NCBI GenBank assembly: GCA_013151235.1
Contig: JAADIO010000042.1
Location: 1 to 42,506 of the forward strand
DNA length: 42,506 bases
From: Deltaproteobacteria bacterium
GTDB lineage: Bacteria; CG2-30-53-67
Reading direction: 5' to 3'
The position numbers were made by a program, and so were the translations under genes. Shown in pieces: positions 1 through 42,506 of the stretch; the stretch's first letter is position 1; each line of letters starts with the position of its first letter. Below the pieces are notes generated by a model. It had not been told where the DNA came from. It saw only the letters and a list, made by a program, of their open reading frames with translations, and searched no databases.

Positions 1-184
1 GAACGGTCCATTAAACTTTCCGAACCACATGCCCGGAAGCTCGCCGAACCACACAAACGGAATATCAATAACTTACACCGTTCGTCCTGAGTGGGCCTGT
101 GCTGAGTTTATCGAAGCATCGAAGGGCCTGTCCTGAGCCGGCCGAAGGGTCGAAAGGCTTCGTGATTTTTTACGACTTCATCAA
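1..184 (+). repeat. Dispersed repeat with inverted-repeat end, copy A
   Basis: This is the first of three related elements in the window (the others are at 22663-22806 and 42359-42506). It shares the core ACGGAATATCAAT followed by CTTACACCGTTCG, then GAAGGGCCTGTCCTGAGCC-type segments, and ends in GATTTTTTACGACTTCATCA. That end is the complement of the left end of copy B. The left part (about 1-55) is diverged and runs off the window edge. No transposase is visible, so it looks like a non-autonomous MITE- or REP-like element. It lies just beyond the stop codon of the histidine kinase. Confidence 0.75.
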
Positions 185-243
185 GTATTTGCCTGAATCG
201 TGATTCTTGGAGCGGATCCAGCGGGAAACGGGCCGCTCGGTTT

Positions 244-2466
244 CTACTCTTCCTGGAGCATCGTCCGGATCTTCTCCGCCAGTGCTTCCGGTGTTAAAGG
301 CTTCAGGATCAGGTCCGTTTCGTGATTGTCTTTGTCGAGGGGAGGTTGTGCCGAGGAGTAGCCGGTCATGAAGAGGACCTTGATCCCGGGCTGTTTGTGT
401 TGGACTGCTTCTGCCAGTTCCTTTCCGCCCATGCCGGGCATGACCATGTCCGTGAGAAGGAGATCAATTTCCCCAATTTCTTCAATGTGCAGGAGCGCTT
501 CTCTTCCGCTGTCGGCGGTCACAATCCGGTATCCCAGCGGGGCGAGGGTAGCTTTCGTGAATTCCCGGATGATCTTCTCATCGTCAACGACCAGGATCGT
601 GCCCGCCCCTTTACGGGCCGTTTCATTTTCTTCCACCTCGTCGGCCGGTGATTCAATCTGCGTCCGGTAGGGGAAGAAATAAAGGGAAAAACGTGTTCCT
701 TTTCCGACTTCACTTTCTACAACAATATGCCCCTTGTGTTGTTTGACGATCCCATAGACCGTGGAGAGGCCGAGGCCGGTTCCCTGACCGACGCTTTTTG
801 TGGTAAAGAAAGGTTCGAAGATCCTTTCCTGGACTTCCGGAGTCATCCCTTCCCCGGTATCTTCTACCGTAACACGAACATAATTACCCGCTTTGATCTC
901 TCCCATGGCACGGGCCTCATGGGGGCTGACCTCCGTATAAGTCGTACGAATTTTGATCCATCCTCCTTTCGGCATGGCGTCCCGGGCGTTCACCGTCAGG
1001 TTCATTAGAATCTGTTCCATCTGGGTGGGGTCGGCCAGGATCGGAGGAAGATCCGGATCAAGCGCCAGTTCGATATGAACATGTTCTCCGAGCAGTCGTT
1101 TCAGCATTTTCGAGAGGTCCCGGAAGAGCTCATTGAGCTGAATCTGCTGCATCTCCAGGACCTGTTTCCTGCTGAAGGCGAGGAGCTGGTTGGTCAGGCT
1201 TGCCGCCCGTTCTCCCGTCTCCTTGATGATCTCCAGGTACTTTCGGACCGGGTGTTCTTCCGGCATATCCCGCAGGGCCAGGGTGGAAAAGCCGATCATG
1301 CCGGTGAGCATGTTATTGAAGTCATGGGCAACACCGCCGGCCAACTGTCCGATCGATTCGAGTTTCTGTGCCTGCCGGAGCTGTTCTTCCAGTTTAACCT
1401 GATCGATCTGCATCTGTTTCAGACTGGTGATTTCCGTGGAGATTGCACAGATCGTAGAGTGGTCATCTTCCCTGGAGGGCAGAAGAAACCGGACGGTGAG
1501 AAAAACATGTTCATTTTCTCCGACGAAAAACTGCTCTTCATGGTGTACTGGATTACCTGATCGGAGGACCTCCCGGTCGTGTTCGGTCAGCTCGTCGGCA
1601 ACTTCCCGTGAACAAAAATCGTAACAGCTCTTCCCGAGGATCTCACCGGTGGTTTTTCCGAAGAGGGTTTCGAACTGCCGGTTGGCCATGATGTAGGTAC
1701 CGTCGTGTTGTTTGAGGGTTACAATGGCGGGGGAGTTATCCATAATTGCCTGCATCTGTGCCTGGCTTTTTCGCAGGTGGTCCGTTGTGCGGGAAAGAGT
1801 TCCGAAGACATCCTGGAAGGTCCGTGCCAGCCTTCCGATTTCGTCGTTCCGGTCCTGGTAGGGAATGACCGTCCTGTTCTCTCTGGATCCGGTCTGGGCC
1901 GTAAGAGCGCTGCTCAGCCGGTCGATCGGATCCGTCGCGACGCGATGGATCAGCAGGAGGGTGAGCCCCATGAAGATCAGGGTCAGGATCGTGACAACCG
2001 TAATGATTTCGGTTATGTCCTGACGAATCAGGGCGTCGACGGTCTTGTAGGAGAACTGCAGATCGAGACGGCCGAGTCTGTTCCCTTCGTTTCCCAACAG
2101 AGGATAGGAGATCGTTTCAACGTTTGCGTGCGGGTCGTTTATGTTTATAGGGTAATGGACGATCCGCCTTCCTTCTTTTCCGTAGATCGTGATTCCCTGA
2201 ATGTCGGGATCATCTTTTGTCCGCGTCATTTTCCGGCTGACCCGGTAGAGCCCGGTAAAGTCGTTTGTTTCCAGCGCGTTCGCGATGGCCTCGGCGAGGA
2301 TTTCACCCTTTTCTTTTTGTTCATGGTGGAAAGCGGCATGGAAGATGATCTTCGCGTTACGGGAGTCGAAGTAAATGAGCAGGGAGGCAAAGATCAGAAA
2401 GGTCAGGGTAATCGTTCCGAGGAGCAGGGTTTTCAGTGATGGATCGAGCCAATGGTTCTTTTTCAT
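244..2466 (-). CDS. Membrane hybrid sensor histidine kinase (HAMP-PAS-HisKA-HATPase-REC)
   Basis: This 740-residue hybrid kinase senses an unknown signal and relays phosphate from a His to its own receiver Asp. It has an N-terminal membrane segment (about residues 13-33), a periplasmic sensor region, a second membrane segment (about 150-172), HAMP, and a PAS domain. The kinase H-box is VAHDFNN with His381. The ATP-binding boxes are NLTVNARDAMPKGG, EDTGEGM and GQGTGLGLSTVYG. The C-terminal receiver has Asp673 in LLLTDMVMPG and Lys in ILKPLTPE. I chose the ATG at 2466 (MKKNHW) over an upstream start at 2664 because the extra 66 residues look non-protein-like. The ATG also overlaps the stop of the upstream porin-like ORF as ATGA, which implies translational coupling. 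No DNA-binding output domain is present, so output probably goes through a partner protein. The ligand cannot be told from sequence. Confidence 0.93.
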   Translation of the reverse strand: MKKNHWLDPSLKTLLLGTITLTFLIFASLLIYFDSRNAKIIFHAAFHHEQKEKGEILAEAIANALETNDFTGLYRVSRKMTRTKDDPDIQGITIYGKEGRRIVHYPININDPHANVETISYPLLGNEGNRLGRLDLQFSYKTVDALIRQDITEIITVVTILTLIFMGLTLLLIHRVATDPIDRLSSALTAQTGSRENRTVIPYQDRNDEIGRLARTFQDVFGTLSRTTDHLRKSQAQMQAIMDNSPAIVTLKQHDGTYIMANRQFETLFGKTTGEILGKSCYDFCSREVADELTEHDREVLRSGNPVHHEEQFFVGENEHVFLTVRFLLPSREDDHSTICAISTEITSLKQMQIDQVKLEEQLRQAQKLESIGQLAGGVAHDFNNMLTGMIGFSTLALRDMPEEHPVRKYLEIIKETGERAASLTNQLLAFSRKQVLEMQQIQLNELFRDLSKMLKRLLGEHVHIELALDPDLPPILADPTQMEQILMNLTVNARDAMPKGGWIKIRTTYTEVSPHEARAMGEIKAGNYVRVTVEDTGEGMTPEVQERIFEPFFTTKSVGQGTGLGLSTVYGIVKQHKGHIVVESEVGKGTRFSLYFFPYRTQIESPADEVEENETARKGAGTILVVDDEKIIREFTKATLAPLGYRIVTADSGREALLHIEEIGEIDLLLTDMVMPGMGGKELAEAVQHKQPGIKVLFMTGYSSAQPPLDKDNHETDLILKPLTPEALAEKIRTMLQEE

Positions 2467-3167
2467 GGTCCTGTCCCGCCTGCGTTTGTACCGTGGTGGG
2501 AGGATCGTTCTCCGGTCAACTCTTTTTCTCCTTTGCAGAGAAAGATAATCCGTACTTTTCCGCTTTGCGGGGAATTCTTCAAGAGATCCGCTGTCACATA
2601 ACCGATGGCTGTCCTCTGGCTGGTCCAGTCTTGAACGATGCCGGAACAATACCGCATTTGCCATTTTCCGACCGAGAAGGCTCCATCGGGTTGGATCCCG
2701 ATGAGTGAATCGTCCGGAACGACTTCCGCACCGAGCGATCGGTGAATACTAACATTCAGGATTGGGTAATGTCGTTGATTATATAAGGAGAGCGGGCTGA
2801 GAAATTTCCCGGCGGTGATGTTGAGCTTTGGGGTATAGAGGTATCTGACCCAGACTGCCAGGACTTGGTTTTTGGTGTCGTCCATGGATTTTGCAGGATC
2901 GTACTTCCGATCCCGGAAGCAAAGCTCAGGAGTATCCTTCCGGTCCAGCTCGCTGTAAAGCCGCGTCTTTTGTTGGAGCGCATTCAGTACAAGACCCAAG
3001 TGGTGTGTGCGGGCGCTGAACTTGTTTTCCTTTGAGTTATCATGCGTTGCCCGGGAATCGACATAGGCATTCAGCCGGATATTATCCCCCGAGATTGCTG
3101 ATGCGGGGAACGGGATGAAAAACAGAATCAACCCGATAAAAAATGATAAAATCAAGCGAACTTTCAT
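2463..3167 (-). CDS. Exported porin-like protein, short (possibly truncated)
   Basis: The ORF encodes 234 residues with a clear signal peptide: basic MKVR, a hydrophobic run, then PFPASA before the cleavage site. The ATG at 3167 has a strong AAGGAGAG site 5 nt upstream; a longer frame to 3203 lacks this. The mature part contains stretches typical of outer-membrane beta-barrel or porin-like proteins: alternating residues in LNAYVDSRATHDNS, then GKFLSPLSLYNQRHYPILN and VPDDSLIGIQPDGAFS. Such proteins are usually 350-500 residues. Here the barrel-like part stops early and the last 50 or so residues (GEKELTGERSSHHG) look unrelated, which suggests a 3' deletion. It is coupled by ATGA overlap to the histidine kinase and may be part of its sensing system. 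The family call is from general appearance only. Confidence 0.6.
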   Translation of the reverse strand: MKVRLILSFFIGLILFFIPFPASAISGDNIRLNAYVDSRATHDNSKENKFSARTHHLGLVLNALQQKTRLYSELDRKDTPELCFRDRKYDPAKSMDDTKNQVLAVWVRYLYTPKLNITAGKFLSPLSLYNQRHYPILNVSIHRSLGAEVVPDDSLIGIQPDGAFSVGKWQMRYCSGIVQDWTSQRTAIGYVTADLLKNSPQSGKVRIIFLCKGEKELTGERSSHHGTNAGGTGP

Positions 3168-3486
3168 TGTCTCTCCTTGAATTGTGACGAAATCTTCCTC
3201 CATGGTGAACCTTTTGCATGAAAATATCGGTGATTGAATGAAAGGTCATTTTTTCTACATATTAGTGAAGAATTACGAAGGATGTCAAGGCATTTCGTGA
3301 CTGAGCGGGTTGCTTCTGCTTGCCCGAAGGACAAGGCGTGATAAGTTCGAGGTCGGAGAAGAATTTATAGCACATCGAAGGAATTGATTATCGTTGTTAT
3401 GCAGCCATCTGGGCAACGTAAAAAGATCGGAATCGCGGGAGTTTGCTTGTCATCTCCGGAATTTGTTGTATGATAGTTACCTATCC

Positions 3487-4046
3487 ATGGTGCATCTTAT
3501 ACAAAACATCCCGAAAGGATTCCTGAGAAGCGGAAAGGCGGGAAGAGCCCATGATTTCAACAATCTTCTTACGGTAATCATGGGAAATGTCTCTTTGGCG
3601 AAAGTGAGTCGTCCTTCCGAAGCGAGTCCTGCCGAACGTCTCGCCGATGCCGTTGATTCCTGCCTGAAGGCCAAGGATCTGACGTCACGTCTGTTGACCT
3701 TTTCCCGGAGTGGAAAGCCCGCCCGGCAGCGGCTTGGCTATGAGCTGACGACCGTTGGGGACGAAACGGAAGCCCTGGACCGTTATCGGAAAGCGGCCGA
3801 TCGGAAACGTCCTTTTGCGGCGGTCATTCTTGATCTGACTATTCCGGGCGGCAAGGGGGCGCAATGGACCCTGCCGTCAAGGCGGTCCTCGCCAGCGGTT
3901 ACGTCAATGAACTCTTCCTGGAAGACTATCAAAATGAAGGGTTCTGCGGTCTCCTCACCAAACCCTATCAGGTTACTGAATTGAAGGAGCTGCTGGACCG
4001 GCTTCTCTCCCGGGACCCTGAGGGATTACGGGGAGCCGGGATCTGA
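3487..4046 (+). pseudogene. Decayed hybrid histidine kinase remnant
   Basis: The frame read from about 3487 shows a histidine-kinase H-box (AHDFNNLLTVIMGN) and the following helix ending in SRLLTFSRSGKPARQ. It then jumps directly into the middle of a receiver domain (LGYELTTVGDETEAL, then VILDLTIPGGKG). The whole HATPase domain and the first strand of the receiver, including its acidic pair, are absent. Near 3863 the receiver continues in another frame (MDPAVKAVLASGY, then LLTKPYQVTELKELLDRLL) to a stop at 4046. A large internal deletion plus a frame-shifting deletion therefore inactivate it. The open frame extends upstream to 3394, but nothing there resembles a sensor domain. It lies 45 bp before the peroxidase gene. 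Confidence 0.85.
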
Positions 4047-4090
4047 TCACGAAAGGCGGAATCCGTCAGTACGGATGAAAGGAGGAAAGA

Positions 4091-5128
4091 ATGAAACGAA
4101 TCTTGACCGTGGTCCTGCTTCTGCTGTTGACTTGTTCCGTTCCGGGATGGGGATCGGATAACCTGATGAAAAGGGCGCAAACCCTCTTCAAACCAATCCC
4201 GACCACCGTTCCGGTTTTGAAGAAAAATCCTATTACGCCGGAGAAGGTGAAGTTAGGCAGGATTCTCTATTTTGATCCCCGTCTCTCATCAAGTGCCCTG
4301 ATCAGTTGCAACACCTGCCACAATCTCGGTATGGGCGGGATCGACTTTCAGGAGACCTCGGTCGGGCATGGTTGGCGGAAGGGGCCGAGAAATGCCCCGA
4401 CGGTATTCAATGCTGTTTTTAATATCGCCCAGTTCTGGGACGGCCGGGCGCCGGACCTGAAAGAACAGGCCAAGGGGCCGGTGCAGGCATCGGTCGAGAT
4501 GAACAGCACGCCTGAACGGGTGATCTCCGTTCTGAAAAGCATGCCGGAATACGTGGATCTCTTTCAGCAGGCCTTTCCCGGGAAGCCCGGCCCCGTGACC
4601 TTTGATAACATGGCCCGGGCCATTGAGACCTTTGAGGCGACCCTGCTGACCCCGGACTCCCCTTTTGACCAGTACCTGAAGGGTAATTCCCATGCCCTGG
4701 ATATCGGGGAGAAAGAGGGATTGCAACTCTTCATCGACCGGGGGTGCAGCGGCTGCCACAACGGGATGAATATCGGCGGTTCCGCCTATTTTCCCTTCGG
4801 CGTGGTGGAAAAGCCTGATGCAGACCTCATGGCCGGCGACGAAGGTCGTCTCAAGGTGACCGGTATCAAGTCCGATGCCCATGTCTTCAAGGTTCCCTCC
4901 CTCCGAAATGTTGTCCTGACGCCGCCTTACTTCCATTCCGGAAAGGTCTGGAGTCTGAAGGACGCGGTCAGGATTATGGCAACGGCCCAGCTCGGCCTTT
5001 CCCTGACCGATGAGGAGGTGGGAAAAATCGTCCGGTTCCTCAAGGCCACCACCGGGGCCCAACCCCGGGTGGAGTATCCTGTCCTGCCTGCGGTGACGGA
5101 CAAAACACCCAGGCCGAAGATCGATTGA
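4091..5128 (+). CDS. Di-heme cytochrome c peroxidase, MauG/CcpA family
   Basis: This 345-residue protein has a signal peptide (MKRILTVVLLLLLTCSVPGWG), so it acts in the periplasm. There it would reduce hydrogen peroxide to water with electrons from small cytochromes c. It has two heme-c attachment motifs: C73-N-T-C-H77 in the N-terminal domain and C219-S-G-C-H223 in the C-terminal domain. The family hallmarks RNAPTVFNAVFN and FWDGRAPDLKEQA lie between them, and PSLRNVVLTPPYFHSG follows. Length and order fit bacterial cytochrome c peroxidase. The start has an AAAGGAGGAAAGA ribosome site. MauG-type oxidases share this fold, so the substrate is inferred. It stands alone and may protect oxygen-sensitive enzymes such as the ferredoxin oxidoreductase encoded further along. 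Confidence 0.93.
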   Translation: MKRILTVVLLLLLTCSVPGWGSDNLMKRAQTLFKPIPTTVPVLKKNPITPEKVKLGRILYFDPRLSSSALISCNTCHNLGMGGIDFQETSVGHGWRKGPRNAPTVFNAVFNIAQFWDGRAPDLKEQAKGPVQASVEMNSTPERVISVLKSMPEYVDLFQQAFPGKPGPVTFDNMARAIETFEATLLTPDSPFDQYLKGNSHALDIGEKEGLQLFIDRGCSGCHNGMNIGGSAYFPFGVVEKPDADLMAGDEGRLKVTGIKSDAHVFKVPSLRNVVLTPPYFHSGKVWSLKDAVRIMATAQLGLSLTDEEVGKIVRFLKATTGAQPRVEYPVLPAVTDKTPRPKID

Positions 5129-5256
5129 TCCGTTTTTGTCCCGGGGGATTTCAGGCTTCCGCTTTTCATGATATTCTCCTGTTTTGACATGAAAGCGGCT
5201 TGACAACGGGGGGCGGCTCCTGTTAATTTTCCACAGAATTTTATCGGGAGAATTTT

Positions 5257-6366
5257 ATGTCTGAGGAGCAAAATCCGTATCTTTCAGGCCGCCCCATTGC
5301 ACCGGACGGGATCGACGGATCGGAAACCGTTGCCGATCTCGTAGACCGAACCTTTCTGGCCTACAATGCAGGACGTCTCCGGGAGGCCTGCCGTCTTTTG
5401 AACGAAAAGATCCTGGCCGATGATGTCACGGTCGGTTTGAGCCTTTCCGGGGCGCTGACGCCGGCCGGGCTGGGGCGCTCCTGCATCATCCCCTGGATCG
5501 AGATGGGCTTTGTCGACTGGATCGTCTCTACCGGAGCGAACCTGTATCACGATACCCACTTCGGGATCGGTCTCGATCTGCACCGGGGAACGCCTTTCGT
5601 TGATGATACACGTCTCCGGGAAAAGGAGGTCGTCCGGATTTACGACATCCTCTTCTCTTTCGACGTACTCCTGCGGACGGACAAGTTTTTCTACGAAATC
5701 CTCTCCCTTCCTGAATTCCAGAAGGAGATGGGCACGGCGGAACTTCACTACCTGATCGGGAAATATGTCTCCGAGCGGGAGCGGGCACTCGGTCTCGGCA
5801 CGGTGAGTCTTCTTTCGGCGGCCTATCAGCAGGGGGTCCCCGTTTTCACCTCCTCGCCGGGGGACTCCTCCATCGGGATGAACATCGCCGCCCTCAACAT
5901 GAAGGGGATCGGTCCGAGGATCGATTCCTCCCTGGATGTGAACGAGACGACGGCCATCATCTATCATGCCAAGAAGACCGGCCTCAAAAATGGGCTGGTG
6001 ATGATGGGGGGCGGATCCCCGAAGAACTTCGTGTTGCAGACGGAGCCGCAGATTCAGGAGATCTTCGGGCTTCAGGAATCCGGTCACGACTACTTCCTGC
6101 AGGTGACCGATGCGCGTCCCGATACGGGGGGGCTCTCCGGCGCCACCCCTTCCGAGGCGGTCTCCTGGGGCAAGGTTGATCCCGACCGGCTTCCCGATTC
6201 GGTCGTAGCCTATCTCGATACGACCGTTGCCCTTCCGATTCTGACCGCCTATGTCCATGCCCGTCATGAAAAGAGGTCCTTCCGGCGTCTCTATGACCGG
6301 CGGGAGGAGATGCTTGCCTACCTCAAAAAGGATCTGCCGGAGAAGTTCCAGTCCCAGCTGTATTGA
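5257..6366 (+). CDS. Deoxyhypusine synthase-like NAD-dependent aminobutyl transferase
   Basis: The 369-residue protein is a full-length member of the deoxyhypusine synthase family. That family uses NAD to cleave spermidine and moves the aminobutyl group through a lysine imine. The signature [14 protein letters not shown] is present with the imine-forming lysine at K306 (equivalent to SWGK in the eukaryotic enzyme). The NAD-site segments [11 protein letters not shown] and [11 protein letters not shown] are also clear. Bacteria lack eIF5A, so the acceptor is probably a free amine, giving homospermidine or a guanidino-polyamine, and not a protein. No other polyamine gene is adjacent. The start ATG follows a GGGAGAATTTT site. 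Family is certain; the exact product is inferred. Confidence 0.88.
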
Positions 6367-6412
6367 GGTCTCCGGGGAAACGGGAAAGAGGCAAAGTCAA
6401 AGGAGAAAAGTA

Positions 6413-6448
6413 ATGACCATGGTGGAAGCACACCCTTCCGGCGGGTGA
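6413..6448 (+). CDS. Possible 11-residue leader-like ORF
   Basis: A strong ribosome site (AAAGGAGAAAAGTA) is followed by ATG and 11 codons (MTMVEAHPSGG) ending in TGA. The stop lies in the loop of the strong hairpin at 6429-6462. It follows the deoxyhypusine-synthase-like gene by 46 bp and reads into no further plus-strand gene. It may be a remnant of a lost downstream gene or a chance arrangement. There is no direct evidence of translation. Confidence 0.25.
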   Translation: MTMVEAHPSGG

Positions 6449-6469
6449 GCCGGAAGGATGTGCGGTTTT
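6429..6469 (+). terminator. Hairpin terminator between convergent genes
   Basis: The arms CACACCCTTCCGGC (6429-6442) and GCCGGAAGGATGTG (6449-6462) pair over 14 bp with one mismatch around a 6-nt loop. CGGTTTTC follows. It sits between the end of the plus-strand deoxyhypusine-synthase-like gene and the convergent end of acs. The T-run is short, so termination strength is uncertain. Confidence 0.65.
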
Positions 6470-6479
6470 CGGAGAGGGA

Positions 6480-8444
6480 TCAGTCCGCCATGGCCTTCCG
6501 GTCTGCAATCAGGGTCTTGAGTACGTTCGGATCGGCCAGGGTGGAGGTATCGCCCAACTGGTCGATTTCGAGGCTTGCGATCTTCCTGAGGATGCGCCGC
6601 ATGATTTTTCCGCTTCTTGTCTTCGGAAGGGCCGGGGCCCAGTGAATCACATCGGGTGTGGCGATGGGGCCGATCTCCTTCCGGACCAGTTGCACCAATT
6701 CCTTCTTCAATTCTTCCGTCGGTTTCTCACCGTCATTCAGCGTCACATAGGCATAGATCCCCTGTCCCTTGATGTCATGGGGAAAGCCGACGACGGCCGC
6801 TTCAGCGACAACCCGGTGGAGTACCAGGGCCGATTCAACCTCGGCAGTGCCGATCCGATGACCGGAGACGTTGATGACATCGTCCACCCGTCCGGTGATC
6901 CAGTAGTCGCCATCGGCATCTCTTCGGGCACCGTCACCGGTCAGATAGTAGCCGGGATAGGCGGCAAAATAGGTGTCAAAGAAACGCTGCTGATCCCCGA
7001 AAACCCCCCGCATCATTCCGGGCCAGGGCTGTTTGATTGCGAGCAGACCGCTTGCTTCCCCTTCTAATTCGTTCCCTTCCTGATCGAGAATCACAGGTGC
7101 GACGCCGAAGAAGGGACGGTTCGCCGATCCCGGTTTCAGCTCCATTGCGCCGGGGAGGGGGGTGATGAGAATCCCTCCGGTTTCGGTCTGCCACCAGGTG
7201 TCGACGATGGGGCATCTCCCTTTGCCGACCTTGTCGTGGTACCAGAGCCATGCCTCCGGATTGATCGGTTCTCCGACCGTACCGAGCAGCCTGAGACTGG
7301 TCAGCTTGTTGTTCTCAAGATGTTTTTCTCCCTGCCGGATAATGGCCCGGATGGCCGTTGGAGCGGTATAGAAGATCGAGACCCGGTAACGGTCGACGAC
7401 ATCCCAGAATCGGCTCCAGGTTGGATAGTTCGGCACACTTTCAAAGACGATGGAGGTTGCCCCGTTGGCGAGCGGACCGTAGACGATATAACTGTGCCCT
7501 GTGATCCAGCCGATATCGGCGGTACACCAGTAGATGTCTTCTTCCCTCAGGTCGAAGATTATTTCATGGCTGTAACTGGTATAGACGAGATAGCCGCCGG
7601 TGGTATGCATGACCCCTTTCGGCTTGCCCGTGGATCCGGAGGTGTAGAGAATGAAGAGCGGATCTTCGGCGTCCATCTCTTCCGGCGGGCAATCGTCGGA
7701 GATGTCCTGTGCAGCGATTTCCTCTTCCCACCAGAGGTCCCGGCCTTCCTTCATCTCGGCGGAATGTTTTCCGGAGCGGTTGACGACGATGCAGGTGCGG
7801 ATCCCGTCGCACCGGGCCATGGCGGTGTCGGTATTTTTCTTCAGCGGGATCACCTTGGTGCCGCGATATCCTACATCGGAGGTGATCATCATGACGGCGC
7901 CGCAATCGATGACACGGTCCCGGATGGCGTCGGGGCTGAAGCCTCCGAAGATCACGCTGTGGATCGCACCGATTCGGGCGCAGGCGAGCATTGCCACGGC
8001 CAGTTCCGGAATCATCGGAAGGTAGATCGTGACGCGGTCCCCCTTGCGGATGCCCCGTTTTTTCAGGACGTTGGCGAAGCGGCAGACCTCGCGGTGCAGT
8101 TCGGTATAGGTGATTTTACGGGTCTGTGACGGATCGTCTCCTTCCCAGATCAGGGCGACCTTGTCTTTCCGGGGCCCCTTGAGGTGACGATCAAGGCAGT
8201 TGTAACTGACGTTGAGTTTGCCGCCGGTAAAAAAACCTATTTTTGCATTTACGAAATCGGAGTCGGTGACCTTGTCCCATTTTCGGAACCAGTCGAGACG
8301 TTCCGCTACCTTTCCCCAGAAACCGTCGGGATTCCGGATCGATTCTTCATACATCATTTCGTATTGTTGAGCATTGACGTGAGCTTTTGAGGCAAAGGCC
8401 TCGGGTACCGGGAATCTGTTTCTCGCAGCGGTGACATCACTCAT
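6480..8444 (-). CDS. acs: Acetyl-CoA synthetase (AMP-forming)
   Basis: This 654-residue ANL-superfamily ligase activates acetate to acetyl-AMP and then acetyl-CoA in the cytoplasm. Visible motifs are the phosphate-binding loop [18 protein letters not shown], the adenylate-site [10 protein letters not shown], the hinge region [19 protein letters not shown], and the C-terminal SGKIMRR with K613. K613 is the lysine usually acetylated to switch off the enzyme. Full length matches the family. I chose the start MSDVTAARN (8444), preceded by AAAGGAGAGAGCCGCT, over an upstream start at 8528 whose extra residues are unlike Acs. It is convergent with the deoxyhypusine-synthase-like gene. It would let the cell use acetate as carbon and feed the TCA segment encoded at 29-38 kb. 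Confidence 0.97.
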
Positions 8445-8576
8445 AGCGGCTCTCTCCTTTCTCCTTTTCTTCGCTCTCCTTTGCGGAGAGGGAAAAAGAT
8501 AAAAGCATTCCGGGGGTCCGGATTTCAACGATGGATCGATTGGGAAAGCAGGGAAACAGTCATGCTCCCTTTATCC

Positions 8577-8582
8577 ATTATA
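8577..8582 (-). promoter_or_regulatory. Candidate -10 box upstream of acs
   Basis: The minus strand reads TATAAT here, about 130 nt before the acs start. No convincing -35 box lies 16-18 nt upstream, so this would be a weak or activator-dependent promoter. The rest of the 180-bp gap between acs and the response regulator shows nothing else recognisable. Confidence 0.3.
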
Positions 8583-8624
8583 GCGATTTTTGCGGTGGGA
8601 TAAAGAAGTTTTTTCCGGAGGTTT

Positions 8625-9059
8625 TCAGGGTGTGGATCCTTCCTGAAAAACACTGCCCTGCCCAGGATAGAGAGCGTCCGAGGCTTTTCGGATCACAGCC
8701 TTCAAATCATTCATCTTGATTGGTTTGTTGATATACTCAAATGCGCCGGCGCCCATAGCGTCCAGATAGGTTTGGACATCGCCGAAAGCCGTAATCAGAA
8801 TCAACTGGGTATGGGGTGAGATCTTCCTCGCTTCCCGGATCAGTTCAATGCCGCTCATTCCCGGCATTCGAAAATCACTGATGACCAGGTCAAAAGGGCA
8901 CTCCTGCAGAAGGATCAACCCGGCGGTTGCGTTTTCGGCTACTTTCACATGGTAATCCTCTCGGTCCAGTACTTTCTTGATGAGACGTCCCATCTCCTCA
9001 TCGTCATCGACGATCAGAATGGTCAAACGACCTTTTTCCCTTGCTTTCTGCGGCTTCAT
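8625..9059 (-). CDS. Single-domain response regulator (REC)
   Basis: This 144-residue receiver-only protein has acidic residues D18-D20 in ILIVDDDEE, phospho-acceptor D62 in VISDFRMPGMSG, a conserved Thr in LILITAFGD, and K112 in EYINKPIK. There is no DNA-binding or enzymatic output domain, so it would act as a phosphorelay intermediate or by protein contact. The receiver sequence resembles those of NtrC-like regulators. It sits alone with no kinase beside it; the hybrid kinase at 244-2466 lacks an output domain and is one possible partner, but that is only a guess. Confidence 0.92.
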   Translation of the reverse strand: MKPQKAREKGRLTILIVDDDEEMGRLIKKVLDREDYHVKVAENATAGLILLQECPFDLVISDFRMPGMSGIELIREARKISPHTQLILITAFGDVQTYLDAMGAGAFEYINKPIKMNDLKAVIRKASDALYPGQGSVFQEGSTP

Positions 9060-9157
9060 CCGTTGTCACGTCCTGCATTGGATGTTCCAAATAAAGATGT
9101 TCCCGGTCTTCCGCTGTAACTGTTTTTAAATGCAAGTATTGTGCCGAAAGGGATGTG

Positions 9158-9178
9158 CCGGTTGAGAGCTCTAACCGG
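9158..9178. promoter_or_regulatory. Near-perfect palindrome upstream of the response regulator
   Basis: The sequence CCGGTTgAGAGCTCTAACCGG is a 10-bp inverted repeat (CCGGTTAGAG/CTCTAACCGG) with one extra G and no loop. It lies 99 bp before the response-regulator start, in a 399-bp gene-free gap (9060-9458). The same gap carries a direct repeat TGAGAC at 9240 and 9250, one helical turn apart, and the dyad ATCTTTTAAGAT. A dimeric regulator binding site is plausible. No clear promoter was found nearby. Confidence 0.4.
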
Positions 9179-9458
9179 TTGTTTTGGCTGACTTCATCCC
9201 TGTGTATGGGGAAATGCTTGCCGGACGGGTCCTGCGAGATGAGACATTTTGAGACGGTTCTCCCGAGTTGATCTGAAATCTTTTAAGATTCAAGAGGTTA
9301 ACCAAGGGTAGGAAACGTTGGGGCTGGGGTGAAATGGGACTGAAGAGAAGCGGTATTGTAGATATTGCGGGTCTAGGCCGAAGAAGATTTTCCCCTGTCC
9401 GGTTTGGCGGAAAGTTTTCGGGACGGCTGCCGGACCCTGTTCTTCTGCAGGGGCGGTC

Positions 9459-10463
9459 CTAACGGTGCAGGAAGAGATCGGGGTCTTTGTACGGATGGCA
9501 CCGGCTGCAGGTCTTTCGTGCCGCTGTTTTCGTCAGCTTCCACAGGTGGGGTTTGTGGCATATCGTACATTGGATGCCGACCTGCTTGATATGAAGGAAA
9601 TGTCCCCCGACCTTCCGGATCTTTCGGTGGCATTTCAGGCAGTCGGACATCCCCGGCCTGACTTTTTCATGAGGCTTGTGGCAGATATAACACCGGAACA
9701 TCATCGGCGCATTCTTCGGAAACACAACGCCGAGGCTGGAGGCTTTCCTGACCATTCCCGGATCCGGCGTGAAGTATCTGGTGTCTACCGTCGGAGCCAG
9801 CCGGGCGATTCGGGCCCGGATCTCGGCATTGCCGTGACAGGTCAGGCATTTCCCGCGATCCGGCCGGATGTTCTCCGTTTTGTCGGTGTGGCAGGCAAGA
9901 CAAGCCAGCCCGGCCATGCCGAGCCCGTGGACCTTCTTCCCGGTATGACATTTCAGACAGAATCGTCCGCTGGGGAGAAATTGATGGAGACCGGTCTTCT
10001 CCTTCGAGTCCTTGATGTAGCCGTGGCACTTTGAGCATTCAATCTTTTCAATGAAAACATGTTTGGCGTGCAGCTCTGATTTTGCAATATCCTCCGCGTT
10101 TTCGTATCCTTTCTTCTTGTCCCAGTGACATTTAAAGCACATCTTCCAGGGGACGACGACCTTGCCGTGACGGTCACCGACGGCTTTCGGTCTGTTGATC
10201 AGTGCCATCAGAAGCATCCGGTTTCGTTCGGCCCGGGTGGCATAATGGCATTCATGACAGTTCACGTTTTTGTGTACGCTGCCGGCCCAGGCGTTATAGG
10301 CCTGCTGCATGAGGTGGCAGCTGACACAGAATCTGGGGTTGTTTTCCGTAAAGTCGTGTACGTGGTAGACAACGGCCCCCCCGCCGAAGAGAATGACAAG
10401 GATCAGAACGGTGATGATGAGGCGTGCGCTTCCAGTCTCCCAGGCCCGTACGAGTTTCATCAT
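9459..10463 (-). CDS. Eleven-heme membrane-anchored cytochrome c (NapC/NirT-type N-terminus)
   Basis: The 334-residue protein starts with an uncleaved-type membrane anchor (about residues 15-35, LIITVLILVILFGGGAVVY). It then has eleven CxxCH heme-c motifs: CVSCH, CHECH, CFKCH, CSKCH, CLKCH, CLACH, CLTCH, CYICH, CLKCH, CTICH and CSRCH. The first part (FCVSCHLMQQAYNAWAGSVH) matches the NapC/NirT/NrfH quinol-oxidising family, which takes electrons from menaquinol. The extra hemes would form a periplasmic wire to a reductase or extracellular acceptor not encoded here. The start ATG at 10463 follows GAAGGAGGTTCC; the longer frame to 10658 has no such site. It has a good sigma-70 promoter upstream. 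The terminal acceptor is unknown. Confidence 0.9.
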   Translation of the reverse strand: MMKLVRAWETGSARLIITVLILVILFGGGAVVYHVHDFTENNPRFCVSCHLMQQAYNAWAGSVHKNVNCHECHYATRAERNRMLLMALINRPKAVGDRHGKVVVPWKMCFKCHWDKKKGYENAEDIAKSELHAKHVFIEKIECSKCHGYIKDSKEKTGLHQFLPSGRFCLKCHTGKKVHGLGMAGLACLACHTDKTENIRPDRGKCLTCHGNAEIRARIARLAPTVDTRYFTPDPGMVRKASSLGVVFPKNAPMMFRCYICHKPHEKVRPGMSDCLKCHRKIRKVGGHFLHIKQVGIQCTICHKPHLWKLTKTAARKTCSRCHPYKDPDLFLHR

Positions 10464-10533
10464 GGAACCTCCTTCGCAGATAAACAATGCAGGATGGTCC
10501 CTTGTTTGATCGATGTAAGATATATCATTTTGT

Positions 10534-10561
10534 ATTATATGACCGTCCGGAGAATCGTCAA
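10534..10561 (-). promoter_or_regulatory. Sigma-70 promoter for the multiheme cytochrome
   Basis: The minus strand has TTGACG (10561-10556), a 16-bp spacer and a perfect TATAAT (10539-10534). This gives a leader of about 65 nt to the cytochrome ATG at 10463. It lies in the 366-bp divergent gap before radC. Confidence 0.7.
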
Positions 10562-10627
10562 GCCCGTCCCGGTCTTTTTTTTGTCCGGAGCTGTCTTGAT
10601 GTATCCGGAGGGGCCGCAGTCTATTCA

Positions 10628-10690
10628 CAAATACGGTAGTCTGTCTCTGTACGCGCAAACGGGCTTTCTTGGAGCGTTACCGTATTTTTG
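10628..10690. repeat. Inverted repeat in the cytochrome-radC divergent gap
   Basis: The arms CAAATACGGTA (10628-10638) and TACCGTATTTTTG (10678-10690) pair over 9-11 bp around a 39-nt loop. The T-run on the plus strand makes a weak terminator-like or cruciform structure, but no plus-strand gene ends here. No clear promoter for radC was recognised in the remaining 140 bp. Confidence 0.45.
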
Positions 10691-10829
10691 AACAGGACCG
10701 CTCAGAAAAGAATCCTTTCGACTGATCCAACGGGGTGTTTCTTCGCGCTAATCTTCTTGACGTGATATAAGAGAATGGATTACCTTGCAAGCATTTGGAT
10801 ACTCTTTCTATGGAAGGAAGGAGCGGCAG

Positions 10830-11555
10830 ATGTTGCAGAAAAGGAATTTTCCCATCCCCGAGTGGCCGGAGGAGGAACGTCCCCGGGAAAGACTTTCCCG
10901 GTTCGGCCCGGCATCCCTTTCCGATGCCCAATTGATTGCCATTCTCCTCCGAACGGGGGACAGCCGCCGAAGCGCCGTCGGAGTGGCCATGGACCTCTTG
11001 ACCCGATTCCGGGATCTGAGGGAGTTGGGGCGGGCCGGTGTGAACGAGATTCGCCGGGTGCCCGGGATCGGAATGGCCAAGGCGGCACAGGTTGTGGCCG
11101 CGCTGGAACTCGGAAGGAGAATCCAGGCCTTCCCCCTGAAAGAGGGGGACCCGATTCGGGGGAGCCGGGATGTGTACGAGTCATGCCATCCCTACATGCG
11201 TGACCTTCGAAAGGAGGTCTTCCGTGTTCTGCTTTTGAATGGGAAGAACCGGGTGATCCGCACCGTGACTGTTTCGGAAGGGGGGCTGACCTCCTGTCCG
11301 GTGCATCCCCGCGAAGTCTTTGAGCCGGCGATCCGAGAATCTTCGGCTGCCGTACTTCTGGTACACAATCACCCCAGCGGGGATCCTTCTCCCAGCCGGG
11401 AAGATATTGAAATCAGCCGTCGACTGTCGGAGGCGGGTGAAATGATCGGGATCCCCGTCCTTGATCATGTCGTGATGGGGGATGGGAAATACTTCAGTTT
11501 TGTTGATCAGGGGCTGATGGAGTCCGGGCGAAGCGGGAAAGGAGAGCGGTGTTGA
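10830..11555 (+). CDS. radC: RadC family JAB/JAMM protein
   Basis: The 241-residue protein has an N-terminal helix-hairpin-helix region (VPGIGMAKAAQVVAALELG). The RadC JAMM metal motif follows as LLVHNHPSGDPSPSREDIEI, then LDHVVMGDGKYFSFVDQG. RadC proteins are conserved putative metal-dependent DNA-processing or deubiquitinase-like enzymes of unsettled function. I chose ATG 10830 (MLQKRNFPIPEWP) because GGAAGGAGCGGCAG lies just before it; a longer frame begins at 10785. Its stop overlaps the GTG start of glnD, so the two are coupled. Confidence 0.93.
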   Translation: MLQKRNFPIPEWPEEERPRERLSRFGPASLSDAQLIAILLRTGDSRRSAVGVAMDLLTRFRDLRELGRAGVNEIRRVPGIGMAKAAQVVAALELGRRIQAFPLKEGDPIRGSRDVYESCHPYMRDLRKEVFRVLLLNGKNRVIRTVTVSEGGLTSCPVHPREVFEPAIRESSAAVLLVHNHPSGDPSPSREDIEISRRLSEAGEMIGIPVLDHVVMGDGKYFSFVDQGLMESGRSGKGERC

Positions 11556-14320
11556 CGGGTGGCGCGGAGAACCCGGTGGAGAAGTTCCGGGCGGATTATC
11601 TTGCATCCCTTCGGGAGAAGATCATTCGAGCAGATCTCTCTCTTTCAAAGATGAAGGACCGGCAGGCCTTTGTTTTGTTCATGAAGGAGGCCCATCGGAA
11701 GGGGCGGGAAGAGATCCGGAAACTCCATCTGGACGGTGCCGGAGGGGCCGAGGTGGTATACCGGATTACGGCATGGACCGACGCTGTTCTGATTCTTCTT
11801 TTTGACTTTGCCCACACCCTGACCGACCGGAAATCGGGAGAGGTTTCCTGTGCTCTGCTGGCGATCGGCGGCTACGGGCGGGGAGAGTTGAATCCCTATT
11901 CCGATCTTGATGTCATGTTTCTGACCCGCGGTGGAATTGATCCGGTAAGCCGGAATCTGTCGGAGAACAGTCTCTATCTCATGTGGGACTTGAACCTCGA
12001 TATCGGTCACGGGATCCGGAGTATTTCCGACTGCGTCTCCCTGGCCGCCTCCGACATCAAGGCCAAGACTTCCCTGATGGAGTCCCGTTTTCTTGCCGGC
12101 GACCGTAACTGTTTTGAAGATTTTCTTTCCGCCTCATGCACCCGGATCCTTCCCCGTAATGCGGCGGCCTATCTGCGGACGAAGATCGGCGATGTTCATG
12201 ATCGGCACAAGAAGTTCGGCGGTTCCCTTTATATGAAAGAGCCCCATGTCAAGGAAGGGGTTGGGGGGCTGCGGGATATTCACACTGCCTTCTGGGTTGC
12301 CAAGGTCAAGTATGGAGTGAATTCACTGGAAGAGTTGCAGGAACGAGGAGTGGTCTCCGGAAAAGAAGAGGAGATTCTCCGTCATGCCAAGGAATTTCTC
12401 TGGAAGGTGCGGAACCACCTGCACTATGTGAGCGGTCGTCGTAACGATCTGCTTTCGATGGAGATGCAAGAGGAGGTTGCCACCTTTCTCAAATACCGCG
12501 ACTTTAAACATACATTGGCCGTGGAACGGTGCATGCGGGGCTACTATCTGCACACCCGGAATATCCATTACCTGACCTCTCTATTGGTGAACCGCTGCGC
12601 GGCCTCGCTGCAGCGGAAATGGTTCGGTGGTTTTTCCTGGAAGAGGAAGAAGGTCGGTTCGGGGTTTGCAATCGTCGGCCGGCAACTCTGTGTTCCGGAG
12701 GGACGGGAGAACTTCTTCCGGGAAGATCCGGCCCGGATCATGGAGATTTTTGCCCTGTCGCAGCGCTACCGGGTCTCTCTTGCCGATGCCACCCGCGAGA
12801 AGATCCTTTCCTCCCTGGGACTGGTGAACCATGAATTCCGGAATTCCGACCGAGTGACGACACTCTTTCTGCAGATCCTCGGTCATGGAGAGAAGATTGT
12901 TGCAACCCTCCGGCGGATGCATGAGCTGCGTTTTTTAGGCAAGTACCTCCCCGAGTTCGGTGCCCTGACGGCCCTGGTGCAGCATGAAATTTACCATGCC
13001 TATACGGTGGATGAGCACACCCTGATGGCCCTCGATTATCTGGAACGATTGCGCGGCAGTCCCTATCCGGACGAACGGTTCTATGCCTCCCTCTTCAGCG
13101 AAGTGGGAAACCCGGCGCTCCTCTTTCTCTCGCTTCTGCTGCATGATATCGGCAAGGCCATGGGCGCGGGGCATGTTCACCGCGGGGGGAAGGCGGTCCC
13201 CGCAATCATGCATCGTATGGGGCTCTCCCGGGAGGATGCGCGGACCGTGGAATTCCTTGTTCGCAATCACCTGGTGATGGCCCACCTCTCACAGCGGAGA
13301 GATCTCCACGACCTCAAGTTGATTGCCCAGTTGGCCCGTGTTGTGGGCAACAGGGAACGCCTTTGCATGCTGACCCTGATGACCTATTGCGACAGCCGGG
13401 GGGTGGGGCCGGACCTCTGGAATCCCTGGAAAGATTCGCTTCTCCGGGAGCTTTTTTCCCGTACCCGGGATTTCCTCCAGTCCGATGCCGGACAGTCTAT
13501 GATGGAGATTTCGGCCGTTTCTCTGAAAAAGATCCGGGAGCGGATCCTCAAAGAGGGTAAGGATCTCTATGGCGAAGAAGAAACCGAACGAATTCTCAAC
13601 AGCTTTTCTCCGGCCTATCTCCTTTCCACGCCGCAGCGGTTGGTCATGAAACATCTCTCCATGATCCGGACCGTTGAAAAAGAGGGGCTGGTGGTCGATT
13701 GGGAACATGTTCCGGAAAAGGGATTTACGGAATTGAATATCTGTACCTATGATTCCGACACTCCCGGTCTTTTTTCCCGGATAGCAGGGATACTGGCCTC
13801 GAAAGGGATCAATATCTTAGGTGCTCGCATCGGGACCACCCGTTGGGGGGTAGTGATCGATTGTGTTCACATTGCCCCGCCTCAGGAATCGATGCGGGAA
13901 GATCCGAACTATCGTCAGGAGATCCGGGATGCCGTTCGGGCTGTGGTGCAAAAGACCCGGCGGGTTGAAGAGATGCTGGTGGAACATTATCCGCCTTCCT
14001 ATCTGAGGAAAAAAACAAAGCGGAGAATTCCGCCCCGGGTCCGGTTCGACAATGAAGTCTCTGAAGAGTATACGGTCATCGATGTCTATGCGGAAGACCG
14101 GATCGGGCTTCTTTATCGGATGACGGCTGCATTGGCTGATGTCGGGGTTCACATCCATTCCGCCAAGGTTACGACTGAAATGGACCGGGCCATCGATGCT
14201 TTTTATGTGACCGACATTTTTGGAGACCGGATCACCGATGAGGAGAAGCTTGCCGGGATTCGGGAACATCTTCTGGACTCCCTGGCGCAGGGCCGGGAAA
14301 CGCATTCCGCAGAAGCGTAG
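11549..14320 (+). CDS. glnD: Bifunctional [protein-PII] uridylyltransferase / uridylyl-removing enzyme
   Basis: This 923-residue GlnD adds UMP to, and removes it from, the PII nitrogen-signalling protein in response to glutamine. The order is typical. The nucleotidyltransferase motif GGYGRGELNPYSDLDVMFL lies near residue 107, the HD hydrolase motif LLHDIGK near 531, and two C-terminal ACT domains near 725-800 (LFSRIAGILASKGINILGAR) and 845-915 (RIGLLYRMTAALADVGVHIH). It begins with GTG at 11549, preceded by AAAGGAGAGCG, and overlaps the end of radC by 7 bp. Neither glnB nor amtB is nearby. Length is slightly above the usual 860-890. Confidence 0.97.
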   Translation: MLTGGAENPVEKFRADYLASLREKIIRADLSLSKMKDRQAFVLFMKEAHRKGREEIRKLHLDGAGGAEVVYRITAWTDAVLILLFDFAHTLTDRKSGEVSCALLAIGGYGRGELNPYSDLDVMFLTRGGIDPVSRNLSENSLYLMWDLNLDIGHGIRSISDCVSLAASDIKAKTSLMESRFLAGDRNCFEDFLSASCTRILPRNAAAYLRTKIGDVHDRHKKFGGSLYMKEPHVKEGVGGLRDIHTAFWVAKVKYGVNSLEELQERGVVSGKEEEILRHAKEFLWKVRNHLHYVSGRRNDLLSMEMQEEVATFLKYRDFKHTLAVERCMRGYYLHTRNIHYLTSLLVNRCAASLQRKWFGGFSWKRKKVGSGFAIVGRQLCVPEGRENFFREDPARIMEIFALSQRYRVSLADATREKILSSLGLVNHEFRNSDRVTTLFLQILGHGEKIVATLRRMHELRFLGKYLPEFGALTALVQHEIYHAYTVDEHTLMALDYLERLRGSPYPDERFYASLFSEVGNPALLFLSLLLHDIGKAMGAGHVHRGGKAVPAIMHRMGLSREDARTVEFLVRNHLVMAHLSQRRDLHDLKLIAQLARVVGNRERLCMLTLMTYCDSRGVGPDLWNPWKDSLLRELFSRTRDFLQSDAGQSMMEISAVSLKKIRERILKEGKDLYGEEETERILNSFSPAYLLSTPQRLVMKHLSMIRTVEKEGLVVDWEHVPEKGFTELNICTYDSDTPGLFSRIAGILASKGINILGARIGTTRWGVVIDCVHIAPPQESMREDPNYRQEIRDAVRAVVQKTRRVEEMLVEHYPPSYLRKKTKRRIPPRVRFDNEVSEEYTVIDVYAEDRIGLLYRMTAALADVGVHIHSAKVTTEMDRAIDAFYVTDIFGDRITDEEKLAGIREHLLDSLAQGRETHSAEA

Positions 14321-14335
14321 CGGGGGATTCCGGTC

Positions 14336-14364
14336 TTGACCCGGATGCGGTTTTCGTGTAGATT
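14336..14364 (+). promoter_or_regulatory. Sigma-70 promoter upstream of glgC
   Basis: TTGACC (14336-14341), a 17-bp spacer and TAGATT (14359-14364) lie in the 127-bp gap between glnD and glgC. The implied leader is about 77 nt. Confidence 0.55.
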
Positions 14365-14447
14365 TTTGATTTATAAGAGAAAGATGGTTGAGACGTCCCG
14401 TGGAAGTGGACGTTCAAATCTCCGCAGTCGTGTAGAAGGGACAACGG

Positions 14448-15695
14448 GTGGTCCAGGGTCGAGTCTCCTTGCAAAAAAGTGATGTACTTGCCGTCATTAT
14501 GGCCGGCGGGAAGGGGAGCCGCCTCTTCCCGTTGACCGTAGACCGGGCCAAGCCGGCCGTTCCTTTCGGCGGGAAATACAGGATAATCGATTTTACACTC
14601 AGTAATTGTATCAACTCCGGGATCAAAAGGGCCTTCGTTCTGACCCAATACAAGTCTTATTCCCTGGAACGGCATATCCGGCTTGGCTGGGGATTTCTCA
14701 GCAATGAGCTGCACGAATTCATCGTTCCGATCCCGCCGCAGCAGCGTGTCGATGCGACCTGGTACAAGGGGACGGCTGATGCCATTTATCAGAACTTCTA
14801 TTCCATCAAACAGGAAAATCCGAAGTATCTTCTGGTTCTGTCCGGGGACCACGTCTACAAAATGGATTACGCCGATCTGCTGCGTGAACACATCGCAAAA
14901 AAAGCCGATGCCACCGTGGCGGCCCTGGAGATCGACAAGTATGAGGCCCGGGAATTCGGGGTCCTCCAGGTGGATGCTGATCATCGGATCATCGGGTTCC
15001 AGGAGAAACCGGCAGATCCGATCCCCCTTCCGACGGATCCCGATGTTTGTCTCATTTCTCTCGGGGTTTATGTTTTCAGTCTTCCTCCGTTGATGAAGGA
15101 GCTGGAGGAGGATGCCGGCAGGAAAGATTCTTCTCATGATTTCGGAAAGAATATCATTCCCAAGATGACACGTGAGCGGAATGTCTATGCCTACCCCTTC
15201 CGGAATAAAAAGAAAAACCGACCCGGATACTGGAGAGACGTAGGGACGCTTGATGCTTACTGGGAAGCGAACATGGACCTTGTTTCCGTCAGCCCCGTCT
15301 TCAATCTTTATGATTCGGACTGGCCGATCCGGACCTTCCCCGGGGTGGAACCGCCGGCCAAGTTCGTTTTCGCCCAGGAGTATTCCGGCGGACGGATGGG
15401 GGTTGCGCTCGATTCCATCGTTTGTGGCGGTTCCATCATCAGCGGCGGAAAGGTCCGGAATTCAGTCATCGGCGCCAATGTGCGGGTGAACAGTTTCTGT
15501 AATATCAGTCAGTCCGTTTTGATGGACAATGTGGAATTAGGACGGCATTCGCAGATCAAAAAGGCGATCATCGAAAAAGGAGTGAAGGTTCCTCCCAATT
15601 CGATCATCGGTTTTCATCCGGAAGAGGATGCCAAACATTATCATGTTACGGAATCGGGGATTGCCGTCATCACGCAGTCGGATCATATTGTTTAA
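14448..15695 (+). CDS. glgC: Glucose-1-phosphate adenylyltransferase
   Basis: The 415-residue enzyme makes ADP-glucose from glucose-1-phosphate and ATP, the committed step of glycogen synthesis. The nucleotide-binding signature [13 protein letters not shown], followed by [18 protein letters not shown], is at the N-terminus. [11 protein letters not shown] is the catalytic metal region, EKP near residue 190 is the sugar-phosphate contact, and the C-terminal third is a left-handed helix domain ([20 protein letters not shown]). The start is a GTG at 14448 with a weak AAGGG site; a TTG about 20 nt downstream is an alternative. No other glg genes are adjacent. The enzyme is usually allosterically controlled by glycolytic intermediates. 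Confidence 0.96.
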
Positions 15696-15737
15696 GGGGG
15701 TTGTGATGGATGAGGGGGAGGGGAAATTGTATCGGGA

Positions 15738-16208
15738 GTGGAGACCGTGACGTTTGCAAGGAGCCTTCGTTATCTTTACCTCCACTTTGTCCGATATCGC
15801 CGTGAACCGGCGGAACTTGCACGGGGAATGGCCATCGGTGTTTTTGTCGGGTTTACTCCGCTCCTTGGGTTTCATATGGTTCTCGCCGTCACCTTGTCCA
15901 TGTTTTTTGAAGGGAACAAGATCATGGCTGCATTGGCGACCTGGATCGGCAACCCGCTCACCCTTCCCTTTATCTTCCCGTTGGAATATCTGGTCGGCCA
16001 TTGGCTTTTAGGGGGGGGGGCGCTCAATCTGCGGGGGCTTTCCAGGACCCCTTCCGCGATCCTGCATACGAGTTGGAACCTCCTGCTTCCTCTGAGTGTC
16101 GGCAGCCTGGTCCTGGGAAGTGCGGCGGCGGTTGTGGCCTATTTCCTGACGGCGCCTCTCTTCCGTTTTCTGCAGGAGCGGCATAAGAGAAGACGGAGGA
16201 CGACATGA
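15738..16208 (+). CDS. DUF2062 membrane protein
   Basis: The 156-residue protein matches the DUF2062 pattern: a basic N-terminus, then ELARGMAIGVFVGFTPLLGFH, then IGNPLTLPFIFPLEYLVG. It has at least three hydrophobic segments and an RHKRRRR cytoplasmic tail. Function is unknown; DUF2062 proteins often occur near glycan or lipid modification genes. The start is uncertain: GTG 15738 or GTG 15747. The gene contains a run of ten G at 16011-16020 in frame. It overlaps the next gene by 4 bp (ATGA), indicating an operon. Confidence 0.82.
   Translation: METVTFARSLRYLYLHFVRYRREPAELARGMAIGVFVGFTPLLGFHMVLAVTLSMFFEGNKIMAALATWIGNPLTLPFIFPLEYLVGHWLLGGGALNLRGLSRTPSAILHTSWNLLLPLSVGSLVLGSAAAVVAYFLTAPLFRFLQERHKRRRRTT
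16011..16020 (+). repeat. Homopolymer tract of ten G inside the DUF2062 gene
   Basis: Ten consecutive G encode part of a Leu-Gly-Gly-Gly-Ala stretch. In the assembled sequence the frame stays open through it. Slippage here would shift frame into early stops, so it is either a phase-variation candidate or a spot prone to sequencing error. Confidence 0.6.
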
Positions 16209-16984
16209 ATCGTGCAAGACCGCCGTGGAGCCTCAGCGGATACTGCATTATGATTTTCTATCTGGTGCCGGCCCGTCGAGCGGAGGAATTGGTTCCCTCT
16301 CCCCTTGAGGTCTCGGAAGTGGTTCCGGGGGCTACGCTGGGCGGCCTCTATGCCGCCCTCTATCAGACCGGAGAGGTCGGCCCGTTCAGCGAGTTCAGTG
16401 CCTTTCCGGCCCTTGTTCGATATGGAAAGAGGCGGGGGTTCTATGCCCCCTTTTCCATGGTGGAGTCCCTCGATGATCTTCCCGGATACCGGGGGGCCTG
16501 GGGCCTGCGCAAAGAGTGTGCTTCTTTTGAATGGCGGGAGGACGGTGGACACTATGGTCTGGATGTACTCTGCGGGACGCAGAAGATTGTTTCCATACAA
16601 CTGAGTTCACATCGGTTGACACTTCCCATCCGGGTTTCCTTCCCCTTTTTCCATGTCCGCTCACGGGGGGTGGTCTCCTACCATGCCGACTATGCGGCCC
16701 GTGTTCATCTCTCCTCTTCATCGGTTGACATCCCTGCGGAGAGTCCTTTGACGGAATACGGACTGAAACGGAAATTGATGACGACCTTGTGGGAATCCAC
16801 AAAAATTCTGTTGCATCCCCCGGAATCGGAAAAGAACATCGTGATCCAGGAAGGGGCTTCAGAGGGGATCTTTCGTGTCGGTGCTTTGCCGACCGACCTT
16901 GGGCGCGAGCCAAACTCCGTTGAGAACCCCCCATCGGTTTTTGCCGCACAACGGGAAAAACGGCGAAAACCGGTAGTGGTTTAG
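16205..16984 (+). CDS. Acetoacetate decarboxylase-like protein
   Basis: The 259-residue protein resembles the acetoacetate-decarboxylase superfamily: PPWSLSGYCIMIFYLVP, then LGGLYAALYQTGEVGPFSEF, then VESLDDLPGYRGAWGLRKECA. The Lys in WGLRKECA is where the family places its Schiff-base lysine pair. Here only one Lys is present, so decarboxylase activity is doubtful. Many such homologues bind or act on other keto acids or have no known role. It starts with an ATG overlapping the DUF2062 stop and is followed 9 bp later by holA. Cytoplasmic, with no signal peptide. Family moderately sure; function unknown. Confidence 0.65.
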   Translation: MNRARPPWSLSGYCIMIFYLVPARRAEELVPSPLEVSEVVPGATLGGLYAALYQTGEVGPFSEFSAFPALVRYGKRRGFYAPFSMVESLDDLPGYRGAWGLRKECASFEWREDGGHYGLDVLCGTQKIVSIQLSSHRLTLPIRVSFPFFHVRSRGVVSYHADYAARVHLSSSSVDIPAESPLTEYGLKRKLMTTLWESTKILLHPPESEKNIVIQEGASEGIFRVGALPTDLGREPNSVENPPSVFAAQREKRRKPVVV

Positions 16985-16993
16985 GGGCTTTTT

Positions 16994-18037
16994 ATGAAAC
17001 CGGACCAATTCCAAAAAGATCTCCGCAGAGGCAATATTCCTCCGATCTGCCTGCTCTATGGCGAAGAGAGATTGCTGATCGGCGAGGCACTGAACAGCAT
17101 CCGAAAAAACATCTCCACAAGGCAGGGAGAGACCCCGGAGGAAGAAATTTTTTATGGCGGAGAGTCTGATCCCGCCTCGATTCTCCAGTCTCTCCGGACC
17201 TTCTCTCTTTTTGCTGCAAACAAGCTGATTGTCGTGAAGGATTTTCACCGGATGAATGATGCCGGCAGGAACCTCTTCCTCGGTTACCTCGAAGACACGT
17301 CGGAGAATACGTGGCTCGTCCTTCTTGCGGAGAAGGTCGATCTCCGCAAGAAGTTCTACGCCCGTTTACAGAAAAAGAAGTTCCCGGTCGTACGGTTTTA
17401 TCATCCCTATGATGCTGCGGCCACGGAGCGGTGGATCCGGGGCTATCTCAAGGCATACGGTTTCGGCATCGATCGGGAGGCGATCCGTTTCCTCTATGAG
17501 GCCCACGGCAGAGAGTTGCAGATCCTCAAAAATGAACTGGACAAACTGATGCTCTACCGGGGGAAAACGGGCGAGATTGATTTGTCTGATGTGGCCGGGA
17601 TCAGCGGTCAGTCTCGTGAGTACACACCTTTCGAGCTGGCTGATGTCCTTGCGGACCGCAACCTCGAAGGTGCCCTGCGGATTTTTCATCGTCTTACGGA
17701 GGACGGCGCACCGCCGGTTCTCCTCCACGCGATCCTGATCTCGAAGATACGGAAACTCCGCCAGGGAAAATGCCTGGAAGAGGAGGGAGCCACGGACCGG
17801 GAGATCCTTGCCGCCCTCGGGGTCCGTTTTCAGGGGGATCGTTTCCTGAGACAGTGCAGAGGATTCACCGGAGAAACGCTGGAGGGGATCTATGAGGAAC
17901 TGTTGTCCCTGGATGCGGCGCTGAAAAGCAGTTGCAACCGGCCGGAGACTCTCATGGAACTTCTGATCTGCCGGATCTGCCGCGGCGAAGCGTTATGCTC
18001 CGGCGGAGATCCGGTTCACCTTTTTCGTGAGAATTGA
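16994..18037 (+). CDS. holA: DNA polymerase III subunit delta
   Basis: This 347-residue clamp-loader subunit opens the sliding clamp during replication. The N-terminal AAA+-like fold begins with PPICLLYGEERLLIGEAL. The ADILIV-like strand is replaced by KLIVVKDFHRMN, and the family feature ENTWLVLLAEKVDLRKKFY and the helical collar region (LADVLADRNLEGALRIFHRL) are present. Full length fits. The ATG follows AGGGGCTTTTT, a modest ribosome site. The last 45 bp overlap the end of rpsT on the opposite strand. Confidence 0.92.
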   Translation: MKPDQFQKDLRRGNIPPICLLYGEERLLIGEALNSIRKNISTRQGETPEEEIFYGGESDPASILQSLRTFSLFAANKLIVVKDFHRMNDAGRNLFLGYLEDTSENTWLVLLAEKVDLRKKFYARLQKKKFPVVRFYHPYDAAATERWIRGYLKAYGFGIDREAIRFLYEAHGRELQILKNELDKLMLYRGKTGEIDLSDVAGISGQSREYTPFELADVLADRNLEGALRIFHRLTEDGAPPVLLHAILISKIRKLRQGKCLEEEGATDREILAALGVRFQGDRFLRQCRGFTGETLEGIYEELLSLDAALKSSCNRPETLMELLICRICRGEALCSGGDPVHLFREN

Positions 18038-18265
18038 TTTCTTTCGTGCCGCCTTGTTTCTGTGAATCAGGCCCTTGGATGCGCTTTTGTCGAGAATCCT
18101 GACCGCATCGAGGAGGCAGGTCTTTGCCTTTTCACCATCCTTTTGTGCAATGGCCGTTTCCGCACTTTTTAGGATCGTCCGCATCCGGGACCGCTGCTGA
18201 CGGTTGCGTTCGTTTCGCTTCAGGTTTTGACGGGCCCTTTTGGCCGCTGACTTGTGATTTGCCAA
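17993..18265 (-). CDS. rpsT: 30S ribosomal protein S20
   Basis: The 90-residue basic protein starts MANHKSAAKRARQNLKRNE, a classic S20 N-terminus, and contains IHRNKAARKKSIL. It binds 16S rRNA early in 30S assembly. The ATG follows GGAGGAAGAATAC with an upstream sigma-70 promoter. Its 3' end overlaps the convergent holA gene by 45 bp. It is monocistronic. Confidence 0.97.
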   Translation of the reverse strand: MANHKSAAKRARQNLKRNERNRQQRSRMRTILKSAETAIAQKDGEKAKTCLLDAVRILDKSASKGLIHRNKAARKKSILTKKVNRISAGA

Positions 18266-18303
18266 TGTATTCTTCCTCCAAAAATGAATTGTTCAAGCTA
18301 AAT

Positions 18304-18334
18304 AAATTAGCATTCTGAAAGGGGATATGTCAAG
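18304..18334 (-). promoter_or_regulatory. Sigma-70 promoter for rpsT
   Basis: The minus strand has a perfect TTGACA (18334-18329), an 18-bp spacer and TAATTT (18309-18304), 39 bp before the rpsT ATG. The -35 box overlaps the rluB stop region. Confidence 0.7.
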
Positions 18335-19079
18335 ATTTTTTCCGGACGGGTTTTTCCCGGACGGCGGTTTTCATCTTTTCCACCTCCCAAGGATCTAACT
18401 TCCGGAATTTTCCCGGGGCCAGGGATCCCAGCGGGAGGGGGCCGATCCGGGTCCGGGTCAGTTTCAGTATGGGGTGACCGATGGATTCAAACATCCGCCG
18501 GATCTGCCGGTTTTTCCCTTCATGGAGGGTGATCTCCAGGATGACATTGGCCGGCAGGTTTTTGATTTTTTTAATCTCGATGGGGGCGGTCATCCCTTCC
18601 TTGAGACGGATGCCCCGGCGCAATTTTTGCAGTTTTTCCGGTGAGGGTTTTCCCTTTACCTTGGCCCGGTAGACCTTTGGAAGGTGATATGCGGGATGGG
18701 TAATGGCCTGGGCCAGGTTGCCGTCATTCGTCAGCAGCAGCAGGCCTTCCGTATGGAAATCAAGCCTTCCTACGGGTGTGACCCGTTCCTTGATCCTGTG
18801 GATCAGGGAGATCACGGTGGGACGGCCTTCGGGGTCTTTCATGGTTGTAACAAATCCGTCCGGTTTGTTGAGCATCAGGTAGACCTTGCGGCTTTCCGGC
18901 CGGATCAGTTTCCCTTTGACCTTGATGTGGCTGTCCTCCGGGTCGACCTTGGTGCCGAGGTCCACGACGCGTTTTCCGTTCACCGTAACCTGCCCGTCGA
19001 CGATGAGCCGTTCCGCTTCACGCCGTGAGGCAAGTCCGGCGTTCGCGATGATCTTTTGTAGTCGGATTTTCTGATTCAT
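18330..19079 (-). CDS. rluB: 23S rRNA pseudouridine synthase, RluB family
   Basis: The 249-residue protein has an N-terminal S4 RNA-binding domain (IRLQKIIANAGLASRREAE, then IVDGQVTVNGK). The RsuA/RluB catalytic motif VGRLDFHTEGLLLLTNDG contains the catalytic Asp, and the family signature HEGKNRQIRRMFESIGHPI follows. It isomerises a uridine in 23S rRNA. The RluB, RluE and RluF subfamilies are similar; position next to scpAB favours RluB. ATG 19079 was preferred to a TTG at 19100. In most genomes it follows scpB directly; here a plus-strand gene lies between. Confidence 0.9.
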   Translation of the reverse strand: MNQKIRLQKIIANAGLASRREAERLIVDGQVTVNGKRVVDLGTKVDPEDSHIKVKGKLIRPESRKVYLMLNKPDGFVTTMKDPEGRPTVISLIHRIKERVTPVGRLDFHTEGLLLLTNDGNLAQAITHPAYHLPKVYRAKVKGKPSPEKLQKLRRGIRLKEGMTAPIEIKKIKNLPANVILEITLHEGKNRQIRRMFESIGHPILKLTRTRIGPLPLGSLAPGKFRKLDPWEVEKMKTAVREKPVRKKS

Positions 19080-19081
19080 AG

Positions 19082-19111
19082 TTGACCTGTAAAGGGTCAA
19101 TGAATTATGTT
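19082..19111 (+). promoter_or_regulatory. Promoter with dyad ahead of the small 91-residue gene
   Basis: TTGACC (19082-19087), an 18-bp spacer and TATGTT (19106-19111) precede the small gene by 35 bp. TTGACC and GGTCAA (19095-19100) form a 6-bp inverted repeat across the -35 region, which could be an operator. It lies only 3 bp beyond the divergent rluB start. Confidence 0.45.
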
Positions 19112-19146
19112 ATGATCCATTAGCCCTTTCGGAAGAGAGAAATACA

Positions 19147-19422
19147 ATGGCTTTCATTCGCGGAAACCCCCTGGCACTGGCAAAAGATATTGCCGAAGGG
19201 TATATTAGCGTGAATCCTCTTTTTTTCAAGAAGTTTCGGGATTCGGACTATCATGAACTCTACCATAACCTGATCAAGGTCCAGAAAATAGTGCGGGCGG
19301 AAGCGCCGCCTCTGACCGACCACCGGGGTGTCCGACAACGGAACATGCGACTCCAGCGGTTGAATACCAGTCTCATGGTGTTGAAGTACCACTGCAAAAA
19401 GCTCAAAATTTTTCTGGTCTGA
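19147..19422 (+). CDS. Small basic protein of unknown function, 91 residues
   Basis: I do not recognise this family. The 91-residue protein has no signal peptide or membrane segment. It is rich in Lys, Arg and His and looks helical, with a C-terminal RLQRLNTSLMVLKYHCKKLK. Features supporting a real gene are the GGAAGAGAG ribosome site before ATG 19147, a promoter-like sequence upstream, a protein-like composition, and the fact that it fills the scpB-rluB gap exactly. It ends one base before the opposing scpB stop. An antisense frame of similar size (19120-19392) looks like a shadow. Confidence 0.6.
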   Translation: MAFIRGNPLALAKDIAEGYISVNPLFFKKFRDSDYHELYHNLIKVQKIVRAEAPPLTDHRGVRQRNMRLQRLNTSLMVLKYHCKKLKIFLV

Positions 19423-20073
19423 TCACTCCACACCGGCGGATTCTCCTTTAGATGGTGTTTCTTCGGAAAGGGGATTCTGCCGGCCGGGGGAGGTGATCTT
19501 TTCCTCCGCTGCAGGCGGGTTCTCTTCCTGCTCTTCCACCTCTTCCATGATCTCCTGAAACTCCTTCAATGTCGGCAGGTCTTTGAGTGACCGGAGGCCG
19601 AAATATTCCAGAAACTCCCGGGTGGTGGCGTACATGATGGGATTGCCCACGGCCTCCATCCTCCCTGCAATTTTGATCAGATTCCGCTCCAGCAGGGTTT
19701 TGATGACGCCCGAGGAGTTGACGCCCCGGATGGCTTCGATCTCCGGAGTGGTCACCGGCTGTTTGTAGGCGATGGTCGCCAGGACTTCCAGCGCGGCGCC
19801 CGAGAGGCGGACCTTCTTGGGGCGGTTCAACTTTTTGATCCAGCCGCCGATCTCCTTCCGGGTTACGAGACGGTAGCCGCCCGCTAATTCCACGACCTGC
19901 AGGGCGCTGCCGTTTTCTTCCAGGAATCGGGCAAGGTCTGCAATGGCCTTCCGGATCATTGCCTTGTCGAGTTCATCGGATGCAAGAATCTCGTGTATCT
20001 TCTGAAGAGGCAGCGGGGTTTCGGACGCGAAAATCAAACCTTCGACCACCTGCCTGAGTTCTGTTTCGTTCAT
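19423..20073 (-). CDS. scpB: Segregation and condensation protein B
   Basis: The 216-residue protein has paired winged-helix domains: VVEGLIFASETPLPLQKI, then LSGAALEVLATIAYKQPVTTPEIEAIRGV, then TTREFLEYFGLRSLKDLPTL. It bridges ScpA and SMC in the bacterial condensin complex that compacts chromosomes. The last 40 residues are acidic, Glu-rich and probably disordered. The ATG, preceded by CGGAGGAATC, overlaps the scpA stop by 4 bp (ATGA), so the two are translated together. Confidence 0.95.
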   Translation of the reverse strand: MNETELRQVVEGLIFASETPLPLQKIHEILASDELDKAMIRKAIADLARFLEENGSALQVVELAGGYRLVTRKEIGGWIKKLNRPKKVRLSGAALEVLATIAYKQPVTTPEIEAIRGVNSSGVIKTLLERNLIKIAGRMEAVGNPIMYATTREFLEYFGLRSLKDLPTLKEFQEIMEEVEEQEENPPAAEEKITSPGRQNPLSEETPSKGESAGVE

Positions 20074-20846
20074 GATTCCTCCGGGTTGGGTTGTTCCGGC
20101 AGGGAGTGCAAGGGAGGTTCTCCGCTGTTGCCTTCCCGTTCTACGGCTTTCCGGATTCGGATGGGACCGAAACGTTCCGTCTGTTCGATTCGGACCAGAC
20201 GAAGCCGGATAATTTCCAGCAGGGCGAGAAAGGTGACAATGACCTCCTGCCGGGGCGGCAGTCCGGGAAAAAGATCTTCAAAACGGATGCTGCTCTGCTC
20301 TGCCAGAGTGTCCATAATCCAGGAGATCTTCTCCTTGATACTCATGGTTTCGACCGTTACCTCATGGACTCCCTCGGCATTCGGCCGGCGTAAGACCTTT
20401 CGGAAGGCTTCCATCAGATCGAGCAGGTTCAGGTTAATCAACACCACTTCCTGTTCCGCCTTGATGTCGGTCGGGGCCCCGATGCCGTAGGTGTCGATCC
20501 AGAGGTTTTCCTGGGATCTCAATTCCTGGGCGGCCTCCTTGAACTTTTTGTATTCCAGCAGCCGTTCGACTAATTCCGCCCGGGGATCGGTTCCGTCCTC
20601 CTCCTCTCCGCTCTCCTCAATCGGCAGGAGCATCTTCGACTTGATCTGCGTCAGGGTGGCGGCCAGGACGAGAAAGTCTCCGACCATGTCGAGATTCAGG
20701 GTTTTCATCAGATCGAGGTAGTTCAGATACTCTTTCGTGATCAGAGCAATCGGGATATCGTAGATATCGATTTCGTGCTTCCGGATCAGGTGGAGCAGCA
20801 GGTCCATGGGACCTTCGAAGATGTTCAGTTTGACTTTGTAGGACAA
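20070..20846 (-). CDS. scpA: Segregation and condensation protein A
   Basis: The 258-residue kleisin has the family N-terminus LNIFEGPMDLLLHLIRKHEIDIYDIPIALIT and a C-terminal winged helix (EVIVTFLALLEIIRLRLVRIEQ). It links the SMC heads and binds ScpB. The only sensible start is TTG at 20846, with GGGGGA upstream; no in-frame ATG precedes the conserved region. It lies 81 bp after trpS and is coupled to scpB. Confidence 0.94.
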   Translation of the reverse strand: MSYKVKLNIFEGPMDLLLHLIRKHEIDIYDIPIALITKEYLNYLDLMKTLNLDMVGDFLVLAATLTQIKSKMLLPIEESGEEEDGTDPRAELVERLLEYKKFKEAAQELRSQENLWIDTYGIGAPTDIKAEQEVVLINLNLLDLMEAFRKVLRRPNAEGVHEVTVETMSIKEKISWIMDTLAEQSSIRFEDLFPGLPPRQEVIVTFLALLEIIRLRLVRIEQTERFGPIRIRKAVEREGNSGEPPLHSLPEQPNPEES

Positions 20847-20927
20847 ACGGGAAATCCCCCTCGATCCCCCTTTCTCATAAAGGGGAGTGAATCGTCACGG
20901 TAATCCCATTCGGGATACACGGAAGGT

Positions 20928-21911
20928 TCAGATTTTCATCGCTTCCCGGACCTGTGCCATGGTCTTTGCTGCGATTTTTCGTGCGGCATTCGTTCCTTGT
21001 TCCAGGATGGCGTCGATTTCTTCCGGGTGATCCAGCAGGGCCGCCCGCTTTTCGTGGATCGGCGCCAGCCGGCGGATCATATTTTTCAGTAGGACCTTTT
21101 TGCAGTCGATGCAACCGATTCCTGCTGTCCGGCATCCTTCGGCTACCTCGGCCAGTTCCGTCTCGGAAGAAAAAATCCTGTGGTAGGCATAGACCGGCGA
21201 GAGTTCCGGGTCGCCCGGATCATTGCGCCGTTTCCGCTGGGGATCGGTCATCATGGTCCGGACCTTCTCCCAGATCTCGTCGGGGGAATCGGAGAGGTAA
21301 ATGCAGTTGTTGTAGCTTTTGCTCATCTTCCGCCCATCCGTCCCCGGAAGTTTCAGGACCTTTGTATGGATCGCCTGGGGTTCGGGGAAAACCTCTTCGT
21401 AGAGATGGTTGAACCGGCGGCCGATCTCCCGGGTCAGTTCCAGGTGCGGGAGCTGGTCGATGCCGACGGGAACCTTGTGGGCGCGGTAGATCAGGATATC
21501 CGCCGACTGAAGAACGGGATAGCCGAGAAAACCGTAGGTTGAAAGGTCGCGCCCCGTCAACTGCTGTTGCTGTTCCTTGTAGGTGGGGCAGCGCTCCAGC
21601 CAGGGAAGGGGCGTGATCATGGAGAGGAGGACATGGAGCACGGCATGATCGGGGATCCAGGACTGGATAAAGATCGTCGCCTTCTCCGGATCAATCCCGA
21701 CGGCCAGCCAGTCGATCAGCATCTCCCGGATGTTGGCCCGGATTCCTTCCGTATTGGAATAATCGGTGGTCAGGGCGTGCCAGTCCGCCACGAAGAAAAA
21801 GCATTCATAATCATCCTGCATCTCCTGCCAGTTTTGCAATGCGCCCAGGTAATTTCCCAGATGAAGTCTTCCCGTGGGGCGCATCCCGCTTAACACTCGT
21901 TCCTTGCTCAT
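20928..21911 (-). CDS. trpS: Tryptophanyl-tRNA synthetase
   Basis: The 327-residue class I synthetase charges tRNA-Trp. The HIGH-like motif appears as GMRPTGRLHLGNYLGAL near the N-terminus, and the KMSKS loop as GRKMSKSYNN near residue 198. Length is typical. It sits 24 bp after the M50 protease and ahead of scpA, suggesting a protease-trpS-scpA-scpB operon. Confidence 0.97.
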   Translation of the reverse strand: MSKERVLSGMRPTGRLHLGNYLGALQNWQEMQDDYECFFFVADWHALTTDYSNTEGIRANIREMLIDWLAVGIDPEKATIFIQSWIPDHAVLHVLLSMITPLPWLERCPTYKEQQQQLTGRDLSTYGFLGYPVLQSADILIYRAHKVPVGIDQLPHLELTREIGRRFNHLYEEVFPEPQAIHTKVLKLPGTDGRKMSKSYNNCIYLSDSPDEIWEKVRTMMTDPQRKRRNDPGDPELSPVYAYHRIFSSETELAEVAEGCRTAGIGCIDCKKVLLKNMIRRLAPIHEKRAALLDHPEEIDAILEQGTNAARKIAAKTMAQVREAMKI

Positions 21912-21935
21912 TTAATTCTTCTCCTTTGATGTGCA

Positions 21936-22649
21936 TTATCCCCCTAACAGCAGGGTAATAATCCAGTTGAAGATCGGCCAGAGGGTGTAATCCAGCATTC
22001 CGCTCATGAGCAGCAGGACCAGAATAATCATCCCGAAGGGTTCTATCCGGGAAAAGCGCATCGCAGTTTCAGGCGGGAGAAGGCCGACGACGATCCTGCC
22101 CCCGTCCAATGGCGGAAGGGGAATCAGGTTGAAAAGCATCAGGAGAATGTTGATTACCACTCCTACACCGGCCATCAGGACCAGGGGGACGGCAAGGAGC
22201 AGTATGGGTGAAGCATTATGAAGAGGGGGCATCCGCATGGTTGTGATGAAGATTGTAAAGATCAATTTCAGCGGAGGAAAAAGTTTTACCAGCAGGGTAT
22301 AAATTACGGTAAAGATCAGTGCCAGACCGAGGTTGGTCATCGGGCCTGCACCTGCCACATAGACCATGTCACGTTTCGGTCGACGGAGATTCCGGAAATT
22401 GACCGGTACGGGTTTGGCCCATCCGAAGAGAAATTTTGAGCCGACGAAGATCAGAAACAGGGGCAGGATGATGGTTCCGATCGGATCGATGTGGGGCACG
22501 GGGTTCAGCGTCAGCCTCCCCATCTGCCGGGCGGTATTGTCCCCGAACATTTCCGCCACCCAGCCGTGTGCGACTTCGTGCAAGATAATGGAAAAGATTA
22601 TCGGCGGAGCCATGACCGCTGTAAGCTGGATAAAATGTCCCGGATCCAT
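21936..22649 (-). CDS. M50 family site-2-type membrane metalloprotease
   Basis: The 237-residue integral membrane protein has the zinc motif HEVAH in ILHEVAHGWVAEMFGD, and the second metal ligand in FNLIPLPPLDGGRIVVG. Five or so hydrophobic segments are visible. This short subfamily, without a PDZ domain, is commonly found beside trpS-scpA. Substrates are unknown; regulated intramembrane cleavage is inferred from the family. The ATG at 22649 has AGAGGATATCAA upstream. A dispersed repeat lies just upstream, close to any promoter. Confidence 0.93.
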   Translation of the reverse strand: MDPGHFIQLTAVMAPPIIFSIILHEVAHGWVAEMFGDNTARQMGRLTLNPVPHIDPIGTIILPLFLIFVGSKFLFGWAKPVPVNFRNLRRPKRDMVYVAGAGPMTNLGLALIFTVIYTLLVKLFPPLKLIFTIFITTMRMPPLHNASPILLLAVPLVLMAGVGVVINILLMLFNLIPLPPLDGGRIVVGLLPPETAMRFSRIEPFGMIILVLLLMSGMLDYTLWPIFNWIITLLLGG

Positions 22650-22662
22650 TTGATATCCTCTA

Positions 22663-22806
22663 ATATTTGATGAAGTCGTAAAAAGTCGTTTTTCGGATTC
22701 CGTTCATGGTTCGACAAGCTCACCACGAACGGAATATCAATGACTTACACCGTTCGCCCTGAGCCGGTCGAAGGGCTTCGTGACTTTTTACGAGACCATC
22801 ATATTT
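22663..22806 (+). repeat. Dispersed repeat with terminal inverted repeats, copy B
   Basis: This is the most complete copy in the window. The left end GATGAAGTCGTAAAAAGTC and right end GACTTTTTACGAGACCATC are imperfect inverted repeats, sharing TCGTAAAAAGTC. Inside are a CCGTTCATGGTTCGACAAGC / CACCACGAACGG dyad, the ATATCAATGACTTACACC core, and one CCTGAGCCGGTCGAAGGGC unit. It occupies most of the 279-bp gap between the M50 protease and the MinD-like gene. No coding capacity. Confidence 0.85.
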
Positions 22807-22928
22807 CAACAGGTTAAAAAGATATAGTTTATGCAAAACATGAGGTGTTTCGATGCCCGCTGAAAATTATCAGAAAGGGGAGGGTAAAGTCAATGTTTTT
22901 GTCTGTTGAAGCGGGCTATGGCGTGTGT

Positions 22929-24143
22929 CTAACCGGTTTCCTGGAGGTTGATCCGGCCGATCCGGATCCCCTTGATGGCGGTGAGGTGCTGCTTGCGTAC
23001 GATCTTCTGCTGGGCGGTATCATCCGGGTTGTTTGTTGATAATTCGGGATAATGAAGCTTCCGGGAAAAGAGTATCCTTCCTTTTGAATAAACCGAGGTC
23101 TGGACGGTCCCGTTTGAACCGATCTTTTCCGTCAGGATGTGGAGCGGACGATCCTGGTACTCAATGTTGTCCATGAACCAGATCTCTTTTTTCTCAGGTC
23201 CTTCCGGTTTCCCGCAGGCGGCTTTTTCGATTGCGGCTACGGGAAGTGTTACTCCTTCCAGGATTCTGTCGGCAATAAGACCCATCTGTTCCGAGGCCTT
23301 GCGATTTTCGGGATCAAGGGTGAAGGGGCGCAAGTTTCGTGTTGACCTCTTGATCTCCGGATCGTATTCCATGGTTCCGAGTAACTTCGGTGTAATGGCC
23401 GAGAATTTCCCGCTGACCGTGGAAACCACATTCGCCGCACGGACATCTTTCGGACTGTCCACCATATTGATGATCAATCCGGGCGAAAACCGTTCCAGCA
23501 TTTCCAGGATCACATCTTTGTAATAACGATCTACATGGGAAAGCCGGTCAAGTAATTCCGGGATGGAGCTGATCTTGTCCCGGCTTCTGACGTGTGTTGC
23601 CGAGTGGACCATGTAGGAGATCAGCGTATTGCTGGGAAAGCTCTTCAGGATCTTCCGGAAGACCGCCATTTTCAAAAACTGATAAGTGTTCCGGATCGAC
23701 GAAGGGTCGTTGGTGGAAATCATGACTCCTTCCTCGGAGAGGAGAAAAAGGTCGAGAATGTCGGGGGTGATGGCGCCGCCCAGATCGATGATCAGGATAT
23801 CAGCGTTCAGACGGGGCATGGCGGAGATGATCTTCCGGGTGAGTTGTGTCTTATAGTCGGGGTAGGCCGGCAGATGCCGACTGCCGCCGATGATGGAAAG
23901 GCCCTGGATCGGTGTCTCCATGGTGACCCGGGAGAGATCTGAGACATTTTCCGTCAGAAGGTCGTTCAGTGTCTTCGGCAGGTAGGGAATACCCAGCGCT
24001 GTGTGCAGATTGGAGGCGCCGAGGTCGGCATCTAAAAGTACGACCTTGCGGTTCATCCGGGCAAAGAGAATCCCGAGGTTGGCGGCGAACATGGTTTTCC
24101 CCACTCCGCCTTTTCCGCTTGCGATCGGAAGGATGCGCATCAT
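22929..24143 (-). CDS. MinD/FlhG-like P-loop ATPase with C-terminal extension
   Basis: The 404-residue protein begins with the deviant Walker A of MinD/ParA proteins (SGKGGVGKTMFAANLG, residues about 9-24). It has the switch regions LLDADLGASNLH and ILIIDLGGA, and the membrane- or partner-related IRNTYQFLKM. It most resembles FlhG/MinD. No flagellar or min gene is adjacent, so its role in positioning or regulation is unclear. After the ATPase fold (about residue 290) there is a further 110-residue segment, including YSKGRILFSRKLHYPE and RKQHLTAIKGIRIG, which looks like a separate small domain. ATG follows GGAGAAA; MM allows two starts 3 bp apart. Confidence 0.88.
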   Translation of the reverse strand: MMRILPIASGKGGVGKTMFAANLGILFARMNRKVVLLDADLGASNLHTALGIPYLPKTLNDLLTENVSDLSRVTMETPIQGLSIIGGSRHLPAYPDYKTQLTRKIISAMPRLNADILIIDLGGAITPDILDLFLLSEEGVMISTNDPSSIRNTYQFLKMAVFRKILKSFPSNTLISYMVHSATHVRSRDKISSIPELLDRLSHVDRYYKDVILEMLERFSPGLIINMVDSPKDVRAANVVSTVSGKFSAITPKLLGTMEYDPEIKRSTRNLRPFTLDPENRKASEQMGLIADRILEGVTLPVAAIEKAACGKPEGPEKKEIWFMDNIEYQDRPLHILTEKIGSNGTVQTSVYSKGRILFSRKLHYPELSTNNPDDTAQQKIVRKQHLTAIKGIRIGRINLQETG

Positions 24144-24220
24144 TTTCTCCGTTGTCGTTTGACTGGAAATTCTGTCACAAGATACGGGAACATCATGGTA
24201 TTGTCAATCATTTTCATCTC

Positions 24221-24263
24221 TTTTTATGGGGTATTGATTTCCTGAATTCATGCCCCATAAAAA
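24221..24263. promoter_or_regulatory. Perfect 11-bp inverted repeat upstream of fchA
   Basis: TTTTTATGGGG (24221-24231) and CCCCATAAAAA (24253-24263) are perfectly complementary, separated by 21 bp. The element lies between the divergent MinD-like gene and fchA, 17 bp upstream of the fchA -35 box. It could be an operator for a dimeric regulator, or a weak hairpin. The T-run and A-run orientation fits neither gene's end, since both genes read away from it. Confidence 0.5.
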
Positions 24264-24279
24264 CAGAAATGAAATGAAC

Positions 24280-24309
24280 TTGACATTTTCTATGCAGGAC
24301 ATATATGAT
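24280..24309 (+). promoter_or_regulatory. Sigma-70 promoter for fchA-folD
   Basis: Perfect TTGACA (24280-24285), an 18-bp spacer and TATGAT (24304-24309) lie about 55 bp before the fchA ATG. The surrounding DNA is AT-rich. Confidence 0.75.
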
Positions 24310-24363
24310 TTTCATTTTTAAATCGGTTGATTTTTTTCTACATTAACGACAGGAGAAAAGGGA

Positions 24364-24996
24364 ATGTACCTCGCAAAGCCGATGGAACACTACATCGATA
24401 AGCTGGCCTCGAAATCACCCGAACCGGGCGGGGGGAGCGCTGCGGCCCTCGTGGGGAGTGTCGGCGCGGCCTTGGTGAGCATGGTCGGCAACCTGACACT
24501 GGGGAAAGAAAAGTACCGGGACGTCCAGGGACGGATTGAAGAACTCCTTGCCGGGAGTGAAGCGGTACGGTCCGAACTACAGCGCCTGGTTCAGGAAGAT
24601 ACGGAGGCTTTTTCGGCCGTTTCCGAGGCCTACAAGCTACCGAAAGGGACGGACGAAGAGAAGAAAGCCCGTTCCGAGAAGATCCAGGAGGGACTGAAAG
24701 GCGCCGCCACGGAGGTTCCCTTTCAGATCTGTGAGAAATCCCTCAAGGTGGCCCGTCTCAGCAAGATCGCCGCGGAGATCGGAAACGTCCAGGCCGTGAG
24801 TGATGCCGGCGTGGCAGTACTCTTTGCCGATGCCTGTGCCCAGGCGGCGGCGATGAACGTCCGGATCAACCTGAATTCGATTCGTGATGAATCTTTCAAT
24901 AAAGCAAAATGGGACCGTGTGCAGGAGGTCCTTCAGGAGATGGAGCGGCTTCGGGAAGAAGTTGTCGCAATGACCTATCAGAAAATCCGTTCATAG
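24364..24996 (+). CDS. fchA: Methenyltetrahydrofolate cyclohydrolase (formiminotransferase-cyclodeaminase family)
   Basis: The 210-residue protein matches the FTCD/FchA fold: EPGGGSAAALVGSVGAALVSMVGNLTLGK at the N-terminus (given in full only as EPGGGSAAALVG), then EVPFQICEKSL and VSDAGVAVLFADACAQAAAMN. It opens 5,10-methenyl-THF to 10-formyl-THF. Length is right for a stand-alone cyclohydrolase. The start follows AGGAGAAAAGGGA. It is 17 bp upstream of folD and shares its promoter. Because the adjacent FolD lacks cyclohydrolase residues, this protein probably supplies that activity. Confidence 0.88.
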   Translation: MYLAKPMEHYIDKLASKSPEPGGGSAAALVGSVGAALVSMVGNLTLGKEKYRDVQGRIEELLAGSEAVRSELQRLVQEDTEAFSAVSEAYKLPKGTDEEKKARSEKIQEGLKGAATEVPFQICEKSLKVARLSKIAAEIGNVQAVSDAGVAVLFADACAQAAAMNVRINLNSIRDESFNKAKWDRVQEVLQEMERLREEVVAMTYQKIRS

Positions 24997-25013
24997 TTAC
25001 GAGGGAGGGAAAA

Positions 25014-25928
25014 ATGTCAGCAAGAGTGATCGATTGCGTAGCCATTGCCAATGAAATCAAGGACGAAATCAAAAAGGAAGTGGAAACCCTGAAAGGGAAG
25101 GGGATTACCCCCGGAATCGCCACGCTTCTTGTGGGGGACAACTTCGGCGCCCGGATGTACCGGGGGCAGGTGGAGAAGTTCTGCGGCGAGGTCGGTTTCA
25201 ATTACATCAACGCCAATCCCGCGGCCGATGCCACCGAGGCGGACGTTATGGGGATCGTAAAGGAGCTGAACGAGGATGACAAGGTGAGCGGCATCCTTCC
25301 GCTTCGCCCCTTCCCGGAGCAGATTGCCGATACGGTTGTGATCAACAGCATTGATGTGAACAAGGATATCGACTGCTTCCATCCTTACAATATGGGCAAA
25401 CTCGCCCTCGGTGAGACCACCTTTCCGCCGGCGACCCCTGCCGCCTGCATTGAAATTCTGGAACGGGAAGGGCTCAACTTCACCGGGGCCGAGATCGTCG
25501 TGGTCGGTCACAGCAACATCGTCGGTAAACCGGCCATGCTCCTGGCCCTCAACCGGAACGCCACCACCACCAACGTCCATGTTTTCACCGCCCAGGCCGG
25601 AAATTCCGACAAGCATACCCTGGGAGCCGATGTCCTGATCGTCGGCGCCGGCGTCCCCAACCTGATCAGGAAGCACCAGGTCAAGGCGGGAGCGATCGTC
25701 ATCGATGTCGGGATCAACCGGGTGAAGGTCCTCGATGAGAAGGGCGAACCGGTCCTGAACGACAAGGGGAAACCGAAGACCAAGACCGTGGGCGATGTCG
25801 CCTTCGACGAGGTCTGCGAAGTCGCCTCGGCCATTAGTCCCGTACCCGGCGGCGTCGGCGCCGTGACCAACATGATGCTCATGAAGAACGCCCTGAAGGC
25901 GTGCAAGATCCAGCACAAAATCGACTGA
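25014..25928 (+). CDS. folD: Methylenetetrahydrofolate dehydrogenase (FolD), apparently without cyclohydrolase site
   Basis: The 304-residue protein aligns end to end with FolD: PGIATLLVGDN, KDIDCFHPYNMGKL, VVVGHSNIVGKPAMLLAL, GAIVIDVGINRVK and PVPGGVGAVT. It oxidises methylene-THF to methenyl-THF. Bifunctional FolD has a Lys in the YVxxK motif and a Gln in GILVQLPLP. Here these positions are Val53 (MYRGQVEKF) and Leu97 (GILPLRPFP), while Asp120 of the KDID motif remains. The cyclohydrolase centre therefore looks lost and the protein is probably a dehydrogenase only. An insert (GEPVLNDKGKPKTKT) lengthens it by about 15 residues. I chose ATG 25014, preceded by GAGGGAGGGAAAA. A terminator follows. 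Confidence 0.92.
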   Translation: MSARVIDCVAIANEIKDEIKKEVETLKGKGITPGIATLLVGDNFGARMYRGQVEKFCGEVGFNYINANPAADATEADVMGIVKELNEDDKVSGILPLRPFPEQIADTVVINSIDVNKDIDCFHPYNMGKLALGETTFPPATPAACIEILEREGLNFTGAEIVVVGHSNIVGKPAMLLALNRNATTTNVHVFTAQAGNSDKHTLGADVLIVGAGVPNLIRKHQVKAGAIVIDVGINRVKVLDEKGEPVLNDKGKPKTKTVGDVAFDEVCEVASAISPVPGGVGAVTNMMLMKNALKACKIQHKID

Positions 25929-25948
25929 AGGTGCTGACGTCATCAGAA

Positions 25949-25990
25949 TAAAAAAACCGCCGGACCCGTGAAGGAGACGGCGGTTTTTTT
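25949..25990. terminator. Bidirectional rho-independent terminator
   Basis: AAAAAAACCGCCG and CGGCGGTTTTTTT pair over about 12 bp around a 15-nt loop. It has a T-run on the plus strand for folD and an A-run that serves the minus-strand subtilase gene, which ends at 26086. Confidence 0.9.
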
Positions 25991-26085
25991 GTAACTACCC
26001 GCCGAGGGAGGAGAATTCCGGTCGGTTGCAGGAATGCCGGAAGATGCAGGGCGAAGTTCTGCGCCGTCGGAAATGCTCTGAATCA

Positions 26086-28290
26086 TCAATGAACTTGCCG
26101 GACACTCGATTCTTTCCCAACGTCATGATCGCGGATTGGCTTTGATATCCGGAACAGACTCACGCCTCCCAAGGCAACGAGGAACCCGGCAAAAAACACC
26201 TTCCAGGAAATGCCGCTCTTTACCATCAAGGATCCGAAAAGAAAGAGAGGGAAAAGCAGAATTCGGGCAACCGCTCGCAGGAGGGGATGTGCGGCAATCA
26301 CTGCAGCGAAAGGCGGGCTGTAGCGGTAATAGAGGCGGACGAAGAGACGCCCTGCGGAGTTGGTCAGAAGGTATCGGTCCCGGAAACGGCGCAGGGTCCG
26401 GACATGGGGTTCCAACTGGGAGCCGTAAGCGGCGGTGGCGATAAAGCAGTTGCCCGTCACCTTTCCACTACCCGCCGAAGAGACTTTGATCGTCCCGGAT
26501 GTTCCGGAGAAGCCCCGGACGTCGGAGACGGTGACCGTGGTGCTTCCTCCGGATTTTCCGGTGGCGACCCCGCTTGCGGCATCGACCGTCAGGACGGTCG
26601 GGTCGCTGCTTGTAAAGGTATAGGGAGCGGTTCCGCCGGTTGCGGTAAGGGTCGTGGTTTCATTTTGCGAAAGGGACGTGGCGGCGGCGGTGACGGTGAT
26701 CTCCTCGACGTAGATCGTTCCCGAGGTGTAGGCCCCGTTATTGGCGGAGACGGTGCAGGAACCGGCCCCTTTTGCGGTAAAAAGGCCGTTGGCGTTAATG
26801 GTTCCCACGCTTGCATTGCTCGTACTCCAGTTGACGGCGGTGGCGCCGTCGAGGGTGAACTGACGGGTTTCGGCTTTGAGGAGTGACGTACCGTAGGGGA
26901 CGACAACGATCCGGCTGTACAGAGCCGCCGCCGCATTGAGCCTTCCGCCCGATGTTGTAAAGTCGGTAATATTCGTGTCGGAAACCGTGTCGACGCTGTC
27001 CAGGATCCGGGCCTTGATCCGGTCGGGCGTTAAGCTCGGGTCGTTGGTCAGGAGAAGACCGGCGGTGCCTGTGACAAAGGCGGCGGCCTGGGAGGTCCCG
27101 TCCTTCCAGTAGTAATCTTTCGTATTGTCGGGCTGGTTGGCCGGGGCATCGCCGACGATGAAGGTGCTGTAGATCAGTTCTCCCGGTGCTGCGAGATCAA
27201 CATCGCGGGCGCTCACGGCGGCCTTGGTGCCGGTACCGAAATCGGCCAGGTTGTCATCGGGGTCGGTGGCCGTGACGGAGAGGATATTGTCGAGATTGAA
27301 TTTTGCCGGGTATTCCACGGTCGCGGTGTTCCCCGCAGCGGCAACGACGAGGAGACCGTTGTCCCGGGCATCCTTGATGGAATCGTAAAGGGCCTGGCTG
27401 AAACTGGTGAGCCCCCAACTGGCATTGATGATCTTCGCTCCGTTGTTGATGGCATATTCGACGGCGAGGACGATCTTGTCGACCGGACCCACGCCGTCGG
27501 TATTGAGAACCTTGAGGATCATGAGCGAGACATTCCAGTTGATCCCGGCGACGCCGATGCCGTTGTTTCCTTCCGCGCCGATGATCCCGGCGATATGGGT
27601 GCCGTGATCATTGGTATTGCTTCCGACACTGAGATTGTCATCGTTGGGATCGTTGTCGTCATTGATGAAGTCCCACCCCTGACGGTCATCGATGTATCTA
27701 TTGCCGTCGTCATCCTTCCCGTTTGAGGCGATTTCACCCGTATTGATCCAGAGTTGATTAGCGAGGTCGGGATGGTTCAGATCCATTCCCGTGTCGAGGA
27801 TGGCGATCACCGTGTCGGTGGTCCCGGTGACGATACTCCATGCCTCCGGGGCGTCAATGTCGTCACCGGATGTGCCGGTTGTGCTGCCGGTCCCGATCGT
27901 CTGTCCCGTATTGTACAGGCCCCACTGTTGTTGCCATTTCTTCTGCGCGGCGGAACTCGTCTTTTCGTTGGGAAAGGTCGCTGCCAGGGCATGGACGAGA
28001 TAGTTCGGCTCGGCATAAAGGACATCGGGATCGCTTCGGAATTTTTGGAGTGCCTCTTCAACGGTGGTCCCTTCGGGAAGACGGACATGATGCAGGTTCA
28101 GCCGACGGGAACCGTCAAGACTTTCGACCCCCTTTATGCTCAGGGACCGGGCCACGGCCGAAGCGGAGACGGAAGCTTTGTATCGGACCAGGAGTTCTCC
28201 CGGCACGTAAGGACTTTCCGCGTACAACCTGTTCGGAAGGGGGGAGAAGAGAAAGAGACAGACAAGAAAGAAGAGACTCCATTTTTTCAT
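26086..28290 (-). CDS. Exported S8 subtilisin-like protease with Ig-like (BIG2) domains and CFI-box C-terminus
   Basis: The 734-residue protein has a signal peptide ([19 protein letters not shown]) and a propeptide-type segment ([11 protein letters not shown], then [12 protein letters not shown]). The S8 catalytic domain carries the triad Asp in [13 protein letters not shown], His in NDHGTHIAG and Ser in [12 protein letters not shown], plus Asn in VAAAGN. Two Ig-like group-2 repeats follow (about residues 445-600). The C-terminus has a [20 protein letters not shown] motif, recognised as the CFI-box C-terminal domain of Desulfobacterota and related bacteria. Hydrophobic segments ([14 protein letters not shown] and [15 protein letters not shown]) come after it. 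The tail suggests surface anchoring or sorting, but its role is not established. Start ATG 28290 was preferred over 28341 because of the signal peptide. Confidence 0.92.
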
Positions 28291-28584
28291 GAGAGGGACC
28301 CCTTGTAGATATGTGCCACCCGGTTTTTCAGAAGGTATCAAGTGTGCTCTGATACAGTCAATAGAAAACTTTCGCTAAAAAGAACTTGACTCCATTTTTC
28401 ACCGATGTTACCGTGAGCAACACTTTTGCAGTATCTATCTTCTAAGGCAGAAATCCTCACGAATCTGCATCTCCTTCATCTCTAACTTTCAAGGTCCATC
28501 CAAATCCATTTCAAGGGGGTGATCCAACTTTTATCAGCCACCGTCCGCTTTTACATGAATGATTTTTCAAAAGGAGAAAAGAAG

Positions 28585-28914
28585 ATGCGAAAAAGCTGTC
28601 CATTCACCATGCTCTTTGCCGTCCTGCTCCTGTTCGCTTTCGGGAGTACCACCGTTACGGCGTCAGGTCCCGCCGTCTCTATGAAATTAAAAACGGAACG
28701 GGTTGACTTGAACCGGGCGAGTGCCGAACAACTTTGCGCCCTGCCCGGAATCGGCGAAAAAAAGGCGCAGGCGATTATCGATTACCGTTTGAAGAAAGGG
28801 AATTTCTCCGCTGTTGAAGACCTTCTCCGGGTCAAGGGTATTGGGGAGAAACTTTTTGAAAAGATCAAACCCCGCGTAATGGTTTCGGTAAAGCATCACG
28901 ACCTTTCCCACTGA
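28585..28914 (+). CDS. Exported ComEA-like helix-hairpin-helix protein
   Basis: The 109-residue protein has a signal peptide (MRKSCPFTMLFAVLLLFAFG) and one ComEA-type double helix-hairpin-helix domain: VDLNRASAEQLCALPGIGEK, then FSAVEDLLRVKGIGEKLFEK. ComEA homologues bind DNA nonspecifically in the periplasm and help pull in DNA during transformation; small ones may have other roles. ATG 28585 follows AAAAGGAGAAAAGAAG. No other competence genes are nearby. The 294-bp gap upstream to the subtilase (28291-28584) holds no recognised promoter or structure. A terminator follows at 28933. Confidence 0.88.
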   Translation: MRKSCPFTMLFAVLLLFAFGSTTVTASGPAVSMKLKTERVDLNRASAEQLCALPGIGEKKAQAIIDYRLKKGNFSAVEDLLRVKGIGEKLFEKIKPRVMVSVKHHDLSH

Positions 28915-28932
28915 CCCTCTTGCTCCTTTCCG

Positions 28933-28963
28933 GCGGGATCGGGAAGCCGGTCCCGCTTTTTTT
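28933..28963 (+). terminator. Rho-independent terminator after the ComEA-like gene
   Basis: GCGGGA (28933-28938) and TCCCGC (28951-28956) pair around a 12-nt loop that can extend the stem (TCGGGAAGCCGG). Seven T follow. Confidence 0.85.
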
Positions 28964-28993
28964 CTTCGGCCGACGGAAATTTTCGAAATTTCA

Positions 28994-29022
28994 TTGAAAA
29001 GTTTCCCCTTCTTCGGTATAGT
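28994..29022 (+). promoter_or_regulatory. Sigma-70 promoter for the sdh-suc-kor cluster
   Basis: TTGAAA (28994-28999), a 17-bp spacer and TATAGT (29017-29022) lie 65 bp before the sdhC start and just after the ComEA terminator. No other promoter was obvious in the next 7.8 kb of close-packed genes. Confidence 0.7.
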
Positions 29023-29087
29023 CTGAACTCAAGTTTCGTTTTCTCCTTTTTCCGGTGAATCGTTTTCCTTACGAAAGGCTGCTGTAG

Positions 29088-29459
29088 GTGTCGGCACAAC
29101 GCTATCAATGGCATGTCGGATTCCTTGCCTGGGTGCTTCACCGGATGACGGGGATTCTCCTTTCCCTTTACCTGGTGATCCACATCTGGGTGGTCCGCAC
29201 GATCAGTCACGGTCCGGAAGGGTTCAACCGGGTTATGGCGGCGGTCCAGACCCCGTTGTTCCTTTTTTTTGAAATCGGCCTGTTGGGGGCGGTCCTCTAT
29301 CATGCCCTGAACGGGGTGCGGCTGCTCCTGGTCGATATCGGCTGGGGGGTCCGCCATCAGAAGGGGCTCTTCTTCGTCCTGGCTGGCCTTGCGGTGGTGA
29401 TTCTCCTGATCGGGGCGGTCCCGATCCTGGACCTGCTTGGCAGGAATTTCCCCGGTTGA
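29088..29459 (+). CDS. sdhC: Succinate dehydrogenase cytochrome b subunit
   Basis: This 123-residue membrane subunit helps anchor the flavoprotein and iron-sulfur subunits and binds quinone and heme b. It has the family HRMTGILLSLYLVIHIWVV segment and HALNGVRLLLVDIGW, with three membrane helices. His residues in VIHIW and YHALNG are candidate heme ligands. The start is GTG at 29088. It is the first gene of the sdhCDAB-sucCD-korDABC array. Confidence 0.9.
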   Translation: MSAQRYQWHVGFLAWVLHRMTGILLSLYLVIHIWVVRTISHGPEGFNRVMAAVQTPLFLFFEIGLLGAVLYHALNGVRLLLVDIGWGVRHQKGLFFVLAGLAVVILLIGAVPILDLLGRNFPG

Positions 29460-29467
29460 GGAATCCT

Positions 29468-29830
29468 ATGGCATTCGTTGATCAGAGACGGCCGGGGGGA
29501 ATCCTCCTCTGGTTCCTGCAACGGCTCACGGCGGCGGGTCTTTTGATCCTGCTCCTGGCCCATTTCTATATCCTCCATTACTATCATGACGGATTCGTGA
29601 CCTACCGGACGGTGGCCGCCCGCCTGGCCTCGCCTTACTGGAAGGCCTTCGACATCCTTTTCCTGACACTGGCCGTCTTTCACGGATTCAACGGGCTCCG
29701 GACGGTGGTGCTGGAATATATCCATCGGGAACCGCTGCAGCAGCGGTTGATCCTGCTGCTCTGGACGGTGGCCCTGGTCCTGCTTTCGATCGGTGTCTAT
29801 TCCGTTGCGGTCTTCACGGTTCAATCGTAA
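29468..29830 (+). CDS. sdhD: Succinate dehydrogenase membrane anchor subunit
   Basis: The 120-residue, three-helix membrane protein contains [20 protein letters not shown] and [14 protein letters not shown], typical of the second SdhCD-type anchor. ATG 29468 has GAGGAATCCT just upstream; a TTG at 29456 is an alternative that would overlap sdhC. It lies 8 bp after sdhC and 14 bp before sdhA. Confidence 0.85.
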
Positions 29831-29844
29831 AGGGATTATCCTCC

Positions 29845-31569
29845 ATGACAGAACCTTTCACCCCTACCGTACACCGTCATGATGTGCTGATTGTCGGGGC
29901 CGGAGGCGCCGGTCTGCGGGCGGCCCTTGAGGTGGCAGGCAAAGCGGATGTGGCGGTCCTGAGCAAGGTCTATCCCACACGGTCGCACACAGGCGCCGCC
30001 CAGGGGGGGATCGCCGCGGCCCTCGGGAACGTGGATGAGGACTCCTGCGAGAAACATATCTTCGATACGGTGAAGGGAAGCGATTATCTCGGGGACCAGG
30101 ATGCCATCGAGGTCCTCTGCTCCGAGGCGCCGCAGACGGTCTACGAACTGGAACACATGGGGGTTCCCTTCAGCCGCCTGCCCGACGGCCGGATCTCCCA
30201 GCGTCCCTTCGGGGGGCATTCGGCCACGCGGGCCTGTCACGCGGCGGACCGGACGGGGCACGTGATCCTCCATACCCTCTATGAACACTGCCTGCGGAAG
30301 AAGGTCCGTTTCTATTCCGAGTACTATGCCCTGGCCCTGGTGCGGGAGGAAGGCCGGGTACGGGGGCTGGTCGCCTGGGATATCATCCATGGAGGGATCC
30401 ATCTCTTTCAGGCCGGGGCGGTTCTCCTGGCCACGGGGGGCTACGGCCGGGTATTCAGGACCACGTCGAATGCCCATGCCAACACGGGCGACGGCATGGC
30501 CATGGCCTATGCGGCGGGGATCCCCCTGGAGGATATGGAATTCGTCCAGTTCCATCCCACGGGGATCTATAAACTGGGGATCCTCATTACCGAAGGGGCC
30601 CGGGGAGAGGGGGGGATCCTCCTCAATGACCGGGGCGAACGCTTCATGGAACACTACGCCCCGTCGATGAAGGATATCGCCCCCAGGGATGTGGTCTCCC
30701 GCGCCATCTACAGGGAGATCCGTGCCGGGCGGGGCATCGGCGGGAAGGACTATGTTTATCTCGACATCCGTCACCTCGGCAAGGAAAAGATCCTGGAGAA
30801 GCTTCCCGATATCCACGGTTTCGCCCTGACCTATATCGGTATCGACGCCGTGCGGGAACCTATCCCGGTTCAGCCGACGGCCCACTATGCCATGGGGGGG
30901 ATTCCCACGGATGTGGACGGGCGGGTGATCGTGGATGAGCGGGGGACCGCCGTCCCCGGCCTCTATGCAGCGGGGGAATGCGCCTGTGTTTCCGTGCACG
31001 GCGGAAACCGGCTCGGTTGCAACTCGCTCCTTGACATCGTTGTCTTCGGCCGCCGGGCCGGGAAGCGGATCCTCGCCGATCTTGACCGGTGGCCGGGCGG
31101 CCTGCCTTCTCCGGATGCCGCCGGGGAGGTTTGCCTCCGTGTCGAGGATCTCCTGAGCGGTTCCGGGGAAGAGACGGCGGAGGGGATCCGGTCCCGCCTC
31201 CAGGAGGTGATGATGTTCCGCTGTTCCGTCTTCCGCAACGAGAAACTTCTCCGGGAGGCGCAGGCCGACCTGGCGCGGCTGCGGACCCGTTATGCCGGCA
31301 TCCGGGTCATGGACCGGGGCAGGGTTGCGAACACCGATCTTATCGAGGCATGGGAACTGGGGGACCTGATCACCCTCGCCGAGACCATGGTCGCCGGAGC
31401 GCTGGCCCGCAAGGAGAGCCGGGGGGCGCATTTCCGGGAAGACTTCCCCGACCGGGATGACGAGAACTTTCTCAAACATACGCTGATCCGCAAGGGGACG
31501 GACGGGCCGGAGGTCGGCTACAAACCGGTGACGATCACCCGTTTCGAACCGAAGGAAAGGACCTATTGA
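29845..31569 (+). CDS. sdhA: Succinate dehydrogenase flavoprotein subunit
   Basis: The 574-residue subunit oxidises succinate to fumarate, or performs the reverse. It has the FAD fold [16 protein letters not shown], covalent-FAD His48 in [10 protein letters not shown], the substrate region [19 protein letters not shown], and catalytic [14 protein letters not shown]. Gln53 follows in AAQGG, where dehydrogenases have Gln and fumarate reductases commonly have Glu. This favours a succinate-oxidising type, although reversal cannot be excluded. A 588-residue antisense frame over this gene is a codon-bias shadow. Confidence 0.96.
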
Positions 31570-31570
31570 G

Positions 31571-32302
31571 ATGGAACGTCTTTTTCGGATCTTCCGCTTC
31601 AACCCGGAAACCGATTCCGCACCGCGCTATCAGGAGTACCGGCTCGATGTGCAGCCGGGCTGGAGGATTCTTGACTGCATCAACGAGATCAAGTGGAAGC
31701 TCGACGGAACCCTTACGTTCCGGCGTTCCTGCGCCCACGGGGTCTGCGGTTCCGATGCCATGATGATCAACGGGAAGAACCGCCTTGCCTGCCGGACCCT
31801 CGTCCAGGACCTGAAGAAACGGGGGGTGATCCGGATCGATCCCCTGAAAGGGTTTCCCGTCATCCGTGACCTCATCGTCGATATGGACGGCTTTTTTGAA
31901 CGGAACGAGGCGGTTCAGCCCTGGTTTGTCAACGACGATCCGCCGCCGGAAAAGGAACGGCTCCAGAGTCCCGGAGAGCGTGCGAGGATAGATGAATCGA
32001 CGAAGTGTATCCTCTGCGGATCCTGTACCTCGGCCTGCCCCACCTCCTGGTTCGATCCGGACTACCTGGGGCCTGCGGCGCTTCTCAAGGCGCACCGTTT
32101 CATCTTCGATTCCAGGGACCGGGCGGGGGAGGAGCGGATCAGGATTCTCAATGACCGGACCGGTCCCTACAAGTGTCATACGATCTTCAACTGTGTCGAA
32201 ACCTGTCCCAAGGAGATCAATGTCACCGGCGGGATTGCGGAACTGAAAAAGGAGATCCTCCGGTCGTTCCTGAAACGGTCGAAGCCGGAAAAACCGGATT
32301 GA
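31571..32302 (+). CDS. sdhB: Succinate dehydrogenase iron-sulfur subunit
   Basis: The 243-residue subunit carries electrons from FAD to quinone. The [2Fe-2S] site is in SCAHGVCGSDAM with a downstream Cys in RLACRT. CILCGSCTSACPTSW and CHTIFNCVETCPKEIN supply the [4Fe-4S] and [3Fe-4S] clusters. It begins one base after the sdhA stop. The end is followed within 28 bp by sucC. Confidence 0.96.
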   Translation: MERLFRIFRFNPETDSAPRYQEYRLDVQPGWRILDCINEIKWKLDGTLTFRRSCAHGVCGSDAMMINGKNRLACRTLVQDLKKRGVIRIDPLKGFPVIRDLIVDMDGFFERNEAVQPWFVNDDPPPEKERLQSPGERARIDESTKCILCGSCTSACPTSWFDPDYLGPAALLKAHRFIFDSRDRAGEERIRILNDRTGPYKCHTIFNCVETCPKEINVTGGIAELKKEILRSFLKRSKPEKPD

Positions 32303-32330
32303 TCCCGCAGAGAGGGAAGGATATCCGCAG

Positions 32331-33488
<1,158 letters not shown>

Positions 33489-33552
33489 AAGGGAGCGGAC
33501 GGCTTGCTTGCAGGGCTGCCGGGGATAGCGTAGCTTGCGGGGCCATACGACA

Positions 33553-34431
33553 ATGAGTATATTGATTGATCAGAATACGCAGGTCCTCATCCAGGGAATC
33601 ACGGGCCGGGAAGGTTCCTTCCATGCCCGGCAGTGCCTCGCCTACGGCACAAATATTGTTGCCGGGGTGACGCCGGGGAAAGAGGGAAAAGACGTGGAAG
33701 GCGTCCCGGTCTACGATACGGTGGAGCGGGCCTTGAGTCATCACAGGATCGATGCCTCCATGATCATGGTCCCGGCCCCCTATGCGGCGGACTCCATCCT
33801 GGAAGCGGTGGATGCCGGGATTTCCCTGATCGTCTGTATCACCGAGGGAATTCCCCTGCTGGACATGGTCGATGTGGTCCGTTTCCTGGAAGGGAAGAAG
33901 AGCCGCCTGATCGGGCCGAACTGCCCCGGGGTGATCACCCCGGGCGCCTGCAAGATCGGGATCATGCCCGGCCGGATCCACCGGCCCGGACGGGTCGGGG
34001 TGATCTCCCGGAGCGGGACCCTGACCTATGAGGCGGTGCACCAGATCTCCGATGCGGGGGAGGGGCAGAGCAGTTGCATCGGGATCGGCGGCGACCCGAT
34101 TGTGGGGACCTCCTTTGTGGACCTGCTGGCCCTCTTTCAGGAAGATCCCGGTACGGAAGGGGTGGTCCTCATCGGGGAGATCGGCGGAAGGGCGGAGGAG
34201 GATGCAGCGGAATTCATCGGGACTTCCTTTACGAAACCGGTGGTTGCCTACATCTCCGGGAAGACGGCGCCGCCGGGGAAACGGATGGGCCATGCCGGGG
34301 CGATCATCTCCGGGGGAAAAGGAACGGCCGAGGCGAAGATCGAAGCCCTGCGCGGCGCAGGGGTCCGGATGGCGGAACACCCCGCGGTAATCGGAGAGAC
34401 CATAAGGAAGGCGCTGGAAGAAGATGGCTGA
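33553..34431 (+). CDS. sucD: Succinyl-CoA synthetase (ADP-forming) alpha subunit
   Basis: The 292-residue subunit has the CoA-binding fold [20 protein letters not shown] and the phospho-His loop region [20 protein letters not shown]. The start [12 protein letters not shown] (33553) lacks a clear ribosome site; a longer frame to 33535 exists. It overlaps korD by 8 bp. The 64-bp sucC-sucD spacer is unusual for this pair. Confidence 0.96.
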
Positions 34432-34717
34432 GAAGAAAAGGGAAAAACCGAAAAAAGAATTCCGCATCGTTGTGGACCCGAAGCGGTGCAAGTCCTGCGG
34501 GATCTGTGTCGCCCTCTGCCCGAAAAAGGTCCTGGAACTGAGTTATCCGGGGTTTCACTGTGAACCGGTTCGCATGGCCGACTGCATCGGCTGCCTCATG
34601 TGTGAACAGCACTGTCCCGATTTTGCCATCCTCTGCCATCCGAAAAAGGCCGGAACGGATGAAGAGAAAGAAGATACAATCCCTGAAACCGCACCGGCCC
34701 GGAAGGGGGACGTGTGA
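34424..34717 (+). CDS. korD: 2-oxoglutarate:ferredoxin oxidoreductase, ferredoxin-like delta subunit
   Basis: This 97-residue protein has two [4Fe-4S] motifs, [12 protein letters not shown] and [13 protein letters not shown]. It is the small electron-carrying subunit of the four-subunit Kor complex. The N-terminus is Lys-rich. It overlaps sucD by 8 bp, and its stop TGA overlaps the ATG of korA (TGATG). Confidence 0.9.
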
Positions 34718-35886
34718 TGAGACCGGCTACCCCGGGAAAGAAGGAGAAAGGCAAGGTCCGCCTCATGCAGGGGAACGAGGCCTGCGCCGAAGGGGCGCTC
34801 GCTGCGGGATGCCGTTTCTTTGCCGGCTATCCTATTACGCCTTCCTCCGAGATTGCCGAGTACCTTTCCCTCTATCTTCCGCGGATGGGCGGGAATTTTA
34901 TCCAGATGGAGGATGAGATCGCCTCGATCGCCGCCGTGATCGGGGCCTCGATCGCCGGGGTGAAATCTATGACCGCCACGAGCGGTCCCGGTTTCTCCCT
35001 GAAACAGGAGAATATCGGTTTTGCCTGCATGGCGGAGATCCCCTGCGTGATCGCCGATGTCATGCGCTCCGGTCCATCCACCGGTCATCCCACGGGACCG
35101 TCCCAGGCGGACCTTATGCAGACACGATGGGGGACCCACGGGGATCACCCGGTGATCGTCATCGCGCCTTCTTCGGTGCGGGAAATTTTTGTAGAAACGA
35201 TACGGGCCTTCAATCTTGCCGAACAGTTCCGGACACCGGTGATCCTGCTGATGGATGAGATCCTGGCCCACATGCGGGAGAAGGTGGTGATCCCGGACCC
35301 GTCGGAATATGAAGTGGCCGACCGGCTTTGTCCGGAAGTCTCCCCGGAGGAATACCTCCCCTACGCCAACGACCGGGATGTCTCTCCCCTGGCCCCCTTC
35401 GGAGAGGGATACCGTTTCCATATCACCGGGCTCTATCACGACGAAACAGGCTTTCCAACCGGGTCTCCCGAACAGGTCCGGCGGCAGGCGGAACGGTTGA
35501 TCGGAAAGGTCGAACGGGGGAGACCGCAGATCGATCGGGTGGAGCGGAATGTTCCGGCCGGTCTGCAGGGACCTCCCGATACGGTCGTCGTCGCCTTCGG
35601 ATCGACGGCCAGGGCGGCGCATCATGCCGTGCGGGAGGCTCAGGACTCGGGAGCCGCCGTCGGTTTTTTCCGTCCTGTGACCGTATGGCCTTTCCCCGCA
35701 GAGGAACTGCAGGCGGTCAGCCGGGGCGCGCGGCGGGTTATCGTGCCGGAGTTGAGCTTCGGGCAGTTGGCCGGGGAGGTCCGTAAATGGATCGATCCGG
35801 CTTCCGAACTTGTTTCGCTGGGGAGGGTCGATGCCCTTCCCATTACGCCGGATGAGATCCTGGACAAGATCATGGAGAGGGCCTGA
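34717..35886 (+). CDS. korA: 2-oxoglutarate:ferredoxin oxidoreductase alpha subunit
   Basis: The 389-residue subunit has the N-terminal QGNEACAEGALAAGCRFFAG, followed by YPITPSSEIAEYL and TATSGPGFSLKQENIG. These are typical of the pyrimidine- and domain-III-like halves of alpha subunits. The complex interconverts 2-oxoglutarate, CoA and oxidised ferredoxin with succinyl-CoA, CO2 and reduced ferredoxin. Assignment as Kor, not a branched-chain oxoacid enzyme, rests mainly on adjacency to sucCD. A GTG at 34714 is an alternative start. Confidence 0.9.
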   Translation: MRPATPGKKEKGKVRLMQGNEACAEGALAAGCRFFAGYPITPSSEIAEYLSLYLPRMGGNFIQMEDEIASIAAVIGASIAGVKSMTATSGPGFSLKQENIGFACMAEIPCVIADVMRSGPSTGHPTGPSQADLMQTRWGTHGDHPVIVIAPSSVREIFVETIRAFNLAEQFRTPVILLMDEILAHMREKVVIPDPSEYEVADRLCPEVSPEEYLPYANDRDVSPLAPFGEGYRFHITGLYHDETGFPTGSPEQVRRQAERLIGKVERGRPQIDRVERNVPAGLQGPPDTVVVAFGSTARAAHHAVREAQDSGAAVGFFRPVTVWPFPAEELQAVSRGARRVIVPELSFGQLAGEVRKWIDPASELVSLGRVDALPITPDEILDKIMERA

Positions 35887-35931
35887 CGGGTCCCTCCCCG
35901 TTTCGTTGGTTTTATTGAAGAGGTTTGAAGA

Positions 35932-36798
35932 ATGGCTTTTGATTATGAAAAGTATATCCGGCCGTCCACCTTCCCCCATATATGGTGCCCCGGATGCGGG
36001 AACGGGATCGTCGTCAAGGCGCTGATCCGGGCGATTGATAAAATGGGATGGAAGAAGGACGAGGTCGTTGTCGTCTCCGGGATCGGCTGTTCCAGCCGGA
36101 CCTCGGGCTATCTTGATTTCAACACCCTTCACACGACCCACGGCCGGGCGATCGCCTTTGCCACGGGGATCAAGATCGCCAAACCGAAACTTCATGTCAT
36201 CGTTGTGACCGGTGACGGGGATGCCCTCGCCATCGGCGGGAACCACCTGATCCACGCCGCACGGCGGAACATGGACCTGACGGTGATCCTCTTCAATAAT
36301 TCCATCTATGCCATGACGGGCGGGCAGTATTCCCCCGCGACTCCCGAAGGAAAGATGGCCAGTACCGCCCCCTACGGCCAGGTGGAACCGAACTTCGATA
36401 TCGCCCGCCTGGCTGAGGGAGCCGGGGCCTCCTTCGTGGCCCGCAGCACCGTTTACCATGCCGTCCAGTTGGAAGGCTATATCGCCAGGGCCCTGGCCCG
36501 GGACGGTTTCTCCCTCATCGAGGCCGTGACCCAGTGTCCCACGGTCTATGGCCGGCGGAACCGGACCCCCAATCCGGTCACCTTCCTGGAACAGTTCAAG
36601 AACGACAGCATTCCCCTTGCAAAGGCGGCCGGGATGACCGACGAGGAAAGGGAAGGAAAGATCATTACCGGGATCTTTGTGGATCACCCCCGGATCGGTT
36701 TTATCGAACGGTACCGGAAGATGAGTGAAAAGGCCCTGGCAATTCGCAAGCGGCGCTATATCAAGGGGAGCGCCCCGAAGAGCGAAGTGGGGAACTGA
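35932..36798 (+). CDS. korB: 2-oxoglutarate:ferredoxin oxidoreductase beta subunit
   Basis: The 288-residue subunit binds thiamine diphosphate and a [4Fe-4S] cluster. Cys residues in HIWCPGCGNGIV and GIGCSSRTSGYLDF are cluster ligands. The TPP motif is VVTGDGDALAIGGNH, continuing to FNNSIYAMTGGQYSPATP. ATG 35932 has GAAGAGG upstream. In most genomes korC follows directly; here a 578-bp block of repeat DNA separates them. Confidence 0.93.
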   Translation: MAFDYEKYIRPSTFPHIWCPGCGNGIVVKALIRAIDKMGWKKDEVVVVSGIGCSSRTSGYLDFNTLHTTHGRAIAFATGIKIAKPKLHVIVVTGDGDALAIGGNHLIHAARRNMDLTVILFNNSIYAMTGGQYSPATPEGKMASTAPYGQVEPNFDIARLAEGAGASFVARSTVYHAVQLEGYIARALARDGFSLIEAVTQCPTVYGRRNRTPNPVTFLEQFKNDSIPLAKAAGMTDEEREGKIITGIFVDHPRIGFIERYRKMSEKALAIRKRRYIKGSAPKSEVGN

Positions 36799-37265
36799 GA
36801 AAGACAGGCACAGAGGGGCAGAGGCACAGAGCAAAACCAAAACCGCCTCTCGCGAAGGACGCCAAGGGCGCAGAGAAAGACGAGATCAAAGACAAAAGTA
36901 TTCACCACGGGGAACACGGGGGACACGGGGAAAAACACAATCAAGAGCGAAAGGCATTCACCATGAAGGGCATGAAGGAAAGAAGAAGCAGGCAGACCCC
37001 CCTGTAGCGTTCCGGTTTATCCGGGACGGGGTTTTCTCAACTCCCCCGGAGGGGGAGCGGGGTCCCCTCCATGAAGCCGAGCATCGCAGAAATGCCGGGA
37101 AAAAGGGCGAGATCGTGTCGACCCGAAGGGGAGACCATGCGAAGCATGTTATCGAGCCCCCCGGCCTTTCGAGAAGCGCAGGGGAGTCCCGCTGGAAGCG
37201 GGACCGAATGGCGGGGCGTCCTTTCTTTTGGTTCGTTTTCTTTGGACAAGCAAAGAAAATGAACA
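36799..37265. repeat. Composite repeat DNA between korB and korC
   Basis: Two types of repeated sequence lie end to end. From about 36799 to 36985 there are purine-rich near-repeats such as GGCACAGAGGGGCAGAGGCA, GAAGGACGCCAAGGGCGCAG, ACGGGGAACACGGGG and CATGAAGGGCATGAAGG. From about 37010 to 37265 there is a sequence with CCGAAGGGGAGACCATGCGA, AGTCCCGCTGGAAGCGGGAC and GCGTCCTTTCTTTTGGTTCG, ending AAGCAAAGAAAATGAAC. I recognise this as a type of repeat seen across environmental bacterial genomes, often mis-annotated as short genes. Frames crossing it (36725-37321, 36958-37299) are not credible proteins. Confidence 0.7.
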
Positions 37266-37376
37266 AATGCCTTTTTTTGCATGGTTTTGTGCGGAGCATT
37301 TATCTCACCGCAAGAACTTGACAACAATAAACCAGAACTTGGAGAAGCGGACGTAGCCGATAAGGAGCGGAATAAA

Positions 37377-37928
37377 ATGGCCAATCGAGTGGAAGTACGA
37401 TTCAGCGGGTCCGGCGGCCAGGGGATTATCCTGGCCGGGGTGATCCTGGCCGAGGCGGCGGCGATCTATGACGACAAGAATGCCGTACAGAGCCAGTCAT
37501 ACGGGCCCGAGGCACGGGGGGGAGCCAGCAAGGCCGAGGTGATTATCAGTGACGGGGAGATCGATTACCCCAAGGCGACGAATATCGACATCCTTCTGGC
37601 CCTGACGCAGGTGGCCTGCGACAAGTATTCATCGGATGTCAAAAAGGGTGGGGTGGTCATCATCGACCCCCTGGAGGTGAAGAAGGCCCCGAAGGGAGAG
37701 TTTAAGGTTTACTCCGTCCCGATTTTTGAAATCGCACAGGAAAAGATCGGGCGCCGGATTGTTGCGAATATCGTGGCCCTCGGCGCCGTTGTCGGGCTGA
37801 CCGATGTGGTGACCCGTGCGGCGATTGAAGAGGCGGTCCTGTCCCGGGTCCCCCGCGGGACGGAGGATCTGAACCTCAAGGCGTTGAAGGCGGGGCTGGA
37901 TGCGGCGGAAAGAATCAAATCCTCGTGA
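37377..37928 (+). CDS. korC: 2-oxoglutarate:ferredoxin oxidoreductase gamma subunit
   Basis: The 183-residue gamma subunit begins MANRVEVRFSGSGGQGIILAG and has QSQSYGPEARGGASKAEV, both diagnostic of 2-oxoacid:ferredoxin oxidoreductase gamma chains. The start 37377 follows TAAGGAGCGGAATAAA; the longer frame to 37281 runs into repeat DNA. It completes the Kor complex with korDAB but is separated by the repeat block, so it may rely on readthrough or a promoter inside that block. Confidence 0.93.
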   Translation: MANRVEVRFSGSGGQGIILAGVILAEAAAIYDDKNAVQSQSYGPEARGGASKAEVIISDGEIDYPKATNIDILLALTQVACDKYSSDVKKGGVVIIDPLEVKKAPKGEFKVYSVPIFEIAQEKIGRRIVANIVALGAVVGLTDVVTRAAIEEAVLSRVPRGTEDLNLKALKAGLDAAERIKSS

Positions 37929-37988
37929 TTATCTCCTATGCCTTCAAATCCCGAAAGATTTGACTTGCCCTATCTTTTCATGATACTA

Positions 37989-38154
37989 AGTGGCCCGTAT
38001 TTGTAAATACGGTGGCATTTGAGTGCCGCGGGGCGGCCTCGTCTTCGTTACGTTCCCTGCGCCGTACCACAGGGGGTACGCCTCAGGCCCGTGCCTTGAC
38101 GAGACCGCCCTGCAGCCCTCTCGGTGCGTCACAGTATCTACGAACAGGGCCACT
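37989..38154. repeat. Large 166-bp symmetric palindrome upstream of ndk
   Basis: The ends AGTGGCCC (37989-37996) and GGGCCACT (38147-38154) are exact inverted repeats. Further in, GGGCGGCCTCGTC pairs with GACGAGACCGCCC, and the centre is CGTACC-ACAGGG-GGTACG (38063-38080), exactly midway. The whole can fold into one long imperfect hairpin. A perfect small palindrome CCGTATTTGTAAATACGG lies inside the left arm. It lacks coding capacity and looks like a mobile palindromic element. Confidence 0.8.
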
Positions 38155-38155
38155 A

Positions 38156-38171
38156 AAATAAAATTTTATTT
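38156..38171. repeat. Perfect AT-rich palindrome before ndk
   Basis: AAATAAAATTTTATTT is a perfect 16-bp palindrome, one base beyond the 166-bp element and 27 bp before the ndk ATG. It could be an operator or part of the element's insertion site. Confidence 0.5.
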
Positions 38172-38198
38172 CCTCTCATTGAATGAAGGAGCAGATCC

Positions 38199-38612
38199 AT
38201 GGAACGAACGCTATCGATTGTGAAGCCCGACGGGGTGAAGAAAAATATCCTCGGTGAGGTGATCCGCCGCTTTCAGGAAGCGGGAATCCGGATTGCCGCC
38301 ATCAAGATGATCCGGATGACGAAAGCCGAGGCCGAAGGGTTCTACGCCGTACACAGAGAGCGGCCCTTCTTTTCAAGCCTGACCGAGTTCATGTCCTCCG
38401 GTCCCTGTGTGGTGATGGTGCTGGAAGGGGACGGGGTGATCAAAAAGAACCGGGAACTGATGGGGGCGACCAATCCCGCGGAAGCAGCAGTTGGAACCAT
38501 CCGGAAGGATTTTGCCGGCAACATCGAACAGAATGCCGTTCACGGTTCCGATGCGCCCGAGACGGCGGCTTTCGAGATTTCCTACTTTTTCAACGCACTG
38601 GAGATCCACTAA
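38199..38612 (+). CDS. ndk: Nucleoside diphosphate kinase
   Basis: The 137-residue enzyme balances NTP pools by phosphate transfer through a His. It begins [20 protein letters not shown] and has the active-site motif [12 protein letters not shown] with His115. ATG follows GAAGGAGCAGATCC. Length is typical. It is separated from korC by the palindromic element, so it probably has its own promoter, though none was clear. Confidence 0.97.
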
Positions 38613-38678
38613 GGACCGGGGTAGGGGACTGGAAACGAAAAGTTTTTCACTCTCCTTTCCAAAGAACTCACTTTTCCT

Positions 38679-39335
38679 TCATGACAGGGCGGCTTTCAAT
38701 ATGCGATGGATCTCTTCACAGAGAACGACGATATCTTCCGTGGAGAGATACTCGGGAATGGTTGCGTCAAAGAGAAGGTTCAGGTCGGGAGGGATTCCTT
38801 CTTCTCCTCGGTAATAGATGTACTGAACCGTTACACGGGGCAACGGATGTAGAAGGAAAGAAAGATCCCCCTCGGCTGTTTTGGTGCCGCCCAATGTTTC
38901 CACGGCAGCAATCAGCTTGTCCTGATTTGCATCGAAAAGCCTGAGTATCGGAAAGATAACCCGTCCCCGGAAGGGTTGAAAATAGAGCGCCCCCTGGGGA
39001 ACCTCTTTAAAAGAGATCCTTCTTCCGTCGAGGGGTATTCCGCCGGCCTGTAACAGGTAGTGCAGGATCAGGATCGCCAGACGGATTCCCGCCGGTTCAT
39101 CGTCGAGATAAACTTCCCGTCCCTTCGTTTTTACAAGAATCTTTCTGTTCAGGAAATGAGTCTCCAGTGTCCCGTCTGCGTGCAATGCGGCACCGCTTCG
39201 GTCGGAAATTGCCTGCAGATCCTCTTTGAGGAGGGCATCGACGGCATTGTTGTACGCGGCTTGCAGTGCCTTTTCGTAGTTGGTCTTCATCGATTGACTG
39301 TACTTCCATGTAAGAGTCGGGTTTTTTGTTTGCAT
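38679..39335 (-). CDS. DUF3786 domain protein
   Basis: The 218-residue cytoplasmic protein matches DUF3786 by its ordered features: REVYLDDEPAGIRLAILILHYL, FKEVPQGALYFQPFRGRVIFP, and the end IPPDLNLLFDATIPEYLSTEDIVVL. Its function is unknown; it occurs mainly in anaerobes, sometimes fused to or near iron-sulfur or corrinoid proteins. Here it stands alone, convergent with ndk. The start is uncertain: ATG 39335 or ATG 39290 (MKTNYEKAL); neither has a strong ribosome site. Confidence 0.75.
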   Translation of the reverse strand: MQTKNPTLTWKYSQSMKTNYEKALQAAYNNAVDALLKEDLQAISDRSGAALHADGTLETHFLNRKILVKTKGREVYLDDEPAGIRLAILILHYLLQAGGIPLDGRRISFKEVPQGALYFQPFRGRVIFPILRLFDANQDKLIAAVETLGGTKTAEGDLSFLLHPLPRVTVQYIYYRGEEGIPPDLNLLFDATIPEYLSTEDIVVLCEEIHRILKAALS

Positions 39336-39452
39336 GTTCAAAATAATTCATTTTAGCAGAATCGGTTGGACGCAGACAACCAAAATTGACATCGGTCCGA
39401 TTATGGTCTACCCTCAACGGAAAATGATTCAATGCTTTTCGGGGGAGGAGCG

Positions 39453-40385
39453 ATGAACAAGACCGGCCTGATCATTTCAGGGTACCATCATGACACGGGG
39501 GTTCATCCGGAACGTGCGGAGAGACTTCGTGCCGTTGAAGAGGTCTGCCGTTCCGATGATATTGCACCCCGCCTGCTCCGGTTGGAGCCCAGGGCTGCCA
39601 CGGTAGGCGAGCTGGCCCGGGTCCATGATCGTGATTATATCTTGCAGGTGGAAGAGGCATGCAAAGGAGGGATCCATGCCCTCGATGCGGACACGATGAT
39701 CTCAAGCGCTTCTTATGAAGAGGCCTGCCGGGCGGCGGGGTCCGGGCTGACGCTCCTCGATGCCATGATGGCGGGACTGGTGCGAAACGGTTTCTGTGCC
39801 GTACGTCCCCCGGGGCATCATGCGGAACACGATCGGGCCATGGGTTTCTGTCTTTTTAATAATGTAGCAGTCACCGCCCGGTATGCTCAGGAGAGGCACG
39901 GCCTGAAGAATATCCTCATTGTCGATTGGGACGTGCATCATGGAAATGGAACGCAGAACAGTTTTTATGCCGATCCCTCGGTCTTCTACTTCAGTATTCA
40001 TCAATATCCCCACTATCCGGGGAGCGGTGCCGACGACCAGCGGGGGAAGGGAGAGGGGGAGGGGAGAACGCTGAATGTTCCTCTCCCGGCCGGGGGAGAT
40101 GACAAGGTCTACCGGGAGTCATTGGTCAACAATCTCATGCCGGAGATTGAGGGATTTGCCCCCGATCTGATTCTGGTTTCAGCCGGTTTTGATGCCCACA
40201 TGGATGATCCCCTTGCCGGGATGAATGTAACCGATGAGGGGTTCGGGTGGATGACGGAGTTTCTGGTCGATCTGGCCGGGGAGCATTGCGGGGGGCGTCT
40301 CCTTTCCTTGCTGGAAGGGGGATACAGTCTTTCCGGGCTCAAAGGGGCGGTGCGAATGCATCTGCGGGCACTGGTGAAAGTGTGA
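39453..40385 (+). CDS. Histone deacetylase family (AcuC/HDAC-like) zinc hydrolase
   Basis: The 310-residue protein has the arginase-deacetylase fold. Motifs are YHHDTGVHPERAERL, the active-site PPGHHAEHDRAMGFCLFNN, zinc ligands in VDWDVHHGNGT and SAGFDAHMDDPL, and LLEGGYSL. Bacterial members remove acetyl groups from small amines, polyamines or proteins. ATG 39453 follows GGGGGAGGAGCG. It might act on acetyl-polyamines given the deoxyhypusine-synthase-like enzyme elsewhere in the window, but that is speculation. Confidence 0.92.
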   Translation: MNKTGLIISGYHHDTGVHPERAERLRAVEEVCRSDDIAPRLLRLEPRAATVGELARVHDRDYILQVEEACKGGIHALDADTMISSASYEEACRAAGSGLTLLDAMMAGLVRNGFCAVRPPGHHAEHDRAMGFCLFNNVAVTARYAQERHGLKNILIVDWDVHHGNGTQNSFYADPSVFYFSIHQYPHYPGSGADDQRGKGEGEGRTLNVPLPAGGDDKVYRESLVNNLMPEIEGFAPDLILVSAGFDAHMDDPLAGMNVTDEGFGWMTEFLVDLAGEHCGGRLLSLLEGGYSLSGLKGAVRMHLRALVKV

Positions 40386-40669
40386 AGGGGATCAAGGTTT
40401 ATTCCCTTCTTTATCCAAATTTCCGTTGTTATGATTTTGACGTTTTTCTCCTTCCCATTGCAGTATTCTGATGACCGGAGGTCGGCAGGCCTCCTCTTTC
40501 CATAAAAAATCCTTTCGAATCAATCAGTTGCAAAAAAAATGTATTTATTTGAATTTTTTTCGCGACTTTTGGCCTCCTCATGTTACTAATATGGTAAATA
40601 CCCTTTGGGAATCCCCCGGGGAGTGGTTAATGCGATCCCCCTTGCTACGCCGCTCTCCGATCCCCTGTG
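40386..40669 (+). other. Gene-free interval, possible small RNA
   Basis: This 284-bp stretch after the HDAC-like gene ends in a strong plus-strand terminator. It contains a GGAGG/CCTCC hairpin near 40477-40493, then an AT-rich run (40520-40560), then GC-rich sequence with GGGG and CCCC blocks (40600-40669). A short open frame (40471-40701) is unlikely to be a gene because it reads through the terminator. A small RNA from about 40590 to 40694 is possible, but no good promoter was found. Confidence 0.3.
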
Positions 40670-40694
40670 AAGCCCGCGAAAGCGGGCTTTTTTT
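40670..40694 (+). terminator. Strong rho-independent terminator with GAAA tetraloop
   Basis: AAGCCCGC (40670-40677), loop GAAA and GCGGGCTT (40682-40689) form a perfect 8-bp stem followed by a run of T. It acts on the plus strand, although the nearest plus-strand gene ends 285 bp earlier. A-tracts on the left are too few for it to serve nadB well. Confidence 0.9.
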
Positions 40695-40722
40695 TGTTTG
40701 AACCGTTGCGAATAACCGGAGA

Positions 40723-42306
40723 TTAAGCGCTCTGCTGGATCCGGTGTTGCTTGACCGTAGTTGTTTGTTCGGGGAAATCGGTCCGGTAATGGGCACCGAC
40801 GCTTTCTCGGCGTTCCAGGGCGGCCCGGGTGATCAGGGTGGCCACGGTGATCATGTTCTGTAGTTCCAGCCCGTTTTTTTCGTGATAGATTTCTTCAAGA
40901 CAGGGTGTCCAATCCTGCAGACGTTCCACGGCTTCGGAGAGCGATTTCCCGCATCGAATGATGCCGACCCGGTCCCACATCAGTTTCCGTAGCATGCCGC
41001 GAAGTTCATTAAGCTCAGCCGGCGATTCATGGGCGGCAACCGGCCGGTCGGCATAAGGGTTGGCGATCCGGTCCGGGAGCGTATGAATCTGTTCTCCATA
41101 GCGGGCGGCTGCTTTTCCCGCACGAGTCCCGAAGACGATTCCTTCGAGGAGGGAATTGCTGGCCAGACGGTTGGCACCGTGGACCCCGGTGCAGGCGACT
41201 TCCCCGGCGGCGAAGAGGCCCGGAAGATTCGTCGCTCCGTCGAGATCGGTTTCCACACCCCCCATCATATAATGGGCGGCAGGACTGACGGGGATTCGGT
41301 CCCGTGTAATGTCGATCCCGTAGGAGAGACAGGTAGAATAGATCTGCGGGAACCGCCGACGGACAAAGGCAGCATCGAGATGGGTGAGGTCGAGATAGAC
41401 ATGAAAGCTTTTGGTGGAGACCATTTCCGATACAATGGCCCTGCTGACGATATCCCGTGGAGCCAGTTCCCGTTCGGGATGATAATTGCCGACAAATTTC
41501 CGTCCGAAAATATTCAGGAGCTTTGCCCCTTCGCCGCGCATTGCCTCGGAAAGGAGAAATGAAGGCGCTCCCGGAAGATAGAGGGTGGTCGGATGGAACT
41601 GTACAAACTCCATGTCAACCAGTTTGGCTCCGCTCCGGTAGGCCATGGCCATGCCGTCGCCCGTCGCTACCGACGGATTGGAAGTTCGCTGGTAAAGATA
41701 TCCGGACCCTCCGGTGGCCAGCACGGTGGCCTTGGCCGTAATTGCCGAGATCTCTTTCTTCCGTTCGTCAAGAAGGTAGACTCCGTAACAGGCACCGTCG
41801 TGCATCAACAGATCGATGGTGTAGTGGTAATCGAATTTTCGGATATTTCGCAGGGTCTTGACATGGGCCAGCAGGCTGCGGACGACCTCCTTGCCGGTGG
41901 AATCACCATGAGAATGGACGATCCGCCGCTTGCTGTGGGCCGCCTCCCGGGTGAAGGCAAGTTTTGATCCTTCCCGGTCGAAGCGGGCCCCCCAGGCGAT
42001 CAACTCAAGGATATGATCCGGGCCTTCCTCGACCAGGACCCGGACCGCTTCTTCGTTGCAGAGACCTGCGCCGGCGGCGATGGTGTCGTCGAAATGGAAG
42101 GTGATCTCGTCTTCGTCGCTTAAGACAACGGCAATGCCCCCCTGGGCATGGCCGGAACTTCCCGCCGAGGCCTCGTCCTTGGTGAGGACCAGTACTTCTC
42201 CGTATCGGCTCAATTCGATGGCGGCCAGGAGTCCGGCCACACCGCTGCCGATGACGAGGAAATCGGTCGAGGTTACGGGGAGTCTGGATGTCGGGATGTT
42301 TATCAT
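40723..42306 (-). CDS. nadB: L-aspartate oxidase
   Basis: The 527-residue flavoprotein oxidises aspartate to iminoaspartate, the first step of NAD synthesis, with oxygen or fumarate as electron acceptor. It has the FAD site LVIGSGVAGLLAAIEL and SSGHAQGGIAVV; GREHSKRR-like contacts appear as REAAHSKRRIVHSHGDSTG. SPAAHYMMGGVETDLDGAT and GANRLASNSLLEGIVFG follow. The RIVHSHGD region and length distinguish it from SdhA/FrdA. Neither nadA nor nadC is adjacent. ATG 42306 lacks a strong ribosome site. Confidence 0.96.
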   Translation of the reverse strand: MINIPTSRLPVTSTDFLVIGSGVAGLLAAIELSRYGEVLVLTKDEASAGSSGHAQGGIAVVLSDEDEITFHFDDTIAAGAGLCNEEAVRVLVEEGPDHILELIAWGARFDREGSKLAFTREAAHSKRRIVHSHGDSTGKEVVRSLLAHVKTLRNIRKFDYHYTIDLLMHDGACYGVYLLDERKKEISAITAKATVLATGGSGYLYQRTSNPSVATGDGMAMAYRSGAKLVDMEFVQFHPTTLYLPGAPSFLLSEAMRGEGAKLLNIFGRKFVGNYHPERELAPRDIVSRAIVSEMVSTKSFHVYLDLTHLDAAFVRRRFPQIYSTCLSYGIDITRDRIPVSPAAHYMMGGVETDLDGATNLPGLFAAGEVACTGVHGANRLASNSLLEGIVFGTRAGKAAARYGEQIHTLPDRIANPYADRPVAAHESPAELNELRGMLRKLMWDRVGIIRCGKSLSEAVERLQDWTPCLEEIYHEKNGLELQNMITVATLITRAALERRESVGAHYRTDFPEQTTTVKQHRIQQSA

Positions 42307-42358
42307 CGGGAATACTCTATTCCATAGACGGCATCAATGTAAATTCTTTTTTCAACCT

Positions 42359-42506
42359 TGATGGTGTCGTAAAAAGTCACGAAGCCCTTCGACCCTTCGA
42401 CCGGCTCAGGACAGGCCCTTCGACCGGCTCAGGACAGGCGTGCTCAGGGCGAACGGTGTAAGTGATTGATATTCCGTTCGTGGTGAGCCTGTCGAACCAT
42501 GAACGG
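42359..42506 (-). repeat. Dispersed repeat with terminal inverted repeat, copy C
   Basis: This element is in the opposite orientation to copies A and B. Its plus-strand left end, TGATGGTGTCGTAAAAAGTC, matches the TIR of copy B. It continues with CACGAAGCCCTTCGACC, a tandem pair of CCCTTCGACCGGCTCAGGAC units, then GCGAACGGTGTAAG and ATTGATATTCCGTTCG. It runs off the window end, so the other terminus is not seen. It lies 52 bp upstream of the nadB start and may affect its promoter. Confidence 0.8.

Follow-up and report, generated by a model that had tools for sequence, protein, structure and literature searches.

The question raised by this locus is whether a FolD that has lost the residues of its cyclohydrolase centre still catalyses both folate steps, or whether the second step is left to the product of the gene beside it. 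In the window, which is the whole 42,506 nucleotide stretch of deltaproteobacterial DNA analysed here, an intact fchA of 210 aa (24364–24996, + strand) lies immediately 5' of an intact folD of 304 aa (25014–25928, + strand). The two genes are separated by the 17 bp of 24997–25013, as the preliminary description of this DNA had it, and a ribosome-binding site, GGGAGGG, can be read from the sequence inside this gap (25003–25009, + strand). The same description had placed both genes under one promoter. A consensus scan identified a near-perfect σ70-type promoter-like site approximately 55 bp 5' of fchA, TTGACA-18-TATGAT, with 11 of 12 matches (24280–24309, + strand). On the 3' side of folD there is an intrinsic-terminator-like hairpin followed by T residues (25948–25992, + strand; RNA fold −24.2 kcal/mol, z −4.98), which has a large inner loop that puts it outside the terminator pattern scan and which was detected by RNA folding. 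The genes to either side are on the opposite strand and are unrelated, encoding a MinD/ParA-like NTPase and a subtilase. The pair looks like a simple bicistronic unit of putative promoter, fchA, folD and terminator. The claim of a shared promoter stands as far as the position of these signals is concerned, and co-transcription is still a prediction from them.

The folD product has the domains PF00763 and PF02882 over its full length, which places it in the FolD/MTHFD fold family, and is 38% identical to E. coli FolD. Its AlphaFold2 model has a mean pLDDT of 93.5 and the best PDB matches of the model are all FolD/MTHFD proteins, among them E. coli FolD, human MTHFD1, and human MTHFD2, with TM of about 0.9. 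The model thus shows the FolD fold to be intact. HMMER aligns Tyr50, Lys54, Gln98, and Asp121 of E. coli FolD (1b0a) with Tyr49, Val53, Leu97, and Asp120. The place of the catalytic Lys of the YVxxK motif is therefore taken by Val53 (codon GTG, 25170–25172, + strand) and that of the Gln of GILVQLPLP by Leu97 (codon CTT, 25302–25304, + strand), which agrees with the replacements first read by eye, and the Asp120 codon (25371–25373, + strand) is kept. There is no gap across either motif, in this protein or in any of its relatives, so the alignment of residues 53 and 97 is not in doubt. Lys55 was considered as a displaced catalytic Lys54 and was rejected, as it aligns with a separate basic residue at canonical position 56, where Lys or Arg is found in 127 of 137 Lys-keeping FolDs. 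The dehydrogenase-side motifs are retained, also as described: Tyr49, Asp120, and the NAD(P)-binding motifs are conserved across the subfamily to which the window FolD belongs, and from these a retained dehydrogenase activity is predicted. Residue 166 (GHSNIVGKP), in the NAD(P)-binding loop, is His in the window FolD and throughout its subfamily where most FolDs have Arg; a change in coenzyme preference is possible.

The functions of the two lost residues can be judged from carolacton-selected mutants of E. coli FolD. Cyclohydrolase activity is undetectable in the K54N mutant, with dehydrogenase activity at approximately 19%, and the Q98H mutant has approximately 1% cyclohydrolase and 8% dehydrogenase activity (PMC5688156). 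In E. coli, both positions are required for the cyclohydrolase and are not strictly required for the dehydrogenase. A FolD that lacks both would accordingly be expected to have no cyclohydrolase activity. These mutations cut the dehydrogenase too, however, which is the counterpoint to a split of the activities. Since either loss alone weakens the E. coli dehydrogenase, compensating changes elsewhere in the window FolD must be assumed to have adjusted its own.

The upstream gene encodes a stand-alone FTCD_C domain (PF04961, E 8.6e-66), for which the best PDB match is the methenyltetrahydrofolate cyclohydrolase 7vg4 (E 1.9e-48). In the FTCD_C tree this protein (P0002) groups with the Methylobacterium extorquens FchA, 7vg4, and with 38 of the 41 folD-adjacent FTCD_C proteins, the SH-aLRT value of the grouping with 7vg4 being 87 where 95 is taken as strong. 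Its score against the NCBIfam FchA equivalog NF045657 is 234 bits, under the cut-off of 275. None of the ORFs of the window was identified as a histidine-degradation (hut) gene. On the evidence of the tree and of its surroundings, the upstream gene is probably fchA and its product a methenyl-THF cyclohydrolase. Outside of the FchA branch, cyclohydrolases and cyclodeaminases do not come cleanly apart in the tree. Some of the spirochaete and clostridial FolDs that have lost the Lys and kept the Gln have a partner FTCD_C in a mixed branch, which also holds cyclodeaminases of histidine degradation; family position alone therefore does not decide function.

The source genome (2.62 Mb, 99% complete) has a single FolD, a single FTCD_C protein, and a single Fhs. 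Another of its contigs, C39, carries a CODH/ACS cluster made up of acsD, acsC, acsB, CODH, a NuoF-like subunit, Fhs, and an AcsV-like protein. With Fhs and this cluster in the genome, the fchA-folD pair serves a Wood-Ljungdahl organism. It is proposed that the two-gene operon splits the two activities of FolD, a reading to which a probability of roughly 90% is given. FolD, with Val53 and Leu97, would act as a dehydrogenase only, interconverting 5,10-methylene-THF and 5,10-methenyl-THF with NAD(P), and FchA would interconvert 5,10-methenyl-THF and 10-formyl-THF. The two enzymes, joined by Fhs and CODH/ACS, would make up the methyl branch of the Wood-Ljungdahl pathway and supply one-carbon units. 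Acquisition of FchA may have relaxed selection on the cyclohydrolase site of FolD, or favoured its loss.

The preliminary description had raised the question of whether the residue losses track with fchA. This was surveyed in 79 genomes of Clostridia, 60 of Spirochaetota, and 61 of Actinomycetota. In Clostridia, 27 genomes carry an FTCD_C gene, and of these 26 have lost the Lys and 23 the Gln; neither residue is lost in any of the 50 genomes that are without the gene, and the Tyr and Asp are retained in all 77. Spirochaetota without FTCD_C have both Lys and Gln intact in 39 of 39 FolDs. Among the 17 Spirochaetota genomes with a free-standing FTCD_C, the Lys is lost in 13, the Gln is changed to Glu in two (G136 and G141), and both residues are intact in two (G130 and G121). 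Actinomycetota FolDs adjacent to FTCD_C have lost the Lys in every case (16/16), and both residues are kept in 35 of 36 FolDs from genomes without FTCD_C. In four actinobacterial genomes with several FolDs (G171, G174, G189, and G204), it is the copy beside FTCD_C that has lost the Lys, and a paralogue at a distance from it has both Lys and Gln intact. With the three groups pooled, the Lys is lost in 31 of 31 FolDs adjacent to a gene of the FchA family, and Lys and Gln are kept in 124 of 125 FolDs from genomes without the family (P = 7e-32, a descriptive value only, which ignores shared ancestry). Loss of the Lys thus tracks almost perfectly with FchA, at 31/31 against 1/125, and judged by these sequence counts the double loss is not a matter of chance. 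The one exception among the 125 is an actinobacterial FolD paralogue without the Lys (G213b, L359 in G213), in the genome of which no FTCD_C was found.

The exceptions in the other direction have a context of their own. In the clostridial genome in which the Lys is kept, G018, the FTCD_C gene is beside glutamate formiminotransferase and HutD. The FTCD_C of G136 is clustered with formiminotransferase, urocanase, and Fhs, and the ORFs at the G141 locus follow the same order. The neighbour of FTCD_C in G130 and G121 is an amidohydrolase, identified by Pfam as an amidohydrolase only and read here as HutI-like. Four of these five FTCD_C proteins are in the branch of rat FTCD, and that of G018 is on a separate branch. 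The most likely interpretation of these apparent exceptions is that they are histidine-degradation cyclodeaminases, or proteins grouping with these, rather than FchA.

Divergent FolDs were also seen. Six extra actinobacterial FolDs (L356, L357, L359, L297, L300, and L303) are without the Lys and the Gln and have in addition Asp121 changed to Glu. Three from Spirochaetota (L264, L265, and L266) have the same Asp121 to Glu change with Gln98 altered or the N-terminal motif missing, and are from genomes with long FTCD_C proteins. In Atribacterota, five FolDs (L037, L040, L043, L050, and L052) have Lys54 changed to Ile with Gln98 kept, and a gene of the FchA family is present, non-adjacent, in 5 of 5 genomes.

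The window FolD belongs to a distinct subfamily. When 84,980 species genomes were scanned with this protein, 29 loci were found at 63–95% identity, followed by a gap down to 42% or less. Judged by record title, these close loci are from Nitrospirae, Spirochaetota, Bacillota, and Actinomycetota, and fchA is directly upstream of folD in all 28 that include the 5' side. All of the assessable FolDs have the motifs MYRx[QA][VI]EK and G[IM][LI]PLRPFP, with Val or Ile at position 53 and Leu at 97, and the only NCBIfam models that proteins of the subfamily match are those called 'bifunctional FolD'. In the actinobacterial relatives, fchA-folD is found inside the arrangement fhs-RACo-cooC-fchA-folD-acsD-cooS-acsB-acsC. 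Among 8 genomes of the phylum of the window, a sister family at 44–45% identity has the same loss of Lys and Gln, with fchA adjacent where the contig allows. This sister family, of the same class as the window (L058 and L059, in G006 and G007), is from genomes with neither Fhs nor ACS, therefore the split does not depend on acetogenesis.

The partners of these FolDs are not constant. In the Bacillota loci L011, L012, and L015 to L018 (approximately 5200–6930 of each), FolD is 72–75% identical to that of the window and FchA only 38–41%; L013 and L014 are outside this set, being from Nitrospirae and Spirochaetes. Those of the Bacillota partner FchAs that were placed on the tree fall in the clostridial FchA branch. 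On this placement, FolD and FchA lineages exchange partners, which suggests that the two are paired by function and have not co-evolved as a complex.

Three other explanations of the locus have to be weighed against a division of the two activities. FolD may still be bifunctional, with the cyclohydrolase carried out by other residues, for example Lys55 or a new Arg98, and FchA only adding capacity. All members of the window subfamily have Arg98, which is also frequent among the clostridial Lys-lost FolDs, and the methenyl-to-formyl step can be spontaneous in E. coli mutants (PMC5688156). The basic residue aligned with Lys55 is, however, present in canonical FolDs too, and a retained activity would not require that loss of the Lys track a cyclohydrolase-family gene, as it does. 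Continued bifunctionality is very unlikely. The opposite possibility, that FolD is without both activities or is a non-catalytic partner or subunit of FchA, draws on the finding that E. coli FolD mutated at one or other of the two sites also loses most of its dehydrogenase activity (PMC5688156). This is the sole FolD of a genome with a Wood-Ljungdahl pathway, however, its Tyr49, Asp120, and NAD(P)-binding motifs are kept across the subfamily, and the exchange of partners at the Bacillota loci speaks against a tight co-evolved complex, which makes an inactive FolD the least credible of the three.

The remaining alternative concerns the neighbour, which could be a formimino-THF cyclodeaminase of histidine degradation, in which case the residue losses in FolD would be unrelated to it. 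Such enzymes are of the same Pfam family, PF04961, and the sub-threshold NCBIfam score of P0002 would be in keeping with this. It is nevertheless very unlikely, since P0002 groups apart from the context-defined cyclodeaminases, the absence of histidine-degradation genes from the window ORFs extends to the scanned ORFs of related loci, and the FolDs of genomes in which FTCD_C lies among hut genes have retained the Lys. All that the division of labour suggested in the preliminary description predicts at the level of sequence was borne out, and it is supported by the single FolD and single FchA of the genome, by the E. coli mutants, and by the tracking of Lys loss with FchA, from which the activities themselves are predicted.

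How often the loss arose was addressed with a tree of 134 FolDs, for which the two motifs were removed from the alignment. The best tree has five changes of the Lys state, with the window subfamily (SH-aLRT 98) among Lys-bearing FolDs. AU tests do not reject a tree in which the window FolDs form one clade with the clostridial Lys-lost FolDs (p 0.54), nor one in which all Lys-lost FolDs do so (p 0.55), and convergence as a firm claim was dropped because these tests allow a single clade. The association of Lys loss with FchA is not independent of phylogeny: the phylogenetically independent pairs number four on the whole tree and two on its well-supported branches, which is too few to be informative. 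The differing residue patterns and FTCD_C branches hint at more than one loss event. The chances are judged to be about even that the Lys was lost several times independently, each time after gain of a free cyclohydrolase of the FTCD_C family, that the state of FolD residue 54 marks FchA near-deterministically throughout bacteria, and that changes of the Lys to Val, Ile, or Ala with the Gln lost, and to Ile, Ala, or Gln with the Gln kept, go with different FTCD_C branches.

A division between FolD and FchA has a precedent. In Clostridium perfringens, FolD is reportedly the dehydrogenase and FchA the cyclohydrolase, both being needed to replace the FolD of E. coli. Compared by description rather than by residues, the two systems share, with the activities predicted for the window, a monofunctional FolD, FchA for the cyclohydrolase step, and the presence of Fhs; they differ in that C. 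perfringens is of another organism group and that the window FolD is, by its motif signature MYRxQ[VI]EK / GI[LI]PLRPFP, of a separate subfamily. A FolD without Lys54 in a genome that has FchA, which is the pattern of an FchA-associated monofunctional FolD of this type, is what is found here. The reference list of PMC7219735 includes a study of C. perfringens FolD and FchA (Aluri et al. 2016, Microbiology 162:145). Adjacent fchA and folD are likewise found in Wood-Ljungdahl organisms as part of the fhs-fchA-folD clusters of the acetogens C. autoethanogenum (PMC9618320) and Tepidanaerobacter acetatoxydans (PMC3584212), whereas the pair in the window stands alone, with fhs and CODH/ACS on another contig. 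The canonical bifunctional proteins (E. coli 1b0a, human MTHFD1 and MTHFD2) have the same fold and dehydrogenase motifs, yet the window FolD is without counterparts of Lys54 and Gln98 and, compared with the E. coli protein, carries extra residues inserted after the IDVGINR motif. In M. extorquens, as in the window, the dehydrogenase and the FchA-family cyclohydrolase are separate proteins. The M. extorquens dehydrogenase, MtdA, is of another family and is not a FolD.

The split between FolD and FchA is therefore already known from C. perfringens, and the new elements are the subfamily and how widely the rule that relates residue 54 to FchA holds. Among open papers, none was found that states this rule or describes the subfamily. 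The NCBIfam label of 'bifunctional FolD' misstates the predicted chemistry of the subfamily. Presence or absence of Lys54, read together with FchA, would make monofunctional FolDs recognisable from sequence, which helps metabolic models of Wood-Ljungdahl organisms. The FolD and FchA pairs can also be seen as a natural experiment on the loss of one activity from a two-step enzyme in the presence of a dedicated one.

Three other genes of the window encode proteins of note. The subtilase gene (26086–28341, − strand) encodes a fervidolysin-like prodomain and a Big_2 domain, and the C-terminus of the protein has a short motif followed by hydrophobic and basic stretches, presumably akin to a C-terminal sorting tail. 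The ORF at 5257–6366 (+ strand) encodes a bacterial protein that has the domain of deoxyhypusine synthase (PF01916, E 3e-68), and that at 39432–40385 (+ strand) a protein of the histone-deacetylase family (PF00850, E 1e-97).
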